From Mucilaginibacter empetricola (GTDB lineage Bacteria; Bacteroidota; Bacteroidia; Sphingobacteriales; Sphingobacteriaceae), in contig NZ_JANUBZ010000007.1 of NCBI RefSeq assembly GCF_024808665.1, positions 1 to 64,000 on the forward strand: DNA of 64,000 nucleotides. Direction: 5' to 3'. The notes beneath the pieces were generated by a model, which saw only the letters and a list, made by a program, of their open reading frames with translations, was not told the DNA's origin and did not search any database. Positions 1-64,000 of the stretch are shown here, piece after piece. Position 1 is the first letter of the stretch. Each line of letters opens with the position of its first letter. The translations under genes and the position numbers were made by a program.

Positions 1-1
1 G

Positions 2-40
2 CAAATTCAGCGTGAAAATGAATTGGTATTAAATAGTTAG
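2..40 (+). CDS. possible C-terminal tail of a truncated upstream gene
   Basis: Frame 2 is open from the left edge for twelve codons and ends at TAG (38-40), giving the tail QIQRENELVLNS. Frame 1 stops almost at once. The charged, helix-like composition would fit the end of a gene entering from the left, but twelve residues are too few to identify a family and the open stretch could be chance. Confidence 0.3.
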   Translation, partial: QIQRENELVLNS

Positions 41-196
41 AGCAGTCACTTTAAAAAAGGACTGCCCTAAACAGGCTAACATAAAGCCGCCTAAGCTTCA
101 AATGTAAAATAAATTATGCAGATTACTTGTATTTCAACACAGAATCTCGCAATGACGATCGAAAGAGCAATTCGTTATTCTGATGGCTGAAAATGC

Positions 197-1219
197 TTAC
201 GACACCGTGATTTCGCCTCTGATATCAGTTTCCAGCCAATGCTTAACCTCATGGGAATTTTTAAAATTGCCCAGCAGGTACATCATTTTGGTTACGGCAG
301 ATTCGTAGGTCATATCATATCCATTGGCAACGCCAATATCTTTCAGGTGCTTACTGGTTTCGTATCGGCCCAACTCAACGGTGCCTACTTTACATTGCGA
401 AATATCCAAAATTACCTTTCCATTATCGATGGCATTTTTTAGTAAATCAACAAACCATTGATCGGTGGTGGTATTACCGGCGCCAAAGGTTTCCATCACT
501 ATGCCTCTTACATCGGCCGATAAAATGGTTTCAACAACTTTAGGGCTTATACCAGGGTATAGCTTCAACACTGCAACATCGCTCAGCAGGTTTTTGTGAA
601 CGATGAGTTTTTCGCCATCCTGCGGGTGTTTGATATCATTAACGCTGAAGCGAAGATGCACGCCAGACTCTGCCAGTATAGGGTAGTTAGGCGAACGAAA
701 AGCCTCAAATTTTGATGAATTGTATTTAAAAGAGCGGTTACCACGAAACAGTTTATAATCAAAATAGATACAAACCTCGGGTACACGGGCCTTGTCGTTC
801 TTTTTGGCTTTGGCAATTTCAATGGCGGTCATTAAATTTTCCTTGGCATCGGTACGCACCGCGCTGATAGGTAGTTGCGAGCCGGTAAATATTACCGGTT
901 TGCCCAAATTTTCGAGCATAAAACTTAAGGCCGATGCAGTAAAAGCCATGGTATCTGATCCGTGCAAAATCACAAAGCCATCAACCGAATCGTAATTTGA
1001 TTCAATTAAACCAGCCAGCTGGCTCCATATTGCCGGGCTCATATTCGATGAATCAATAATCTCCTCGAACGAGTGCACCATAATTTTACAATTAAGTTTC
1101 TCCAGTTCGGGCACATTATCCATTATCTGCTCAAAATTTATTGGCTTGAGCACCTTAGTAACCGGGTCGGCCATCATACCGATTGTCCCGCCGGTATAAA
1201 TGATCAAAATTTGACTCAT
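197..1219 (-). CDS. ansA: type I (cytoplasmic) L-asparaginase
   Basis: 340 aa, normal length for the type I bacterial asparaginase family, which hydrolyses L-asparagine to aspartate and ammonia in the cytoplasm. The N-terminal block YTGGTIG (residues 8-14) carries the catalytic threonine T12, and HGSDTMAFTAS (86-96) supplies the second catalytic threonine/aspartate block (T90, D89). There is no signal peptide, which separates it from the periplasmic type II enzymes. It is the last of a run of minus-strand genes (DHH, FKBP, FKBP, TatD, AnsA), but a 117-bp gap separates it from tatD, so it may have its own promoter. Family assignment is secure. Confidence 0.95.
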   Translation of the reverse strand: MSQILIIYTGGTIGMMADPVTKVLKPINFEQIMDNVPELEKLNCKIMVHSFEEIIDSSNMSPAIWSQLAGLIESNYDSVDGFVILHGSDTMAFTASALSFMLENLGKPVIFTGSQLPISAVRTDAKENLMTAIEIAKAKKNDKARVPEVCIYFDYKLFRGNRSFKYNSSKFEAFRSPNYPILAESGVHLRFSVNDIKHPQDGEKLIVHKNLLSDVAVLKLYPGISPKVVETILSADVRGIVMETFGAGNTTTDQWFVDLLKNAIDNGKVILDISQCKVGTVELGRYETSKHLKDIGVANGYDMTYESAVTKMMYLLGNFKNSHEVKHWLETDIRGEITVS

Positions 1220-1336
1220 GTATATTTAGGTTATACTACTTTAATAGTAAGTGTTTTCATGGTAATGGCAAAGTAAAGCATCAGTGATGACTATTATACC
1301 ATTTTAATTAAAAATAAGATTCAAAAAATCTTAAAA

Positions 1337-2104
1337 TTACACACCAAATATGTGTTTTGAATTTGCAGTAGTTATGTCAGCTACAGCTTCAATATCCATT
1401 TGGTGCAGGTCGGCCACTTTTTGGGCTATGTAAATTAAATACGAACTCTCGTTCGGTTTGCCCCTGTGCGGAACCGGCGTAAGGTACGGAGAATCTGTTT
1501 CTAAAACTATTCTGTTTAAGTCAATTTGCGATACCACCTTATCCAAGCCTGCATTTTTATAGGTAACTACACCGCCAATGCCCAGGTAAAAACCAAGACT
1601 GATGACCTGCTGCGCCTGCTCCAGCGTGCCGGTAAAGCAATGAAATATGCCTCTTAAATCATCGCCCTGTTCCGCTTGCAATACCTCAAACACCTCGTTA
1701 AAAGCATCACGACAGTGAATAACTATAGGCAGCTTAAGCGCTTTTGCCCAGGCAATTTGTGTTTTAAATGCCTCTATTTGCTGGGGTAAGGTAGTTTTGT
1801 CCCAGTATAAATCAATACCAATTTCGCCAACGGCTACTATTTTTTTTAGTGCCGATGCTTTTTGAATAATGGTAAGCTCGTTTTCCCAATCGGCTTTTAC
1901 ATTGCATGGGTGCAGTCCAAGCATGGGGTAGCAAATATCAGGAAATTCATCTGTAAGTGAAAAAACCATGGGTACCGAAGAGGCCTCAACATTTGGTAAA
2001 AAGAGGCGGCCAATATTATTTTCGGTGCAGCGCTGTATGAGTTGAGCCCGTTTTGTACTATCTGTTTCATAATACAAGTGGGTGTGCGTGTCCGTTAAGA
2101 TCAT
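1337..2104 (-). CDS. TatD family metal-dependent deoxyribonuclease
   Basis: 255 aa, full length for TatD-type TIM-barrel hydrolases of the amidohydrolase superfamily (3'-5' exonuclease activity on DNA/RNA in characterised members). Metal ligands are visible: DTHTHLY near residue 5, the EIGID glutamate near 93, HCRDAF near 130, HCFTG near 155 and ETDSPYL near 203. It lies 91 bp downstream of an FKBP gene on the same strand with a hairpin (2131-2162) between them. The assignment to the family is firm; which substrate it has in this organism cannot be read from the sequence. Confidence 0.93.
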   Translation of the reverse strand: MILTDTHTHLYYETDSTKRAQLIQRCTENNIGRLFLPNVEASSVPMVFSLTDEFPDICYPMLGLHPCNVKADWENELTIIQKASALKKIVAVGEIGIDLYWDKTTLPQQIEAFKTQIAWAKALKLPIVIHCRDAFNEVFEVLQAEQGDDLRGIFHCFTGTLEQAQQVISLGFYLGIGGVVTYKNAGLDKVVSQIDLNRIVLETDSPYLTPVPHRGKPNESSYLIYIAQKVADLHQMDIEAVADITTANSKHIFGV

Positions 2105-2130
2105 GCGGCAAAGGTAACTATCCGCTAAGA

Positions 2131-2162
2131 AACTTACGAAGCAATTAATTACTTCGTAAGTT
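2131..2162. repeat. 11-bp-stem hairpin with the CTTACGAAG motif
   Basis: AACTTACGAAG (2131-2141) is exactly complementary to 2152-2162 across a 10-nt A/T-rich loop. It lies between an FKBP gene and tatD. It has no adequate T-run on the minus strand, so it is a weak terminator candidate. The half-site CTTACGAAG recurs in the end palindrome of the repeat elements at about 20.8 kb and 52.2 kb. Confidence 0.6.
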
Positions 2163-2195
2163 ATTTATAACAATTCTGTGTATTGGAATACTTAA

Positions 2196-3146
2196 TTAAG
2201 ATGCTTTTTTAGCCACCGGTTTCTTTTTTGCAAGCGGCTTTTTAGCAACCGGATGTTTTATTGGCTTAAGTTTCACCACTTCAACATCAAATACCAGGGT
2301 ATTGTAAGGCTTTATATCGTCGCCAGCTCCCTGAGCACCGTAGGCCAGCGCAGATGGGATAACAAAGGTAGCTTTAGTGCCTTCGTTTAATAAAAGCAAG
2401 CCTTCGTCCCAGCCAGGTATTACACCACCGGTACCCACAATAACCTGTATTGGTTCATAGGTGCGACCGGGTTGGTTTAAACCTGAAGCCTGCGCGACAG
2501 CAGCTATGCTCGAATCAAATACCTTATCATCCAGTGTGCGGCCAGCATAATTAACCAGTACAGTATCGCCTTTTAAAACTTTACGTTTTAATGATGGCTT
2601 TGTAATTATATACTTTAAGCCCGAAGGTGTAGTTTTTAAAACCAGTTTATGATCGGCAATGTATTTGGTTGCTTCAGTAACTTCAGTCGCTTTTACTTTT
2701 TCAACAGCGGCATTTTTTTCGGCAATGGCTGCATCCAATGATTGTACCTTTTCAATTTTCAGGATAAAATTCAGGTAGCTGCCTTTAGGAAAAAAAGCTG
2801 GGCGCTGATCTTCGTGTCCCGCAAATATCGAATCGGTAGGCACTTTAACCAAAGCACTGTCGCTAACGGTTAACAATGGAAATACCTCCATCAAATCGCC
2901 AACGTTTTGCGATGCCTGTATTTGTGCCTGAACCGGGTGACCTGCTGCGTAAGTGCTGAAAAGAACAGAATCTTTATCTGTTTTCTGGATAAACTCAAAA
3001 GTTATCACATCATTCAGCTTAATCTTATCGCCGGTGTTATGGGTAAATATCTGGTAAGCTGCACCTTTAGGTGTATGCTGCAATTCGGTTTGGGCATTGG
3101 CTTTAACTACAAGGGTTAATGCCAAAATAAACAGGATATATTTCAT
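2196..3146 (-). CDS. secreted FKBP-type peptidyl-prolyl isomerase, two-domain
   Basis: 316 aa. Residues 1-18 form a signal peptide with likely cleavage before Q19. Residues about 30-130 look like a degenerate FKBP-like half, and residues about 165-295 form a full FKBP domain (GDTVLVNYAGRTLDDKVFDSS, then PGWDEGLLLLNEG and IPSALAYG). The last 25 residues are a lysine/alanine/proline-rich tail (KKPLAKKKPVAKK), unusual for an exported protein. The role is proline isomerisation or chaperoning in the periplasm. The adjacent upstream gene is a paralogue with the same architecture, so the pair arose by tandem duplication. Confidence 0.9.
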   Translation of the reverse strand: MKYILFILALTLVVKANAQTELQHTPKGAAYQIFTHNTGDKIKLNDVITFEFIQKTDKDSVLFSTYAAGHPVQAQIQASQNVGDLMEVFPLLTVSDSALVKVPTDSIFAGHEDQRPAFFPKGSYLNFILKIEKVQSLDAAIAEKNAAVEKVKATEVTEATKYIADHKLVLKTTPSGLKYIITKPSLKRKVLKGDTVLVNYAGRTLDDKVFDSSIAAVAQASGLNQPGRTYEPIQVIVGTGGVIPGWDEGLLLLNEGTKATFVIPSALAYGAQGAGDDIKPYNTLVFDVEVVKLKPIKHPVAKKPLAKKKPVAKKAS

Positions 3147-3153
3147 AGTAAAA

Positions 3154-3185
3154 TAAAAAAGCCCTCCTGATTTAACAGGAAGGCT
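3154..3185 (-). terminator. intrinsic terminator between the two FKBP genes
   Basis: Read on the minus strand, AGCCTTCCTG, a short loop and CAGGAGGGCT form a stem with one mismatch, followed by six T residues. It lies just after the stop of the lipoprotein FKBP gene (3201) and before the start of the next FKBP gene (3146), so the two paralogues may be only partly co-transcribed. Confidence 0.7.
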
Positions 3186-3200
3186 ATATAAGATTAATTA

Positions 3201-4175
3201 TTATCTAACTGGTTGCACCTGCGGCTGTCCAAGTAAAGAGGGCGCTTTTGGTTTTGGAGCATTAGGGTTTGGATGAACAACATCAACCAACACAATATCA
3301 AATATCAACGAAGTATAAGGCTGAATTTGACCAGCGCCTTGCTGACCGTAAGCCAGGCTTGACGGGATAAGCAATTTGGCTTCAGAGCCTGCGTTCATCA
3401 ATTGCAATCCTTCATCCCAACCTTTAATCATTCCTTTTGTGCCGATAGCAAAACGGATAGGCTTGTAAGGGTTCATTGGATTGATAGGCAATTTGTTTTT
3501 AACAGCTTCAGATTTGATGCTGGTTTCTAAAATTTTACCAGTAACCAATCTAAGGGTATAGTTAACCACAACGGTATCGCCAGCGGCTGGTTTTATGCCC
3601 GAACCTTGTTTAGTTATCTGGTAAAACAAACCAGAATCAGTTTTGGTAACGTTCAGTTTATTATCGGCAATGTATTTGTTAAGCTTTATTGGCTCTGATT
3701 TTTTCAAAGCATCTAAAATATTATTTACATAGGCTTGTTCGCGGCCCTGGAAAACCTGATCGGTTAAGTTTCCTTTTGAAATAACTTTTTCAACTTTAAT
3801 AATATAAACCTGGTATTTGCCTTTTAAGCCCGGCGGACGTGGGTGGCCTTTGCTTAACGAATCGATATTTACTTTAATAATTGCGCTATCGCCTTCGCTC
3901 AATTGCATTATACCTGATATAACATCCCCTTTAGCTTGTGGCTTTTGTATTTGCTGCATAAATGGCAAGCCATTTTCGTAAGTACTGCCAACTACTGAGT
4001 CAGCATCGGTTTTTAAAGTTAAATTAAGTGCCACAAAATCACCGGCTTGAATTTTAGGGCCAGATTTTTCTGTGATAATATTATATAACAATCCTCCTTC
4101 GCCTTTCTTAAATCCACCATTGCAACTTGCCAATCCGATGGCTGCAAGCGCTAAAAACATCAGTCTTTTTTTCAT
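3201..4175 (-). CDS. FKBP-type peptidyl-prolyl isomerase lipoprotein
   Basis: 324 aa. A signal peptide ends in lipobox LASC with C18 as the probable lipidated cysteine. An N-terminal FKBP-like half (about 28-130) precedes a canonical FKBP domain (about 170-305: GDTVVVNYTLRLVTGKILETS, KGWDEGLQLMNAGSEAKLLIPSSLAYGQQGAG). The C-terminus is proline-rich. It probably assists folding of envelope proteins from the periplasmic face of a membrane. It starts 8 bp after the stop of the DHH gene upstream, so the two are likely one transcript. Confidence 0.92.
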   Translation of the reverse strand: MKKRLMFLALAAIGLASCNGGFKKGEGGLLYNIITEKSGPKIQAGDFVALNLTLKTDADSVVGSTYENGLPFMQQIQKPQAKGDVISGIMQLSEGDSAIIKVNIDSLSKGHPRPPGLKGKYQVYIIKVEKVISKGNLTDQVFQGREQAYVNNILDALKKSEPIKLNKYIADNKLNVTKTDSGLFYQITKQGSGIKPAAGDTVVVNYTLRLVTGKILETSIKSEAVKNKLPINPMNPYKPIRFAIGTKGMIKGWDEGLQLMNAGSEAKLLIPSSLAYGQQGAGQIQPYTSLIFDIVLVDVVHPNPNAPKPKAPSLLGQPQVQPVR

Positions 4176-4183
4176 TTTTAAGT

Positions 4184-5197
4184 TTATTGTATTAATAGTT
4201 TTTTGTACTCGGGTAATATTGATTTAAATTGATTTACTACTTCTTCTAAACTGCTGGTTGACATACCGCCCGCTGCGTTACGATGACCGCCCCCGTTGAA
4301 ATATTTTTTACAAATTTCATTTGCCGGAAACTCGCCCCTTGATCGCAGCGAAAGCTTTACCATGTCGGTTCGTTCAACAATAAAGGCCGCTAATCTAATA
4401 CCTGTAATTGACAATGCATAATTTACTATGCCTTCGGTATCGCCTGTTATCACATTATATTTTTCAAGGTCCTGTTTACTTACCGTTATCAGGGCCGTAT
4501 TGTAATCGTTTAAAACCTCCAGCTTCTCTGACAGGCACATTCCTAAAAAGCGTAGCCTGCCCTCGGTCGAGTTATTGAATACTAACTGATGTATCTGATA
4601 GCTTTGTGCACCTGCATCAATTAAAGCAGCTACTATACGATGCACCTCGGCTGTTGTATTGGGTAATGAAAATGACGCCGAATCGGTCATAATACCGGCG
4701 TACAAACAAGAGGCAACATCTTTATTAATCAGCTTCCCGTTGTGCAGTTCGTCAACAATAAATTTATAAACCAGTTGCGCGGTTGCACAGGCGTTAATAT
4801 CCCAATAGCGGAAGTCATCAAAATCAGCAGGCTCCAGGTGATGGTCAATCATTACTTTAAGCGCAGTACTTTCGCCAACCAAAATACCCATATTATTAAT
4901 GCGGCTTAAAGCATTAAAATCCAGACAAAAAATAAGGTCTGCATCGGCAATCAGTTGGGCCGATTGCTCTAAATTCTCTGTATAAATAATAACCTCGCTA
5001 TTTCCGGGCATCCAGCTCAGGTTGTCCGGATAATCGGTTGGCGTAATCACTTTGGCATGATGGCCCAGCTGTATTAAATAATTATATAAACCTAAAGACG
5101 ATCCCATAGCATCGCCATCGGGTTTATGATGGGTAGTGATAACTATTTTTTGGGGCTTTGCTAAAAGTTCAACAAGCGTGGCTATATCTAACATCAA
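4184..5197 (-). CDS. DHH/DHHA1 family phosphoesterase (NrnA-like)
   Basis: 337 aa, the usual length for bifunctional nanoRNase/pAp phosphatases of the DHH superfamily, which degrade 2-5-mer oligoribonucleotides and 3'-phosphoadenosine-5'-phosphate. Metal-binding motifs are in order: THHKPDGDAMGSS (about 20-32), a DFNALSR block (about 93-99), the signature IDHH (about 118-121), and the DHHA1 glycine-rich GGGHRNAAGG (about 305-314). It is cytoplasmic and the first gene of a minus-strand run; a Bacteroidota -7 element lies just upstream (5214-5221). NrnA identity is by family resemblance. Confidence 0.9.
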   Translation of the reverse strand: MMLDIATLVELLAKPQKIVITTHHKPDGDAMGSSLGLYNYLIQLGHHAKVITPTDYPDNLSWMPGNSEVIIYTENLEQSAQLIADADLIFCLDFNALSRINNMGILVGESTALKVMIDHHLEPADFDDFRYWDINACATAQLVYKFIVDELHNGKLINKDVASCLYAGIMTDSASFSLPNTTAEVHRIVAALIDAGAQSYQIHQLVFNNSTEGRLRFLGMCLSEKLEVLNDYNTALITVSKQDLEKYNVITGDTEGIVNYALSITGIRLAAFIVERTDMVKLSLRSRGEFPANEICKKYFNGGGHRNAAGGMSTSSLEEVVNQFKSILPEYKKLLIQ

Positions 5198-5213
5198 TTT
5201 AAAAAAAGAGCTG

Positions 5214-5221
5214 CAAAGCTA
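5214..5221 (-). promoter_or_regulatory. -7 element for the DHH-FKBP transcript
   Basis: On the minus strand this is TAGCTTTG, an exact match to the Bacteroidota -7 consensus TAnnTTTG, 16 bp before the DHH start codon. No good -33 TTTG was found at the expected distance. Confidence 0.5.
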
Positions 5222-5286
5222 AATAAATAAATTAAATACAGGTATCTATTTTAATGTAAAGCCTTTATGTTTTAATTGTAAAAAGC

Positions 5287-5294
5287 TACTTTTG
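5287..5294 (+). promoter_or_regulatory. -7 element for ndk with a ~110-nt leader
   Basis: TACTTTTG matches TAnnTTTG exactly; the -33 region (TTTA near 5264) is weak. The predicted leader before ndk is long and contains a perfect 9-bp long-range stem, TGCAGGATG (5315-5323) with CATCCTGCA (5368-5376), enclosing the sequence CAAGGAGAGTTGGGG. Confidence 0.5.
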
Positions 5295-5410
5295 CGGCAA
5301 ATTATTCATCCCATTGCAGGATGATTCAAAAATATTTCAACAAGGAGAGTTGGGGCAAATAATAAAACATCCTGCATCATATTTAAAAACACATAAACAA
5401 TAAATTTCTG

Positions 5411-5830
5411 ATGGAAACTAATAAAACTTTTACCATGATTAAGCCTGATGCTGTTGCAAACGGCCACATTGGTGCAATTTTAGATCAAATAATAAAAAGC
5501 GGTTTTAAAATAACTGCTATGAAGTACACTAAATTAAGCCCGGAAACTGCCGGCAAATTTTACGAAGTACACAAAGAACGTCCTTTTTATGGCGAATTGG
5601 TTGATTTTATGTCATCAGGCACAATTGTTGCTGCAATTCTTGAAAAAGACAACGCTGTTGAAGATTTTCGTAAACTAATTGGTGCTACCGACCCGGCAAA
5701 AGCTGATAAAGGGACTATTCGTAACCTATATGCACAGTCTATTGGCGCAAATGCTGTTCACGGTTCTGACTCTGACGAAAATGCTAAAATTGAAGGCGCT
5801 TTCTTCTTTTCAGGCCTTGAAAAGTTCTAA
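5411..5830 (+). CDS. ndk: nucleoside diphosphate kinase
   Basis: 139 aa, normal length. The enzyme transfers the gamma-phosphate from ATP to nucleoside diphosphates through a phosphohistidine; the active-site histidine is H117 in NAVHGSDS. The N-terminal FTMIKPDAV block and the [14 protein letters not shown] loop are also typical. It is monocistronic by appearance: it is divergent from the DHH gene, has its own -7 element and is followed by a hairpin. The start ATG at 5411 fits the family N-terminus. Confidence 0.97.
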
Positions 5831-5843
5831 CATTTTATTAAAA

Positions 5844-5879
5844 AGCCGGGCGCTTTTTTAACAGAAAGAGCGACCGGCT
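5844..5879 (+). terminator. hairpin downstream of ndk, probable weak terminator
   Basis: AGCCGG (5844-5849) pairs with CCGGCT (5874-5879) around an interior that can also pair partly. The U-tract afterwards is interrupted (ATATATTTATTTT), so termination strength is uncertain. Confidence 0.5.
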
Positions 5880-5980
5880 ATATATTTATTTTGTTTATTT
5901 GAAAAGAAGTGCATATTTTTATCACATTGCCCAGATTTTCCGGTCTGCGCTAATACCTTAATTATAAACTAAATAAAGCA

Positions 5981-6181
5981 ATGAAACTGTTACTGAAATA
6001 TATTTTATATACCCTGCTTATAGTAGTATTAGTTTCAGGAACCATATTATTATACCGAACTCACCCCGAAGCACAACTGGCTTTTATTATACCCGGATTG
6101 TTCATACTGACCCTTTCAAGAATGAGTGACGACTTGAATTTCAGAACGTTTTTCCCCAGATGGCGGTCTAAAGAAAAATAA
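5981..6181 (+). CDS. small two-helix membrane protein of unknown function
   Basis: 66 aa. Two hydrophobic segments (about 5-25 and 33-47) are joined by a short polar turn, and the C-terminus is basic (RWRSKEK). I do not recognise a family. Codon use resembles that of neighbouring genes. Its 3' end overlaps the 3' end of the DciA-like gene on the other strand by 14 bp. A small inner-membrane protein is all that can be claimed. Confidence 0.55.
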   Translation: MKLLLKYILYTLLIVVLVSGTILLYRTHPEAQLAFIIPGLFILTLSRMSDDLNFRTFFPRWRSKEK

Positions 6182-6458
6182 TTTCATCCACTAGTATCCC
6201 TTTAGCTTTTTCGTTTATTTTCTCAATTATCTGTGTGCGCATCATCATCAGTTCATTTTTTATTACTGACGATTCTATGCGAAGAAACAGTTTCTGATTG
6301 CGTATAAATATCTCCTTTGTACGGTTGGCTACCGACTTGCCAACCAACTCGGGCCACGAGGCTATAATGGCCGTTTCATCATACCGCTGTTTTATTTTAT
6401 AAACCTGCAGCATTTGCTCAATTGCCTCTTTTAACGATTTATCATTCGCCTTACGCAT
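6168..6458 (-). CDS. DUF721 (DciA-like) protein
   Basis: 96 aa, with the DUF721 pattern: I..AWPELVG..VANRT..I (residues about 28-47), followed by a basic strand (RNQKLFLRIESSVIKNEL) and a C-terminal helix. Some DUF721 proteins (DciA) load the replicative helicase in bacteria lacking DnaC/DnaI; that role here is inference from the family. Its start overlaps the end of recF by 8 bp, so the two are translationally coupled, consistent with a DNA replication or repair context. Confidence 0.85.
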   Translation of the reverse strand: MRKANDKSLKEAIEQMLQVYKIKQRYDETAIIASWPELVGKSVANRTKEIFIRNQKLFLRIESSVIKNELMMMRTQIIEKINEKAKGILVDEIIFL

Positions 6459-7551
6459 CTATTTCGCCTCCTTTAACTTTAAATAAGTTTATATCAACCC
6501 CAATTTCAGTAAAAACATTTTTTACCCGGTTAACATTAGTATCGGTAATAAAAACCTGTCCAAAATTGTGGTTTGATATCATTTGCATCAGTTTGGTAAC
6601 TCTTTGATCGTCCAGCTTATCAAAAATATCATCAAGCAGTAAAATAGGTTTAAAGCCATTTTGCTTATATAAGAAGCTATACTGGGCCAATTTCAATGCT
6701 ATTAAAAACGATTTCTGCTGCCCCTGCGAGCCAAACTTTTTCATCGGCATGCCGTGAATAGCAAACTGTAAATCGTCTTTATGTATCCCCACTGTGGTAC
6801 GTTCCAAAACACGATCTTTCTCTATACTTTTCTTCAGCAATCCCGCAAAATCATCCTGCAACAGCTGCGATTCGTAAATCAGCGCCACCTCTTCGGCATT
6901 ATCACTTATAAAACGATAGTGATTATTAAATATTTCGGTATAGCTTTCCATAAATGCCTTACGCTTCTCAAAGATACGGGTACCCGAAACGGTGAGCTGC
7001 TCATCGAGCACTTCCATTAACCCGGGGTCGTATTTGCCCGTATCGGCAATAAGCTTCAGCATTGCATTGCGGTTTAGCAATACCTTATTATATATAATCA
7101 GCTCGTCAAGGTAGGCATTATCGGTTTGCGATATTACATTGTCAATAAATTTCCTCCGCTCTTCGCTGCCTTCAATTATAATACTGATATCATATGGCGA
7201 TACCATCACCAGCGGAAATAGCCCGATATGATCGGCCAGGCGCTGGTAATCTTTTTTATTGCGCTTAAATTGTTTTTTCTGGTTCCGCTTAACCGAACAG
7301 GCAACGGCCTCTTTGTTATCATTTTTATTAAAATTACCGGTGATAATAAAAAAATCGGCCCCTTGTTTTATCTGCTGACTATCAATAGGGTTAAAATAGC
7401 TTTTGCATAATGAGAGGTAATGAATTGCATCGAGCAGGTTAGTTTTGCCGGCACCGTTATTCCCGGTAAATACATTTACACCTTCGCTAAAAGTAAGTTC
7501 TGCTTCGGCATAATTTTTAAAGTTGATAACGGATAACTGCTGCAAATACAT
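6451..7551 (-). CDS. recF: DNA replication/repair protein RecF
   Basis: 366 aa SMC-like ATPase that, with RecO and RecR, loads RecA at single-strand gaps. Walker A is GNNGAGKTN (residues about 30-38), the signature region is GSQGQQKSFLIALKLAQ (about 277-293) and Walker B is ILLLDDIFDKLDD (about 306-318). Length and order match the RecF family. It overlaps the downstream DciA-like gene. The upstream intergenic region carries a heptamer repeat array. Confidence 0.97.
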   Translation of the reverse strand: MYLQQLSVINFKNYAEAELTFSEGVNVFTGNNGAGKTNLLDAIHYLSLCKSYFNPIDSQQIKQGADFFIITGNFNKNDNKEAVACSVKRNQKKQFKRNKKDYQRLADHIGLFPLVMVSPYDISIIIEGSEERRKFIDNVISQTDNAYLDELIIYNKVLLNRNAMLKLIADTGKYDPGLMEVLDEQLTVSGTRIFEKRKAFMESYTEIFNNHYRFISDNAEEVALIYESQLLQDDFAGLLKKSIEKDRVLERTTVGIHKDDLQFAIHGMPMKKFGSQGQQKSFLIALKLAQYSFLYKQNGFKPILLLDDIFDKLDDQRVTKLMQMISNHNFGQVFITDTNVNRVKNVFTEIGVDINLFKVKGGEIDA

Positions 7552-7560
7552 TTCTCAAAT

Positions 7561-7592
7561 TTAGTAATTAGCTATTAGAGATTGGAGATTAG
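7561..7592. repeat. degenerate heptamer tandem repeat, TTAGNNA type
   Basis: Four units of exactly 7 bp run from 7561 (TTAGTAA, TTAGCTA and two variants) plus a partial fifth unit. It lies just upstream of recF and belongs to a set of heptamer arrays with different unit sequences in this window. Confidence 0.7.
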
Positions 7593-7681
7593 TTTTTTTG
7601 ATATTAATAATGAGGCGTTTAATAATTGATTTTAAATAAAAGTTTATACCCGGGCAACTGGATACAAAATGTCTCCGTATT

Positions 7682-7706
7682 ATTGTTTAGAATTAGTCTA
7701 AATAAT
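7682..7706. promoter_or_regulatory. dyad operator candidate overlapping the start region of the LuxR regulator gene
   Basis: The core TTTAGAATTAGTCTAAA (7686-7702) has 6-bp inverted arms TTTAGA/TCTAAA, and symmetry extends to ATT/AAT outside. It ends 1 bp before the ATG of the regulator gene. The reverse complement of the core matches 8347-8363 in 16 of 17 positions. Confidence 0.6.
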
Positions 7707-7707
7707 A

Positions 7708-8337
7708 ATGATCAAAGTTTTACTATGCGATAACCAGTTATTAACCAGCGAGGGGCTGATTGCCGTATTGCGCAATGCAGAAGGTATTGAAATAATTGGT
7801 GAGGGTAAGGGTATTAAGGATATTAAACAATCTGTTATCAACCTAAAGCCACAGATAATTATTATTGATCCTTTTTATAGCCATTTTTCTGTTGATGATA
7901 TTAAAAGTATTTATGAGCAGCTTACCATTACCAAAATACTGATACTAACCAACCGCCAACAAAAAGAAGACTTTATTGAACTGATAAACATAGGTGTAAA
8001 ACACTATGTATGTAAGGAATGCAGTTATAACGATATTATAATGGCCATTTACGCAACGGCTAAAGACGAACAGTTTTATTGCAAAACTACCATGCAAACA
8101 CTTTTTGGCGATCAATCATTATCAAAGGAGAATAATGATAGTGCTTTGCTCTCCGTCCGTGAAACAGAGATCATTCATTTAATATCAGCCGGGATGACCA
8201 ATAAGGAAATTGCCGAAAAGCTTTTCCTGAGTATCCATACGGTAAAAACTCATCGCAAAAACATCATCAAAAAAATAGGCTTTACGTTTAAAAATGCTGC
8301 CGACCTGGTACTTTACACCAGCAACCTCAATGATTAG
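7708..8337 (+). CDS. LuxR/NarL-family response regulator
   Basis: 209 aa. The N-terminal receiver domain (1-120) has acidic residue D8 and phospho-acceptor D54 (IIIIDPFY), though the switch lysine context is divergent (CKEC). The C-terminal LuxR helix-turn-helix (about 145-205: SVRETEIIHLISAGMTNKEI, then LFLSIHTVKTHRKNI) is complete. No histidine kinase lies next to it, so it is an orphan in this window. It sits between two copies of a near-identical 17-base dyad, one at its own start and one upstream of the DUF4856 promoter. I infer autoregulation and control of the downstream uptake cluster. Confidence 0.9.
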   Translation: MIKVLLCDNQLLTSEGLIAVLRNAEGIEIIGEGKGIKDIKQSVINLKPQIIIIDPFYSHFSVDDIKSIYEQLTITKILILTNRQQKEDFIELINIGVKHYVCKECSYNDIIMAIYATAKDEQFYCKTTMQTLFGDQSLSKENNDSALLSVRETEIIHLISAGMTNKEIAEKLFLSIHTVKTHRKNIIKKIGFTFKNAADLVLYTSNLND

Positions 8338-8345
8338 CTATTCTT

Positions 8346-8364
8346 ATTTAGACTAATTATAAAT
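8346..8364. promoter_or_regulatory. second copy of the dyad, upstream of the uptake-cluster promoter
   Basis: TTTAGACTAATTATAAA (8347-8363) differs from the reverse complement of the dyad at 7686-7702 at one position. It lies 17 bp upstream of the -33 element at 8381, a position typical of activator sites. Confidence 0.6.
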
Positions 8365-8380
8365 TACCTCCATGGGGGTA

Positions 8381-8411
8381 TTGTCCTCCCCGGTGCTTAG
8401 CAATAATTTTG
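8381..8411 (+). promoter_or_regulatory. Bacteroidota-type promoter for the DUF4856/imelysin cluster
   Basis: TTG (8381-8383), a 20-bp spacer, then TAATTTTG (8404-8411), an exact TAnnTTTG. The start codon of the DUF4856 gene is 32 bp further on. Confidence 0.65.
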
Positions 8412-8443
8412 AGCCGTAATAAAAATAATCTTACAAGCTCATT

Positions 8444-9541
8444 ATGAAAAAATCTTTTACCATTATTAGCGCACTCGCTATAACATTGGCACTTACCGAA
8501 GGCTGCAAAAAATCAGCCGCAAAAACAGACCCTACCCCTACCTATACTGTTCCAACTACTTATAATTTCGCTAACGTAAATTATTCTGATGCTACCACAC
8601 GCCTCAGCATGGTTACCGAAATGGTAAACCTGATGAACACTTCAACCACCGGTGCTGTTGTTGACGGCCAAAGGTTGCTGAATATGTTTACCAATACCAA
8701 TGCACCATTTGCTGCTGCTGCATCTAATACTTCGGGCATACAGGTAAAAGATCAATGCTTTGCGCTTTTGCAAACTGATGTACAAAACTATATTGATAGC
8801 ATTGTAATGGTAAGCCAATCCACCCAACCTGCCAGCCGCGGTATTGCCGGTATCGGAGCAAGTTCGGTTACGCCAACATCGAAATATTCGCAAACAGGCA
8901 ACGGCGTTAACTATGCCCAGGTGTTTAAGAAAAGCATAATGGGTGGCTTAATATGCTATGAAATTGTAAACAACTACATGACCAACGGTATTGCCAGTTC
9001 AGTTGATAATAACACCATTGTTGCCGGCAGCGGAACGGCAATGGAGCATAACTGGGATCTTGCGTTTGGTTATTGGGGCGTTCCTATTAATTTTCCAACC
9101 AGCAAAACGGGAGCCGTTTACTGGGGAAGCTATACCACCCAGATAGATTCGGGCTATCATGCCAATGCTATATTAATGAGCGCTTTTTTGAAAGGACGTG
9201 CGGCTATCACTAATAAGGATATGACAACCACCCAGGCGCAGGCTACTATTATTATGCAAACATTTGAAAGAATGACCGGTGCTGCTGCACTGCAGGAAAT
9301 AAACGAAATTAAAGCAGCCTTAACTGATAACGTAAAAAGAAACAGCGCCCTTTCTGAGTGCTATGGTTTTGTAAACTCGTTAAAATATAATCCAGCCCGC
9401 AAAATCACCGATGCGCAGATAGCTGCCATACTGGCCCTGTTCCCTAAAAATTTCTGGGACCTTACCACTACTGACATTAATAACATTCAAAATGCTATTG
9501 CGACACAATACAATTTCCAGGATGTAAAAGATATTCTGTAA
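8444..9541 (+). CDS. DUF4856 family lipoprotein
   Basis: 365 aa. The N-terminus is a signal peptide ending in a possible lipobox (LTEGC, C21). The mature protein begins with the DUF4856 block YTVPTTYNFANVNYSDATTR (about 34-53). Members are surface or periplasmic lipoproteins of Bacteroidota found beside imelysin-like proteins, HTTM proteins and TonB receptors, as here; their function is not established. Gene order suggests a part in metal (probably iron) acquisition. A strong terminator follows immediately (9545-9584), so it may be expressed at a higher level than the genes downstream. Confidence 0.85.
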   Translation: MKKSFTIISALAITLALTEGCKKSAAKTDPTPTYTVPTTYNFANVNYSDATTRLSMVTEMVNLMNTSTTGAVVDGQRLLNMFTNTNAPFAAAASNTSGIQVKDQCFALLQTDVQNYIDSIVMVSQSTQPASRGIAGIGASSVTPTSKYSQTGNGVNYAQVFKKSIMGGLICYEIVNNYMTNGIASSVDNNTIVAGSGTAMEHNWDLAFGYWGVPINFPTSKTGAVYWGSYTTQIDSGYHANAILMSAFLKGRAAITNKDMTTTQAQATIIMQTFERMTGAAALQEINEIKAALTDNVKRNSALSECYGFVNSLKYNPARKITDAQIAAILALFPKNFWDLTTTDINNIQNAIATQYNFQDVKDIL

Positions 9542-9544
9542 AGA

Positions 9545-9584
9545 ATCAAAAAGCCGGGCATTGCTTAATGCCCGGCTTTTTGAT
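9545..9584 (+). terminator. strong intrinsic hairpin between DUF4856 and the imelysin gene
   Basis: An 18-bp perfect stem (9545-9562 with 9567-9584) with a 4-nt loop contains a GCCGGGC core and ends in a run of five T. It is symmetric and would work on both strands. Confidence 0.85.
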
Positions 9585-9628
9585 TTAAAGTTGAACTATT
9601 AAATCATCGTAACTGACCAAATAAAATT

Positions 9629-10747
9629 ATGTATACAAAATTTGTTCGTCCGGCCATCATTGCCTTAGTTGCAGTGGCGGCCTTTCAGGCTTGTAAAAAA
9701 TCAGGCACAACCCCATCAGCAGGCAGCACCGGTTTCGACCGCAAAGGAATGCTCACCAACCTGAGCACCAATATTATTATACCCGGCTATGTTACTTTCC
9801 AGGCTTCGGCAGTAAGTTTAGATTCATCTATTGCCGCTTTCAATGCCAGTCCTGATATTACCAAGCTGGCAAATTTGCAAGCCACATTTAAAACTACCTA
9901 CCAAAACTGGCAAGCTGTTTCCACTTTTGATTTTGGCCCAGCGGCTACCGAAAATTTAAGGATCAGCCTGAATACCTTCCCAGCCGATGTTACTCAAATA
10001 AACAATAATGTAAACACCGGTACGTATAGCCTGTCGTCGCTATCGGCTCTCCCGGCGGAGGGTTTACCCGCTATTGATTATTTGCTATTTGGAACCGGTA
10101 CTGATAATAATGCTATCCTTGTGCAATACACTACTGACAGTGAAGCCGCTAATCGTAAAGCTTACCTGGCTGCAGTATCGGCCATTATTAAAACCAAGGC
10201 AACCAATGTCCTAAACGCATGGAAAACAACTTACCCGGCCACCTTTATTGCCGCCGCCGGTACTGATGTGGGTAGTTCGGTAGGGATGTTAACCAATGAG
10301 CTTAACGAGGATTTTGAGGTAATTAAAAATTACGAAATAGGTATTCCGCTGGGTATACAGTCAATGGGTACAACGTTTCCAACAAAGGTTCAGGCTTATT
10401 ATTCAAAAATATCGCTTCAATTAAGCTTGTTGCACTTACAAGCTATCCAAAACATTTACCAGGGAAAAAGCGCACAAGGTGATGGTTTAGGGTTTGACGA
10501 TTACTTAACTCAAGCCAATGCCCAGTACAATGGCGGATCACTTAACACCGCTATTTTAGCCCAGTTTGCTACTGCTACCACGAAACTACAAGCATTGTCA
10601 GATCCGCTGGCACTTCAAATAACCGGCAATACTGCCGGTGTAAACGCAGCCTATACCGCGTTACAAATGCAAACGGTGTTACTTAAAACAGATATGCCTT
10701 CGGCCTTAGGAATTTTAATTACCTATGGCGATACCGACGGAGATTAA
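9629..10747 (+). CDS. imelysin-like lipoprotein
   Basis: 372 aa. A signal peptide with lipobox FQAC (C22) is followed by an imelysin/EfeO-like all-helical region: conserved WQAVSTFDFGPA-type block (about 92-104), EGLPAIDYLLFGTG (about 143-156), and a C-terminal helical repeat. In classical imelysins the metal motif is GxHxxE; here the equivalent GLPAID has proline and aspartate in place of histidine and glutamate, so metal binding by that motif is doubtful. Its neighbours argue for a role in iron or other metal uptake at the cell surface. The true mechanism is unknown. Confidence 0.85.
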   Translation: MYTKFVRPAIIALVAVAAFQACKKSGTTPSAGSTGFDRKGMLTNLSTNIIIPGYVTFQASAVSLDSSIAAFNASPDITKLANLQATFKTTYQNWQAVSTFDFGPAATENLRISLNTFPADVTQINNNVNTGTYSLSSLSALPAEGLPAIDYLLFGTGTDNNAILVQYTTDSEAANRKAYLAAVSAIIKTKATNVLNAWKTTYPATFIAAAGTDVGSSVGMLTNELNEDFEVIKNYEIGIPLGIQSMGTTFPTKVQAYYSKISLQLSLLHLQAIQNIYQGKSAQGDGLGFDDYLTQANAQYNGGSLNTAILAQFATATTKLQALSDPLALQITGNTAGVNAAYTALQMQTVLLKTDMPSALGILITYGDTDGD

Positions 10748-10751
10748 CGCC

Positions 10752-12119
10752 ATGTTCCATATACTAAAACAAGGCTTTAATTCCTTTTTTAAAACTGATA
10801 AACATATTGCCTCATTGGCTGTGCTCCGCATAGCTTTTGGCGGTGTTATGTTTGTTTCCGTTATACGGTTTTTATTAAAAGGATGGGTTAAGGCATTTTA
10901 CATTACGCCAAAGTTTCATTTTAACTTTTATGGGTTTGATTGGGTAAAACCGATGGACGCATTGGGCATGTACACGCTGTTTGCTGTATTAATAACCGCA
11001 AGCATATTGATAACCATCGGCCTGTTTTACAGAGTAGCCGCCATAACTTTTTTCCTTGGCTTTACTTATGTAGAACTGCTGGACAAAACCACCTATCTGA
11101 ACCATTATTACCTGATAAGTATAATGGCCTTTTTAATGATATGGGTACCCGCCAATCGTTATTTTTCTGTTGATGTTTTATTAAGGCCGCGTTTGGCCGT
11201 AACCCATGTGCCCGCATGGGTTATCAATATATTTAAACTGCAACTTTTGCTGGTTTACTTTTTTGCAGGCGTATCCAAATTAACTTATGATTGGCTGCTT
11301 GCTGCCATGCCTTTAAAAATATGGCTGCCCGCAAGCAGTCATTTGCCTGTTATAGGTGGCTTGCTTACGCAGTTGTGGGTGGCTTATGTTTTTAGCTGGT
11401 TTGGTGCCTTGTTTGATCTGGTCATTGGCTTTTTACTGCTCATCCCCAAAACAAGAAAACCGGCCTATGTGCTGGTGGTAATTTTCCATGTGGTAACAGC
11501 CTGCTTCTTTAAAATTGGCATGTTTCCGTATATCATGATATTGATTACCGTTATTTTCTTTTCAGAGAAAACGCATCTGAAAATTATCGGCTTCGTAAAA
11601 CGGCTACTATTCATATCTCCCGATCATCAACCACAAAAAACGACTTATCAACCCGCCGCACCTCACTTAGTTTTCTGGATATTGCTGGTGCATTTCTCTT
11701 TACAATTATTGCTCCCTTTCAGGTATTTACTTTATCCTGGCAAGTTGTATTGGACCGAAGAAGGCTATCGTTTTTCGTGGCGCGTAATGCTGATGGAAAA
11801 AGGAGGCTCAGCATTTTTCCATGTAAAAGATCCAGCGACCGGTAAACGGACAGAAATTATCAACGCACAATATCTGACCAATTTCCAGGAAACTCAGATG
11901 GCCACCCAGCCCGACATGATATTGCAGTATGCTCATTTCCTGGCGCAGCAATACCAAAAAAAAGGAATCAAAAACCCTATAATAACCGCCGAAAGCTATG
12001 TAACGCTTAACGGCAGTGGCAGCCGGTTGTATATTGATACCACCGTAAACCTGGCTAATGAGCAGGAATCATTCAGCCATAAAAAATGGATCATTCCATT
12101 TAACGAAAAACAGCAATGA
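10752..12119 (+). CDS. HTTM domain (gamma-carboxylase-like) membrane protein
   Basis: 455 aa from the ATG at 10752 (MFHILKQ), chosen because an earlier in-frame ATG at 10725 lies inside the imelysin gene. It is a polytopic protein with about nine hydrophobic segments in residues 20-330 and a C-terminal soluble part of about 130 residues. The HTTM domain is related to the membrane part of vitamin-K-dependent gamma-glutamyl carboxylase. It starts 4 bp after the imelysin stop and overlaps the TonB receptor gene by 4 bp, so the three are one operon. Enzymatic activity is not shown. Confidence 0.87.
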   Translation: MFHILKQGFNSFFKTDKHIASLAVLRIAFGGVMFVSVIRFLLKGWVKAFYITPKFHFNFYGFDWVKPMDALGMYTLFAVLITASILITIGLFYRVAAITFFLGFTYVELLDKTTYLNHYYLISIMAFLMIWVPANRYFSVDVLLRPRLAVTHVPAWVINIFKLQLLLVYFFAGVSKLTYDWLLAAMPLKIWLPASSHLPVIGGLLTQLWVAYVFSWFGALFDLVIGFLLLIPKTRKPAYVLVVIFHVVTACFFKIGMFPYIMILITVIFFSEKTHLKIIGFVKRLLFISPDHQPQKTTYQPAAPHLVFWILLVHFSLQLLLPFRYLLYPGKLYWTEEGYRFSWRVMLMEKGGSAFFHVKDPATGKRTEIINAQYLTNFQETQMATQPDMILQYAHFLAQQYQKKGIKNPIITAESYVTLNGSGSRLYIDTTVNLANEQESFSHKKWIIPFNEKQQ

Positions 12120-14554
12120 AAAGACTTTTTATACTGATACCTTTATTATTTGCCCTTATTTCTTTTAAATCAAACGCACAGACTTTTACCATCAAAGGCA
12201 AGGTTGAAAATGTTACCGGGCCGGTTATTGCCAACGCTTCGGTGCTTTTGTTAAACACCAACTATAAAACCGCTTGCGATTCTTCCGGCAATTACCATCT
12301 AGGGGATATTAAACCGGGAAAATACCTCTTGCAAATTTCGACAGTTGGCTATAAATCAATATCCCGCGAAATAAATATCAGCGGCAACCTCATCATCAAT
12401 ATAGTGATGGAAGAAAACGTACAGCAATTAAAAGATGTAAATGTACAGGCCAAAAAAGAAAAAACATTTGGCATTACCCGTCTAAAAGCTGTTGACGGCA
12501 CCACCATTAATGCCGGCAAAAAAAGCGAAGTAATTGTGATGGATGATATAGTAGCCAATAAAGCCAGCAATAATACCCGGCAAATTTATTCGAAAGTAGC
12601 CGGACTAAATATATGGGAGAGCGATGGAGCGGGCATTCAACTAGGCATTGGCGGTCGCGGGTTAAATCCCAACCGGATAACCAATTTTAACACCCGGCAA
12701 AATGGTTACGATATCAGCGCCGATGCTTTGGGTTATCCTGAAAGTTATTATACGCCCCCGGCAGAGTTAACTAACCGCATTGAAATATTACGCGGCGCAT
12801 CATCATTGCAGTACGGTACGCAGTTTGGCGGACTGGTGAATTTTAAACTGAACGATGCACCCGCAGATAAAACATTTGAATTTACCTCGCGCGAAACAGT
12901 TGGCTCATGGGGGTTTTTAAATGAAACTAATAGTATTGGAGGTACTACGGGCAAAGTACAGTACTATGCCTTCTATCAGCATAAATCGGGCGATGGATGG
13001 CGGCCAAATTCAAATTTCAATGTAAATACCGCCTACTCTTCTGTTACCTATAATGCCACAAAAGATTTTTCTATTGATTTTCAATATACTCATATGGATT
13101 ACCTGGCCCATCAGCCGGGTGGGCTCACCGATGCCGAATTTGCCGCAAATCCACAGCAATCAGTAAGAACACGCAATTGGTTTAAGGTTGATTGGAACCT
13201 GGGCGCTTTAATATTGAATTATAAGATCAGCGACAACCTGAAATTTAATTCCCGCTTTTTTGGCCTGCTGGCGAGTAGGGATGCCGTTGGGGATCTTACA
13301 GATTTGATTAGTCGCCCCGATTTAGGTGGCGACCGTGATCTGTTTAAAGATAAATACACCAACTACGGCAATGAGAGCCGTTTGTTATATAGCTATAAAA
13401 TAAATGAAACGCCACAAAACCTGCTGATAGGGTTCAGGTATTATAGAGGCTTTACTAACCGCCAACAGGGTTTAGGTAACGATGGTTCAACTGGTAATAC
13501 ATCTGACTTTAACTATGGCAGTTCACCTACCGATGTAAATGCCTATTCCAACTACAACTTCCCTAATTATAATGTGGCCCTATTTGCCGAAAATATATTT
13601 CGTATCTCCTCTAAATTCAGCATTGTTCCGGGCGTAAGGTTCGAAAACATTATTACCAAAGCCGATGGCTCATACAGAACTGTTAATACCGACGGCGCGG
13701 GCAATGTGATTTACGATCAGCTTACCCAGGATGTTAAAAACAGCGAAAGGCATTTTGTTATAGGTGGTCTTGGCTTTAGCTATTACCAAAAAGAAGCTAT
13801 GCAATTTTACGCCAATGTATCGCAAAACTACCGGGCAATTAATTTCAGTGATCTTTATTCGGTAGTAAAAACAACCGTAGTTGATCCAAATTTAAAGGAT
13901 GAAACAGGTTATTCGGCTGATATAGGCATGCGGGGAAATATAGCTTCCATATTTAATTATGATGTAAGCGTGTTTGACATTTATTATAATGATAGAATTG
14001 GCACCTATCAATCATCAGATGCAAATTTTAACACTTTTCAATATCGTACCAATATTGGCGTATCACAAAATATCGGGTTTGAATCGTTTGCCGAACTGGA
14101 GGTTTTACACTTTATTAAGGCAGACACTAAAAACACCAGCTTATCCATCTTTACCAACCTGGCATTAATTAACGCCCGCTATATTGATGTTAAAAACACA
14201 GCCATCAATAATAAAAAAGTTGAGCTTGCTCCCGATTGTATATTTAAAACAGGTTTATCCTACAAATACAAAAAACTTTCAGCCAGTTATCAGCTGTCCT
14301 ACACCAGTTCGCAATTTACTGATGCAACCAATGCCGTGTTTACGCCCAGTGCCGTAAATGGTTTGGTGCCAGCCTATACTGTGATGGATTTATCAGCAAG
14401 CTATATATTAAGTAAAGTTTTTAGTTTGGAAGGTTCTGTCAATAACCTTGCTAACGCCAAATATTTTACACGGCGGGCCGACAGTTATCCTGGCCCCGGT
14501 ATTATCCCTGCCGATGGCCGGAGTTACTTTATTACCCTGCAGGTTAAGCTATAA
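12116..14554 (+). CDS. TonB-dependent receptor with N-terminal carboxypeptidase-regulatory-like domain
   Basis: 812 aa. Signal peptide (1-21), CarboxypepD_reg-like domain (about 22-105), plug domain (about 120-245, with RIEILRGASSLQYGTQFGG) and a long beta-barrel ending in ITLQVKL. The overall pattern is of FecA-like ferric-citrate or siderophore receptors rather than SusC, which is longer and paired with SusD. It overlaps the HTTM gene by 4 bp. Operon context suggests uptake of an iron chelate; the ligand is not readable from the sequence. Confidence 0.93.
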   Translation: MKRLFILIPLLFALISFKSNAQTFTIKGKVENVTGPVIANASVLLLNTNYKTACDSSGNYHLGDIKPGKYLLQISTVGYKSISREINISGNLIINIVMEENVQQLKDVNVQAKKEKTFGITRLKAVDGTTINAGKKSEVIVMDDIVANKASNNTRQIYSKVAGLNIWESDGAGIQLGIGGRGLNPNRITNFNTRQNGYDISADALGYPESYYTPPAELTNRIEILRGASSLQYGTQFGGLVNFKLNDAPADKTFEFTSRETVGSWGFLNETNSIGGTTGKVQYYAFYQHKSGDGWRPNSNFNVNTAYSSVTYNATKDFSIDFQYTHMDYLAHQPGGLTDAEFAANPQQSVRTRNWFKVDWNLGALILNYKISDNLKFNSRFFGLLASRDAVGDLTDLISRPDLGGDRDLFKDKYTNYGNESRLLYSYKINETPQNLLIGFRYYRGFTNRQQGLGNDGSTGNTSDFNYGSSPTDVNAYSNYNFPNYNVALFAENIFRISSKFSIVPGVRFENIITKADGSYRTVNTDGAGNVIYDQLTQDVKNSERHFVIGGLGFSYYQKEAMQFYANVSQNYRAINFSDLYSVVKTTVVDPNLKDETGYSADIGMRGNIASIFNYDVSVFDIYYNDRIGTYQSSDANFNTFQYRTNIGVSQNIGFESFAELEVLHFIKADTKNTSLSIFTNLALINARYIDVKNTAINNKKVELAPDCIFKTGLSYKYKKLSASYQLSYTSSQFTDATNAVFTPSAVNGLVPAYTVMDLSASYILSKVFSLEGSVNNLANAKYFTRRADSYPGPGIIPADGRSYFITLQVKL

Positions 14555-14609
14555 TTACGGTTAATTAGATTGCAATATTTTCGTCATAAATTATTTAATG
14601 CGAAAGGTA

Positions 14610-14639
14610 TTGCCAGAAAACTTGAAAATAGTATTTTTG
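14610..14639 (+). promoter_or_regulatory. textbook Bacteroidota promoter for the TPR gene
   Basis: TTG (14610-14612), a 19-bp spacer and TATTTTTG (14632-14639) match the -33/-7 consensus with ideal spacing. The start codon is at 14662. Confidence 0.75.
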
Positions 14640-14661
14640 CACACTTAATTTTAGAATAGAA

Positions 14662-15339
14662 ATGTCAAAGACCCAGGCCAATACCAAGGTTATTGTTGAA
14701 GGAAATGAATTTGGACAAACAGGAAGGTTTGTACGCGAGAACCAAAAGAGCTTAATTTTTATAGGTGGCGCCATTGTTGCCATGATTGCTATATACTTTG
14801 CTTATCAAAAATTTTATATCGGTCCGCGGGAAATTGTTGCCTCAAACCAAATGCACAAAGCGCAGGATTTCTGGGCAAAAAAAGATTGGGATAAAGCGAT
14901 CAATGGCGATGCAGGTTATCCTGGATTTGAAAAAATCATCAGCGAATACAGCAATACCAAAGCTGCTAACCTGGCTTATTACTATTTAGGTACTGCTTAT
15001 TTAAATAAAGGCGAGTTTCAAAAAGCAATTGACAACTTAACCAGCTACAGGGGTGACGACAGTATGGTTGCAGCAGAAGCTGCAGGTGATGCAGGCGATG
15101 CTTATGTTGAATTAAAAGATTACGACAAAGCTGAAACCTATTTCAAAAAAGCTGCTGACAAAGCAAACAATAGCTTTTTAACACCATTATACTTTAAAAA
15201 ACTAGGTTTAGTTTACGAGGCTACCAATGATAACAAATCAGCCGACGAAACTTACAAAAAAATAAAAAGCGATTATCCTGCAAGCCCACAAGCTCAGAAT
15301 ATCGACGAGTATATTGCACGCGTAGAGGCTAAATTATAA
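14662..15339 (+). CDS. membrane-anchored TPR protein (YfgM-like)
   Basis: 225 aa. A cytoplasmic N-terminus of about 30 residues precedes one membrane helix (about 32-50). A tetratricopeptide-repeat region follows (about 90-220; repeats with AYYYLGTAYLNKGEFQKAIDNL and AGDAYVELKDYDKAETYFKKAA). The topology, N-in with periplasmic TPRs, resembles YfgM, a partner of the Sec translocon; that function is inference. A large hairpin separates it from ribH. Confidence 0.85.
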   Translation: MSKTQANTKVIVEGNEFGQTGRFVRENQKSLIFIGGAIVAMIAIYFAYQKFYIGPREIVASNQMHKAQDFWAKKDWDKAINGDAGYPGFEKIISEYSNTKAANLAYYYLGTAYLNKGEFQKAIDNLTSYRGDDSMVAAEAAGDAGDAYVELKDYDKAETYFKKAADKANNSFLTPLYFKKLGLVYEATNDNKSADETYKKIKSDYPASPQAQNIDEYIARVEAKL

Positions 15340-15343
15340 TTGA

Positions 15344-15412
15344 ATTTCGGAGTTTCGATTTCGGACGTATTTGAATCCGCAAATAAAAATTCCGAAATCG
15401 AAACTCCGAAAT
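15344..15412. repeat. 22-bp perfect inverted repeat just upstream of ribH
   Basis: 15344-15365 is exactly complementary to 15391-15412 with a 25-nt loop. Both arms are built from repeated TTTCG/CGAAA words spaced 6 to 8 bp apart. The right arm ends 12 bp before the ribH ATG, where the ribosome-binding site should be, so the hairpin could mask it or end transcription from the TPR gene. Confidence 0.8.
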
Positions 15413-15424
15413 CCGAAATAAAAC

Positions 15425-15919
15425 ATGGCTACCCAGCTAAAAAACTTATCTGATTTTTCAGAAACTGATGTACCATCAGCCGCACCATACCATTTTGGGA
15501 TAGTTGTTGCTGAGTGGAATTCTGCCATAACCAACGCCTTATATCAGGGAGCTTACGAAAGCCTGATTGACAATGGCGCTTTACCGCAAAACATTTTCAC
15601 GTACTCGGTTCCCGGCAGTTTTGAATTAATTTCGGGTGCTGATATCTTATTAAAAAATAAAAAACTGGATGCAGTAATATGCCTGGGATGTGTAATTCAG
15701 GGCGAAACAAGGCATTTTGATTTTATTTGCAATGCAGTGGCAAACGGCATCAGCAATGTTTCTTTAAAATATTCAAAACCTGTTATATTTGGTGTATTAA
15801 CTACCGATAACCAACAACAAGCAGTTGACAGGGCCGGTGGCAAGCATGGCAATAAAGGTGTTGAAGGTGCAGTAACAGCTATCAAAATGGCTAATCTTGC
15901 TGAAACCTTAAATGCCTGA
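15425..15919 (+). CDS. ribH: 6,7-dimethyl-8-ribityllumazine synthase
   Basis: 164 aa, normal length. It condenses 5-amino-6-ribitylamino-uracil with dihydroxybutanone phosphate in riboflavin synthesis and forms icosahedral or pentameric assemblies. Typical blocks: FGIVVAEWN (about 23-31), VPGSFELI (about 61-68), CLGCVIQGETRHFDFIC (about 85-101) with the catalytic histidine, and FGVLTTDNQQQAVDRAGG (about 120-137). No other riboflavin gene is nearby. Confidence 0.97.
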   Translation: MATQLKNLSDFSETDVPSAAPYHFGIVVAEWNSAITNALYQGAYESLIDNGALPQNIFTYSVPGSFELISGADILLKNKKLDAVICLGCVIQGETRHFDFICNAVANGISNVSLKYSKPVIFGVLTTDNQQQAVDRAGGKHGNKGVEGAVTAIKMANLAETLNA

Positions 15920-15948
15920 TTTACGTTTAAGTACATAAGTTCAAAAAA

Positions 15949-16062
15949 ATGATGAAAAAAATATTTTACGTAGCGCTTATCGCTTTAGCATTGGGAACCA
16001 TCTCTTCTTGTTCAAACAAATTATGTCCTGCTTATGGCACGTATCCAAAGAGCAGCAGATAA
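15949..16062 (+). CDS. 37-residue small lipoprotein
   Basis: Starts at 15949 with two adjacent ATG codons. The peptide has a basic start (MMKKIF), a hydrophobic segment (YVALIALALG), a lipobox-like TISSC at about residues 17-21 and a short mature part, SNKLCPAYGTYPKSSR. The pattern is that of a type II signal peptide with a tiny tail, seen in many small Bacteroidota lipoproteins. Function unknown. It lies 29 bp after ribH on the same strand. Confidence 0.6.
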   Translation: MMKKIFYVALIALALGTISSCSNKLCPAYGTYPKSSR

Positions 16063-16153
16063 CAGTTAAATGTCATTTTTTTTCTTTTGCTTAAAACCGC
16101 CAACAGTTTTATGTTGTTTTGCGTTAGATAAGCGTATAAACTGGTAAATTATT

Positions 16154-16483
16154 ATGAACTGGACTTCGCTGGAATCGGCTGAACAAATTGATGACATTAA
16201 ACATCAGCAAGGCTTTAATTTAATTTTTAAGCATAGCACCCGCTGCTCCATCAGTATGATGGTGAAAAAACGCTTTGAACTCGACTGGGACAAGCTACCC
16301 GGCGATTTACCCATTTACTTTTTAGATCTGATTAAATATCGTGAGCTATCTGCCAAAATTGCAAACGATTTTCAGGTACATCATGAATCCCCTCAATTAC
16401 TACTGATAAAAGACGGCGAGTGTATTCTTGACCTTTCGCACGGCGAAGTTTCTGTTGAAGAAGCGATGTCGGTATTGGTATAA
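16154..16483 (+). CDS. YtxJ-type monothiol bacilliredoxin
   Basis: 109 aa thioredoxin-fold protein of the YtxJ/DUF2847 family, linked to bacillithiol redox chemistry in Firmicutes and Bacteroidota. The block IFKHSTRCSIS (about 24-34) holds the single active cysteine, followed by YFLDLIKYRELS and SPQLLLIKDGE. Expected to reverse S-bacillithiolation in the cytoplasm. Substrates are unknown. Confidence 0.88.
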   Translation: MNWTSLESAEQIDDIKHQQGFNLIFKHSTRCSISMMVKKRFELDWDKLPGDLPIYFLDLIKYRELSAKIANDFQVHHESPQLLLIKDGECILDLSHGEVSVEEAMSVLV

Positions 16484-16619
16484 TAAGCTTGTTGTTGCAG
16501 GAGTAATACATTTCTTTTAGGGGTTAGTTTATAAGCTTAAAATCATTTTAACGCTTAGCGGATGATCAATCCATATAAACTACATCAACCATTACAACAT
16601 TTTTACCTAATTTTGCAGC

Positions 16620-17498
16620 ATGATTGATTTGCCTGTTGTTCCTGTTAACCAAACACAACGCAAACCCGATTGGCTCAGGGTACGCTTACCTGTTGGTAAG
16701 GAATATGCCCATGTGCGTGGTTTAGTTGATGAGCATAAATTACATACCATTTGCGAAAGCGGCAATTGCCCCAATATGGGCGAGTGTTGGGGTGCCGGTA
16801 CTGCTACATTTATGATATTGGGTAATATTTGTACCCGTTCCTGCTCTTTTTGTGCGGTAGCCACTGGCAGGCCATTAGCCGTTGATACAGACGAACCCAA
16901 CCGAGTGGCAAATTCGGTTAAGCTGATGCAGGTTAAACATTGTGTTATAACATCAGTTGATCGTGACGATTTGAAAGATGGAGGCTCTATTATATGGGCC
17001 GAAACCATTAACGCCATACGCCGCGAAAGCCCCGAAACTACACTGGAAACCTTATTGCCCGATTTTAAAGGCAACTGGGAAAATCTGGCACGGGTACTGG
17101 AAACCAGGCCCGAAGTAGTATCGCATAACCTGGAAACAGTAAGGCGCTTAACCAAAGAAGTTCGTATTCAGGCAAAATATGATCGTAGTCTGGAATGCTT
17201 AAAGCATGTATCTGAGGCAGGTTTACGAACCAAATCGGGAATTATGCTGGGCCTGGGCGAAACAGAAGAAGATGTATTGGAGGCGATGCAGGATTTGCTT
17301 AATGTGGGCGTGCATATATTAACATTGGGCCAATATTTACAGCCAACCCGTAATCATCACCCTGTGATCGATTGGATACATCCCGACCAATTTAATAAAT
17401 ACAAACAATTTGGCCTCGATATGGGTTTCAAGTATGTGGAAAGCGGGCCATTGGTCCGTTCATCATATCATGCAGAAAAACATCTGTTTGAAATTTGA
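16620..17498 (+). CDS. lipA: lipoyl synthase
   Basis: 292 aa radical-SAM enzyme that inserts two sulfurs into octanoyl groups of lipoate-dependent complexes. It has both cysteine sets: the auxiliary cluster [13 protein letters not shown] (about 42-54) and the radical-SAM cluster CTRSCSFC (about 69-76), plus the C-terminal SSYHAEKH tail providing the conserved serine (RSSY). TAATTTTG (16608-16615), a match to the -7 consensus, lies 4 bp before the ATG, so the transcript may be nearly leaderless. Confidence 0.97.
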
Positions 17499-17522
17499 TA
17501 ATTCCTTTATATCTTCACAGCA

Positions 17523-18074
17523 TTGAGCCGTAAACAGAAAATATCATTATCAGAAGAGGAATTGGTACTTGCATTGCGAAATCGTGAAAAGATTGCAATA
17601 GAGGCGCTTTATGATATGTATTCTTCCTCTTTATATGGCGTTATCTCGCGTATAATTATTGATACGCCAACTTCCGAAGATGTATTGCAGGAAACTTTTG
17701 TAAAAATATGGCATTCCTTTTCGAGCTACAGCACCGAAAAAGGACGCCTTTTTACATGGATGATTAATATTGCCCGCAACCTGGCGATAGACAAATTAAG
17801 ATCAAAAGACTTTAAAAATCAGAATAAAAACCAAGAGCTTGAAAATAACGTAACTTCCATAGACGAACAAATAAATACAATCTACAAACCTGAGCTGTTG
17901 GGTATTAAGGACTTAGTGGAAACATTAAAGCCCGAACAGAAGTCAATTCTTGATCTGGTATACTTTAAAGGTTATACCCACGTGGAAGCCGCCGAAGAAC
18001 TCGGCATTCCGCTGGGCACCATTAAAACCCGATTGCGAATGGCCATTCAACAACTCAGGAAACATTTTAATTGA
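17523..18074 (+). CDS. ECF RNA polymerase sigma factor
   Basis: 183 aa. Region 2 (about 20-90: VLQETFVKIWHSFSSYSTEKGRLFTWMINIARNLAIDKLR) and region 4 (about 125-180: LKPEQKSILDLVYFKGYTHVEAAEELGIPLGTIKTRLR) are complete. The best start is TTG at 17523 (SRKQKISLSEEE); no ATG gives the full N-terminus. The anti-sigma gene begins 11 bp downstream, so the pair is one operon controlled by an envelope signal. Confidence 0.92.
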   Translation: MSRKQKISLSEEELVLALRNREKIAIEALYDMYSSSLYGVISRIIIDTPTSEDVLQETFVKIWHSFSSYSTEKGRLFTWMINIARNLAIDKLRSKDFKNQNKNQELENNVTSIDEQINTIYKPELLGIKDLVETLKPEQKSILDLVYFKGYTHVEAAEELGIPLGTIKTRLRMAIQQLRKHFN

Positions 18075-18084
18075 AAGGTTAGAA

Positions 18085-18906
18085 GTGGAAGACATTAAAG
18101 CATATATGGAAACGGGTATACTGGAACTTTACGTTCTGGGGGATATTAGTCCCCAGGAGAAGTTACAGGTAGAGGAGATGGTTGCGAAACACCCACTGAT
18201 TAAGGCGGAGTTGGAAGAAATTGAGTTATCTATGGAGTTATTTGCCCAGGAAAATGCAATTGAGCCGAACGAAGCACTAAGAAGCAGAATTTTAAACAGC
18301 GTTTTAACTAATTTTAACGATGATAGCACCTTCTCTACGGTAGCTAATAAAATTGAAGATAACGTTATAAGCCTGCCGGCAGCAAAATCAAGCAGCTTTT
18401 ATAAATATGCCTTTGCGGCTTGCCTTGCTTTATTGCTGGCAAGTGGAGTGGCATTGATCAGTTTATACGGCAAATTGCAGGATTCTTATACCCAAATAGC
18501 AACATTACAGACCAATAATCAGCATTTTGCCAACCAGGTTAATTTTAAAGAAGGCGAGTTACAGGTATTGCGCGATACTTCCTTTAAATTTTTAAAACTG
18601 CAAGGAACAGCACACTCTCCAGATGCCGGCTTAACGGTTGCCTGGAGCCCGGCCCGCAAAAAAGTTTGGATAGATTTACGCTCACTAAAAATGCCGGTTA
18701 ATGATAGCACGCACCAATACCAGCTTTGGGCTTTGGTTGGCGGCAAACCGGTTGATTTGGGTGTATTTGATAAAACTGCCGATTCAACGGATATGAAGGA
18801 AATGAAATCAACTGCCCTGGCCGATGCGTTTGCGGTAACGTTGGAACCAAAAGGCGGCAGTGTTTCGCCTACTATGGATCAAATGATGGTTGTTGGTAAA
18901 TTTTAA
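18085..18906 (+). CDS. anti-sigma factor, RskA-like
   Basis: 273 aa from GTG at 18085 (MEDIKAYMETGILELYVLG); an ATG at 18106 is an alternative, but the GTG start keeps the typical N-terminal block and has AAAGG upstream. A cytoplasmic anti-sigma part (1-85), one membrane helix (about 110-132), a short coiled segment and a periplasmic RskA-C domain (about 175-273; WIDLRSLKMPVNDSTHQYQLWALVGGKPVDLGVF) follow. It should hold the upstream ECF sigma inactive until proteolysed. Confidence 0.88.
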   Translation: MEDIKAYMETGILELYVLGDISPQEKLQVEEMVAKHPLIKAELEEIELSMELFAQENAIEPNEALRSRILNSVLTNFNDDSTFSTVANKIEDNVISLPAAKSSSFYKYAFAACLALLLASGVALISLYGKLQDSYTQIATLQTNNQHFANQVNFKEGELQVLRDTSFKFLKLQGTAHSPDAGLTVAWSPARKKVWIDLRSLKMPVNDSTHQYQLWALVGGKPVDLGVFDKTADSTDMKEMKSTALADAFAVTLEPKGGSVSPTMDQMMVVGKF

Positions 18907-18962
18907 TTGCCGGCGTCCTCTATCCACCTTATATACAATCCCCTATTTTATATTCATAAAGT

Positions 18963-19004
18963 AAATGTTTTTGAAAAAATAAATTTTCAAAAACATTTTT
19001 TTTT
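18963..19004 (+). terminator. intrinsic terminator after the sigma/anti-sigma operon
   Basis: A perfect 15-bp stem (18963-18977 with 18984-18998), a 6-nt loop and a following run of T to 19004. The stem is A/T-rich. Confidence 0.8.
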
Positions 19005-19206
19005 GTGACTTGTTGGCACCTTAAGTTACAATTAACAATAAAAATGATTTTTTACGTTTTATTGTAACTAAGGCACTAGGTAAAACGTCTTATATAAATA
19101 AGGCGCTAAACCGGGAAAAGCTATGAATACCACTACCTATGAGTTTTTAGCACGGCCTTTTGAGATTTGAGTATTTAGTTCTTGATAAGATCAGTTAATA
19201 GTTAAT
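19005..19206. other. intergenic region with an imperfect hairpin and a 15-codon open frame
   Basis: A near-palindrome joins GTTACAA (about 19024) to TTGTAAC (about 19062) with CCTTA/TAAGG flanks. Downstream, ATG at 19123 opens a 15-codon frame, MNTTTYEFLARPFEI, ending at 19170, with GGGAAAAG upstream that might serve as a ribosome-binding site. A terminator follows at 19207. This could be a small RNA or sORF unit. I know no homologue; coding status is doubtful. Confidence 0.3.
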
Positions 19207-19239
19207 AAACGGTTGTACAAATACTTGCAACCGTTTTTT
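19207..19239 (+). terminator. intrinsic terminator before the 3' end of nnr
   Basis: AAACGGTTG (19207-19215) pairs with CAACCGTTT (19228-19236) across a 12-nt loop, and the T-run extends to 19239. It faces the convergent nnr stop at 19238, so it may serve both directions. Confidence 0.7.
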
Positions 19240-20743
19240 ATGCCATTAACTTTGCCATTGTAGCGGGTATTCTTGCGGCCAACTGCCCCGGCAAAACTAC
19301 GTTGAGGCGATTAGGCAATGCCAGCTCATCACCGGCTTTGCCATGAATATAAGCGCCTATGATACATGCTTCTTCTGGCGTGTATTGCTGTGCCAGCAAT
19401 GAAGTAATAATTCCAGTAAGTACATCGCCCATGCCGCCGCTGGCCATTGCCGCATTACTGCTGGTATTAAAATATACTTTCCCTGCGGGAGTGATCACTA
19501 TGGTATAATCGTTTTTTAAAAGAATGTTTACCGAAAACTCCGCTGCCTTTTGAATACCCGTTTGTATCCTTTGCCACCAGTTAGTATGTTCGCCAAAAAG
19601 CCTGTCGAACTCTTTCATATGCGGCGTTAAAATGCTACCTGCCGGCACGCATTTCCAAAGCGACCGATGGGTTGACAATAAATTAAGGGCATCGGCATCA
19701 AAAACAATTGATTTTTTATAATTGGTTAATATGTCTGTTAAAAGCGCCAAAGCCATTTCATCTTTGCCTAAGCCCGGCCCCACTCCTACCACATTAAATG
19801 TTTCCCAGGTTATACGGGGTTGTTCGGCACCGTTACGCACTATGGCCATAATCTCGGGCAAGTAGCTATTTAGGGCTATTAGTCCGCCCTGTGGTATGCA
19901 GGCGGTGGTTAGTCCTGCACCAGCATAAGCGCAACCTGCCGAGCAAAGCAACGCTGCACCCATGGTTTCCGCTTGTCCCGCAACGATCAGCGCATGCCCA
20001 TACGTGCCTTTATTACTGAAGCGATGCCTCGGTTTCAGCATTTGACGGACGTCTTTTTCCTCAACAGCATGGTAGGGCGAGTTAAGTAAGCCTATAAACT
20101 TTTCATTAAGGCCAATGTTTAATACTTCCAGGCAATCAACATAGGGTCCTGATTCGGGCAGTAAAAAATTAATTTTAGGCTGCTGAAAGGTAATAGTTAG
20201 GCTTGATTTTATGGCCACTGCATCCGGCGGTACTTCACCATCGGCAAAAAAACCGGTTGGTATGTCAACCGCCACTACTATTCTTTTTAAATCATTAATA
20301 AAACTTACCAGCCTTTTGTAATCATCCTCAAGGGGCTTGTTTAAACCCGTGCCCAGCAAAGCATCAATAATTATTGCGCTATTATCTTCCGGAAAATACC
20401 CGCCATTGCTGATTTCGGTAAGCTGCACACTCTTTTGCTGTAATCTTTCTAAATTCTGATCAAAATCACTTGTCGACTTATCAGAAAAACGGGCTATTCT
20501 CACGTTTAACGATTTGTATTGATGATCTGTTAACATCCGCGCAATAGCCAATCCGTCGCCGCCATTGTTTCCGGTACCGCAATACACGGTTATAGCTTGT
20601 TTTTTATCGGGAAAATGATTGATAAACCAACCCACAAAAACCTTTGACGCACGCTCCATTAAGTCAATAGATGAAATGGGCTCATGCGCAATGGTATAAG
20701 CATCAGCTTCACGAATTTGGGCGGAGGTGAGTAAAGGCAGCAT
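19238..20743 (-). CDS. nnr: bifunctional NAD(P)H-hydrate epimerase / ADP-dependent dehydratase
   Basis: 501 aa, the usual fused form. The N-terminal YjeF_N epimerase (about 1-215; GNNGGDGLAIARML near 58) converts R- to S-NAD(P)HX, and the C-terminal ribokinase-like dehydratase (about 230-495; VGPGLGKDE, FDADALNLL, and NAAMASGGMGDVLTG near 440) restores NAD(P)H using ADP. It is a cytoplasmic metabolite-repair enzyme. It stands alone, with a repeat element upstream. Confidence 0.95.
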   Translation of the reverse strand: MLPLLTSAQIREADAYTIAHEPISSIDLMERASKVFVGWFINHFPDKKQAITVYCGTGNNGGDGLAIARMLTDHQYKSLNVRIARFSDKSTSDFDQNLERLQQKSVQLTEISNGGYFPEDNSAIIIDALLGTGLNKPLEDDYKRLVSFINDLKRIVVAVDIPTGFFADGEVPPDAVAIKSSLTITFQQPKINFLLPESGPYVDCLEVLNIGLNEKFIGLLNSPYHAVEEKDVRQMLKPRHRFSNKGTYGHALIVAGQAETMGAALLCSAGCAYAGAGLTTACIPQGGLIALNSYLPEIMAIVRNGAEQPRITWETFNVVGVGPGLGKDEMALALLTDILTNYKKSIVFDADALNLLSTHRSLWKCVPAGSILTPHMKEFDRLFGEHTNWWQRIQTGIQKAAEFSVNILLKNDYTIVITPAGKVYFNTSSNAAMASGGMGDVLTGIITSLLAQQYTPEEACIIGAYIHGKAGDELALPNRLNVVLPGQLAARIPATMAKLMA

Positions 20744-20823
20744 ATAAGCTAAAGTTACGATTGTTTGTTTTTGTTTGGAAGAAATTTGTAATAGTAAGCG
20801 TAGTCTTTAATAAATACGATGTC

Positions 20824-21071
20824 ATTACGAAGTTTTGAAAACTTAGTAAGTTTTTCAGTGTGAATGACCCCATCGGGGTCGAATATTGGTAGAAAAAAAA
20901 CGATAACAATTATGCCGTGCCGTAGGTACCAAACCTATACGCGGGCAAGATGGCGTACCTACAGCACGCTAAAATTGGTCACAACGATATTTCTACCGAC
21001 ATTTTGCACCTATGGCGCATCATTGTCATTTCTCCTTCAGGTTCCCCAGGATTTTAACGCTCACCATGACA
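20824..21071 (+). repeat. ~245-bp hairpin-rich dispersed repeat, copy 1
   Basis: It aligns along its whole length, with scattered substitutions, to the reverse complement of 51977-52220. In order: an end palindrome TTACGAAG...CTTAGTAAG (20824-20850), a GACCCC-ATC-GGGGTC hairpin (20866-20880), a long hairpin with arms CGTGCCGTAGGTAC and GTACCTACAGCACG (about 20917-20968), and a conserved tail to ATGACA. It fills most of the 345-bp gap between nnr and the sigma gene. Mechanism of spread is unknown; no transposase gene is attached. Confidence 0.85.
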
Positions 21072-21088
21072 GAGGTGGTGTGGGCAAG

Positions 21089-22342
21089 TTATTGATTTAT
21101 ACCCAGCAATAATTTATCCAGATTCTTTTTTATGGTTTCCTTATCGGTGTTTGATTTTGCCAGTTTTAATGCCATTTGTAAATGTGCTACAGCTTTTTTA
21201 TTATCCACATCGGTATACAAATAACCCAACAGTGAATGATATAAATGACTACTATCCAATTTTAATTTCTCCGCCTCAATTATGGCAGCTTCTTTACCGT
21301 CGGCTTTAGCCAAAGCATAAGTACGGTTTAAAGCCGCAATTGGCGAGTACTCTGTTATCAAGAGTTTATTATACAACTGCAATATCCGCTCCCATTTTTC
21401 GGGTGTATCATTCTTATCGGTGTGTTGCAGGGCGATGGCCGCTTCCAGGTGATATTTTGATAATACATTACCCTTCGCCGCCAGGTTTAAATAATATTCG
21501 CCCTGTACAATCAGTTCCTTATCCCATAAGCTGGCATCCTGATCGTCATATAAAATTAAGTCGCCGTTAACAGCTATTCGCGCCTCAAATCGCGAAGCAT
21601 GGAAACACATCAGCGCCAGCAGGGCATTTACCGGTGGTTTATTGGTATTAGCATTTTCGGTAAGTAGGTAAGCCAGGCGCATGGCTTCCAGGCAAAGATC
21701 TTTTCTTAAGGCAGTGTTTTGCGATATGGAATAATACCCTTCATTAAACAGCAGGTAAAGGGTAGTTAATACAGTTTCCAGCCTTTTGTCAATTTCGGAT
21801 TTACCTGGGAAAGCAATTTTTACCTTTTCGCTCCTCAGCTTTTCTTTGGCTCTGAAAAGGCGTTTATTAATAGTTTCCCTGTTGCTTAAAAAGGCATCGG
21901 CAATTTCTTCAATTCCAAAACCGCAAAGTATGCGCAGTGACAATCCGATCTGCGCTTCAGCCGAAATGGCGGGATGGCAAATAGCAAACATCATTTGCAG
22001 CTGGCTATCCACGATGTTCTTTTCAGACAGGTCAATGTCTATAGGCTGCAACTCAGTGGCCGATTGCTGCAATTGCAGTTTTACTTTTCCAGCAAATACA
22101 GCGTCATGTTTCAGGTAATCTTTTGCGCGATTTTTAGCTACGGTGTATAACCAGGCTACCGGGTTATCGGGCACTCCCTTCATTCCCCAGGTTTCGGCGG
22201 CTAACAGAAAGGTGTCGCTGGCTATGTCTTCTGCAATCTCAATATGATCAAACCCGAAAAGCCGACCCAGCACCGCGGTAATTTTACTATACTCCGTTCT
22301 GAATAAATGCGGGATAAGCTCGTTACCTGCTGCCATAAACAA
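21089..22342 (-). CDS. ECF42-like sigma factor with C-terminal extension
   Basis: 417 aa, more than twice the size of a normal ECF sigma. Region 2 (about 10-75; DIASDTFLLAAETWGMKG, AWLYTVAKNRAKDYLK) and region 4 (about 110-165; LRILCGFGIEEIADAFLSNRETINKRLFRAKEKL) are followed by a helical, TPR-like extension (about 180-417) with repeats such as LLGYLYTDVDNKKAVAHLQMAL. ECF42 sigmas have this extension in place of an anti-sigma partner and lie beside DGPF/YCII genes, as here. Targets are probably the YciI genes upstream. Confidence 0.9.
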   Translation of the reverse strand: MFMAAGNELIPHLFRTEYSKITAVLGRLFGFDHIEIAEDIASDTFLLAAETWGMKGVPDNPVAWLYTVAKNRAKDYLKHDAVFAGKVKLQLQQSATELQPIDIDLSEKNIVDSQLQMMFAICHPAISAEAQIGLSLRILCGFGIEEIADAFLSNRETINKRLFRAKEKLRSEKVKIAFPGKSEIDKRLETVLTTLYLLFNEGYYSISQNTALRKDLCLEAMRLAYLLTENANTNKPPVNALLALMCFHASRFEARIAVNGDLILYDDQDASLWDKELIVQGEYYLNLAAKGNVLSKYHLEAAIALQHTDKNDTPEKWERILQLYNKLLITEYSPIAALNRTYALAKADGKEAAIIEAEKLKLDSSHLYHSLLGYLYTDVDNKKAVAHLQMALKLAKSNTDKETIKKNLDKLLLGINQ

Positions 22343-22353
22343 ACTTAATGGTT

Positions 22354-22381
22354 AAAAAAAGGCCCGATAATTTACCGGGCC
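22354..22381 (-). terminator. intrinsic terminator between YciI gene and sigma gene
   Basis: On the minus strand GGCCCG (22381-22376) pairs with CGGGCC (22366-22361), followed by a run of seven T. It separates the upstream YciI gene from the sigma gene on the same strand. Confidence 0.75.
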
Positions 22382-22397
22382 GCATTAATTTCATTAA

Positions 22398-22742
22398 TTA
22401 CCCCATTTGTACAACGCCGCGTACTTCAACGCTGCCGCCATCTTTTAAAACCGGGCATCCTTTTGCAAGTTCAACAGCTTCGTCTTTTGTAGCCGCTTTA
22501 ATAATAATGAAGCCCAAAATAATCTCTTTAATTTCGGCATAAGGCCCATCGGTTACCAAACCGTTGGTTACTGTTGCTCCGTCAAATTCAAGGCGACCGC
22601 CTATGCTGGCCAGTTTATCCTGGGCGGCTATACTGCCAACCCAATCCTGCCATGGTTTGCTCACATCTTTCAATTGTTCGGGTGTAAGCGCATCGCGTTG
22701 TGCCACAGGTGCGTTTCTGAATACTAACATAAATTCTTTCAT
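22398..22742 (-). CDS. YciI/DGPF family protein (copy A)
   Basis: 114 aa, ferredoxin-like alpha+beta fold of the YCII family. It contains the signature DGPYAEIKE (about 76-84) and an N-terminal EFMLVFRNAP strand. Such proteins are the conserved genomic partners of ECF42 sigma factors; their biochemical role is unknown. A paralogue of the same length lies 75 bp upstream, so this is a tandem duplication. Confidence 0.9.
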   Translation of the reverse strand: MKEFMLVFRNAPVAQRDALTPEQLKDVSKPWQDWVGSIAAQDKLASIGGRLEFDGATVTNGLVTDGPYAEIKEIILGFIIIKAATKDEAVELAKGCPVLKDGGSVEVRGVVQMG

Positions 22743-22817
22743 CTTCTTAAAAATTAAATTGTTTATGCAGTAATGACGACTGCTATTTTTAAAATTGGAC
22801 AGGCACTCCCTTTTTTT

Positions 22818-23162
22818 TTAATTATTATTAGTCATAACCGGTCTTACTTCAACATAACCGCCTAAAAGCAATATCGGGCAACCATAACTCATTTCAAAGG
22901 CATCATCCAGCGAATCGGCCTTTACGGCAATAAAACCGCCTAAAATTTCTTTAACCTCTGCATAAGGACCATCCGTAACCACATTACCGGGTCTCAGGAT
23001 ACGACCTTCAAAGCCCAGGCGGCTGCCGCTTATAAATTTTCCTTTAGCGGTAATGGCAGCCAGCCATACATCCCATTTTTTTGCAAACTCCTGCATAACC
23101 TCCGGCGATGGCCTTGCATCGCCCGTTGGCGCGTTTCTGAAAAGCATTACAAACTCATTCAT
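22818..23162 (-). CDS. YciI/DGPF family protein (copy B)
   Basis: 114 aa, paralogue of the next gene: NEFVMLFRNAPTGDARP at the start, GSRLGFEGRILRP in the middle and DGPYAEVKEILGGF (about 71-84). It lies first in the row DGPF-DGPF-sigma on the minus strand. A stretch of T-rich sequence (22811-22819) separates the two copies. Function unknown beyond the ECF42 association. Confidence 0.9.
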   Translation of the reverse strand: MNEFVMLFRNAPTGDARPSPEVMQEFAKKWDVWLAAITAKGKFISGSRLGFEGRILRPGNVVTDGPYAEVKEILGGFIAVKADSLDDAFEMSYGCPILLLGGYVEVRPVMTNNN

Positions 23163-23233
23163 CGTAGTATTTTTTTAATTTATGAGCTATGACGATTGGT
23201 TTTTAACATATTGGACAATTGCAGCTATTTACT

Positions 23234-24421
23234 TTAAAACACCCTGCACAACAAGCCTTTCAAATATTCGCCCTCAGGGAATGACGATCTAACCGGGTGA
23301 TCTTCAGGCTGGCAAAATTGATGTATAAACTGTACCTGTTTGCCTGCATCCAATGCCGCCCAAGCCAAAACTTGTTTAAAAGTTTCCATATCCATAGCAC
23401 CCGAACAAGAGAAAGTCGCCAGCAAACCACCTTTATTCAACAGCAGCATGCCCAAACGGTTTAAATCTTTATATGCCCGTGAAGCCTTATCTAACGCGGA
23501 GCGCGATGGTGCATACTTGGGTGGATCGAGCACTACAACGTCAAAAAACTCACCTTCTTCTCTGAATTTTCGTAGCTGTTTATTTACGTCTGATGGTATC
23601 GTCGTTACTTTTTCGGCATCAAACTTATTAAGGCCGACATTCTCTTTTAAGGTATCGATAGCCAGGACCGAGCTATCCACACTGCTTACAGATGCTGCCC
23701 CAGCGTGTAAGCTATTTAGGGTAAAGCCGCCGGTATAGCTAAAGCAATCCAGCACTTTTTTGCCTTTGGCGTATGCTGCCAATATGCGGCGATTATCGCG
23801 CTGATCGCAATAAAAACCTGATTTTTGGCCTTCGGCGATGTTGATATTATAGGTTATTCCGTTTTCTCTTACCTCCACACGCTCCGGCGGATGAGTGCCT
23901 GCCAGTACTATGTTTTTTGTTTCTAAACCCTCATGCCCGCGCGATGATGCGTCGCTTTTGTCAAAAATGCTCTCGGGCTTTAACAGCTTTTGCAGCTCAT
24001 CAATAATAACAGTCAAGTTTTTTTCGATGCCTGATGTAAGTACCTGTACCGCCAAATGATTGGCGTATTTATCTACTATCAATCCCGGCAGGTAATCCGA
24101 TTCACTGAATATTAATCGGCAGGTATTGGTAATACCGTCAATTAAAATTTCCCGACGGCTTTCTACAGCCAAAGCCACTTTATCTCTGAACCATTGCTCA
24201 TCAACAGCCACATTTTCATCCCACTCCAGTAAACGCAAAGCAACGCGCGACTGATCATTATAAAAACCATAAGCCATAAAAGCACCTTTGGCATCAATCA
24301 AACGCACTATATCGCCATTTTCAGGCTTTCCTTTAACACCCTCAACAGCACCCGAAAACACCCAGGGATGTTTATGCAAAACCGCCTTTTCCTTACCTTT
24401 TTTTAGTATTACATCAATCAT
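23234..24421 (-). CDS. class I SAM-dependent rRNA methyltransferase (RlmI/RlmK-like)
   Basis: 395 aa. An N-terminal PUA domain (about 1-75; VLHKHPWVFSGAVEGV) is followed by an EEHEE-like linker and a Rossmann methyltransferase. Motif I is VLDCFSYTGGFTL (about 225-237), motif IV is VVLDPPKYAPSR (about 303-314) and the cysteine motif is LATFSCSGAMD (about 345-355), as in m5C 23S rRNA enzymes of the RlmI family. The exact target cytosine is inference. A heptamer repeat lies just upstream. Confidence 0.9.
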   Translation of the reverse strand: MIDVILKKGKEKAVLHKHPWVFSGAVEGVKGKPENGDIVRLIDAKGAFMAYGFYNDQSRVALRLLEWDENVAVDEQWFRDKVALAVESRREILIDGITNTCRLIFSESDYLPGLIVDKYANHLAVQVLTSGIEKNLTVIIDELQKLLKPESIFDKSDASSRGHEGLETKNIVLAGTHPPERVEVRENGITYNINIAEGQKSGFYCDQRDNRRILAAYAKGKKVLDCFSYTGGFTLNSLHAGAASVSSVDSSVLAIDTLKENVGLNKFDAEKVTTIPSDVNKQLRKFREEGEFFDVVVLDPPKYAPSRSALDKASRAYKDLNRLGMLLLNKGGLLATFSCSGAMDMETFKQVLAWAALDAGKQVQFIHQFCQPEDHPVRSSFPEGEYLKGLLCRVF

Positions 24422-24440
24422 GGATGCAAATGTAACAAAA

Positions 24441-24470
24441 AGCAGAAAGCTGAAAGACTAAAGCTAAAAG
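24441..24470. repeat. degenerate heptamer tandem repeat, AGCTRAA type
   Basis: Four units of exactly 7 bp (AGCAGAA, AGCTGAA and variants) from 24441 to 24468, then AG. It lies between the DNA polymerase IV stop and the methyltransferase start. Confidence 0.65.
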
Positions 24471-24494
24471 CCGGAATAATCTATGACCAGTTGG

Positions 24495-25613
24495 TTATGA
24501 AAACGGTAGTTTTAGTTGATCGGTCTCTTTTTCTTCTTTTTGTTTTGGGGTGATGTCGTGAAAATTGGAAAGGGAAATACCCAGTAATCTTATTCTTTTA
24601 TCCTCGGGCGATGTGGTGGCTAACAGACGCTTTGCAGTTGCGGTGATGGTTTCGAGATCGTTTATTCCTGATATAAAAGAGTGGTTCCGGGTTATCTGCT
24701 TAAAGTCGCTGTATTTTATTTTGAGGGTAACGGTGCGACCTTTTAGCTGGTAATTTTGCAGGCGGTTACAAACCGTTTGGGCTATTTTATCCAGTTCGGT
24801 TTCCATTTCTTCAATGGTGGTTAAATCGTAGGCGAAAGTATCTTCTGCCGCCAGCGATTTGGTTTCTCGATGGGGTTGCACCTCGCGATTATCAATGCCG
24901 CGCACTATGTTATAATAAAACCTGCCGGTTTTGCCAAAGTGCTTCACCAATTCATCTTCGGTCAGGTTTTTCAAATCGGCGCCAATATGCAGACCCATGT
25001 TTTTCATTTTCTGGGAGGTAACTTTCCCTACACCAAAAAACTTTTCGACAGGCAGTTTCTCCATAAACGCACCGATGGCAGACGGGCCGATAAACTTCAG
25101 TCCATCGGGCTTATTAATATCAGATGCTATTTTGGCTACGAATTTATTGATGGATACACCAGCAGATGCGGTTAGCTGCAACTCATCTTTTATTGCCTGT
25201 TTTATTTGTTGCGCTATTTCAATAGCCGAGCCTATGTTAAGTTTGTCGTTAGTAACATCCAGAAAGGCTTCATCCAGCGAAAGGGGTTCTATTAAATCGG
25301 TATAACGGCTAAAAATTTCTCTGATTTTTTGCGAAACCTCTTTATAGGCAGCAAAGCGCGGGCGCACAAATGTAGCATGCGGACAAAGCTGCAATGCCTG
25401 TTTGGATGACATAGCCGACCGGATGCCAAATTTTCGCGCCTCATAACTGGCTGTGGCCACTACCCCGCCCCTGCCCTCGGGCGAGCCACCAACAATCAGC
25501 GGAATTCCCCGATATTCGGGATTATCACGCTGCTCAACCGATGCATAAAACGCATCCATATCAATATGAATAATTTTACGATAGTTTTTGCCGGGTTCGT
25601 TTTCCATTACCAA
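24495..25613 (-). CDS. dinB: DNA polymerase IV (Y-family)
   Basis: 372 aa. The translesion polymerase motifs are intact: IHIDMDAFYASVEQRD (about 15-30) with the first catalytic aspartate, SLDEAFLDVT (about 112-121) with the second acidic pair, a helix-hairpin-helix thumb (FFGVGKVTSQKMKNMG, about 191-206) and a little-finger domain. The C-terminus ends QLKLPFS, matching the QLxLF-type clamp-binding motif. No LexA-type site was recognised upstream. Confidence 0.96.
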   Translation of the reverse strand: MVMENEPGKNYRKIIHIDMDAFYASVEQRDNPEYRGIPLIVGGSPEGRGGVVATASYEARKFGIRSAMSSKQALQLCPHATFVRPRFAAYKEVSQKIREIFSRYTDLIEPLSLDEAFLDVTNDKLNIGSAIEIAQQIKQAIKDELQLTASAGVSINKFVAKIASDINKPDGLKFIGPSAIGAFMEKLPVEKFFGVGKVTSQKMKNMGLHIGADLKNLTEDELVKHFGKTGRFYYNIVRGIDNREVQPHRETKSLAAEDTFAYDLTTIEEMETELDKIAQTVCNRLQNYQLKGRTVTLKIKYSDFKQITRNHSFISGINDLETITATAKRLLATTSPEDKRIRLLGISLSNFHDITPKQKEEKETDQLKLPFS

Positions 25614-25655
25614 TTAGCATCATGCTATGCAAATATATTGATAACTCAACCCAAA

Positions 25656-26177
25656 TTACGGCTTGCTAACTACTGGAGGGATATCATAGTTAATTACTAT
25701 AGTTGGCAACAGCGTGGTCAAATCTAAAATAGCCTGGTTATTAAATATAATGGGGGTGCGTTTGCTTACATAGTTGTAAACCGATTTCTGTATATCGCGG
25801 GTAACCGTGGCCGGAGGATTAAAATTGAAGGAAAAGGTGATTAAAAAATCATTCACTTTTACATCATCTGGAAGAACCCATTTGCGGTTAGTTTTTTTCA
25901 TTATATCAATAACCGGCTGTACTAAAGCCGCGTCATCAGCATAATAAACTACCATTTTTGTAACATTGCCTAACTGATCTGATGTAAATTTAAATACCAC
26001 TGTTCCTGTAGCCCGTTCCTGAATAATTTGAGGAGAAACCACCAAGCTGTCCTTCAAAAATTCCATCATATGCTCCTTACCTCCTCTAAACGGAAAAGGT
26101 GATTTCCTTTGGGCTATACCATAAAAAGACAATAAAATAAATATTACAGACAGTAAGCTCTTTTTTATTTTTTTCAA
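25656..26177 (-). CDS. secreted protein with a TonB-C-like domain
   Basis: 173 aa. A signal peptide (about 1-22) is followed by a single TonB C-terminal-like fold (about 45-125): GTVVFKFTSDQLGNVTKMVV followed by a W-containing strand and VNDFLITFSFNF. There is no membrane anchor or proline linker of a true TonB. The function is unclear; such free domains are common in Bacteroidota. It stands between the dinB and THUMP genes on the same strand. Confidence 0.65.
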   Translation of the reverse strand: MKKIKKSLLSVIFILLSFYGIAQRKSPFPFRGGKEHMMEFLKDSLVVSPQIIQERATGTVVFKFTSDQLGNVTKMVVYYADDAALVQPVIDIMKKTNRKWVLPDDVKVNDFLITFSFNFNPPATVTRDIQKSVYNYVSKRTPIIFNNQAILDLTTLLPTIVINYDIPPVVSKP

Positions 26178-26239
26178 ATCAATAATTTATCAGGTCATTA
26201 TGTGGGTAAGCAGGTTTAAAACTAAACCCGCTCATCCGG

Positions 26240-27412
26240 CTAATCTTCTCTGGGCTCTCTTTTAGTACCTTCGTACAATTCGTATTCCAACAAGCGGCAA
26301 TCCAGTTTGCCGTTATAAAATTCAACTTTGCGGGCGGCCTTTAAGCCTATTTTTTTTGCCAGATCGGGATTTCCTGTGAAAATATATCCCCGGTATCCCA
26401 GGCATTCTTTTTTCATAAAATCGCCCATTCTTTTATACGTAGCCTCCAGCTTGGTATGTACGCCGAGCCTTTCGCCATATTCGGGGTTAAACATTATAAT
26501 CCCCGGCTCGGCAGGTACGAGTGTATCGGCAAAATCACAAACGCTAAATTCTATTAAATGTTCTACCCCTGCTGTTTTAGCATTTTTTTGGGCGATGTCA
26601 ACCGCATCATCCGAAATATCTGTGGCTATAATTTTGAAGCCAGTATCCTTTTTCGATTTGTCTTTCAGTTTCCGTCGCTCGGTAAAAAATACGGTTTCGT
26701 CATAACCCATAATATGCATAAAGCCATAATTCATCCTGAAAAGGCCGGGATGCTTATCGGTAGCCAGCAATGCCGCTTCAATAGCCAGTGTCCCTGAGCC
26801 GCACATTGGGTTAATAAAAGTACTTTTTCTGTCCCAATGCGTAGCCATTATGGTTGAAGTAGCCAAAGCTTCGAGCATTGGCGCCTTACCTGGAATTTTG
26901 CGATAGCTGTGTTTAGCCAGCGTTTCGCCCGATGTATCCAGAAAAATATCGGCACTATCATCCTGCCAGTAAAGGTGCACCAAGGTTTTATTTACCTCGG
27001 CGCCCGAGTTGGGACGAATGCCTTTTATAGATTTAATCCTGTCGGCAATGGCATCTTTAACCTTTACGTTGGCAAAAAGTGGCGTGCGGATATGCTCGTT
27101 GTTCACATTTGACGACACCGAGAAATACCCGGTAAAGTCGATCAGGTTTTCCCATTCAATGGTAACTAGCTCATCATAAAGCTGCTGCGGATCGGCGGCT
27201 TTAAAACTTTTTATTAAATACAAAACCTGGCTTGCGCAGCGTAAATTAAGATTCAGGGCAATGGTATCGGTAACGGTACCCAACAATTCAACCCCGGTTT
27301 GAAAAACCCGTGTTGGTTTAAAACCCAGCTCCTCAACTTCCTGCTGCAGGTATGATGATAACCTTTTATTACAGGTTATGATAATTTTATTTTCAGTGTG
27401 GAAAACTTGCAT
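26240..27412 (-). CDS. THUMP-domain class I SAM-dependent RNA methyltransferase
   Basis: 390 aa. N-terminal ferredoxin-like and THUMP regions (about 1-160) precede an UPF0020-type methyltransferase: INPMCGSGTLAIEA (about 200-213, motif I), IIATDISDDAVDIAQKNA (about 259-276) and MFNPEYGERLG (about 306-316) at motif IV. The family (RlmL-like/YpsC) makes N2-methylguanosine in 23S rRNA. The motif IV here reads NPEYG, while the common form is NPPYG. Cytoplasmic; exact substrate inferred. Confidence 0.9.
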   Translation of the reverse strand: MQVFHTENKIIITCNKRLSSYLQQEVEELGFKPTRVFQTGVELLGTVTDTIALNLNLRCASQVLYLIKSFKAADPQQLYDELVTIEWENLIDFTGYFSVSSNVNNEHIRTPLFANVKVKDAIADRIKSIKGIRPNSGAEVNKTLVHLYWQDDSADIFLDTSGETLAKHSYRKIPGKAPMLEALATSTIMATHWDRKSTFINPMCGSGTLAIEAALLATDKHPGLFRMNYGFMHIMGYDETVFFTERRKLKDKSKKDTGFKIIATDISDDAVDIAQKNAKTAGVEHLIEFSVCDFADTLVPAEPGIIMFNPEYGERLGVHTKLEATYKRMGDFMKKECLGYRGYIFTGNPDLAKKIGLKAARKVEFYNGKLDCRLLEYELYEGTKREPRED

Positions 27413-27493
27413 GATATTTTGCGAATTTATGAATTAAATACGCCCTATTTTACTTCTTATCTATTAACTTTACATTTTTAATTTTTGGAAACT

Positions 27494-27856
27494 ATGGAAA
27501 TTAAGGGTAAGGCACATGAAGTGGCGCCAACTGTACAGGTTACTGAGTCACTTAAGAAGAGAGAATTGATACTTGAATATATTGAAAATCCGCAATATCC
27601 GGAATATTTGAAGTTTGAAGCGATACAGGATCGTTGCAATTTACTAGACAATGTAAAGGTTGGTGATGATATTGAAGTATTCTTCAATTTAAAAGGTCGC
27701 CCATGGACTGACAAGACCGGCAAAAAAACATATTTTAACTCCCTGCAGTTATGGAAAGTAAATATTCTGGCTGGCCCGGGCGCAACTCCAACCCCTGAAT
27801 ATGCACCACCGGCAGACATCAGCTCAACACCTGATGAGGACGATTTGCCTTTCTAA
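27494..27856 (+). CDS. DUF3127 family protein
   Basis: 120 aa from ATG at 27494 (MEIKGKAHEV); an in-frame TTG nine bases earlier is less likely. It is an OB-like small beta protein restricted mainly to Bacteroidota: a conserved IEVFFNLKGRPWTDKTGKK block (about 58-76) and FNSLQLWKV, with an acidic tail DEDDLPF at the very end. That acidic-F tail is reminiscent of single-strand DNA-binding protein C-termini, which suggests nucleic-acid work, but this is inference. Confidence 0.88.
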   Translation: MEIKGKAHEVAPTVQVTESLKKRELILEYIENPQYPEYLKFEAIQDRCNLLDNVKVGDDIEVFFNLKGRPWTDKTGKKTYFNSLQLWKVNILAGPGATPTPEYAPPADISSTPDEDDLPF

Positions 27857-27859
27857 TTT

Positions 27860-27894
27860 CAGTTTGCAATTGCCGGTTGGTAGTTAGCAGTAAG
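27860..27894. repeat. heptamer tandem repeat, CAGTTGG type, forward array
   Basis: Five units of exactly 7 bp (CAGTTTG first, CAGTAAG last; consensus CAGTTGG). It faces a reverse-complement array at 28000-28027. Confidence 0.75.
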
Positions 27895-27902
27895 AAAAAC
27901 AT

Positions 27903-27940
27903 AAAAGCCCCGAGTCAAATAATTTGACTCGGGGCTTTTT
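27903..27940 (+). terminator. strong bidirectional intrinsic terminator
   Basis: 18-bp complementary arms (27903-27920 and 27922-27939) with a GCCCCGAGTC core and a T-run at the end. It serves the DUF3127 gene and, in reverse, the convergent secreted-protein gene. Confidence 0.85.
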
Positions 27941-27946
27941 CGATAT

Positions 27947-27975
27947 ATAACGATGGGTTTTAAACCCATCGTTAT
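27947..27975. repeat. near-perfect 29-bp palindrome
   Basis: 14-bp arms ATAACGATGGGTTT and its complement around a single T. It lies next to the terminator inside the pair of inverted heptamer arrays. No T-run, so it is not a terminator. Confidence 0.75.
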
Positions 27976-27999
27976 GAATAAGAACCTACTGAATTAGTG

Positions 28000-28027
28000 C
28001 AAACTGTCAACTGCTTACTGCCAACTG
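28000..28027. repeat. heptamer tandem repeat, CAGTTGG type, reverse array
   Basis: Read on the minus strand it gives four 7-bp units, CAGTTGG, CAGTAAG and two variants. It is the inverted partner of 27860-27894; the two flank the terminator and palindrome. Confidence 0.75.
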
Positions 28028-28032
28028 AAACA

Positions 28033-28806
28033 CTATTCATCCTTAGTTATTTTCTTTATAGCGATATTGTTACCTTGTTTTACTTGCAGGTAATAAATGC
28101 CGTTTAAGCCTAATGGAAATGTTTTGATAAAACTGCCGCCGGTTGTTTTGTCTTCAAATATTAATTTGCCCTGGCTATCGGTCAATTTAACACTTGCCAC
28201 TGTTTTTGCAGGTAGGGTAAACATCAGTAATGTTTTACCGGTCGAAAATTCGGGTACTAAATTTAAATCGCTTATCTCAAATTTACCGCCTTCAACATGT
28301 GGCATTCTTTTCAGATCCTCATTTGAAATTTCTGATACGTGGAATCTTACGCGGGTGCTTATGCCTTCATTATCGGTGCTTACGTAATCAAAATTCTGTG
28401 TATTTTTACGTAAGGCACGCATTCTCATGGCAAAATCACCTTCTCTAAAGCTGTTATTATCATCGCGCGAGCGAAAAGTATACTTAAACTCCGTTTTTTC
28501 TGGCTTGTTGCCTATACTATCGCGCTCAATCCGGCTTCCAAATGTATCGTTGTGCGGGGTAGTTAAGTTTTTGTTGTCGGCTGCAGTGACGTTGCTCATA
28601 CGGTTAATATCTTTCAGAGCGGCTTGTCTGTCGGTTGCAGAAAGGGTTTTAATATTTTTACCGTTAACGGTAGTATCGCCATTAAGTATTTGAACATTAA
28701 CATCTTTGCTGTTTTGTGCAAGCAACACCGGCGGCAAGCCAAGTACTATTATTAAGCTCAGTGAGAAAATGAATTCAAAGCCTGGTTTTAAAATAAGTTT
28801 TTTCAT
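28033..28806 (-). CDS. secreted protein with a T9SS-like C-terminal sorting domain
   Basis: 257 aa from the second ATG (28806; MKKLILKPGFEF), which gives a proper signal peptide; the first ATG at 28854 adds 16 non-signal residues. The mature part is polar and charged. The C-terminal 75 residues have the beta-rich pattern of type A sorting domains (VKLTDSQGKLIFEDK, FPLGLNGIYYLQVKQG, IKKITK). It would be exported by the type 9 system. It is divergent from a histidine kinase gene. I recognise no enzymatic domain. Confidence 0.7.
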   Translation of the reverse strand: MKKLILKPGFEFIFSLSLIIVLGLPPVLLAQNSKDVNVQILNGDTTVNGKNIKTLSATDRQAALKDINRMSNVTAADNKNLTTPHNDTFGSRIERDSIGNKPEKTEFKYTFRSRDDNNSFREGDFAMRMRALRKNTQNFDYVSTDNEGISTRVRFHVSEISNEDLKRMPHVEGGKFEISDLNLVPEFSTGKTLLMFTLPAKTVASVKLTDSQGKLIFEDKTTGGSFIKTFPLGLNGIYYLQVKQGNNIAIKKITKDE

Positions 28807-28920
28807 GTTTGTGGGGTTATTTACTTTCAAAGTTAACAAACAACTATTGCTCATGTTGTTAATTCATCATTAATATTTGTTAAAAAGTGTTAAAAGCAAA
28901 ATATGTAGGGTTATTTGAAA

Positions 28921-28928
28921 TATTTTTG
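28921..28928 (+). promoter_or_regulatory. -7 element for the two-component operon
   Basis: TATTTTTG matches TAnnTTTG and lies 11 bp before the kinase ATG. No convincing -33 element was found. Confidence 0.4.
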
Positions 28929-28939
28929 TTGTTTACATA

Positions 28940-30760
28940 ATGAAAAAAAGAAGCATCACACTTATTATCAGTTTAATGGGTTTTGCACTACTAGGTGTGG
29001 TGGGGATGCAATTGTATTTTTTAAGGCAATCGTACCAAATGCAATCCGAGCTTTTTGATCGCTCGGTTAATGAAGCATTAAGCAATGTAGTGACAAAGAT
29101 TACCAAGCGCGATGCTCAGAATTTTTTAAATGTAAAAGCCAGAAACTACGCGGCCACGCAAAACTTACCCATTAATAAAGGCTTTCAGCCTATCGATAAT
29201 GGCAACATTATTAACAATAACACTCCTCAGCTCAATCCCAATAAAAAGCAAACACGAAGGGAGAAAAAAATTGCGCTGTTACGCGATAGTCTGCGCCGGA
29301 TGATTATGCATAAAAGAATGGATGATGAAATTGCCGGCCTGATGCAGGGCGGCAACCTGAATCTTCAATTACGATATGAGGAGTATACCGATGAATTTGG
29401 CGATGTACATGGCAGGGTAACTCCCGTGCTCGTCAGGAATTCGGTTCCTTTAAAGAAAAATCAAAAACTTCATAAATACGATACCATCCGTTATACCTAT
29501 GCCGACCCTCAGTTTGGCAAGCAAGTGATTTCTATTACCCGTATTAATGCCCAATGGGAACGCGAGCAGCTACGCAAACAAAAAGAAAAACAATTACGCC
29601 AGGTACAAAGACTACTCGAAAATGACTCCCTGCAATATTCTGTGCATGGAAAATCAACCGTGATACAAAACCTGGCAGAAGAATATGGCAAATACGGCGA
29701 ACCACTGAAAATGCGCCTGGATCCATTTTGGATTGACACCTTGTTACGGTTTGAACTACATAATAAAGGAGTTAATTTGCCTTTTAGCTATGAGGTATCT
29801 ACTGCCAACAGCGATTCGCTTATTTTTTCAAAAGCGAATGATGTAACCGGAGAAAAGCCCACTTTTAATATCGGCAGTCCTTATTATCAAACGCCTATAT
29901 TCAGCACCGATGTAATTAATGATCCGGGATTGATAAGGCTTGCTTTTCCGCAAAAAAACACACTGATTTTGGCCAAGATGACGGCCACTATGGCTACCAC
30001 CGGCAGCTTGTTGCTGGTGCTGGTAATTTGTTTCGGCTATACCATTTTTTCGATACTCAGGCAGAAAAAGGTATCTGAAATGAAAACCGATTTCATTAAT
30101 AACATGACTCATGAATTTAAAACTCCGGTATCAACCATTATGATTGCCAGCGAGGCTTTAAAGGACAAGGAAATTGTAGCGGACAGGGCGCGTGTTTCAA
30201 GGCTGGCCAATATTATTTATGAGGAAAATGAACGTTTGGGCAGCCATATTGAACGGGTACTGAATATTGCCCGTATTGAGAAAAATGACTTTAAGCTCGA
30301 TAAAAAGCCAATTGATGTAAATGAGATGATTGCCGTAGTTGTTGATAGCATGGAGCTTAAACTGCAAAAAAACAAAGCTAGCATCCATTTACAACTCGAT
30401 GCAGACAATGCTATTATTAAGGCCGATGAGCTTCATTTTTCCAACGTGATTTATAACCTGGTTGATAACGCCATCAAGTATAGCACCAGCGATCCTGACA
30501 TTACCATCAGCACTTTAAACAAAAACGACCAGGTGGTGATACGGGTTGCCGATAAAGGTGTTGGTATGAGTCGCGATCAGCAAACCAAAATATTTGAACA
30601 GTTTTACCGCATACCAACCGGTAACCTGCACGATGTTAAAGGATTTGGATTGGGCCTAAGCTATGTAAACACCGTTGTTAAGCGGCTTAATGGCATGATA
30701 AGTGTAAAATCTGAAAAAGAAAAAGGATCAGAATTTGAATTAAAGTTCCAGGTGGCGTAG
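28940..30760 (+). CDS. membrane sensor histidine kinase
   Basis: 606 aa. TM1 (about 8-28), a large periplasmic sensor of about 310 residues with no recognised domain but a long basic coiled region, and TM2 (about 352-374). The HisKA dimerisation domain follows with phospho-acceptor H391 in NNMTHEFKTP. The HATPase has an N box NVIYNLVDNAIKYS, G1 VADKGVGMS and G2 GFGLGLSYV. The response regulator gene follows 86 bp later. The signal is unknown; the divergent secreted protein is a candidate target or input. Confidence 0.93.
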   Translation: MKKRSITLIISLMGFALLGVVGMQLYFLRQSYQMQSELFDRSVNEALSNVVTKITKRDAQNFLNVKARNYAATQNLPINKGFQPIDNGNIINNNTPQLNPNKKQTRREKKIALLRDSLRRMIMHKRMDDEIAGLMQGGNLNLQLRYEEYTDEFGDVHGRVTPVLVRNSVPLKKNQKLHKYDTIRYTYADPQFGKQVISITRINAQWEREQLRKQKEKQLRQVQRLLENDSLQYSVHGKSTVIQNLAEEYGKYGEPLKMRLDPFWIDTLLRFELHNKGVNLPFSYEVSTANSDSLIFSKANDVTGEKPTFNIGSPYYQTPIFSTDVINDPGLIRLAFPQKNTLILAKMTATMATTGSLLLVLVICFGYTIFSILRQKKVSEMKTDFINNMTHEFKTPVSTIMIASEALKDKEIVADRARVSRLANIIYEENERLGSHIERVLNIARIEKNDFKLDKKPIDVNEMIAVVVDSMELKLQKNKASIHLQLDADNAIIKADELHFSNVIYNLVDNAIKYSTSDPDITISTLNKNDQVVIRVADKGVGMSRDQQTKIFEQFYRIPTGNLHDVKGFGLGLSYVNTVVKRLNGMISVKSEKEKGSEFELKFQVA

Positions 30761-30846
30761 CATTTACCCGAACAGATCTGAAACTAAAGGTACTTAAACG
30801 CTCAAAAACAATTTTCCGGACTTCACCGGGTTCCTGACAAACTAAT

Positions 30847-31539
30847 ATGAAAAAAATACTACTGGTTGAAGATGATCCAAATTTAGGCCTGCTGTTACAG
30901 GATTACCTGCAGCTAAAAGGCAAATTTGACGTGGTTTTATGTAAAGATGGCGAGGAAGGCTTGCGCACCTTTACCAAACAGAACTACGACCTGCTGATAC
31001 TGGACGTAATGATGCCTAAAAAAGATGGTTTTACGCTTGGCAAAGAGATCAGAAAAATAAACAGCCACGTACCTATTATTTTTGCTACGGCAAAGGGGAT
31101 GATAGAAGATAAAACCCAGGCATTTAACCTGGGTGGCGATGACTATATTACCAAACCATTCCGCATTGAAGAATTGCTGCTCCGCATAAATGCATTACTA
31201 AAACGGGCCAACAACGCCGATAAGGTTGAAGAAGAAAAACAGACACTATTTAAAATAGGGCATTATTCTTTTGATTATACCGCTCAGTTAATTACATCAG
31301 GCGAAGCCCAGCAAAAACTTTCAACCAAAGAGGCTGAATTGTTGCGTTTACTTTGCCTGCGCAAAAACGAAGTGTTAACCCGCGAAGAAGCGTTGCTAAA
31401 CATCTGGCATGATGACAACTACTTTAATGGCCGCAGTATGGACGTTTTTTTAAGTAAAATACGCAAATACTTAAAAGATGATCCCAATGTAGAGATCATC
31501 AATGTACACGGCCGGGGCTATAAGCTGCTTATTGATTAG
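30847..31539 (+). CDS. OmpR-family response regulator
   Basis: 230 aa. Receiver domain (1-120) with D9/D10 and phospho-acceptor D53 (LILDVMMPKKDGF), switch T and K (ATAKG, ITKPF), and a winged-helix DNA-binding domain (about 135-230; STKEAELLRLLCLRKNEVLTREE and GRSMDVFLSKIRKYL). It pairs with the kinase upstream. Its 3' end overlaps a convergent VOC gene by 4 bp. Confidence 0.95.
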   Translation: MKKILLVEDDPNLGLLLQDYLQLKGKFDVVLCKDGEEGLRTFTKQNYDLLILDVMMPKKDGFTLGKEIRKINSHVPIIFATAKGMIEDKTQAFNLGGDDYITKPFRIEELLLRINALLKRANNADKVEEEKQTLFKIGHYSFDYTAQLITSGEAQQKLSTKEAELLRLLCLRKNEVLTREEALLNIWHDDNYFNGRSMDVFLSKIRKYLKDDPNVEIINVHGRGYKLLID

Positions 31540-31886
31540 CTGGCCAGTTCTTCGGCAAAGTGAATCAGGTTGCCATTGTTATCCAGTATACTGAATTGTT
31601 TTACCCGCCATGGCATTTCCTGTAATTTACCGTTAGGATGTACTATGCCAAGTGGTTCAAACTCCGAGTATAGCTTATCAATATCTGTTACGTTAAAATA
31701 GCAGGAAGTATGTTTAGCAATTTCAGGATCTTTGCAGGGCCACAAATGCAGTATTATTTTATCACGGCCAAAAATCAAATATCCTTCCCAGGTTGAATAA
31801 AAAGTAAATCCTAATTTTTCGTTGTAAAATCTAATGGTTTCATCTTCATTAAGCGAAGCTAAAATTGGCACTGCAGACTTAAGCAT
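31536..31886 (-). CDS. VOC (glyoxalase/bleomycin-resistance-like) protein
   Basis: 116 aa, one vicinal-oxygen-chelate module pair: VPILASLNEDETIRFYNEKLGF (about 6-27), IILHLWPC (metal ligand H) and the final SILDNNGNLIHFAEE. It resembles bleomycin-binding proteins, which sequester rather than cleave drugs, but the substrate cannot be assigned. Cytoplasmic. Convergent with the response regulator gene. Confidence 0.85.
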   Translation of the reverse strand: MLKSAVPILASLNEDETIRFYNEKLGFTFYSTWEGYLIFGRDKIILHLWPCKDPEIAKHTSCYFNVTDIDKLYSEFEPLGIVHPNGKLQEMPWRVKQFSILDNNGNLIHFAEELAS

Positions 31887-32042
31887 TTTATTATAATATT
31901 AGTTTAAGGTATTCAGATGTATAAAAATGGCAACGTTTACCGGGACAATACAGGTAAACTCAGCGTTCAAATATAATTCAAATATGCTTACCGCTGAAAC
32001 AACATTTCGGCTGGTTTTCAAATATTTGTGAATATGTTTTAT

Positions 32043-33446
32043 CTACCCGATTTCTATTTTTTGATGCTGATAAGGAATTTCTACATCGGCAAAGCCTGCG
32101 GCCAGTATTTTTTCTTTAAAATGTTGTTGTACTTCATATTCTCCGTGAACCAGAAAAACCTTCTTTACCGTTTTTGGGTTTTGAGATGATATAAAATGAA
32201 GTAAGTCTTTATAGTCGCCATGTGCGCTCATTGATTTGATGGATTGCACCTCGGCCTTAACTTCAAACATTTCGCCAAAAATATGCACTTCCCTATCGCC
32301 TCTTAGCAACCGGCCACCTAACGAATTGGGCTCGCAATAACCCACCATTAAAATAGTACAGTTTTTGTTGCCGATGTTGTTTTTGATATGATGCTTTACC
32401 CTACCCGCTTCGGCCATGCCCGATGATGAAATGATAACACACGGTGAAGGATCATTATTCAAAGCTTTTGATTCATCCGTCGACTGGATAAACTTTAGCC
32501 CTTTAAAACCAAACGGATTGGCATCTATCTTTAACACATCGCTTACAGCTTTATTGTAAACTTCGGGGTGATCCATTAATACGTGGGTCGCTTTTTCGGA
32601 TAGCGGGCTATCTACATAATAATGCAAATCGGGCAATGTGCCTTTAAGTTCAAGCGAGTTTAAAGCGTATAATATCTCTTGCGTACGACCCACACTAAAT
32701 GCCGGGATAATTACCTTACCCTTATTGTTCAGGCAAGTATGCTGAATAACTTCCAGCAGTCTGTCCTCAATTGACCCTAACTCCTGGTGCAAAGAATCGC
32801 CATAGGTTGATTCCAGCAAAATATAATCGGCTTGTGGAAACTGCTGTGGGCTTTTCAGCAACAAATCGCCATACCGGCCAACGTCACCGCTAAAAGTAAT
32901 ATGGGTTTGTTTACCATTCTCTAAAATATTAAGGTGTACGGCTGCGCTCCCTACAAGGTGGCCGGCATCGGTAAATTTAAACTTCACCGTCGGTGTAATG
33001 GCATATTCCTGCTCGTAAACAACTGTTTTCAATAAAAGAAACGACTCTTCGGCCTGCTCTTCGGTGTACAAAGCATTTAAAGGCGGTAAATTATTTTTAG
33101 TTCGGTGCTTATTACTATACGCTGTATCCTGCTCCTGTATCCTTGCCGAATCTGTTAAAAGAATTTTTACCAGGTCGGCTGTTGGTGGGGTGCAAAATAT
33201 CGGCCCTTTAAAGCCCTCGGCCACCAGGCGCGGAATTAATCCGCAATGATCAATATGTGCATGCGAAAGTATCAGGTAATCTACCGTTTCAGGATTAAAG
33301 CCAAAATGCTCATTCAAATCTTCGGTATGGTCGCCCATACCCTGAAACATGCCGCAGTCCAGCAAAATGCGGATGCCATCATTTAATTGCAGCAAATGTT
33401 TACTGCCGGTTACAACACGTGCAGCACCATGAAAAGTTATCGTCAT
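32043..33446 (-). CDS. MBL-fold/beta-CASP RNA-processing exonuclease family
   Basis: 467 aa. The metallo-beta-lactamase core has LSHAHIDHCG (about 59-68, HxHxDH), the AGHLVGSAAVHL and TFSGDVG motifs, and a beta-CASP insertion with SSSGMAEAGRV (about 344-354), SAHGDY (about 407-412) and the last motif LVHGE (about 429-433). Relatives are RNases of the CPSF73/YsiH type. Cytoplasmic. It is a single gene with a 216-bp gap before the divergent BlaI gene. Confidence 0.92.
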   Translation of the reverse strand: MTITFHGAARVVTGSKHLLQLNDGIRILLDCGMFQGMGDHTEDLNEHFGFNPETVDYLILSHAHIDHCGLIPRLVAEGFKGPIFCTPPTADLVKILLTDSARIQEQDTAYSNKHRTKNNLPPLNALYTEEQAEESFLLLKTVVYEQEYAITPTVKFKFTDAGHLVGSAAVHLNILENGKQTHITFSGDVGRYGDLLLKSPQQFPQADYILLESTYGDSLHQELGSIEDRLLEVIQHTCLNNKGKVIIPAFSVGRTQEILYALNSLELKGTLPDLHYYVDSPLSEKATHVLMDHPEVYNKAVSDVLKIDANPFGFKGLKFIQSTDESKALNNDPSPCVIISSSGMAEAGRVKHHIKNNIGNKNCTILMVGYCEPNSLGGRLLRGDREVHIFGEMFEVKAEVQSIKSMSAHGDYKDLLHFISSQNPKTVKKVFLVHGEYEVQQHFKEKILAAGFADVEIPYQHQKIEIG

Positions 33447-33661
33447 TGATTAGTTTATAAAGATGGAAAGCTACAAAATGAATAATAAATATACAATTCA
33501 AGAAAAACTAAGCGCTTAGTTGTTTATTTGATTTTTAAATTATAACTTAGATTTGACTAAATTGTAATGGATAAATTATTGGGGCTCTCTTTGTTGCAAA
33601 TAAGCCCGAAACAACACCAATTTACCAATTATTCTGCTCAGAGAATTAAAGGAATTGTATT

Positions 33662-34033
33662 ATGGAAATTAAAGAACTAACGCGGGCCGAAGAACAAATA
33701 ATGCAGGTATTATGGCAACTGCAAAAAGGGTATGTAAAAGATGTGATTGACGTATTACCAGAGCCAAAGCCTGCCTATAATACCGTATCAACTATCATCA
33801 GGATATTAGAAACCAAGGGGTTTGTGGGGCATACAGCTTATGGAAAAAGCCATGAATACCACCCGGTTATAAGTAAAGATCAGTATCAGAATTTTGCCAC
33901 GGATAAACTAATGAACGGCTATTTTGATAATTCAGTAAAACGAATGTTCTCTTATTTCGTAAAAAAGGAAAAGATTGACCTTAAAGAAGCTGACGAGATC
34001 ATGCAATTGATCGAAAAACTTAAAGAAAAATAA
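33662..34033 (+). CDS. BlaI/MecI/CopY-family transcriptional repressor
   Basis: 123 aa winged-helix protein: LTRAEEQIMQVLWQLQKGYV (about 5-24), TVSTIIRILETKGFV (recognition helix, about 40-54) and a C-terminal dimerisation helix. Family members are released from DNA when cleaved under control of an M56 (BlaR1-like) protease. The next gene, 4 bp downstream, is such an M56 protein, so this is a BlaI/BlaR1-type regulatory pair. The regulon is not evident and no beta-lactamase gene is adjacent. Confidence 0.93.
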   Translation: MEIKELTRAEEQIMQVLWQLQKGYVKDVIDVLPEPKPAYNTVSTIIRILETKGFVGHTAYGKSHEYHPVISKDQYQNFATDKLMNGYFDNSVKRMFSYFVKKEKIDLKEADEIMQLIEKLKEK

Positions 34034-34037
34034 AAAA

Positions 34038-35672
34038 ATGAACTGGTGGCAATATTTAATACTGGTAAATATTTACCTGGTATTATTTTATGGTTTCTAT
34101 GTTATTCTGCTCAGCAGGGAAACATTTTTCCAGCTTAACAGGGTTTACCTTGTTACGGCATTGCTATTGTCATTTTTTATACCGGTAATACAATCAAACT
34201 GGGTAAAAAACCTATTCATAACACAAAGGGTAAAATATACTATTTACACCAGCCCGGTAATGTTTTACCAGTTTAAGCCCATCCGCAACACCCAAATTAC
34301 GCTGGGGCAGGTATTTGTTTACATTTATATTATTGGTATAGCCATTTTGCTTGCGCGATTTATATGGCAGCTAATTGTGTTAAACAAAATAATAAACCAG
34401 CCGCAGGCCAACACAGCTTATTCTTTTTTTAAGAAAATACGCCTCGGTAATGAACTGGAAAACAACCAGGTAATTGCCGCGCATGAAAGTGTACATGCTA
34501 ATCAATGGCACTCGGTTGATATTTTACTTACCGAGGCTATTATGATTGTGAATTGGTTTAACCCGGTGGTTTATTTTTACCGGCTGGCCATTAAGCACAT
34601 ACACGAATTTATTGCCGATAAACAAGCCATTAAAGCCGGCACCAATAAAGAAGCCTATGCGCTTTTACTATTGAGTCAAACATTTAACACCCAAACGCAC
34701 CGTTTGGTAAATCCGTTTTTTAGCCAGAGTTTGCTCAAAAAACGAATAATGATGCTGCAGAAAAAAAACTCCAAATATGCAGCGCTGGTTAAATATGGCT
34801 TATCGGCCCCGCTGTTTGTTTTGATGCTGATATTATCATCGGCAACGGTAAATAACAGCCACACCGTACGGTTATTTAACAAAAAAGCCGAGCAGGTATT
34901 TTTAACACCCGCAAGTGCCATAGCTGCCGATAGCAGCGAGGATGATGATTTATTAAAAACAATAAACACTCCGGCGATAAAAATTGCCAGTCTCAAGGCT
35001 GCGCCGTCGGTAACCATACATATCCCTTCCTTTTCTACGGATACCATTCCGGCAAAAGACAATAAAATTTTCACCGCTGTTGAACAAATACCACAATTCC
35101 CTGGTGGGATTGATGCCTTTTACCAATTCCTGGGCGATAACATACGATATCCCGCCGATAGCAAAAAAGCAGCATCACAAGGCAGGGTCATTATCAGCTT
35201 TGTTGTTGAAAAAGACGGATCATTAACCAATGTGCACACCGTACGCGGTGTTGACAGCAGTATAGATAAAGAGGCAGTAAGAGTAATAAAACTTTCGCCA
35301 AAATGGAGTCCTGCAATTCAAAACGGCAGAGTGGTGCGGGTAGGATACTCAGTTCCTATAGCATTTACGCTTGACGACGTAAAACCAAAGACCGAAGAAA
35401 GCAAGTTCATAACCGCTGATGTCGCTGAAAAAACTGACACCGATAAAAAGCCTGTTGAAACACATTTAAAGGAGACCGTTTTAACTCCCCTTTATATTGT
35501 TGACGGCAAGGAGATGAGCAATGTATCCGGGATAAACCCAAAGGATATACAAAGCATCACTGTTTTAAAGGAGAAAAAAGCTATAGCATTGTATGGTGCT
35601 AAAGCGGCCGACGGTGTGGTGATAGTGATTACCAAAAAAACGTCTGCTGTATCACCGCCAAAGCAATTTTAA
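34038..35672 (+). CDS. M56 metallopeptidase fused to TonB-C and a TonB-plug-like domain
   Basis: 544 aa. Transmembrane M56 (BlaR1-like) peptidase in residues 1-275 with zinc motif HESVH (H149, E150, H153) and four or more membrane helices. A TonB C-terminal domain follows (about 350-430; FPGGIDAFYQFLGDNIRYP and GRVIISFVVEKDGSL). The end (about 478-540) resembles the plug of SusC-type receptors (PLYIVDGKEMSNVSGINPKD and GAKAADGVVIVITKK). The normal BlaR1 sensor is a penicillin-binding domain, absent here. It probably cleaves the BlaI-type repressor upstream in response to an envelope signal. Confidence 0.9.
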   Translation: MNWWQYLILVNIYLVLFYGFYVILLSRETFFQLNRVYLVTALLLSFFIPVIQSNWVKNLFITQRVKYTIYTSPVMFYQFKPIRNTQITLGQVFVYIYIIGIAILLARFIWQLIVLNKIINQPQANTAYSFFKKIRLGNELENNQVIAAHESVHANQWHSVDILLTEAIMIVNWFNPVVYFYRLAIKHIHEFIADKQAIKAGTNKEAYALLLLSQTFNTQTHRLVNPFFSQSLLKKRIMMLQKKNSKYAALVKYGLSAPLFVLMLILSSATVNNSHTVRLFNKKAEQVFLTPASAIAADSSEDDDLLKTINTPAIKIASLKAAPSVTIHIPSFSTDTIPAKDNKIFTAVEQIPQFPGGIDAFYQFLGDNIRYPADSKKAASQGRVIISFVVEKDGSLTNVHTVRGVDSSIDKEAVRVIKLSPKWSPAIQNGRVVRVGYSVPIAFTLDDVKPKTEESKFITADVAEKTDTDKKPVETHLKETVLTPLYIVDGKEMSNVSGINPKDIQSITVLKEKKAIALYGAKAADGVVIVITKKTSAVSPPKQF

Positions 35673-35687
35673 AAATCAATTACGTCT

Positions 35688-36101
35688 ATGAACTGGAAAA
35701 TAATTGTTCAGCTATCACTCTTCGGGTTGATAATGGCTTTGGGCACCATCGCCTTGATTCCGCAAAATGTTGAACCCATATTTTGGCTGGTGATATTTGT
35801 TTTTTGTGCATTTGTTATTGCAAAGGCCTGCCCTGGGAAATATTTTCTGCATGGCTTTTTGGTAAGCATGGTTAATTGTGTTTGGATAACCGCAGCACAC
35901 ATCTTTTTTTATAACAGCTATGTTAGTCATCACCCGGAAATTGCAAATATGAGCCCCAATATACCCTCATCGCTGGCTGTCCATCCAAGGCTATTTATAC
36001 TGATAGTGGGACCGTTTTTTGGCGCCTTATCGGGTTTAGTATTAGGATTGTTTTCATTTATTGCCTCCAAAATAGTTAAGAAATCGCCAACGGGCGACTA
36101 A
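35688..36101 (+). CDS. four-helix membrane protein of unknown function
   Basis: 137 aa with four hydrophobic segments (about 5-23, 28-48, 55-75, 104-128) and little else. It starts 15 bp after the M56 gene and could be part of the BlaI-M56 transcript. I do not recognise the family with confidence. Confidence 0.65.
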   Translation: MNWKIIVQLSLFGLIMALGTIALIPQNVEPIFWLVIFVFCAFVIAKACPGKYFLHGFLVSMVNCVWITAAHIFFYNSYVSHHPEIANMSPNIPSSLAVHPRLFILIVGPFFGALSGLVLGLFSFIASKIVKKSPTGD

Positions 36102-36284
36102 AACGCACTGTCGATAATCTCGCCCCTGAATCGGCACAAAATAAAAGTTTGCAAAAAATTGATTACGCTCAACTATTATTTATACAAAAGCGTTTACAGA
36201 TAAACCAAATTTTATACCTTTGAAAAAAAATGCACTGTTGGGTGCATATTTAGGTAAAAAGATAAAAACATTAATTCGCAAAAA

Positions 36285-36704
36285 ATGAAACCATTCATTT
36301 CAACCGGCTTTTACGGAGTTTTAAATTATATTATTGCACTTACATTAATAGCAACACCTTGGTTATTTGATCTTACGGGTGTTTCAAGCGCGGCTATATT
36401 TATCCCTATTTATATAGGTTGGTTGCAGTTGATTATGGCCATTTTTGCTGATAATGCTGCGAGCCCTATCCAAAAGTTCCCTATGGAAATGCACTTAACA
36501 CTTGATGTGGTAATGGGCTTTTTCTTAGCAGTATCGCCATGGTTGTATACTTTTTCAACAAAAGCTCCATACGCTTATTTGCCAGCGCTTTTATTAGGTA
36601 GTCTTTTATTCTTTTTGGGCATATTCACCAAAAAGTCACCGTTTACAACAACACGTCATCCTTCACTTTCTGAAGGTGGTCTAACTTCAACAGATTCCAT
36701 CTAA
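36285..36704 (+). CDS. SPW-repeat-type integral membrane protein
   Basis: 139 aa. Two similar halves, each with a pair of membrane helices and a (S/T)PWL motif: ATPWLF near 23 and VSPWLY near 86, as in SPW-repeat proteins. The C-terminus is polar and cytoplasmic or exposed. Function unknown. It is monocistronic with its own terminator. Confidence 0.75.
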   Translation: MKPFISTGFYGVLNYIIALTLIATPWLFDLTGVSSAAIFIPIYIGWLQLIMAIFADNAASPIQKFPMEMHLTLDVVMGFFLAVSPWLYTFSTKAPYAYLPALLLGSLLFFLGIFTKKSPFTTTRHPSLSEGGLTSTDSI

Positions 36705-36745
36705 TTCCTTGCTGGTTTTCAATCAGCATAAAATAGCATTAACGA

Positions 36746-36784
36746 AAAAGCCCTGAATGATTATAATAATCGTTCAGGGCTTTT
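36746..36784 (+). terminator. intrinsic terminator after the SPW gene
   Basis: AAAAGCCCTGAA (36746-36757) pairs with 36773-36784; the stem continues inward with GATTA/TAATC after one mismatch. Symmetric, so it may also serve the convergent gene. Confidence 0.8.
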
Positions 36785-36834
36785 CTTATATGTAGCAGTT
36801 CAGCATTGCCAAACCAATAATTGGTATTTACTAT

Positions 36835-37377
36835 TTAAAGCGCTCTTTTAGGCATCCAAACCTGGCTTTTTATTAACCATTTGCCATTCACCAGTCGCAA
36901 TACAAAAGTAAAGGCCCCTTTTGAATTGAAATGTGCCTTGCCTGGTAGCATACCACTGTAACTCACCGGCACAACAACATATACATTATCTGCATTTTGC
37001 TGAAAAACGTTAATAGCTTCAATAGAGCCTTTTAGCTTAGTTAATTTATTGTCTTTACAAACCTGTTCAACGGCATTTACCCACTGAACGCCAGCTGTTG
37101 GCCCATTCCATGAGTAGGGAGGCTCGTCATCAGCAATTGATGCATTGGGCGTATACAAATTTGCAACACCGTCAATATCAAAGCTATTAAGTGAGTAAAC
37201 GGCTTTACTAATTACGGCCATCACATCCGGCGGGGGTATGGTATCTGCGCCAAAAACAACTGCCTTTTTAAAGTTGAGTTTAGCGTAGCGGTTATTTTTC
37301 TGTTTTGCAGAATAAGCCTGGCTATCAAAACTAAAAATCAGCAATAGGGAGAACAGGAAAAGCGTATTTTTTGTCAT
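36835..37377 (-). CDS. secreted SnoaL/NTF2-like (DUF4440-type) protein
   Basis: 180 aa from ATG at 37377 (MTKNTLFLFSLL), which gives a signal peptide; the earlier ATG at 37407 adds ten residues and spoils it. The mature domain (about 50-175) has the NTF2-like cone pattern: ALYTPNASI-type block (LYTPNASIADDEPPY), QQNADNVYVVVPVSYSG and KWLIKSQVWM. Small-molecule binding or catalysis is possible but not assignable. Confidence 0.75.
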   Translation of the reverse strand: MTKNTLFLFSLLLIFSFDSQAYSAKQKNNRYAKLNFKKAVVFGADTIPPPDVMAVISKAVYSLNSFDIDGVANLYTPNASIADDEPPYSWNGPTAGVQWVNAVEQVCKDNKLTKLKGSIEAINVFQQNADNVYVVVPVSYSGMLPGKAHFNSKGAFTFVLRLVNGKWLIKSQVWMPKRAL

Positions 37378-37483
37378 GGTATTGGCCGCTGAATAAGCAC
37401 ACCGCATCCTGATAATGAGAAGCAGTGCTTATAATTTTACCCTAAGATAAAGATAATTAATGCCTTATTTAAATGTCTGATTA

Positions 37484-37953
37484 TTAATTTGTGAAGCTTA
37501 CCAGGTTTATTGTAAATACAAGCACCGAATTGGCGGGTACACCTGCCCCCGGCGATGAAGTGCCGTACCCCAATGCCGAAGGAATTAATAAAAGTATAGT
37601 ACCACCATCATTAATATGTGGAATACCGATCTGCCAGCCTAATATCAAGCCAGGTAATGATGCAGTAAGCCCGCTTGTTGGGGCAAAAACAGATCCATTT
37701 AGCAATTTGCCGGTATAATTTACATCAACAGTTGATGATGCTGTTGGATAAGCACCTGTGCCCGGTGTAATAACAGAGTAATACAATCCGGAAGGATCTT
37801 CGGTTGCGGTTATATTATTGGCTTTAATATAGGCTGAATCAAAGAGTTATCGGTTGCAGCTTGTTGCGCTGCGCTTACGGCTGCGGGGTCTTTCTTTGTG
37901 CAAGATGCTAACGCGATAATGAGGGGTAATAAGAGTAAAAAGTATTTGTTCAT
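37484..37953 (-). pseudogene. frameshifted FKBP-type peptidyl-prolyl isomerase lipoprotein
   Basis: ATG at 37953 opens a lipoprotein start (MNKYFLLLLPLIIALASC, lipobox C18) that runs to a premature stop after IQPILKPIII. A shift by one base at about 37832-37836 restores AYIKANNITATEDPSGLYYS and then a complete FKBP domain (VNYTGKLLNGSVF, IPSALGYGTSSPGAG) to the stop at 37484. Inserting one G (CAGCC to CAGGCC) gives an uninterrupted protein of about 156 aa of normal family length. Either a recent inactivating deletion or a sequencing error. Confidence 0.85.
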
Positions 37954-38119
37954 GTTTAATAGGTTGTTTCCAGTTATAACTTTATTTATCGTTAAAAATT
38001 ACGTATTAATTTATTATTTCGATACAACACTATCATAACTTTTCTTTGAGGACGAAAATGGCTTCAAAAATAAATTTTATGATTGAATGTGATTTGATAC
38101 AGGTTTTTAACTTTGCAAT

Positions 38120-38455
38120 ATGGAAACCATTAACTGGCACGAGTTTGAAAAAGTGGAACTGCGTGCAGGCACAATTCTGGAGGTTGCAGATTTTCCGCAA
38201 GCCCGCAAACCGGCCTACAAGGTTAAAGTTGATTTTGGCCCTTTAGGAATTAAGTGGACAAGCGCACAGATAACCAAGCATTACACCAAAGAACAATTGC
38301 CAGGCAGGCAAATTATAGGCGTTATAAACTTTCCCGAAAAACAGATAGCAAATTTCATGTCGCAATTTTTACTTACCGGCTTTGCCGATGAAAATGGCGA
38401 CATTATTTTGGCATCAATTGAACAACCGGTACCTAACGGCAGCAAACTAATATAA
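38120..38455 (+). CDS. csaA: CsaA-type tRNA-binding protein
   Basis: 111 aa, one Trbp111/EMAP-II-like OB fold: [22 protein letters not shown] (about 11-32), [11 protein letters not shown] (about 40-50) and the end blocks [11 protein letters not shown] and GSKLI. Members bind tRNA as dimers and CsaA was linked to protein export. TAACTTTG (38108-38115) lies 4 bp upstream of the ATG, as at lipA. It shares its stop TAA with the ATG of the next gene (TAATG). Confidence 0.9.
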
Positions 38456-38925
38456 TGAGGTACGTTACTTTTGGCGATGAGCCACCCATTTCGCCCGATG
38501 ATTTTTTTATGGCCGAAGCTATAAAAGAGGCTAAACTGGCCCTGGCAGAAGATGAAATTCCGATTGGTGCAATTGTGGTTTGCAAGGGGAGAATAATAGG
38601 CCGCGGCCATAACCTTACCGAGCGGTTAAATGATGTATCGGCGCATGCCGAAATGCAGGCGCTTACCGCGGCAGCAAATTTTATGGGCGGCAAATACCTG
38701 CCCGAGTGCACGCTTTATGTAACACTGGAGCCCTGTGTAATGTGTGCAGGCGCATCATACTGGTTTCAGGTTAGTCGTATTGTTTTTGGCGCTTATGATG
38801 TTAAAATGGGCTTTGGCCGCATCAATCAAAAAATTACGCATCCCAAAACTATTATAAGCGGTGGCATACAGGAAAACGAATGCGCCGAACTGGTAAGGAA
38901 TTTTTTTAAAAGCAAGCGGAAATAG
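38455..38925 (+). CDS. tadA: tRNA adenosine(34) deaminase-type nucleoside deaminase
   Basis: 156 aa CDA-fold zinc deaminase: HAEMQAL (about 64-70, zinc ligand and catalytic glutamate) and PCVMCAGA (about 89-96, two cysteine ligands), then VFGAYDVKMGFG. It converts A34 to inosine in tRNA-Arg. The start ATG overlaps the csaA stop by one base, so the two tRNA-related genes are translationally coupled. Confidence 0.92.
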   Translation: MRYVTFGDEPPISPDDFFMAEAIKEAKLALAEDEIPIGAIVVCKGRIIGRGHNLTERLNDVSAHAEMQALTAAANFMGGKYLPECTLYVTLEPCVMCAGASYWFQVSRIVFGAYDVKMGFGRINQKITHPKTIISGGIQENECAELVRNFFKSKRK

Positions 38926-38983
38926 TTTTGTTATCGATTATTAGATTTTCACGGCCTACCATGCTTTCAACATCGACAAGTAG

Positions 38984-39046
38984 CCATGAACTATGATCCA
39001 TTAACCATGATCTATGAACCATTAACTATGATCTGTCAACGGCCAA
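38984..39046. repeat. heptamer tandem repeat, CCATGAA/CTATGAT type, nine units
   Basis: Nine consecutive 7-bp units in exact register, starting CCATGAA then CTATGAT, decaying to CTGTCAA and CGGCCAA at the right. It is the longest heptamer array here; the same unit recurs at 50.9-51.0 kb. Confidence 0.8.
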
Positions 39047-39090
39047 CAAAAACTTGACATTCTTTAGAACAAAAATCACCTGCAACACTT

Positions 39091-39098
39091 TATATTTG
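39091..39098 (+). promoter_or_regulatory. -7 element for superoxide dismutase
   Basis: TATATTTG is an exact TAnnTTTG, 34 bp before the ATG. The nearest TTG (39054) is too far to be its -33 partner. Confidence 0.45.
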
Positions 39099-39132
39099 TT
39101 ACATACTATCATAAAACTTTAAACTTAACATT

Positions 39133-39741
39133 ATGGCTTTTACACTACCGGCGTTACCTTACGCTACTGATGCACTGGAACCGCACATTGATAAACTGAC
39201 TATGGAAATTCACCATGGCAAACACCACCAGGCTTATGTTACCAACTTAAACAAAGCATTGGAAGGCAAACCTGAAGCCGACAGCAATATTGAAGATATC
39301 GTAAAAAATATCTCTAAATTTCCACCTGCTGTACGTAACAATGGCGGCGGTCACTATAACCACAGCTTATTCTGGACTTTACTTTCACCAAGCGGTGGCG
39401 GCGAGCCAACAGGTGCTCTGGCTACAGCTATTAACAGCACTTTTGGATCATTTGCTGATTTTAAAACCAAAGTTAACGAAGCTGGTGCAACCCGTTTCGG
39501 ATCTGGCTGGGCATGGCTTATTGTTACTGCCGATAAAAAATTAGCTGTTACTTCAACTCCTAACCAGGATAGCCCTTTAATGGACATTGCTGAAGTAAAA
39601 GGAACTCCAATTTTTGGCATTGATGTTTGGGAACATGCTTACTACTTGAAATATCAAAACCGTCGTCCGGATTATTTAGCAGCTATCTGGAACGTAATTA
39701 ACTGGAACCACGTTGCTGAATTATACGCAAAAGCAGTATAA
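39133..39741 (+). CDS. Fe/Mn superoxide dismutase
   Basis: 202 aa, normal length. Metal ligands are visible: H27 region ([13 protein letters not shown]), [10 protein letters not shown] (about 73-82), and [19 protein letters not shown] (about 162-180) with Asp and His. GGGG/AGSGWAW-type blocks are typical. Detoxifies superoxide in the cytoplasm. Iron versus manganese cannot be decided from the sequence. Confidence 0.96.
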
Positions 39742-39761
39742 TCAACTCATTTCACTTATAC

Positions 39762-39899
39762 CGTCATTGCGAGGCACTGCCTATCCCGAACTTGTTTCGG
39801 GAAAGCAATCTCTATGCTTTACAGATCGGACAAGTCAGGTTCGTTAACCGTCCTGTTCGACCTTCTCTTGTAGAGATTGCTTCGTACCTCGCAATGACG
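39762..39899. repeat. 138-bp imperfect palindromic repeat element
   Basis: Outer arms CGTCATTGCGAGG (39762-39774) and 39887-39899 are exactly complementary; inner arms AAGCAATCTCTA (39803-39814) and 39871-39882 also. A small TCCCGAA/TTCGGGA hairpin lies in the left half. The GTCATTGCGAG...GCAATC words are a widespread dispersed repeat type in bacterial genomes. It fills most of the gap after the dismutase gene. Confidence 0.8.
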
Positions 39900-39922
39900 C
39901 TTTTATAAAAACATATCTCCTT

Positions 39923-40918
39923 ATGAAAGCCATCGTTCTGGAAGCGGCAGATAAGCCCCTTGTCTTAAAAGAAGTTGAAACACCCGCTTTAAAAGCAGGT
40001 GAAGTTTTAGTAAAGATAAAGGCCGCTGCTTTAAACCGTCGCGATTATTGGATAACCGTTGGCAAATATGCAGGCATTAAATACCCTTCGATATTAGGGT
40101 CTGATGGCGCGGGCGTTGTAACTGAGGTTGGCAGCGATGCCGATAAACACTGGCTAAATAAGGAAGTAATTATAAATCCCAGTCATGATTGGGGAAACAA
40201 CCCTGCTTACCGGGCAGAAAATGCCAGCATTCTCGGGCTCCCCGAAGACGGCACCTTTGCCGAATACGTTAAAGTAAAGGCTGAATACCTGCACACCAAA
40301 CCAGCATATTTAGATTGGGAACATGCCGCAGCATTGCCTTTAGGTGGCTTAACAGCCTATCGCGCTTTGTTTACCAAGGCTAAAATCACTAAAAATGACA
40401 AGGTATTAATTGTTGGCGTGGGTGGCGGAACCGGAACTCTAGCCTTACAACTCGCTTTAGCAGCAGGCTGCCAGGTTTTTGTAACATCAGGAACCGGCGA
40501 AAAGCTACACCTTGCCAAACAATTGGGTGCATCGGCTGGAGTAAACTACAAGGCGCAGGATTGGGCCGAACAACTGCATCACCTGGCCGGAGGCTTTGAT
40601 GTGATAGTTGACAGCGCGCTGGGCGAAGGATTCGCCAAATTGCTCGATCTATGCAATCAAGGCGCCCGCATAGTAACTTTTGGTGCCACGGCTGGCAATA
40701 TCCCTGAACTACCCGGTCGGAAAATATTCTGGAAACAGTTACAAATCCTCGGCACCACCATGGGTACTCCCGCTGAATTTAGCGCCCTCATTGATTTTGT
40801 ATGCGAGCATAAAATTCTCCCGGTTATCGATGAAATATTCCCGCTGGCGGAAGCCGATAAGGCTGTAAAGAAAATGGGCGTGTCATCCCAATTCGGAAAA
40901 ATAGTTTTAACAGTTTAA
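39923..40918 (+). CDS. MDR-family zinc-binding-type quinone oxidoreductase
   Basis: 331 aa medium-chain reductase. GroES-like N-terminal domain (about 1-125; AALNRRDYWITVG, GSDGAGVVTEVG) and Rossmann domain with VGVGGGTGTLALQLA (about 170-184) and AGVNYKAQDW. The structural zinc cysteines of true alcohol dehydrogenases are absent, which favours an NADPH:quinone or enoyl reductase. Followed by a reductase gene after 4 bp, so probably one operon. Confidence 0.88.
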   Translation: MKAIVLEAADKPLVLKEVETPALKAGEVLVKIKAAALNRRDYWITVGKYAGIKYPSILGSDGAGVVTEVGSDADKHWLNKEVIINPSHDWGNNPAYRAENASILGLPEDGTFAEYVKVKAEYLHTKPAYLDWEHAAALPLGGLTAYRALFTKAKITKNDKVLIVGVGGGTGTLALQLALAAGCQVFVTSGTGEKLHLAKQLGASAGVNYKAQDWAEQLHHLAGGFDVIVDSALGEGFAKLLDLCNQGARIVTFGATAGNIPELPGRKIFWKQLQILGTTMGTPAEFSALIDFVCEHKILPVIDEIFPLAEADKAVKKMGVSSQFGKIVLTV

Positions 40919-40922
40919 GCAA

Positions 40923-41960
40923 ATGCTTCAGTTAAAGGTTGAAGCAATAAAGCGTGAGCTGCCTGATACAACTACATTCTACCTGTCAAATCCATCCGAC
41001 AAAAAAACAAACTATAAGGCCGGGCAGTTTATTACCCTGGTTTTTACCCATCACACAGAAGAAATCAGAAGGTCTTACTCCCTCAGTTCGTCGCCCGACG
41101 AAGACTTACTATCCATCACCATAAAACGTATTGACAACGGCGAGATATCCCGTTTTATGCTAACACAAATTAAACCTGGTGATTTTTTAACTGCGGTTGA
41201 ACCTGCCGGCAAATTTGTTATCAATGCTTTTTCAGATGATAAGGATATATTGTTATTTGCTGCGGGAAGCGGTATAGTGCCTATATTTTCGCAGCTTAAA
41301 TATATTTTAAACCGGGCAGGTAAAAGCAGGCTGGTGCTTATCTACAGTAATCAAAATGACCGCTCCATTTTATTTAGGGATGATTTGAATGAACTTCAGC
41401 AAAAACATCCCGACAGGTTTAAAATTATACATCTGTTAAGCAGCGAAGCCAACCGGCTCAATAACCTGATAGTGGAGCAACTGGTACGCGAAAATATCAC
41501 GCCAAAAAATATCTCAAAAGCTGGATTTTATACCTGCGGGCCTTTTACCTATATGCGGATGATAAGGCTCACTTTATTATTTATGGGGATAGAAGCCGGC
41601 CAAATCCGTAAGGAAAATTTTGTTTTGGAAACTGTAGCTGTAACGCCATCTACCACAGCTTTTCCTCCCCGCAATATTCGCATCCATTTTAATCAGGAGA
41701 TTTATGATTTAACCGTTGGCGAAAACCAATCCATATTGCAAGCTGCATTGCAAAATAATATCCAACTGCCTTATAGTTGCCGTGTTGGCGATTGTTCAAC
41801 CTGCTCGGCAATATGTAAAAGCGGTAAAGTTGAAATGACTAAAAACGATGTATTAACCGATGCCGATTTAGCCGAGGGCTGGATATTAACCTGCACCGGG
41901 CACCCATTAACTGATGATGTGGTGATTGAATTTTTAAATAAAAATCATCGGGTTTTCTGA
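40923..41960 (+). CDS. FNR-type reductase with C-terminal 2Fe-2S ferredoxin domain
   Basis: 345 aa. FAD domain (RRSYSLSSSPDED, about 50-62), NAD(P)-binding domain (AAGSGIVPIFSQ, about 112-123; YTCGPFTYM, about 203-211) and a plant-type ferredoxin domain (about 260-345) with the cluster motif CRVGDCSTCSAIC near 290 and a fourth cysteine in ILTCTG. The order FNR-ferredoxin matches phenylacetate-epoxidase reductase PaaE and flavohaemoprotein-like reductases. Its partner oxygenase is not seen nearby. Confidence 0.9.
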   Translation: MLQLKVEAIKRELPDTTTFYLSNPSDKKTNYKAGQFITLVFTHHTEEIRRSYSLSSSPDEDLLSITIKRIDNGEISRFMLTQIKPGDFLTAVEPAGKFVINAFSDDKDILLFAAGSGIVPIFSQLKYILNRAGKSRLVLIYSNQNDRSILFRDDLNELQQKHPDRFKIIHLLSSEANRLNNLIVEQLVRENITPKNISKAGFYTCGPFTYMRMIRLTLLFMGIEAGQIRKENFVLETVAVTPSTTAFPPRNIRIHFNQEIYDLTVGENQSILQAALQNNIQLPYSCRVGDCSTCSAICKSGKVEMTKNDVLTDADLAEGWILTCTGHPLTDDVVIEFLNKNHRVF

Positions 41961-41962
41961 AA

Positions 41963-42865
41963 TCACATCGACAAAATAACGCCGCCGGTTATTTGATATC
42001 CATCGCGATAAACCCAATTGAGTCGTGTTTTATCCACTTCGCCGGTTGAAAGATAAAGCTGATCAGTTCCGTTGCCGGTTTCCCAGTTATAATAGCCGTA
42101 GCTGCCGTAAACAGCAATATGGGGTGTAATATTATAAATTAACCGTGCATTGGCATCAAGGCCATAGCCATCGGCCACATGGGTATAACTTATGGGGTGC
42201 TGAAACTCCTGTATCAGGTTCCAATCGCCGCGGGCATTATAACTAGTCTGGGTATAGGTGATATCACCAGCTAACTTTAAGCCCTGCCATATTTTTATTG
42301 ACGAAGTAATTTTTACAAACGGGCCCCTCCAGCTGGTAAAATAGCTGCTGTTCAGCGTAGGAAACTGTCCCGACAAATCAACAATATATAAATTTTGCAC
42401 ACTGTTACTATAACCGGCATAAGGTATCAGGCTAAATAGTTTATTGTTAAAAATAACATATCCGGCTCCTGCCAGCCATGATGTGGTAAATCCTTTATTA
42501 TCGCTAAAGTTACCAGTGTAAACCGGCTGTGTACGATTGTCCGCTCCATAATCCATATCATTTACCGAGCCCGAATGTACATCTACCCTGTTATAACTCC
42601 CCATAACAGCAAACCGGTGCCAGAAATTCCACTGCAGCGATGCGGAATAGTAGGTACCACTTACATCTTTCCATTTCAGCTCCGACAAAATATTAGGGCT
42701 TTGTCCGTTTTGATTTCCGGCTATCGACCAGTTAAAATTATCCTGCTGCTGTTTGCCTGCCGAAAAAGACAGCTGTGCTTTTTGTTCAATATCCTGCGCG
42801 GTGCAGCACTGCGCAAAAACCATCAATGCAAAGGCATAGCCAAACAAGCGAAAAATCTTATTCAT
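41963..42865 (-). CDS. outer-membrane beta-barrel protein
   Basis: 300 aa. A signal peptide (about 1-23) and then alternating amphipathic strands rich in Y, W, N and G (for example SGTYYSASLQWNFWHRFAVM, KGFTTSWLAGAGYVIF, HIAVYGSYGYYNWETG), ending in GGVILSM. The pattern and length resemble omptin-like/Protochlamydia-type outer membrane barrels of about 10 to 12 strands. It is the last of the minus-strand beta-glucan genes, 29 bp after GH16, so it may be co-expressed. Specific function unknown. Confidence 0.7.
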   Translation of the reverse strand: MNKIFRLFGYAFALMVFAQCCTAQDIEQKAQLSFSAGKQQQDNFNWSIAGNQNGQSPNILSELKWKDVSGTYYSASLQWNFWHRFAVMGSYNRVDVHSGSVNDMDYGADNRTQPVYTGNFSDNKGFTTSWLAGAGYVIFNNKLFSLIPYAGYSNSVQNLYIVDLSGQFPTLNSSYFTSWRGPFVKITSSIKIWQGLKLAGDITYTQTSYNARGDWNLIQEFQHPISYTHVADGYGLDANARLIYNITPHIAVYGSYGYYNWETGNGTDQLYLSTGEVDKTRLNWVYRDGYQITGGVILSM

Positions 42866-42894
42866 CAGGATACTATGACGATAATTTGATTTAG

Positions 42895-43746
42895 TTATTT
42901 TGATTTATAAACCCGCACATAATCAACATACATACTGGCCGGCAACTGGCTTTCATCAACGGTTTGTCCTGGAAAATCGCCGGCAACAGCCAGATTTAAA
43001 ATGATGAAAAATGGCAGCTGAAATGCCCCGGTGTTGTTAATGTTGTTTTGAATATTACCGGTACAGTATAAATTATTATCAACGTACCATTTAATGGAGC
43101 TTGCATCCCAATCAATAGCATAATTGTGATATTCATCCGGATTGGCTATCTGTGTTGTAAGGCCATATTGTACTGCCCCGTTCACGTTCCAGTGCATAGT
43201 TCCGTAAATAACATTGGTAGCATTTACATGCTCCATTATATCCATTTCGCCACATTGCGGCCATGATACGGTAGAAATATTGGCACCCAACATCCAGAAC
43301 GCGGGCCACAAACCAGCACCTAATGGCAGTTTTATCCGAGCTTCAATTCGTCCAAACTGTGCAGTTACTTTATTCTGCGTATTTAGCCTGGCAGATGTAT
43401 AGGGTTGCCCTCCTACTATTTCTTTTTTGGCTGTAATAACCAAATTACCGTTGGCCACTGTTGCATTGGCAGCCTGGTAATATTCTTTTTCGTTATTTAC
43501 GTTGAGGTTGCCCGTTTCAAAATTCCATTTGGTGGTATCAACAGCAGTGCCGTTAAACTCATCCGACCAAACCAAAGTATAATTTGCAGGCACGGTGCTG
43601 GTATCTGCCTGGGTAACAGGCTGGGTTACTACAGTTACAGGTGTGGGAGTTACCACCGCTTGTGTTTTTTTGCACGACGATGTTGAAAGTGCAAGCACCA
43701 GTATAAAACCGGTGCTTGTTATTAGATAATTAGGGTGTTTTTTCAT
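42895..43746 (-). CDS. GH16 beta-glucanase lipoprotein (copy A)
   Basis: 283 aa. Lipobox STSSC (C25), a threonine/proline linker (about 30-52) and a single GH16 domain (about 55-283). The catalytic motif is CGEMDIMEHVN with E167 nucleophile, D169 and E172 acid/base. The sequence resembles laminarinases, which cut beta-1,3- or beta-1,3/1,4-glucan. It lacks the C-terminal module present in copy B but its catalytic domain is a close paralogue, so the two arose by tandem duplication with loss or gain of the module. Confidence 0.93.
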   Translation of the reverse strand: MKKHPNYLITSTGFILVLALSTSSCKKTQAVVTPTPVTVVTQPVTQADTSTVPANYTLVWSDEFNGTAVDTTKWNFETGNLNVNNEKEYYQAANATVANGNLVITAKKEIVGGQPYTSARLNTQNKVTAQFGRIEARIKLPLGAGLWPAFWMLGANISTVSWPQCGEMDIMEHVNATNVIYGTMHWNVNGAVQYGLTTQIANPDEYHNYAIDWDASSIKWYVDNNLYCTGNIQNNINNTGAFQLPFFIILNLAVAGDFPGQTVDESQLPASMYVDYVRVYKSK

Positions 43747-43796
43747 AATAATTGGTAACCCAAAGTAATCATTTTATTACTAAAAAGTTAAAAACG

Positions 43797-45014
43797 TTAT
43801 TGATTCACTTTAAATGACTCCCATCCCGAAGCTACCGTGCGGTTGCAGGTCATGGCCTGGGTGCCGTCCTCACTCGAAATAAAATCACCGTTATTGCCTT
43901 GCAATGTTATCGTTCCATCTGCATTTACTCCCCAGGTAAACTCTTCCCATGTGCTAAAACTGGTACGGTTACAGGTTATTGGCATGGTACCATTCTCACT
44001 TGATACATATTTGCCCATGCTTTGCAAAGCGACTTTACCGTTTCCGGCATCTACCACTAAAAATTGTTCCCATGTGCTGGCAACGGTGCGGGTGCAGGTC
44101 ATAGCTGTTGTACCATCCTCTCCACTTACATAATCATTATTAAATCCTTTTAGGGTGATGGTTTGTCCAATTGGCGGCCCGCTGGAAGTTACGCCCTTAT
44201 AAACGCGTACATAATCAACATACATACTTGCCGGTAGTTTACTTAAATCGACGGTTTGTCCCGGAAAATCACCGGCTACAGCCATGTTTAAGATGATGAA
44301 GAAAGGGTTTTGAAATGCCCCTGTATTATTGATATTGTTGGCGATATTTGCCGTAGCATACAGGTTATTATCAACCCACCAGGTAATAGAATTAGTATCC
44401 CATTGCACCGCATACAAGTGGTAAGCATCCGGGTTGGTTGTAGTGTTGCCACCGTATTGCGTATTACCGTTATCGTACCAATGGATGGTTCCATAAATGG
44501 TATTATCAGCATTAACATGTTCCATAATGTCCTGCTCACCGCATTGAGGCCAGCCAACGGTATTAATGTTCGTTCCCAGCATCCAGAAAGCGGGCCACAA
44601 GCCCTGGCCCAAAGGCAATTTCATACTTGCCTCAATACGACCATACTGGCAGGAGAATTTCCCGGAAGTATTCATTCTGGCCGATGTATAAGGCCAGCCG
44701 CCAACACTTTGGTTCATAGCTGTAATTACCAGGTTGCCGTTGCTTACAGTAGCATTTGAAGCCTGATAATATTCCTTTTCGTTATTTACGCCCGGATTGC
44801 CGGTTTCCATCGTCCACTTGGTGTTGTCAACGCTGGTGCCATTAAATTCATCCGACCAAATAAGCTGATACGTTACCGCCCTTGGAGCAGTGGTTTGCGT
44901 ATTGCTACTTGTTAAAGCATTTTTGGGGCTGATATCCTTTTTGCAGGAAAAAGCCATCAACAGCAACAGGACCATTCCGGTACCTGTTAAAAATTTTAAG
45001 AGATGTGTTTTCAT
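43797..45014 (-). CDS. GH16 beta-glucanase lipoprotein with fascin-like beta-trefoil (copy B)
   Basis: 405 aa. Lipobox AFSC (C24), GH16 domain (about 48-275) with CGEQDIMEHVN (E160, D162, E165), and a C-terminal module (about 280-405) of three similar repeats, each carrying a (D/G)-(Y/K/D)-(V/F)-(S)-S/G-E-(D/N)-G core and closing with W-E-x-F. Three-fold repeats of this kind form a fascin-like beta-trefoil, probably glycan-binding. The module is almost identical to that of the GH30 enzyme upstream. Confidence 0.93.
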   Translation of the reverse strand: MKTHLLKFLTGTGMVLLLLMAFSCKKDISPKNALTSSNTQTTAPRAVTYQLIWSDEFNGTSVDNTKWTMETGNPGVNNEKEYYQASNATVSNGNLVITAMNQSVGGWPYTSARMNTSGKFSCQYGRIEASMKLPLGQGLWPAFWMLGTNINTVGWPQCGEQDIMEHVNADNTIYGTIHWYDNGNTQYGGNTTTNPDAYHLYAVQWDTNSITWWVDNNLYATANIANNINNTGAFQNPFFIILNMAVAGDFPGQTVDLSKLPASMYVDYVRVYKGVTSSGPPIGQTITLKGFNNDYVSGEDGTTAMTCTRTVASTWEQFLVVDAGNGKVALQSMGKYVSSENGTMPITCNRTSFSTWEEFTWGVNADGTITLQGNNGDFISSEDGTQAMTCNRTVASGWESFKVNQ

Positions 45015-45059
45015 AAAAGGTTATTTAATGTATTAATTGATTAGTTGAACATTAATCTA

Positions 45060-45102
45060 AAACAAAGCATCTCTCGGGATTTACCAGAGAGGTGCTTTGT
45101 TT
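45060..45102 (-). terminator. hairpin between GH30 and GH16 copy B
   Basis: AAACAAAGCA plus CTCTC on one arm pair with GAGAG plus TGCTTTGTTT on the other (one wobble). On the minus strand it follows the GH30 stop (45105) and ends in GTTTT, so it can reduce read-through to the GH16 genes. Confidence 0.65.
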
Positions 45103-45104
45103 AT

Positions 45105-46991
45105 TTATTGGTTTACTCCAAATGACTCCCATCCCGAGGCCGAAGTCCGGTTACAGGTCATAGCCTGCGTACCATCCTCGCTCGAAATAAAATCACCATT
45201 GTTGCCTTGCAGTGTTATAGTCCCATCAGCATTTACACCCCAGGTAAACTCTTCCCAGGTACTATAAGTGGTGCGGTTGCACGTAATAGGCATAGTGCCA
45301 TTTTCGCTGGATACATACTTGCCCATGCTTTGCAGCGCTACTTTGCCATTGCCTGCATCAACTACTAAAAACTGCTCCCAGGTGCTTGCTGTGGTTCGGG
45401 TACAAGTCATGGCGGTGGTGCCGTCTTCGCCGCTTACATAGTCGCCGTTAAACCCTTTCAGGGTGATAGTTTGACCAATTGGAGGGCCCGATGCTGATGA
45501 TTGTGTTCCGGCCCATTTAAAGGTAGCAGCAGCTCCTGCTGGTAATGTATAAGTGAATGACTCGGCCCCCCATTTAATTTTAAATGTTTGGCTTGTTGTT
45601 GCAGTATTTAATGCTACAACCACTTTGGTACCATCGGTATTTTTGAAGGCCACATCCTGTATACTACTTGAAAAAGTATTGGATGAAATGCGCACAGCAC
45701 CGGCTTTTACAAATTCCGAAACGTGGGCAACCGTATAGTAAGCTGTATTACGGGTATAGTTATTGCCCGATATAGTTACCGCACCCAGGCAGGTTGAGCA
45801 GCCACCGGAAGTATGCGGATTATAATTTGGATCGGAAGCAAGATTCCATTCCAAAACTACCCGGCTCCAGTTACGTGGGGCGCCGATAAGCAAATTATTC
45901 ATATGCCATGAAAAATCTCCCGAAAAATTGCCGGGACCGCCAATATATTGCTCAGTGAAATAAACATTTTTGGCAGGGTATGCATTATGTACAGTTGTTA
46001 AAGCGCTTATGTCACCGGCATACAGGTGAAATGCAGAGCCATCTACATAAGGATTAGCGCTTGCGTCACCCAAAACGGCTTCAGGATAACCCGGTTGGTC
46101 ACAATTATGATCATAAGCAATAATTTTGGTAGTGATGCCATTTGCCGAAAACTGAGGACCAAGGTTATTTTTTATAAAGTTAGCTTCCTCGTTTGATTGC
46201 ATGGTCATGGCGGGATTGTTGTTGGCATTTAACGGTTCATTTTGCGGGGTTATAGCATAAATGGTTATACCCTGCGCGGCCATTGCCTGTATGTATTTCA
46301 CAAAATAACGCGCATAAGCATCATAATAAGCTGTATTTAAGCTGCCCCCTGTAAAACCGCCATTGCCTGTAGTATTTGATTTCATCCAGACAGGAGCTGT
46401 CCACGGGGTAGCTAATATTTTTATGGAGGGATTAATGGCGATGATCTTTTTTAGTACCGGCACCAAGTCGGTCATTTCCTGGCTGATGCTGAAATTATTA
46501 AGATTATTATCTGTTTGCCCCGATGGCATATCATCATAAGTAAAATCAGAAGAGCTGAGATCTGAAGCTCCAATACTAATGCGCACAAAGCTTGACCCTA
46601 CATGGCCCGCAGCTGTTGAAAAAATATCATTAAGAAACGTACTTTGATTTGCGCCGAGGCCGTCAATTAATTGTGCACTGCCACCGGTTAGCGCATAACC
46701 AAAGCCGTCTATAGTTTGATAAGTGGTGTTTTCATCAACCGTAATAGTTGTGGCATTAGTGCCTGCGTCTGCTGCAAAATTTATACTGGTTTGCTGTGCT
46801 AAAAGCTTGCTTTGATCTGATGTTGTTTCCCATACGTTTACGGTTTCATTTGCTGCCCGAGCAACCGTGCTTGTATTCATCCCGGGAACGGATGGACCCG
46901 ATTTTGACAAGTCCTTTTTACAAGAATAAAGAAATAGCACAGGTGCTATTAGCAGCACCCCCAGCAATTTAATTGTGTAATTTGTCTTCAT
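45105..46991 (-). CDS. GH30 glycosidase lipoprotein with fascin-like beta-trefoil
   Basis: 628 aa. Lipobox LYSC (C24), GH30 (beta/alpha)8 barrel (about 85-430) with acid/base E252 (ITPQNEP) and nucleophile E347 (VYFTEQYIGG), a beta-sandwich (about 430-500) and the three-repeat trefoil module (about 505-628). GH30 members of this kind are endo-beta-1,6-glucanases or glucosylceramidases; with GH16 neighbours, cleavage of the beta-1,6 branches of fungal or algal beta-glucan is most likely. It lies upstream of GH16 copy B on the same strand. Confidence 0.93.
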   Translation of the reverse strand: MKTNYTIKLLGVLLIAPVLFLYSCKKDLSKSGPSVPGMNTSTVARAANETVNVWETTSDQSKLLAQQTSINFAADAGTNATTITVDENTTYQTIDGFGYALTGGSAQLIDGLGANQSTFLNDIFSTAAGHVGSSFVRISIGASDLSSSDFTYDDMPSGQTDNNLNNFSISQEMTDLVPVLKKIIAINPSIKILATPWTAPVWMKSNTTGNGGFTGGSLNTAYYDAYARYFVKYIQAMAAQGITIYAITPQNEPLNANNNPAMTMQSNEEANFIKNNLGPQFSANGITTKIIAYDHNCDQPGYPEAVLGDASANPYVDGSAFHLYAGDISALTTVHNAYPAKNVYFTEQYIGGPGNFSGDFSWHMNNLLIGAPRNWSRVVLEWNLASDPNYNPHTSGGCSTCLGAVTISGNNYTRNTAYYTVAHVSEFVKAGAVRISSNTFSSSIQDVAFKNTDGTKVVVALNTATTSQTFKIKWGAESFTYTLPAGAAATFKWAGTQSSASGPPIGQTITLKGFNGDYVSGEDGTTAMTCTRTTASTWEQFLVVDAGNGKVALQSMGKYVSSENGTMPITCNRTTYSTWEEFTWGVNADGTITLQGNNGDFISSEDGTQAMTCNRTSASGWESFGVNQ

Positions 46992-47512
46992 AAAAAATTG
47001 GTTTTTATAGTTGATTTAATTGGTTTAGGCGCAATACCAACACAGAGCCGGGGCAAATAAATAAGCCCTTTAAATTTAACCACAAATTAAAACAACAGGA
47101 GCAAGCAAGCCTTAAAAGCCCGAATCCATCTCATTGTTTTTCAGCGGCAGGTAATTGTCACGTTTATATTGGTAAAACAAATTTAGATTAATTTATACGG
47201 TAAAAACAAATTAAAAGTTTATAAATAATTGATTTAAAGCACATTATATATAAAACGATACGCTTTAAACACAATAACTAATTACCCGCAAAAGAGCTTG
47301 AGAGTATCCTAAGGTTGATTTTCATCACGGGAAATTTTATTTCTGATACGCTTGGTTCACATTTAATTTTCAGGAAAAAATATTGATTGCGCAAAATGCC
47401 AATTCCAGCGCAGTATAGGCACTATCCAGGTATGTGGAGAGGCAAACTATAGAGATATTTCAGGTCATCATGAGATGAGCTATTTCGTATTTATCAATTC
47501 AAGAGCAGCAAA
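46992..47512. other. 521-bp intergenic region upstream of GH30
   Basis: No gene found. It holds the GH30 leader, the word CGATACGCTTTAA (47256-47268) shared with the GH5 upstream region, GATACGCTT again at 47345-47353, and CGCAAAATGCC (47390-47400), which is also shared. It is otherwise A/T-rich without long hairpins or heptamer arrays. Confidence 0.6.
47256..47268. promoter_or_regulatory. candidate regulator site upstream of GH30
   Basis: CGATACGCTTTAA, identical to 51127-51139 upstream of GH5. It lies about 265 bp from the GH30 start codon. Binding by the membrane regulator encoded next door is inference. Confidence 0.4.
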
Positions 47513-49429
47513 CTAGTCAGTTTCCAAAACCAATTTGCTCCAGCCCTTGTCGCCGGTATTTTTGGCTTCCTTTTTACGGCTGTTCATTACCTTTTTTATG
47601 CGGGAGCTGTAGGCCCAGCAGGTACTTTGGCGGATAGATAAAATTTCGGAAAGCTTATGTGATGATATTTTTCCGTTGGTAGAGTACATCAAAAATATCA
47701 TATAGAAGGCCTTATTAAGAGGGATGCGGGTGTTTTGCAATAAGGTATAAGCAATAACCGATTCTTCGTACCCGCATTTGGAGCAACGCCTGCTATAAGG
47801 TAAATGTCCGTTACCATAATGGGTGTTGCTGCATTTGCGACAGGCATAACCCTTTTCCCATTTCAAGTCGGACAGAAATTTAAAACAAGTTTCACGATCA
47901 GGATATATCTTGCTGAATTCTTCAAAATCAACTTCGGTTGACATTATCCGGCTGTGTGTTACCTTTTCAATATCCTGATGCAAAGCAGAATTATCATTCT
48001 CCAGCAACACATTCATCCGCGAAATTTCCTCGGCCTGTTGTTTTAATAACTGATTAACAAGTTTCAACTCATCGTTCTGCTGCGCTATCAATACTGATTT
48101 TTCCGACAGTTCGCGAGTGCGTTCCTGTACCTGATCTTCCAGGCTTTTATTTAACGTATCCTTCAACTCGTCATTAAGCTTTAACTGTTTGATAACCAGC
48201 AATTGGGCTTCTTCTTCTTTCTGTTTCAGTATCCGTACCTTATCGCCTATGGCAAATGAAATGAAGATCATCTCCATAATAAAACAAAAGCTTAAGCTAT
48301 AATAAGCAGCGGCGGTTACCGGCAGCCACCAAACATTCAATGCAATGAGCGTTTTGATAATAAACCCGGCAAACAAAAAAGAATACCCTATAACAAAAAA
48401 ACGGGCAGCGTTATAACCCTTTATCAGCACATAGCAGCCCGTAAAATAAATAAGTGACAAGGGGATTATCTCTATTATTTTGTACCTAAACCAATTCTCG
48501 TTCACCGTTAAACACAACACAAAAAACAAACTCCGCAGGGTCATTACCCATAAAATCAGCTTATTTAAACGCGGCGCATTTACCTTTACATTTAACAAGC
48601 TTTGGGCAAACAGCACCGAAAAAATACTGGCCGAAAACAGCGCAATACCATAGGCCTGATGATTCCAACTAGGTGCGCCGGGCCAAATGTATTGATAGGC
48701 GATGCCATCCACACACATTTCATACAGGCCGATGCTGAGGTTATAGGCAATATAGTACAGGTATTGTTTTTGCCGCATGGCTATAAACATCATGAGGTTA
48801 TACAAGCCAAACACGAGTATCATTCCATAAAAAATACCGAAGAAAAAATATTCATCAAGCGCATAGCTGATAAACCAGTTTACCGACCGCAACACCATGA
48901 TGACGTTTACCGGCTGATGCGATTTAATGCGGATATAATAAACCTGAACACCTGTAAGCCCGCTGTTTAAATTAAGACTGAAGTTTTTATGGTGATACAT
49001 GCGCGCTGCGAAAGGACGGCTGCTTCCCAGGAAAGTTGCCGAATAACTACCCTGTTTATCGGGCGAATAAACAGCTATGCTATCAATAGTTTGATCAAAA
49101 AACTCCAGTATCCAGTTATTGCGCGACTGTGGGTTATGCATTATCCGGATGCGATACCAGTAAGTAACATTAGGATCGGTAGTTGCAGGAGTAGCATCCC
49201 TGTTTGTTTTGAATTTTACATCAAAAAAAGGGTTTTTTACCTGATTAAATGTTAGGTTATTATGTACATCCATCAGATAACTTACCTGACCATACCTGAA
49301 GATCTGTTGCTTGGCCGAATCAGCAATTGCTACGGTTACCTGCGCACAAACTTTTGTACAGGCAAGGCAAGCCCATAGGGGTATCAAAAAACGCAATAAA
49401 AGTTTCACCATATTTATAGGTAGCTGCAT
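47513..49429 (-). CDS. 7TMR-DISM membrane sensor fused to an IS1595-type transposase zinc-ribbon DNA-binding domain
   Basis: 638 aa. Signal peptide (about 1-29), periplasmic 7TMR-DISM extracellular domain (about 35-185), seven membrane helices (about 195-405), a coiled coil (about 405-500), then a C-terminal domain (about 505-615). That domain has zinc-ribbon cysteines C530, C533, C549 and C552, followed by (L/T)-x-NTRIPLNKAFYMIFLM and a helix-turn-helix-like KLSEILSIRQSTCWAYSSRI, matching the N-terminal part of IS1595-family transposases. The DDE nuclease is absent and the protein ends 30 residues later. Such receptors usually end in a kinase, cyclase or LytTR domain. It is surrounded by beta-glucanase genes on the same strand, so I infer a membrane-tethered regulator of them. 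Confidence 0.85.
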   Translation of the reverse strand: MQLPINMVKLLLRFLIPLWACLACTKVCAQVTVAIADSAKQQIFRYGQVSYLMDVHNNLTFNQVKNPFFDVKFKTNRDATPATTDPNVTYWYRIRIMHNPQSRNNWILEFFDQTIDSIAVYSPDKQGSYSATFLGSSRPFAARMYHHKNFSLNLNSGLTGVQVYYIRIKSHQPVNVIMVLRSVNWFISYALDEYFFFGIFYGMILVFGLYNLMMFIAMRQKQYLYYIAYNLSIGLYEMCVDGIAYQYIWPGAPSWNHQAYGIALFSASIFSVLFAQSLLNVKVNAPRLNKLILWVMTLRSLFFVLCLTVNENWFRYKIIEIIPLSLIYFTGCYVLIKGYNAARFFVIGYSFLFAGFIIKTLIALNVWWLPVTAAAYYSLSFCFIMEMIFISFAIGDKVRILKQKEEEAQLLVIKQLKLNDELKDTLNKSLEDQVQERTRELSEKSVLIAQQNDELKLVNQLLKQQAEEISRMNVLLENDNSALHQDIEKVTHSRIMSTEVDFEEFSKIYPDRETCFKFLSDLKWEKGYACRKCSNTHYGNGHLPYSRRCSKCGYEESVIAYTLLQNTRIPLNKAFYMIFLMYSTNGKISSHKLSEILSIRQSTCWAYSSRIKKVMNSRKKEAKNTGDKGWSKLVLETD

Positions 49430-49561
49430 AATTGTTCAAAATTGGCCCTGCAGGCCATGAACAAACGTTTTATAATTGGTTTACTTAGGTAAACAATTAT
49501 AACGGTTTTCTTTTGCTAATCCTATTAAAGGTAAGGTTTACAGTTATTTAAGGGGTGGGGA

Positions 49562-49659
49562 AGCCTCACCTAAATCCTCTCCAGGGGGAGAGGACTTTAA
49601 CTTCGCTCTTTTTTACTCTTTTTTAAAACCCTCTCCGTTGGAGAGGGCAGGGTGAGGCT
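49562..49659. repeat. nested inverted-repeat element
   Basis: Outer arms AGCCTCACC (49562-49570) and GGTGAGGCT (49651-49659). Inside lie two hairpins with the same core: TCCTCTCC/GGAGAGGA (49575-49594) and CCCTCTCC/GGAGAGGG (49629-49647). It lies between GH5 and the sensor gene. It belongs to a common intergenic repeat type built on CCTCTCC...GGAGAGG. Confidence 0.75.
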
Positions 49660-49682
49660 ATTAGACTTTTTTAAATCCCTAT

Positions 49683-50915
49683 TTACGGTTTCAGATCCAA
49701 TGCCTGAATATATCCGGTATTAGGCTTGCAGTTTTCAAATTTGCTGTAGTCAATAAAATCGAACAATGCCTTTTTTAATGCTTCGCGATCGGCTGGGGCA
49801 GCTTTTCTGATGGCAGCAAAGTCCTCTCGGGGCAGCTGTGTGTAGGCAATCAGCTTATCATAATTTGCAGGAACATTAAAGGTTACAATCCCTTTTGTAT
49901 TGTCCATTTTTTTGTATGGCCAGTAATGCCAGCCAATATTGTTTTCTTCCAGTGTTTTTTTGAAATCGCCTACCCATTGGTCGGTATTTTCGCCTGTTTC
50001 GCCACAGTAAATGGGCACGTTGTATTTGTCCCTAAAATCAATGTAATCCTGTATAACTTCTTTACCGGTAGTTTTAGTCCAGTATTTATGAAACTGATAT
50101 ACCAGTTTTGAGTCGAACGGCGTACCGAAGCAGCTGAAGTTGCTATCCCATTGCGCACCGCCTAAAAACAGGATGTGGTTTTTATCAACCTCGCGTATTG
50201 CTGCGGTTATTTGTTTGTATGTAGGCTCCAAAGAAGGATTAAACTCATTTTTATCGAAATAGGTAGCAATAGGCTCATTCAATAAATCATAACCCATTAC
50301 GGTGGTTTCATTTTTATAATGATCAGCTATCCGGCGCCAAATGTTGGCGGTTAGCTCGCGCATGGCCGGACTCTTAAATAGAAACGGGTAACCGTAGCCA
50401 TCGTCAATATTATCTCCGGTTTGGCCACCAGGTGCGCAGTGCATATCTAAAATAACATATAAACCTTCTTGCTTACACCAGCCTACTACCCTATCCAATA
50501 ATTCAAACCCACGGTTTGGATCTTTTTGTTCCAGGTAGTTTTCATTATTAAAAATGCGGTAATTGAATGGGATACGAATCGAGTTCATGCCCGAAGCTTT
50601 TAAATAATGGATATCGGCAGCGGTGATATAAGTGTCCTGATATTTTTTCCAAAAAGCGCCAGCTTCTTCAGGACCTAATAACTCCAATATAGCCTCATTA
50701 ATTAAACGGGGCGCATTAATGTTGGTGAATTTAAACATATAGCCCTCGGGTACCAGCCAGTTGCCAAGGTTTGTACCCCGTATTAAAAATGGCTTATTAT
50801 CGGCACCAATAATTTCCTTCCCTTTTGTTGTAATAAAGCCGCCCTGTTGCGCCATTGCCCCAAAGGGAAGCATCAGGGTCATTAAAAAAAATAATTGTAA
50901 ACGAAATTTGTTCAT
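49683..50915 (-). CDS. GH5-family glycosidase (cellulase/beta-glucanase-like)
   Basis: 410 aa. Signal peptide (about 1-22; cleavage near AMAQ) and a GH5 TIM barrel. Acid/base E214 in YDLLNEP and nucleophile E306 in IYCGETGE; the RGTNLGNWLVPEG start (about 46-58) and LDMHCAPGG (about 156-164) resemble exo-beta-1,3-glucanase-type GH5 enzymes. Secreted to the periplasm or surface. It is first in the minus-strand order GH5, sensor, GH30, GH16, GH16. Confidence 0.92.
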   Translation of the reverse strand: MNKFRLQLFFLMTLMLPFGAMAQQGGFITTKGKEIIGADNKPFLIRGTNLGNWLVPEGYMFKFTNINAPRLINEAILELLGPEEAGAFWKKYQDTYITAADIHYLKASGMNSIRIPFNYRIFNNENYLEQKDPNRGFELLDRVVGWCKQEGLYVILDMHCAPGGQTGDNIDDGYGYPFLFKSPAMRELTANIWRRIADHYKNETTVMGYDLLNEPIATYFDKNEFNPSLEPTYKQITAAIREVDKNHILFLGGAQWDSNFSCFGTPFDSKLVYQFHKYWTKTTGKEVIQDYIDFRDKYNVPIYCGETGENTDQWVGDFKKTLEENNIGWHYWPYKKMDNTKGIVTFNVPANYDKLIAYTQLPREDFAAIRKAAPADREALKKALFDFIDYSKFENCKPNTGYIQALDLKP

Positions 50916-50933
50916 GATGAAATGCGTTTTTAG

Positions 50934-50961
50934 TCCATGGATGATGGTTCATTGTTCATAG
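50934..50961. repeat. heptamer tandem repeat, TTCATGG type (left arm)
   Basis: Four 7-bp units (TCCATGG, ATGATGG, then two variants). The reverse complement, CCATGAA, is the unit of 50985-51019, so the two arrays can pair as a hairpin. Confidence 0.65.
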
Positions 50962-50984
50962 TAGAATAGCTTTTTAAAAACAGG

Positions 50985-51019
50985 CCATGAACCATCAACT
51001 ATGAACTACCATCTAACAA
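50985..51019. repeat. heptamer tandem repeat, CCATGAA type (right arm)
   Basis: Five 7-bp units beginning CCATGAA and CCATCAA. Same consensus as the array at 38984-39046, twelve kilobases away. Confidence 0.7.
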
Positions 51020-51126
51020 ACTACAGTAAAAATTCAGATTTGCGGGCTAATATAGTACTATTAGCTGTTACCATTTACATACATTTACCGTAACAATTTT
51101 GAAATAAAAAGCGTTTCGCAAAATGC

Positions 51127-51139
51127 CGATACGCTTTAA
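51127..51139. promoter_or_regulatory. candidate regulator site upstream of GH5
   Basis: CGATACGCTTTAA, identical to 47256-47268. CGCAAAATGCC directly precedes it (51117-51127) and also recurs at 47390-47400. It lies about 212 bp from the GH5 start and 76 bp from modA. Confidence 0.4.
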
Positions 51140-51214
51140 TAACAATGTATATTAGCATTTCAGTAGATTTTTAAGCGAAATACTGTTGAGAGCAAACAAC
51201 ACAATACCAATACT

Positions 51215-51961
51215 ATGAAACGTATATTTTTTTTGTTAGCTGCCATCCTGCTTCTTTCAACCGGGGCGTTTGCGCAAACTATTAAGGTTGCTGCTGCCGC
51301 TAACCTGCAAGGCATTATAAAAGTTTTACAAGCCGATTTCAAGAAAAAAACTGGAATAGAAATTGAACCAATTATAGGGTCATCGGGCAATTTGGTGGCA
51401 CAAATAAAAAACGGGGCGCCATATGATCTATTCCTCTCGGCAGATATGGGTTTCCCTGAAACGTTGTTTAAAGATGGCTTTAGCACAAAAAGCCCGGTGA
51501 TTTACGCGCGTGGCAGCCTCATTATATGCAGCAACCAGGATATCGGCTTTGAAAATTGGGAAAGAGTGTTGTTAACCCATCGCGTGCAAAAAATAGCGAT
51601 TGCAAACCCTGCCATTGCGCCTTACGGAAAAGCTGCCGAAGAGGTGCTGCAAAAGAAAGACATCCTGGTTAATATTAAATCGAAAATTGTTACCGGCGAG
51701 AGCATTTCGCAAGTAAATACTTATATTACTACAGGGGTTGTTGATGTGGGTTTTACGACGCAGGCCTTGGTAAAAGACCCGGCCAATAAAACGAAACTTT
51801 ACTGGCAGGTTATTGATCCAAATTCGTACTCTCCAATTGAACAGGGCATGGTTTTATTGAAACACGCGGAAGCCAACGTCGATGCAGAAAAGTTTTACCA
51901 ATATATTTTAAGTCCGGCCGCACGGGCAATATTCGCTGAATATGGTTACCTGGTAAAATAA
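51215..51961 (+). CDS. modA: molybdate ABC transporter substrate-binding protein
   Basis: 248 aa. Signal peptide (1-20, FAQ cleavage) and ModA fold: KVAAAANLQGIIKVLQADF (about 24-42), IIGSSGNLVAQIKNGAPYDLFLSADM (ligand-binding serines), IANPAIAPYGKAAEE and VDVGFTTQAL. It binds molybdate or tungstate in the periplasm. The permease and ATPase genes follow, but a 306-bp gap holding a repeat element separates them. Confidence 0.93.
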   Translation: MKRIFFLLAAILLLSTGAFAQTIKVAAAANLQGIIKVLQADFKKKTGIEIEPIIGSSGNLVAQIKNGAPYDLFLSADMGFPETLFKDGFSTKSPVIYARGSLIICSNQDIGFENWERVLLTHRVQKIAIANPAIAPYGKAAEEVLQKKDILVNIKSKIVTGESISQVNTYITTGVVDVGFTTQALVKDPANKTKLYWQVIDPNSYSPIEQGMVLLKHAEANVDAEKFYQYILSPAARAIFAEYGYLVK

Positions 51962-51976
51962 ATTATTAAGTAAGAT

Positions 51977-52220
51977 TGTCATACTGAGTGATAAAATCCG
52001 TGGACTATGAAGGTGAAATGACAATGATGCGCCATAGGTGCAAAATATCGGTAGAAATATTGTTGTGACCAATTTTAGCGTGCTGTAGGTACGCCACCTT
52101 GCCAGCGTATAGGTTTCGTACCGATGGCACGAAATGATTATTGTTTTTTCTCTACCGATATTTGACCCCGATGGGGTCATTCACGCTGAAAAACTTACGA
52201 AGTTTTGAAAACTTCGTAAG
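51977..52220 (-). repeat. ~245-bp hairpin-rich dispersed repeat, copy 2 (inside the mod operon)
   Basis: Inverted relative to copy 1 at 20824-21071. Perfect 13-bp arms AAATATCGGTAGA (52043-52055) and 52151-52163 enclose a long inner hairpin. GACCCC-GAT-GGGGTC follows (52164-52178). A 27-bp palindrome (52194-52220, arms CTTACGAAGTTTT) closes the element. It occupies most of the gap between modA and modB. Confidence 0.85.
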
Positions 52221-52267
52221 TTTAATACCGCTAGAAGATTCTAGAAATATAACCATCTCTTTTTTAA

Positions 52268-52939
52268 ATGGATTTTGCTCCTATTTGGCTTACGTTAAAA
52301 TTAGCATGTGTAACCACGTTGCTGTTGCTGGCTATTGGCTTGCCTGTAGCCTGGTGGCTTTCAAAAGGGCGATCATTCTTTAAAATTATTATAGAAGCCA
52401 TTATTACCATGCCATTGGTTTTGCCGCCATCGGTATTGGGTTTTTATTTGTTGCTGGCTTTTAGTCCGCAGCAGGGAGTGGGCAAATGGTTGCAGCAAAC
52501 CTTCAACATTCAGTTTGTATTTTCATTTCAGGGCCTAGTGCTGGCCTCTGTTATTTATAGTATGCCATTTATGCTGGGTCCTATTAAATCAGCATTACAA
52601 CAGCTGCCGGTCTCTTTGTCGCAGGCATCATATTCTTTGGGGAAAAGCAGATGGCAAACCTTTATACGGGTGCTGCTGCCTAATATTAAACCATCATTAT
52701 TAACGGCCATAGTGCTAACCTTTGCGCATACGCTAGGCGAATTTGGAGTGGTATTGATGATAGGCGGCAATATCCCCAATGTTACGCGCGTAGCGTCCAT
52801 TGCCGTTTATGATTCGGTTGAGCAGATGGATTACCATGCGGCCAATGTGTATTCTTTTATCCTTTTTGCCATTACTTTTGTGTTGGTAACAAGTGTATTT
52901 ATTTTCAATAAGTATCAGTTAAAAAGCCCGCTGGAATGA
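52268..52939 (+). CDS. modB: molybdate ABC transporter permease
   Basis: 223 aa, five or six membrane helices. The ATPase-contact EAA loop (SQASYSLGKSRWQTFIRVLLPNIKPS) is near residues 117-142 and a later helix has THTLGEFGVVLMIGGNIP, characteristic of ModB. Inner membrane. Overlaps modC by 4 bp (ATGA). Confidence 0.94.
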   Translation: MDFAPIWLTLKLACVTTLLLLAIGLPVAWWLSKGRSFFKIIIEAIITMPLVLPPSVLGFYLLLAFSPQQGVGKWLQQTFNIQFVFSFQGLVLASVIYSMPFMLGPIKSALQQLPVSLSQASYSLGKSRWQTFIRVLLPNIKPSLLTAIVLTFAHTLGEFGVVLMIGGNIPNVTRVASIAVYDSVEQMDYHAANVYSFILFAITFVLVTSVFIFNKYQLKSPLE

Positions 52940-53571
52940 TCTGCATCGACATAGAAAAAAAAATAAAAACCTACCAGGGGCAGCAGGCACTAAAAGTTTC
53001 CGGAGACTTTGCCGCCGGGAGCATCGTTAAAATTAATGGCCCATCCGGAGCAGGAAAAACTACATTTTTAAAAATTGTTGCTGGGTTTATCCAACCGGAA
53101 AGAGGCAATATTATTGTTAATGATAGGGTTTGGTTAGATACCGCTTTAAAAATATCCTTATCGCCCAAAAAAAGAATGGCCGGCTTTGTTTTCCAGGATT
53201 ATGCGCTGTTCCCCAACATGACGGTGAAAGAACACCTGGAATACGCCACGGCCGATAATGAATGGATAAACCATCTGCTTAAAATTGGCAAGCTGGAAAC
53301 CTTAACTACACATAAACCCCAATATTTATCGGGCGGGCAGCAGCAGCGGTTGGCTATTTTGCGGGCGCTGGCTACCAAACCACAACTACTACTGATGGAT
53401 GAGCCATTTTCAGCACTCGACCCGGAGAATAAAACTGCTTTGATCAATGAGCTTAAACTTGTTTTTAATAAGTTGGGCACAACCGTGTTTATGGTAAGCC
53501 ACAACCCGCAGGAGCTGGAGGAATTGGCCGCAGGTTTGGGTAAGTCTTCAACGCTTTTTATCAACAATTAA
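52936..53571 (+). CDS. modC: molybdate ABC transporter ATP-binding protein, short form
   Basis: 211 aa. Walker A GPSGAGKTT (about 35-43), Q-loop FVFQDYALFPNM (about 84-95), signature LSGGQQQRLA (about 132-141), Walker B LLLMDEPFSALD (about 153-164) and H-loop MVSHN. It lacks the C-terminal TOBE/molybdate-binding domain of classical ModC, so it cannot sense oxyanion inside the cell by that route. Confidence 0.93.
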   Translation: MICIDIEKKIKTYQGQQALKVSGDFAAGSIVKINGPSGAGKTTFLKIVAGFIQPERGNIIVNDRVWLDTALKISLSPKKRMAGFVFQDYALFPNMTVKEHLEYATADNEWINHLLKIGKLETLTTHKPQYLSGGQQQRLAILRALATKPQLLLMDEPFSALDPENKTALINELKLVFNKLGTTVFMVSHNPQELEELAAGLGKSSTLFINN

Positions 53572-53624
53572 AAACTTAGTTCTTCCCATTTGCGCGGTTG
53601 GTGTTTCTTTATATATTTGGTATA

Positions 53625-55523
53625 ATGAAAACCAAACCTATCCTAATAATTGCGGCTATTGTTATAGTTGCTGTAAGCGCTTTTTTCCTGTTTCACAAAA
53701 AAAAGACTGTCGCCAACTCAGATGAAATAACGGAGTTTTTATTCAAGTTTGACAATGGAGTTATCGCGGGTAATGCCGATTCGCTCATGACTTTTTTTCA
53801 GTTTGATAAAAAATCAAAAGGGCTCAAAAATCTCGCTAATATATTGGCCGGAGGAAAAAAAGGTGATGGTTCAAAGCCGCTTACAATTATTAAACTTGAT
53901 ATAGGAAAAGCCATCATCAGTATCGATAAAAATGGCCTTGTCACTGCAAAAATCCCTATTACATTCAGTTATACTAACTTAAACGACAAGCAATCAGTAC
54001 TCATATTAAAAATTCATAAGGTTGCAGCCAATAATTTAAAAATTGTGCAAGCTGATGCCCGGCAGTTTTTAACTGACTATACGGATTATGAAACTTATGC
54101 AAGAAACAGCATGCATATTGATAATACCACATATAGCGCTATAACATTAGCGTCTTTCAAAACGGCCGATCAATTAAAAACAAGGTACGATAGCGTGTTG
54201 TGGTTTGAACATATTGATGGTAAAACATTTTATTATGTTATAAAGGGTAAGCTAAACAAAAGGTTCTATTGGAATTTGGAACAAAAAGAAAAAGAGACAC
54301 CCACCTATAAAATGGGACTGGTAAATCCAGATCTTAAAGAGATTATACCTACCGAGTACGATTTAATCCATAACGTTGGTGGCACTATTGACGGATTAGT
54401 AGAAGTAGAAATGAATGAAAAAAAAGGGCTTTATAATCTGAACGGAAAAAATGTAGTAGTAGTGATTTATGACCAGATTATTCCGTTAAATGACGATAGT
54501 AATTTAGCATTACTGAGGAAGGACGACAACTATTTTTATTTAAAGAAAGATACGACAGTAACAGATAAAATAGATGGTTTTAAAATTGCCGATGCGTTGC
54601 CAAAATTCAAAAACTATGATAATTCCTATTCTATGTCTGGCGCATCATCGAAAAATATAATGGAATATAATGAACGTGGGAATATCACGTCACTCATTAC
54701 ACCTCCATCATATTTAGTTGATTTACAAATACTTAACCAATTCATTAATTTAAACAACCCTTTAAGAAAAGGTGGGATAGATGGAGAAGAAGTTGATCCT
54801 GGCAGTAAAAATGTGGCTATAAAATATAATGGGACAGAGAGTGACGATAAAAACTGGTTTACAAGCGTTTTTTATTCTATTGTGGACGATTTCTGGGATG
54901 GTCGCGGTGGGCTTTATCAAAAATCCGAAACCAAAAAAGTTTTATTTGTTGATAAAAAACAAAATAAAATACTGGGATTTGAGGCTGATGGATTTATGGA
55001 AGATGATGGTGAAGAAGGTGAAGGATCTTTCCCAATATCAACAAAATGCAGTGAAAACCATATCAGGGCGATTGACGACACATTGTTCGAATATAAAACC
55101 TCATCTGCTTTTAGCGATCCATTAAGCGAAAAGGACACCATAAACGAAGGTACTTATTATAGTTATTTACACATCAAAAATGGCAAACTTGAGACTTTAC
55201 CCAATACCCGGATATTTGGCTGTACCAAATATGTTAAAATGGATGATTCATATTTAGATGGCTGTTTTATTATAACTAATAAGCGACAGGACCATGTGAA
55301 TGCAGAATTATTGGAATATATGAAGAACGAAATATATGCATCATACGGTTATAAATTTAAGACCGATAAATGGACAAACGCATTTAGATATCGCTTTGAC
55401 AGGTATGACGGTGCAAAAAACGTAACCGTAAACGATTCATTAACCGATATAGAAAAATATAACATCAACTGGATAAACAGTAAACTCAGCTCACTGAAAC
55501 AAACTACTCTTGCTGCCCAATGA
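53625..55523 (+). CDS. membrane-anchored protein with WG-repeat-like region
   Basis: 632 aa from ATG at 53625 (MKTKPILI); an upstream in-frame TTG is unlikely. One N-terminal membrane helix (about 4-23), then an extracytoplasmic NTF2-like stretch (about 35-150) and WG-like repeats (about 225-320; MGLVNPDLKEIIPTEYDLI and KGLYNLNGKNVVVVIYDQI). The rest is unassigned, with an acidic patch near residue 465. Overlaps the DUF2306 gene by 4 bp. Function unknown. Confidence 0.65.
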   Translation: MKTKPILIIAAIVIVAVSAFFLFHKKKTVANSDEITEFLFKFDNGVIAGNADSLMTFFQFDKKSKGLKNLANILAGGKKGDGSKPLTIIKLDIGKAIISIDKNGLVTAKIPITFSYTNLNDKQSVLILKIHKVAANNLKIVQADARQFLTDYTDYETYARNSMHIDNTTYSAITLASFKTADQLKTRYDSVLWFEHIDGKTFYYVIKGKLNKRFYWNLEQKEKETPTYKMGLVNPDLKEIIPTEYDLIHNVGGTIDGLVEVEMNEKKGLYNLNGKNVVVVIYDQIIPLNDDSNLALLRKDDNYFYLKKDTTVTDKIDGFKIADALPKFKNYDNSYSMSGASSKNIMEYNERGNITSLITPPSYLVDLQILNQFINLNNPLRKGGIDGEEVDPGSKNVAIKYNGTESDDKNWFTSVFYSIVDDFWDGRGGLYQKSETKKVLFVDKKQNKILGFEADGFMEDDGEEGEGSFPISTKCSENHIRAIDDTLFEYKTSSAFSDPLSEKDTINEGTYYSYLHIKNGKLETLPNTRIFGCTKYVKMDDSYLDGCFIITNKRQDHVNAELLEYMKNEIYASYGYKFKTDKWTNAFRYRFDRYDGAKNVTVNDSLTDIEKYNINWINSKLSSLKQTTLAAQ

Positions 55524-56173
55524 AAATAGTATTAAGGCTGCTGTGGTATTTTGCTTTTTTATGGGTGGCAATGTTGTGCATTGGCGTGTTTGTTTTATAC
55601 TCTGGTTTTTTTAAAATTCATGGCTCTTTTTTAGATATCAAACAAGCCGCCGTTAAAACGGGCTGGTATTTGCCGGCTTTTTATTGCCATATTATTGGCA
55701 GCAGCTTAATACTATTTGTGGGGTTTTTCCAATTCTCTAAAATGGTGTACAACAACCGGCCCTTGCATAAGGCTTTAGGTAAGCTGTATGTATTTGGTGT
55801 TTTGTTTTTTTCGGCACCGGGCGCTTATGTGATGACTTTATTTGTGAATCGCGGCAGTTGGGTGTTTGCCTCGTTTTTTATACAGAACACGCTATGGGTT
55901 GCCTTTACGCTCTCGGCCTGGCTGTTGATTAAAAAGGGCAAGGTAACCAGCCATGTTTATATGATGCGCAGGAGTTATGCCCTTGCCTTTGCAGCGGTAA
56001 CCCTGCGGTTTTACATTTGGGCATTAACAGAATTTGGCCACGGTGTAAACTTCGCCAACAACTATATTATTATTGCATTTTTAAGCTGGGTGCCTAATCT
56101 TATTGTAGCCGAACTGATTAACTATTTTGATACCACAAGAATTTCACCAATTGGATCGAATAACGCCAACTAA
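55520..56173 (+). CDS. DUF2306-type membrane protein
   Basis: 217 aa with about six membrane helices. The block HKALGKLYVFGVLFFSAPGAYVM (about 75-97) and HVYMMRRSYALAFAAVTLRFY (about 150-170) fit DUF2306 proteins, which carry conserved histidines and may bind haem or metal; this is not proven. Overlaps the preceding gene (ATGA), indicating co-translation. Confidence 0.8.
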   Translation: MKIVLRLLWYFAFLWVAMLCIGVFVLYSGFFKIHGSFLDIKQAAVKTGWYLPAFYCHIIGSSLILFVGFFQFSKMVYNNRPLHKALGKLYVFGVLFFSAPGAYVMTLFVNRGSWVFASFFIQNTLWVAFTLSAWLLIKKGKVTSHVYMMRRSYALAFAAVTLRFYIWALTEFGHGVNFANNYIIIAFLSWVPNLIVAELINYFDTTRISPIGSNNAN

Positions 56174-56217
56174 ACAATAGCGTAAATGTCTATCCAATTG
56201 GTGAAAAATTGCACTTC

Positions 56218-56796
56218 TTACAATACTGCCAGTATCGATTTCACGGATGCTCTTTTTGTGTAATCTTTATCAAAATGCACATAAATGATTTTGCCTGATT
56301 GATCAATAACATAAGTAGCCGGAACAGGTAGCACATGGTCGGTGTTGCCATTATTCTTTTCCAGGTCGACACCATAGTTTTTAAGTTTGCCTAATAGTTC
56401 GGCGTCCACCGTATAATTAACCTGGTAAGCCTTCATAATGGTATAGCCCTTATCCTGTATTATTGAAAACGAGGCATGCGTTTTATCAATAGTCTTATTG
56501 ATATTTTCGCCGGTTTCGGGTGTTACGCCAACTACATATGCGCCTTTACCGGTTAACAACTGTAGTGAATCCTGCAATTCCTTAATTTGTTTATTGCAAT
56601 ACGGGCACCACTGTCCCCGGTAAAAAAACAGCACTACCGCTTTGTGCGATTTAAGCAAACTTTTAAGACTAAGCGTTTTGCCAGCATTATCAACTGCTGC
56701 GAATTTTGGCGCCGTCTCGCCGGTTTTAAGGCCGGTTTGTGCAAACAGGTTTAGGGTTAATAATACACAACCCACCATTAGTAAATACTTTTTCAT
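56218..56796 (-). CDS. exported peroxiredoxin / AhpC-TSA family protein
   Basis: 192 aa. Signal peptide (1-19), then a thioredoxin fold with FFYRGQWCPYCNKQIKELQ near residue 55-73. CPYC offers the peroxidatic cysteine and a neighbour cysteine as in bacterioferritin-comigratory/thioredoxin-like peroxiredoxins. cis-Pro motif VPATYVIDQSGKI lies near 158. Probably a periplasmic thiol peroxidase or oxidoreductase. It stands upstream of a sigma/anti-sigma pair on the same strand, in a redox-rich stretch. Confidence 0.88.
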   Translation of the reverse strand: MKKYLLMVGCVLLTLNLFAQTGLKTGETAPKFAAVDNAGKTLSLKSLLKSHKAVVLFFYRGQWCPYCNKQIKELQDSLQLLTGKGAYVVGVTPETGENINKTIDKTHASFSIIQDKGYTIMKAYQVNYTVDAELLGKLKNYGVDLEKNNGNTDHVLPVPATYVIDQSGKIIYVHFDKDYTKRASVKSILAVL

Positions 56797-56947
56797 GATA
56801 TCTTTTTTTTTAATTAATTAAAAAAGAAGGGGGCAAATTCCCCCTCCTCTCAAACAACACAACTTAAATTTTACTTATCATGTCTTCCAACATTTACTGC
56901 TTTGTCGTGCAACATCACAAAACCTTACAAACTATTTTTAATAATTT

Positions 56948-57220
56948 CTATTTGTTTAGTTCTTCCTCAATACGCTCCTGCAATTCGTTCTTAAAGTCTT
57001 CATCCAACTTTACTCCCGGCTTTGTAGCGCTGTGAAAAAGCTGCTGTACCATTTCGTTTATCATGCGGCTTTGCTTTTTGTAGATGCGGCAAAACGAGCA
57101 TCCGTATAAATGAATCCGCAGCTCTATCATCTCCTTAAAAGTAAGTCGGGAGGTGGCTCTCTTATCAATCAAAAAAGTAGCCTGTTTACAGTTATATATA
57201 ATTTTTTTCAAATAGCTCAT
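56948..57220 (-). CDS. small zinc-binding (ZAS-type) anti-sigma factor
   Basis: 90 aa, no membrane segment. CKQAT near the start and RLTFKEMIELRIHLYGCSFC (about 25-44) give the ZAS-type HxxxCxxC zinc site, followed by a helical C-terminus. Such small soluble ZAS proteins hold an ECF sigma and release it when thiols are oxidised. It starts 11 bp after the sigma gene, so the pair is co-transcribed. Confidence 0.8.
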   Translation of the reverse strand: MSYLKKIIYNCKQATFLIDKRATSRLTFKEMIELRIHLYGCSFCRIYKKQSRMINEMVQQLFHSATKPGVKLDEDFKNELQERIEEELNK

Positions 57221-57231
57221 GGTTGTATTGT

Positions 57232-57786
57232 TTAAATCCAGTTTTTCTGAAGGCAGGCCCTCAGGTTTAATTTAGCCCGATGAATAATCACCCAGAAGTT
57301 TGACGCCGTAACCTTTAATTCAACACAAATGGTATCGGTAGGCTCCTCGTCAATATGTTTCATAGTAAACACAGCCATCCATAAGGCAGGCAGTTTTTCC
57401 ATACATTTTTTTAGGATAGTATCAAACTCCTTATTAACCAGCTGATCTTTATCTTCAATACCAAATTCTTTTGGCCCATGTTCGGCAACCCAATGTCCAT
57501 CCTCCTCAAAAAAATCGTGCTGCTCCTCTTCAGCTTTCTGCACCTCTATGTTTTTTAATCCTGAAGATTTTTTACGGTAAACGTCAATAATTTTATTCCG
57601 GAGGATAGCTGTGAGCCACGTTCGTTCCGAGCTTTTACCTTCAAAAGTTGCTACTTTCTCCAGCGCAGCCAAAAAAGTTTCCTGCACCAGGTCCTTCGCC
57701 TGCTCTTCGTCATTAACGCGGGTTATAGCATAAGCATACAGATAGTCGGCATGGGTAGCTACCCATTGATGAGGGTTTAAAATCAT
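57232..57786 (-). CDS. ECF RNA polymerase sigma factor
   Basis: 184 aa from ATG at 57786 (MILNPHQWV); upstream in-frame codons are basic and not family-like. Region 2 (about 10-75; DEEQAKDLVQETFLAALEKVATFEGKSSERTWLTAILRNKIID) and region 4 (about 120-180; MEKLPALWMAVFTMKHIDEEPTDTICVELKVTASNFWVIIHRAKLNLRACLQ) are intact. It is followed by a ZAS anti-sigma. A typical oxidative or envelope stress switch; targets may include the nearby peroxiredoxin. Confidence 0.92.
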   Translation of the reverse strand: MILNPHQWVATHADYLYAYAITRVNDEEQAKDLVQETFLAALEKVATFEGKSSERTWLTAILRNKIIDVYRKKSSGLKNIEVQKAEEEQHDFFEEDGHWVAEHGPKEFGIEDKDQLVNKEFDTILKKCMEKLPALWMAVFTMKHIDEEPTDTICVELKVTASNFWVIIHRAKLNLRACLQKNWI

Positions 57787-58006
57787 AACAAAAAATATAC
57801 TGTTAAATGTAATTGCGTCAAATGTCTTACCCCTTAGTCGTTTCCGTTTACTAAACCTTACAAGAAAATTAAAACTAAATGGAACAAGTTTGTACAAGTT
57901 GATTCATTTAGTTTTCTGAAAATAAAAAGTTCTACTTTTATTGTAAGGAATTAATTACTACGCCGACTAAGCCCGTAAAGACCATAAATTTAAATCAATA
58001 AAACTT

Positions 58007-58816
58007 ATGAAACCGATTAAAATATTTGTGCTGGCTGCCTTTCTGATAACTGCGACCCTGGGTACAACAGCCTTTATAAAAGCAAAACACATAGCTAAAC
58101 CAGCCGCTGATGATAAAGGATTTGTAGTTGTTGAGTTATATACATCAGAGGGTTGTTCCAGCTGCCCACCGGCCGATAACCTGGTATCAAAAATACAGAA
58201 AGAAAACGCCGATAAGCCCGTTTACATACTAGCCTACCATGTTGACTACTGGAACCGCCTAGGCTGGAAGGACCAGTTTAGCAGTGCCGATTTTTCGAAA
58301 AGGCAACATGATTATGCCAATTTTCTGAATATCAATTCCGTTTATACCCCTCAGATTGTTATTAACGGCCAGACTGAATTTGTAGGCTCAGAAGAAGGGA
58401 CTTTGCGCAATGCTGTAAAAACCAATCTTCAAAAAGCGCCATGGGCACAGCTAACTTTAAATGCGGCATCAATTGATCAAAAACATGCCGATTTAAAATA
58501 TACTGCCGGAGGTATCGATAAAAACACAGTTCTTGAAGTGGCGGTATTGCAAAAGAATGCACAAACCAAAGTGCTTAGCGGCGAGAACGGCGGCCACACT
58601 TTATCACACATTCAAATTGTGCGCAAATTACAGGAAGTGAAACTGACCAAAAATGGCGGTTTGGTAAGTATATCTCTCCCTAAAGATTTCGATGCCAAAA
58701 GCTGGGAAATTATAGGCTTTTTACAAAACACATCAACCGGCATTATTTCGGCCGCTGCAAAAGTTTCATTCCCCACAGAAGTAAGCACTTCTGCAATGGT
58801 AAAAAGTTCTAAATAA
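58007..58816 (+). CDS. DUF1223 exported thioredoxin-like protein
   Basis: 269 aa. A signal or anchor helix (about 5-25), then VVELYTSEGCSSCPPADNLV (about 41-60), a CxxC-containing thioredoxin-like start, and HVDYWNRLGWKDQFSS (about 80-95) and VYTPQIVINGQTEFVGS, all diagnostic for DUF1223. Likely a periplasmic thiol-redox or copper-related protein; function not established. Divergent from the sigma gene and followed by a hairpin. Confidence 0.88.
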   Translation: MKPIKIFVLAAFLITATLGTTAFIKAKHIAKPAADDKGFVVVELYTSEGCSSCPPADNLVSKIQKENADKPVYILAYHVDYWNRLGWKDQFSSADFSKRQHDYANFLNINSVYTPQIVINGQTEFVGSEEGTLRNAVKTNLQKAPWAQLTLNAASIDQKHADLKYTAGGIDKNTVLEVAVLQKNAQTKVLSGENGGHTLSHIQIVRKLQEVKLTKNGGLVSISLPKDFDAKSWEIIGFLQNTSTGIISAAAKVSFPTEVSTSAMVKSSK

Positions 58817-58844
58817 TAAATCGTTAATTTTAACTAAATATTTA

Positions 58845-58875
58845 TCCGGTTACTTTACATATGTAAGGTAGCCGG
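58845..58875 (+). terminator. hairpin after the DUF1223 gene
   Basis: TCCGG, TAC and TTACAT on the left pair with ATGTAA, GTA and CCGG on the right with two mismatches. The T-run afterwards is poor (TATTTTG), so it is a moderate terminator candidate. Confidence 0.5.
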
Positions 58876-58909
58876 GTATTTTGCGGCATCTTATTTTTAA
58901 CGATCCATA

Positions 58910-59617
58910 ATGAAAGTTATAAAAGAAAAACACTCGCTGGCTATGCGTTGGTGTCATTGGGTAAACTTCCCCATACTAACCATTATGATATGGAGTGGCA
59001 TGTTAATTTACTGGGCCAATGATGAATACTATATCAGGATATTTGGACATACCTATTTCCGCTTTTTCCCCGATTGGTTTTATAATACACTAAAAATACC
59101 GCACCGCCTATCCGAAGGCATGGCCTTTCATTTTTTATTTATGTGGTTTTTTACGCTTAACGGCCTGCTGTATTTTATTTATACCATCATTTCTGGCGAT
59201 TGGCGCGAGCTGGTGCCCAGGAAAAATTCGTTTAAAGAGGCTTTTTTAGTTGTTCTGCACGATTTGCACATCCGCAAAATGGCGCCACCGCAAAATAAAT
59301 ATAACGCTGCGCAACGCATTGCTTATACCGCCATTATTATAATGGGCTTTGGCTCGGTAATTACCGGACTGGCCATTTACAAACCCGTACAATTTTATTA
59401 TTTAACGTGGATTTGCGGCGGATATCATTTTGCCAGGGTATTGCATTTTATACTAACGCTAGGTTATGTTTTCTTTTTTGTGATCCATATTGTGCAGGTA
59501 ATACTGGCCGGCTGGCGCAATTTCAGCTCTGTTATATCCGGCTTTGAGGTGGTTAATGAAAATCCTAAACCGGCAATTGAAACAACTAACACTGATAATG
59601 ATGAGCCAGCCAAATAA
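58910..59617 (+). CDS. cytochrome b/b6-type integral membrane subunit
   Basis: 235 aa, about five membrane helices. Candidate haem-ligand histidines: MRWCHWVNF (H16), IPHRLSEGMAFHF (about 65-78), YHFARVLHF (about 178-186) and FFVIHIVQV (about 195-203). It resembles thiosulfate-reductase/formate-dehydrogenase cytochrome b (Ni-Fe hydrogenase type). It overlaps the molybdopterin oxidoreductase gene by 20 bp, so it is probably the membrane quinone partner of that enzyme. Confidence 0.87.
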   Translation: MKVIKEKHSLAMRWCHWVNFPILTIMIWSGMLIYWANDEYYIRIFGHTYFRFFPDWFYNTLKIPHRLSEGMAFHFLFMWFFTLNGLLYFIYTIISGDWRELVPRKNSFKEAFLVVLHDLHIRKMAPPQNKYNAAQRIAYTAIIIMGFGSVITGLAIYKPVQFYYLTWICGGYHFARVLHFILTLGYVFFFVIHIVQVILAGWRNFSSVISGFEVVNENPKPAIETTNTDNDEPAK

Positions 59618-60392
59618 AAAGCCCCAAAAAGAGCTCAGCATTGAGCAGAAGATAAACAGGCGCAATTTTATTTCCTTTTCGGCATTTACAGTATTAGCTG
59701 TTGGTGCTTTTGAAGGATGGGAATGGCTTTATAAGTCCCCGCGGGAAGCAGCAGGTGGTATTACTTCAGGTGCGCGCAAGCCATTGCGAAGGGCGCTTAA
59801 TAAAACTGAATTGTTTTTCAGAAGAACGTTTAGCGATAATCACCTGGTAAAAACCTATCCAAAATCAATGGCAGCCAAACACGTGAGAGTCAACAGCGAT
59901 ATTGGTGTTGAAGCTGCAAAGAAGTTTGACCCTGCCACATGGAAACTTCAGGTAAATAAAAAAGGTGGCGAAGTGCTCCAGGTTTCGTTACAGGAGTTGA
60001 TGACCTTGCCCAAAACAGAAATTATTTATGATTTTAAATGTGTAGAGGGTTGGGACCAGATATCGCATTGGGGAGGCGTAAAGTTTAAAGATTTTGTGGA
60101 GCACTATCAACTGGGCGATTATACCAAAATGCAATATGTTGGCATGGAAACACCAGACAAGGCTTATTACATAGGCATTGATATGCCCAGCGCTATGCAC
60201 CCGCAAACCCTGCTGGCATATGAAATGAATGATAAATTATTGCCCCTGCAAAACGGTGCGCCGTTGAGGCTCATTATCCCGGTAAAATATGGCATCAAAA
60301 ATTTAAAACGCATTGGCTCCATTACGTTCAGCAACACCCGCCCGCATGATTATTGGGCCGAGCAGGGATATGATTATTATTCGGGATTGTAA
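59598..60392 (+). CDS. Tat-exported molybdopterin-dependent oxidoreductase (SUOX fold)
   Basis: 264 aa from the ATG pair at 59598. The twin-arginine signal is INRRNFISFSAFTVLAVGAF (about 21-40). The sulfite-oxidase-like fold has the Mo-coordinating cysteine in FKCVEGWDQI (about 145-154), then DMPSAMHPQTLLAYEMN and GAPLRLIIPVKYGIKNLK (about 225-242). Like YedY/MsrP it works with a membrane cytochrome, encoded immediately upstream. The substrate (sulfite, sulfoxide or other) is not readable. The molybdate importer lies 6 kb upstream. Confidence 0.9.
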   Translation: MMSQPNKKPQKELSIEQKINRRNFISFSAFTVLAVGAFEGWEWLYKSPREAAGGITSGARKPLRRALNKTELFFRRTFSDNHLVKTYPKSMAAKHVRVNSDIGVEAAKKFDPATWKLQVNKKGGEVLQVSLQELMTLPKTEIIYDFKCVEGWDQISHWGGVKFKDFVEHYQLGDYTKMQYVGMETPDKAYYIGIDMPSAMHPQTLLAYEMNDKLLPLQNGAPLRLIIPVKYGIKNLKRIGSITFSNTRPHDYWAEQGYDYYSGL

Positions 60393-60406
60393 GTTGACAG
60401 AACTTT

Positions 60407-61291
60407 TTAATATGTGAGAAGCAATCGATCAAAGACCCCTTCCCCATTCATTTTTTGACCCTCGATTTGAAATCGTCTTAGCATTGATTTTCCGCAATCA
60501 ATAAATATTTCTTTTTCAAACAGCCCCTCCGGAATAGGCAAATCGCAAATCCTATTTCCGGATTTTTTGTTACCATCTATACTTAATGCAACGTGAATTC
60601 CTTTAGATTTTGCTTTAGAAATCTCCGTTAAAAGATCTTCAAGGCTAAAATCCTGAGCACCATATAGTATACTTTGACTGTGAGAATATGGGGGATCACA
60701 ATAAATTAAATCACCTTGAGAGGCTAGATTGAATGCATCTTTGTAATCCTGAGAAAGAAATTCGGTATTTTTTACCCTTTTATGCCAAATATTTACTCTT
60801 TCAGAAAAAGAATTCACAGGTATTGGAGTATGTACTCCGCATGGAGTTGACATATGCCCATCTCTGCGGAAACGAATTATTCCGCCATAGCAAGATCTAC
60901 TTAAATATAAAAAGTCCTTCCCATTAGGATTTAAGTTATAAGACTCTCTAACACGATGGTACACCAATTCTTTTTTTTCTACTTCTATTTGATCGCGCCA
61001 GCCCTTATACCATTCAACTAAACCTAAAGGATCCTCCTTTAACTTTGTCCAAATTTCCATCAATGGTGAAAAAGTATCTGAACCATAGCCGCTTATCGGA
61101 TTTACAGTAGCCAATACCGCTCCACTACCTAAAAAAGGTTCAAAATACCTATTAAAGTTTGATGGAAAATGCTTCGTAATTTCTGAAGCAAATTTCTGTT
61201 TATTTCCAACCCATTTTAAGAGTTGATTTTTTGGGGGTACATATTTAGAATATCGATTTAAAATTAGCGGAGGCGATTCAATTTCAAACAT
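60407..61291 (-). CDS. D12-class DNA adenine-N6 methyltransferase (Type II modification)
   Basis: 294 aa. LKWVGNKQKF (about 25-34) and FEPFLGSGAVL (about 50-60) bind S-adenosylmethionine; the catalytic motif is DPPY (D199-Y202). This is the Dam/EcoRV/DpnM group of adenine methyltransferases. The gene is noticeably more A/T-rich than its neighbours and divergent from an HTH gene and an endonuclease gene, with start codons abutting. It protects the host from the endonuclease at 61578-62462. The recognition sequence is unknown. Confidence 0.93.
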   Translation of the reverse strand: MFEIESPPLILNRYSKYVPPKNQLLKWVGNKQKFASEITKHFPSNFNRYFEPFLGSGAVLATVNPISGYGSDTFSPLMEIWTKLKEDPLGLVEWYKGWRDQIEVEKKELVYHRVRESYNLNPNGKDFLYLSRSCYGGIIRFRRDGHMSTPCGVHTPIPVNSFSERVNIWHKRVKNTEFLSQDYKDAFNLASQGDLIYCDPPYSHSQSILYGAQDFSLEDLLTEISKAKSKGIHVALSIDGNKKSGNRICDLPIPEGLFEKEIFIDCGKSMLRRFQIEGQKMNGEGVFDRLLLTY

Positions 61292-61342
61292 GTGTCATTA
61301 TTCTATTTTGGGATATGCAATAATAAGGTTTATTTTTCCATT

Positions 61343-61594
61343 GTGAAAGCTAATCTAATAAAAGATTATTTAGTTGTTACAGAATTATTGTATCGACTTA
61401 GAATAAATGCCGGATTAACGCAAAAACAATTAGCGGATCTTTTAAATGTACCTCAATCATTTATAAGTAAAATTGAAACAGGAGAAAGACGGATTAACCT
61501 AATAGAGTTAAGAGAATTATGTAAAACTTTAAATTCTAATTTGGTTGAATTTGCTGCTATGCTTGAAAAAGAACTAAATGAAACCCAATCCTAA
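61343..61594 (+). CDS. XRE-family HTH protein, restriction controller-like
   Basis: 83 aa from GTG at 61343 (MKANLIKDY); an in-frame GTG at 61292 would abut the methyltransferase start codon and leave no room for divergent promoters. Helix-turn-helix: NAGLTQKQLADLLNVPQSFISKIETGER (about 24-51). Small XRE proteins placed between methyltransferase and nuclease are typical controller (C) proteins that time expression of the nuclease. It overlaps the nuclease gene by 17 bp. An ATTATT/AATAAT inverted pair lies at 61297-61324. Confidence 0.85.
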   Translation: MKANLIKDYLVVTELLYRLRINAGLTQKQLADLLNVPQSFISKIETGERRINLIELRELCKTLNSNLVEFAAMLEKELNETQS

Positions 61595-62462
61595 ATATTT
61601 AAATAATACTACCCCTGAATTCTGGGCGAACGTGAAAGTTATAAGCCAAAAGTTGGGTTATGTAGATCGAAAAACAAAAAAAATTAAAGTTCATAATTTA
61701 GATCAAATTATCGGTCTATATAAAAAGATGAATTTTAGAACCAATAAATTAATTTTCAATAATGAGATTACAGAATTTGGTAAACTGCTAATTGACTATT
61801 TCGAATATAGAGCAGATGCCTTAGAAAATCAGGTTCAGCATTATTTAATGGATCTCGATGAAGCAAAAAATTTATTCGATTATTTATACGACAAATACCA
61901 ACCACAATGCGAAATTCCGATGAACAAGCAAGGTGGAGAAAAGGGAGTTCAAAATTACTTTACAGGAATAGTGAATATATTACTTGAAGTTAATATAGGC
62001 GAGTACGATATAAAATATTCTGCATCAGAACTAACAGCGTTTACTTTAAATAAAGTTCCTTTTAGAAGTTTATCCAGAAGAGTAGATGGTTCATTCCCAA
62101 GTGTTATTAACCCAATCGCATTATGGGAAATAAAAGAGTATTATCACACCAAAACTTTCGGCAGCCGAGTAGCCGATGGCGTTTATGAAACTCAACTAGA
62201 TGGTTTGGAGCTGAATGAAGTACGTAAGACGTTAGATAAAAACATTTATCATTATTTAATGATTGATTCCAAATTTACCTGGTGGAAATTGGGAAGATCG
62301 TACTTGTGTAGAATTTTTGACATGATGCACATGGGTTTACTTACAGAAGCTATGTTTGGAAAAGAGGTTGTTGATCGAATTCCAATTATAACTAAAGATT
62401 GGATACAAGATTACGAACGCTTAAAAGACTTTAGAGATTTCAATATAAACTATCCGCTTTAA
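61578..62462 (+). CDS. probable Type II restriction endonuclease
   Basis: 294 aa, low in G+C, no signal peptide. A likely PD-(D/E)XK core is D170 (RRVDGSFPSVINPIALWEIKEYY region, 168-189) with E184-I-K186 as the E-x-K pair. I recognise no named nuclease family. The assignment rests on this motif and on position beside a methyltransferase and a controller-like HTH gene, with which it overlaps. Cleavage specificity unknown. Confidence 0.75.
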   Translation: MKPNPKYLNNTTPEFWANVKVISQKLGYVDRKTKKIKVHNLDQIIGLYKKMNFRTNKLIFNNEITEFGKLLIDYFEYRADALENQVQHYLMDLDEAKNLFDYLYDKYQPQCEIPMNKQGGEKGVQNYFTGIVNILLEVNIGEYDIKYSASELTAFTLNKVPFRSLSRRVDGSFPSVINPIALWEIKEYYHTKTFGSRVADGVYETQLDGLELNEVRKTLDKNIYHYLMIDSKFTWWKLGRSYLCRIFDMMHMGLLTEAMFGKEVVDRIPIITKDWIQDYERLKDFRDFNINYPL

Positions 62463-62618
62463 TCTCAACTTGTAAAAATTTAGTTGACAATTTCCTTTGT
62501 CAGCTCTCGTTTACTTCGCGTATAACATTTTATCGCAATTATTTGCTAGTAGGTAAATAACCAAACTGTTTTGCCTTTTTTTTTACATCTTACCTGATTA
62601 TTTGCATATTGCGACGAT

Positions 62619-63989
62619 ATGCCGGTGGAGAAGCTGCCTTTCAAAAAACAAATTTCATATGCCTGCGGGATGATAGGCTGGAGCATTATGACCAATATTA
62701 TTATTGTGATGTTGCCTTATTTCTACCTGCCACCCCAGGGCTCGGGGTTAACTCCTTTTGTGCCGCAATTGCTGCTGTTTGGCGTGCTCAATATCATGTC
62801 GGTTATTGCGGCTTCCGGGCGGTTGGTTGATGCGGTGTTTGATCCATTTATAGCCTCGTTGAGCGATAAAACCAATAATGCTAAAGGGCGTCGTATTCCT
62901 TTTATGAAATGGGCCATTGTGCCCGCAGTTATTTTTTGCGGCCTAACTTTTTGCCCGCTTACCAGGGCCGAAAGCCTGCACAATGCCTTTTGGCTGGCGC
63001 TTACACTCATCCTTTTTTTTATGAGCGTTACTACTTATATTATCCCTTATAACGCCTTGCTGCCTGAGCTTACTGATACAGCAGCAGAGAAGGTAAAACT
63101 ATCATCTTTTCAACAGGTTGGTTTTGTAATAGGGATAATTATTGCCGCACTGGTAAACAATTATGCAGACCTGGTACAAAAATATTTCCATGTACCCAAC
63201 CGTGATGACGCGGTTCAGTACACCATTTGGGGACTATGTGCTTTTGCCGGGCTGGTGATGCTGGTACCTGTGATTGCTATTGACGAACGTAAATATGTAG
63301 TAAGTAAAAGTCCGTCGCATTTGCCGGTGTGGCAAGCGATTCGCAAAACCTTTAGTCAGCGGAATTTTAAATACTACCTCATTTCTGATTTTTCGTTTTA
63401 TATGGCTTTGAGCATTATCTCCAGCGGCCTATTGTTTTTTGTGACGGTATTACTCCATTTGCCCGAATCAATGGGTGGTTTATTGATGCTAACTATGGTA
63501 CTGGGGTCGTTGATCTTTTACCCGCTTATCAACTATTCTTCAAAAAAATATGGCAAAAAGCCATTGGTGCTATTATCCTTTGCCATTTTGAGCCTTATTT
63601 TTGCGATGATTTATTTTTTAGGCCGATTCCCTGTTTCGCCTAAAGTACAGGTTTACACCATGGTACTTTGTGCAGCATTTCCGCTTGCGGCATTGGGTAT
63701 ATTACCTAACGCCATATTAGCAGAAATTGCCGAAAAAGATGCTAACACCACCGGCGAAAACCGGGAAGGGATGTTTTTTGCAGTAAAATACTTGTTTGTA
63801 AAGTTGGGCCAAACGTTGGGCATTGCCCTGTTTGCATTCTTGACAGTTTATGGCAAAGATCCCGGGCACGACCTCGGACTTCGGCTTAACGGCATCTGCG
63901 GATTTGCACTTTGCCTTTTAGCATTCATTTTCTTTACCCGTTTCCGCGAGAAGAAACCGCGTTTGAAGAAAGTTTCCAGTTCACAGTAA
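62619..63989 (+). CDS. GPH-family sugar:cation symporter (MFS)
   Basis: 456 aa with about twelve membrane helices. The N-terminus LPFKKQISYACGMIGWSIMTN (about 5-25) and DAVFDPFIASLSDKTNNAKGRRIPFM (about 70-95) are characteristic of glycoside-pentoside-hexuronide:cation symporters (MelB/YicJ type). The second half repeats with KYLFVKLGQTLGIALF. It probably imports a disaccharide or glycoside. It may bring in products of the beta-glucan enzymes but is not adjacent to them. Confidence 0.92.
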   Translation: MPVEKLPFKKQISYACGMIGWSIMTNIIIVMLPYFYLPPQGSGLTPFVPQLLLFGVLNIMSVIAASGRLVDAVFDPFIASLSDKTNNAKGRRIPFMKWAIVPAVIFCGLTFCPLTRAESLHNAFWLALTLILFFMSVTTYIIPYNALLPELTDTAAEKVKLSSFQQVGFVIGIIIAALVNNYADLVQKYFHVPNRDDAVQYTIWGLCAFAGLVMLVPVIAIDERKYVVSKSPSHLPVWQAIRKTFSQRNFKYYLISDFSFYMALSIISSGLLFFVTVLLHLPESMGGLLMLTMVLGSLIFYPLINYSSKKYGKKPLVLLSFAILSLIFAMIYFLGRFPVSPKVQVYTMVLCAAFPLAALGILPNAILAEIAEKDANTTGENREGMFFAVKYLFVKLGQTLGIALFAFLTVYGKDPGHDLGLRLNGICGFALCLLAFIFFTRFREKKPRLKKVSSSQ

Positions 63990-64000
63990 GCAGGTGGCTT

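Follow-up and report, generated by a model that had tools for sequence, protein, structure and literature searches.

Among receptors that join a periplasmic DISMED2 domain to a seven-helix 7TM-DISM membrane bundle, RetS, LadS, SagS, and RgsP end in kinase or cyclic-di-GMP enzyme domains. Regulators of the ToxR/CadC type cross the membrane once and carry a winged helix at the N terminus, and ChiS is a membrane-bound regulator of chitin genes. The known regulators of polysaccharide utilization loci (PULs) are mainly hybrid two-component systems, SusR-type proteins, sigma/anti-sigma pairs, and AraC-type factors. The initial annotation of the locus described here stated that 7TMR-DISM receptors normally end in kinase, cyclase, or LytTR domains; this stands for the usual outputs but not as a rule, because one architecture that joins a 7TMR-DISM receptor to a ChiS-family DNA-binding domain is already in print (PMC8092284). 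The ChiS-family domain is a different one, was described for proteobacterial genomes, and does not appear to be derived from a transposase. The 1,6-beta-glucan PUL of B. thetaiotaomicron that contains BT3312 is made up of the SusR-type regulator BT3309, SusCD, GH30_3, and GH3 (PMC5481569).

The receptor gene described here lies in a stretch of 64,000 nucleotides from Mucilaginibacter empetricola (the window). The receptor has the DISMED2 domain and 7TM bundle in common with RetS, LadS, SagS, and RgsP but its output is a putative DNA-binding module. As in ToxR/CadC-type regulators, sensor and DNA-binding domain are in one membrane protein, but here with seven spans and a C-terminal zinc ribbon and helix-turn-helix (HTH). 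In Pedobacter loci, which have the same make-up as the BT3309 PUL, the receptor occupies the position of BT3309 although the two are unrelated, the receptor having neither a SusR-type nor a kinase domain. Its zinc ribbon and HTH appear to be homologous to those of IS1595-family transposases but, unlike these, it lacks the DDE domain and terminal inverted repeats and is found in a fixed chromosomal context. The parts are known in kind (7TM-DISM receptors, membrane one-component regulators, domesticated transposase domains). Full-text searches of open-licence PMC papers gave no description of this architecture as a regulator, and against these papers the combination and its role are best read as an undescribed class. 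We propose, with a probability of about 0.85, that the receptor is a membrane-tethered one-component transcription regulator of polysaccharide-utilization genes; this had been suggested in the initial annotation, and the conserved PUL context and the invariant cysteines agree with it. If this is true, it would be a widespread additional class of PUL regulators, present in many soil and water bacteria, in which a bacterial transposase DNA-binding domain has been turned into a membrane-bound transcription factor, and a seven-helix receptor would be driving DNA binding without phosphorylation or a second messenger, which is open to test. In the Sphingobacteriaceae-type clade, the candidate operator is readable and the target genes would be predictable from sequence.

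Table 1. Coordinates of the regulator, its neighbours, and the candidate regulatory elements in the window.
Feature	Position	Strand	Basis
GH5 gene, upstream neighbour	49683..50915	(-)	Pfam and structure comparison
Regulator gene, 638 aa, ATG start	47513..49429	(-)	Pfam and NCBIfam matches
Periplasmic DISMED2 domain, residues 48-180, RetS-like fold	48890..49288	(-)	Pfam; model matched to 3jyb
7TM-DISM membrane bundle, residues 193-397	48239..48853	(-)	Pfam
Long cytoplasmic helices (coiled coil), residues 400-494	47948..48232	(-)	model, low confidence from ~441
Zinc ribbon, residues 512-554, C530 C533 C549 C552	47768..47896	(-)	sub-threshold Pfam match; Cys conservation
IS1595-type HTH region, residues 566-626	47552..47734	(-)	NCBIfam NF033547 positions 1-62; model helices
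RQSTCW, presumed recognition helix, residues 600-605	47615..47632	(-)	alignment; tracks motif
GH30 gene, CBM92-like C-terminal module, first after operator pair	45105..46991	(-)	Pfam and structure comparison
GH16 gene, CBM92-like C-terminal module	43797..45014	(-)	Pfam and structure comparison
Second GH16 gene	42895..43746	(-)	Pfam
Outer-membrane beta-barrel protein, Pom family match	41963..42865	(-)	Pfam
Candidate operator site 1, TGTGAACCAAGCGTATC	47345..47361	(-)	footprinting, motif counts, genome search
Candidate operator site 2, TGTGTTTAAAGCGTATC, 88 bp beyond site 1	47257..47273	(-)	same basis as site 1
Third core site, AAGCGTATC, ahead of GH5-regulator run	51128..51136	(-)	motif search
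Promoter-like -7 element TAAATTTG, 80 nt after site 2 core start	47178..47185	(-)	motif spacing analysis
TTTG as -33 element	47207-47210	(-)	same spacing analysis

Both receptor domains scored far above their Pfam cut-offs, 7TMR-DISMED2 (PF07696) at residues 48-180 with 94 bits against 22 and 7TMR-DISM_7TM (PF07695) at residues 193-397 with 147 bits against 29, which agrees with the periplasmic domain and seven helices originally annotated. The coiled coil that had also been annotated appears in the full-length model (pLDDT 84.5, pTM 0.62) as long helices at residues 378-451 and 460-494, residues ~441-500 being of low confidence. The closest structure to the periplasmic model is that of RetS (3jyb, E 1.3e-5, TM by target 0.78), and the model also weakly resembles sugar-binding beta-sandwiches of glycoside hydrolases and CBMs. 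The C-terminal part had been described as a four-cysteine zinc ribbon and helical region matching the N-terminal part of IS1595-family transposases. The four cysteines and the library matches are there, but the matches are below the curated cut-offs: Zn_ribbon_IS1595 (PF12760) at residues 512-554 scored 17.2 bits (cut-off 25.4) and the NCBIfam IS1595 transposase profile at residues 566-626 scored 31 bits (E 2.1e-7, cut-off 75). A model of the C-terminal 145 aa had a pLDDT of 85.8 and a pTM of 0.79, and the zinc ribbon and HTH module gave no confident match in the PDB. The NCBIfam match covers profile positions 1-62 of 215, with only 12 more residues to the end of the ORF; by this comparison the DDE catalytic domain is absent, as had been claimed. 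The claim that there are no terminal inverted repeats also held in that the 4 short inverted pairs in 46950-49700 do not flank the regulator ORF. The complete list of Pfam matches of the receptor up to an E value of 1 consists of the 7TM, DISMED2, and zinc ribbon domains and a non-significant coiled-coil match, with no kinase, beta-propeller, or HTCS/SusR/AraC-type domain among them.

Since the library matches of the C-terminal part are below cut-off, the homology to IS1595 transposases rests on these matches together with alignment and a tree. When the receptor was aligned by eye with two IS1595-type transposases of the same genome, the likeness spanned the ribbon and the HTH, and the receptor stopped about where the transposase DDE domain would begin, in the stretch preceding the first catalytic Asp. 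The four cysteines are kept in 96/96 sequences and C530, C533, C549, and C552 are invariant in a 39-row alignment that includes distant families; mutated cysteines, which the initial annotation had counted as evidence against its reading, were seen in neither. In the 39-row alignment, the linker-helix residues N452, I469, N473, L476, and D479 are invariant too. A search with residues 500-638 found 1080 proteins at E<=0.001, and the best 120 of these 1080 all have the 7TM domain. The genome scan gave 142 confirmed stretches, of which the best 80 were retained, and these fall in Mucilaginibacter, Pedobacter, Desertivirga, Pararcticibacter, Arcticibacter, Hufsiella, and some loosely named MAGs. 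In a phylum-wide sample, 39/395 genomes matched at E<=1e-6, transposases counted in, and receptor-length frames were also found in families f2, f8, and f9; judging from identical or close database proteins, the f8-type receptors are those of Cyclobacteriaceae and relatives, and the f9-type receptors are mainly those of Hymenobacter. The DNA-binding domain was present in 99/196 genomes sampled from one further family, most matches being in frames of ~600-700 aa. In a maximum-likelihood tree of 59 DNA-binding domains, 40 regulators lie on one side of a single branch (support 91/83), and this clade is nested among IS1595-like proteins. Nearest to it are L123, a standalone protein of 151 aa, and, from genome G457, four transposase-like proteins, followed by the intact transposases L125 and L237. 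It is probable from these sequences that the IS1595-like module was captured once by the receptor lineage; a single regulator clade is consistent with one capture but does not prove it.

The genes in this part of the window are, in order, GH5, regulator, GH30, GH16, GH16, and outer-membrane protein, all on the minus strand, and so the annotated arrangement of GH5, GH30, and GH16 neighbours on one strand is correct. This run recurs in many Mucilaginibacter relatives; in Pedobacter and others, SusC, SusD, and GH30 or GH3 come after the regulator. Conservation of the context was counted in three samples of 79, 35, and 40 regulators picked by protein alone, loci chosen for the motif being left out; entries are distinct within each sample and species may overlap between samples. 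Genes were called with a longest-ORF script, neighbours were named by BLASTP against Pfam-annotated clusters, and SusC, SusD, GH30, GH16, GH5, GH3, GH2, PL14, GH97, and sulfatase were counted as PUL-type. A PUL-type gene was found within two genes of the regulator in 75/79 of the main sample, which comes from the best of the 142 stretches of the genome scan, in 30/35 of the further genomes, and in 37/40 of the Cyclobacteriaceae-type set. The next downstream gene on the same strand was PUL-type in 55/79, 16/35, and 31/40, respectively. Eight sampled genomes have 9-45 SusD genes each and, with ~5000 genes per genome, chance adjacency is estimated at about 1 percent per gene. The PUL context is kept in all three samples, and its loss had been the other ground on which the reading could have been given up. 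A GH30 gene at E<=1e-60 was present in 25/25 same-genus genomes with the regulator versus 7/25 without it (19 of the latter 25 had no match to the regulator and 6 had only weak or transposase-like matches). At one locus (L232:6284-10140) two receptors lie in tandem after GH5, and the motif pair described below lies ahead of GH5. At other loci, in some Mucilaginibacter (L199-L207), the order is GH3 or GH30, a protein weakly matching multihaem cytochromes, GH5, and then the regulator.

The PDB entry closest to the window GH30 is 5ngk (E 4.1e-101), which is the endo-1,6-beta-glucanase BT3312 (PMC5481569). The C-terminal modules of GH30 and of the first GH16 match the CBM92 chains 7zoi and 7zoh, and the CBM92 members analysed are reported to bind preferentially to beta-1,6-glucans (PMC11039641). 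The structures nearest to the first GH16 are endo-1,3-beta-glucanases and laminarinases, and relatives of the window GH5 include cellulases and exo-beta-1,3-glucanases. The likely target of the window locus, as predicted from its enzymes, is beta-1,3/1,6-glucan. Related regulators adjoin GH2, PL14, and other PUL genes and therefore the ligands probably vary. Within 43797-46991, the CBM92-like modules of GH30 and the first GH16 are near-identical and look as if they had been copied from one gene to the other.

Footprinting of the gaps between regulator and operon gave one conserved asymmetric word in both clades, AAGCGTAT[CT], usually present as two direct repeats 86-92 bp apart before a putative Bacteroidota-type promoter. 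The exact word AAGCGTAT occurs at least once in 21/21 Mucilaginibacter-type and 26/32 Pedobacter-type gaps and two or more times in 19/21 and 20/32, respectively, and the gap of locus L068 has none even with one mismatch allowed. The left half of the motif is clade-specific (TGYGNNNN versus GGTANTN). In the window the pair lies in the 47.0-47.5 kb region and one core site lies in the 50.9-51.2 kb region, the two regions that had been named beforehand as candidate binding regions. TGYGNNNNAAGCGTATC has two matches in the 5.83 Mb genome, both in the 46992-47512 gap, and its reversed control has 0. In the whole window the core 9-mer with one mismatch allowed has 14 matches against 12.7 expected and is not enriched; the case for an operator is thus built on where the sites lie, on their pairing, and on their conservation. 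In the main sample, exact non-coding sites were found within 1.2 kb of the regulator at 54/79 loci, with two or more at 46/79, while eight permuted control words were found in 0-5 of 79; the remaining 25/79 have no exact site within this distance. In the further-genome set an exact site was found in 13/35 (controls 0-4) and in the Cyclobacteriaceae-type set, within 1.2 kb, in 1/40 (controls 0-2); in Cyclobacteriaceae-type intergenic regions, exact AAGCGTAT was found in 1/35. In this latter set (L282-L321), the DNA from regulator to SusC is enriched in words such as GCAAACGTTT and CAATCGATTT, perhaps a LacI-type site or the Cyclobacteriaceae-type operator. A transposon-end origin of the operator was also considered: inverted repeats were sought in near IS1595-like elements (L237-L241), and candidate ends such as TTTAGAATAAGGCGT, which lies at a contig end in L237, and TAAATTTATAGAGGTC of L240 have no clear likeness to AAGCGTATC.

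The pair pattern AAGCGTATN{74,92}AAGCGTAT is present in 92 of 301 genomes of the family; by hand count, the reversed-pattern control has 19 hits. At least 48 of the 108 pair hits have a listed regulator within 2.5 kb; of these 48, 46 lie downstream of it and are co-oriented. At least 30 further hits are in genomes with a listed regulator and 30 are in genomes without one; 12 of the latter 30 were inspected, of which 9 are inside genes and none of the remaining 3 is beside a recognised PUL gene. Among 20 pair regions away from the regulator's own gap, 16 precede a recognised PUL gene, 2 precede an unnamed gene, and 2 are inside genes. The GH30-GH16 operon no longer adjoins the regulator in five genomes, being 578 kb (G300), 1.15 Mb (G285), or ~10 kb (G234) away or on another contig (G089 and G279), and the pair is still ahead of GH30. 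Where SusC or GH30 is divergent from the regulator (L209, L210, L211, L214), a motif copy faces these genes. At loci with a divergent ModA gene, a single site, in most cases of the form TTGKTATTAAAGCGTATC, was found before the run ending in the regulator in 13/21 loci headed by a glycoside hydrolase and in 0/10 headed by the regulator itself, some of these loci being near-duplicates. The window core site at 51128-51136 is one of these single sites.

Whether the motif goes with the HTH was examined in those protein-picked loci whose next downstream gene is a PUL gene. Of the loci with RQxTCW in the HTH, 55/63 have the motif, as against 1/35 of those without RQxTCW (Fisher p 1.4e-17, not corrected for phylogeny). 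The motif is nearly absent in Cyclobacteriaceae, whose HTH differs, and this covariation is confounded by phylogeny in that a single clade accounts for nearly all of its losses. Hymenobacter and Cyclobacteriaceae are both in the order Cytophagales, and Hymenobacter-type loci retain RQGTCW and have single sites, exact in L145 and L148 and with one mismatch in L146; from these three loci the motif appears to follow the DNA-binding domain and not the order. In the zinc-ribbon loop, residue 539 varies with the class of the left half-site, TGYG or GGTA, among 35 and 26 regulators, a comparison that includes loci picked because of the motif; it was rejected as a specificity residue because the split into two clades explains the pattern equally well. 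An exact site was found within 700 bp upstream of GH30 for 22/30 genes in regulator genomes, including the 20 best-ranked, versus 2/10 in regulator-free genomes, both of the latter being a single word in one GH30 group (one of these 10 genes had only 1 base of upstream DNA).

The mechanism that we propose begins with the periplasmic RetS-like beta-sandwich, which would sense a glycan breakdown product, in the window probably a beta-1,6- or beta-1,3-gluco-oligosaccharide. The signal would travel through the 7TM bundle and the cytoplasmic helices to the zinc ribbon, presumably with zinc bound, and the HTH, and these, still held at the membrane, would bind the AAGCGTATC sites ahead of the putative promoter of the GH30-GH16-GH16-OMP run and the lone core site ahead of the GH5-regulator run. 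We infer this binding from the conservation of the motif, its specificity in the genome, the pair staying with separated operons, and the covariation with the HTH. Since the DDE nuclease part is gone, the receptor would not transpose. Binding would activate transcription, and from the arrangement of its sites the receptor is probably an activator, here of beta-1,3/1,6-glucan enzymes. Of the two-site loci of the Mucilaginibacter type, 18/19 have TAnnTTTG 80-81 nt beyond the start of site 2 together with TTG at -33, and of those of the Pedobacter type, 18/20 have TAACTTTA at 92-93 nt; these -7 and -33 elements we take to be promoter-like from the Bacteroidota promoter consensus. Such sites upstream of a promoter at fixed spacing suggest an activator. 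The receptor could instead be a repressor that is released from the operon upon the signal, as the varied distances of the single sites would allow, but with two-site loci having their sites upstream of the promoter-like element at this fixed spacing, and not over it, we regard repression as unlikely. A tentative extension of the activator reading, which we find possible but doubtful, is that the class, founded by a single capture, keeps a transposase habit: a dimer at the membrane would bridge the two direct repeats 86-92 bp apart and loop the DNA before the promoter, much like a transposase bringing together the ends of its element.

The same regulator and operator could also work with the C-terminal part cut off by a protease on signal and acting as a soluble factor. 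The predicted flexible, low-confidence stretch at ~441-500 between membrane and zinc ribbon would suit a cut, but no protease site or partner gene was identified, and the good conservation of the linker helices speaks more for a signalling helix than for a cut site; we therefore hold proteolysis to be quite improbable. All the support for binding by the receptor is indirect, and it is conceivable that another factor sharing the regulon binds AAGCGTATC while the receptor acts on another DNA site, RNA, or protein; a histidine kinase and response regulator are found just upstream in many Pedobacter loci. We give little credence to this explanation because the motif follows the HTH sequence of the receptor, the kinase pair is absent from the motif-carrying Mucilaginibacter loci, and in this genome the long-form sites are confined to the target gap of the receptor. 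A functionless chance fusion with a decaying transposase fragment would account for the absent DDE domain and the weak library matches, but it is refuted by conservation, the same architecture being present in several Bacteroidota families, as one clade, with invariant metal ligands and conserved context, and we consider its chances negligible. The membrane-held, one-component activator is thus the explanation we prefer.

Some minor observations concern the relatives of the C-terminal module. The public names of homologues include chromosome partitioning protein ParA, transposase, LadS kinase, and rubrerythrin, none of which fits the domains. Four standalone proteins of ~150-190 aa (L123, L127, L138, L141) have the same zinc ribbon and HTH without DDE, and these are possible soluble regulators or transposase remnants. 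Genome G457 (L266-L273) has ~10 IS1595-like proteins of 300-340 aa, eight of which were fetched and are 45-88% alike, and no clear inverted repeats flank them. By eye, the DDE residues of L122, the G457 protein examined in full, look altered, and the G457 proteins may be domesticated, catalytically dead transposases.
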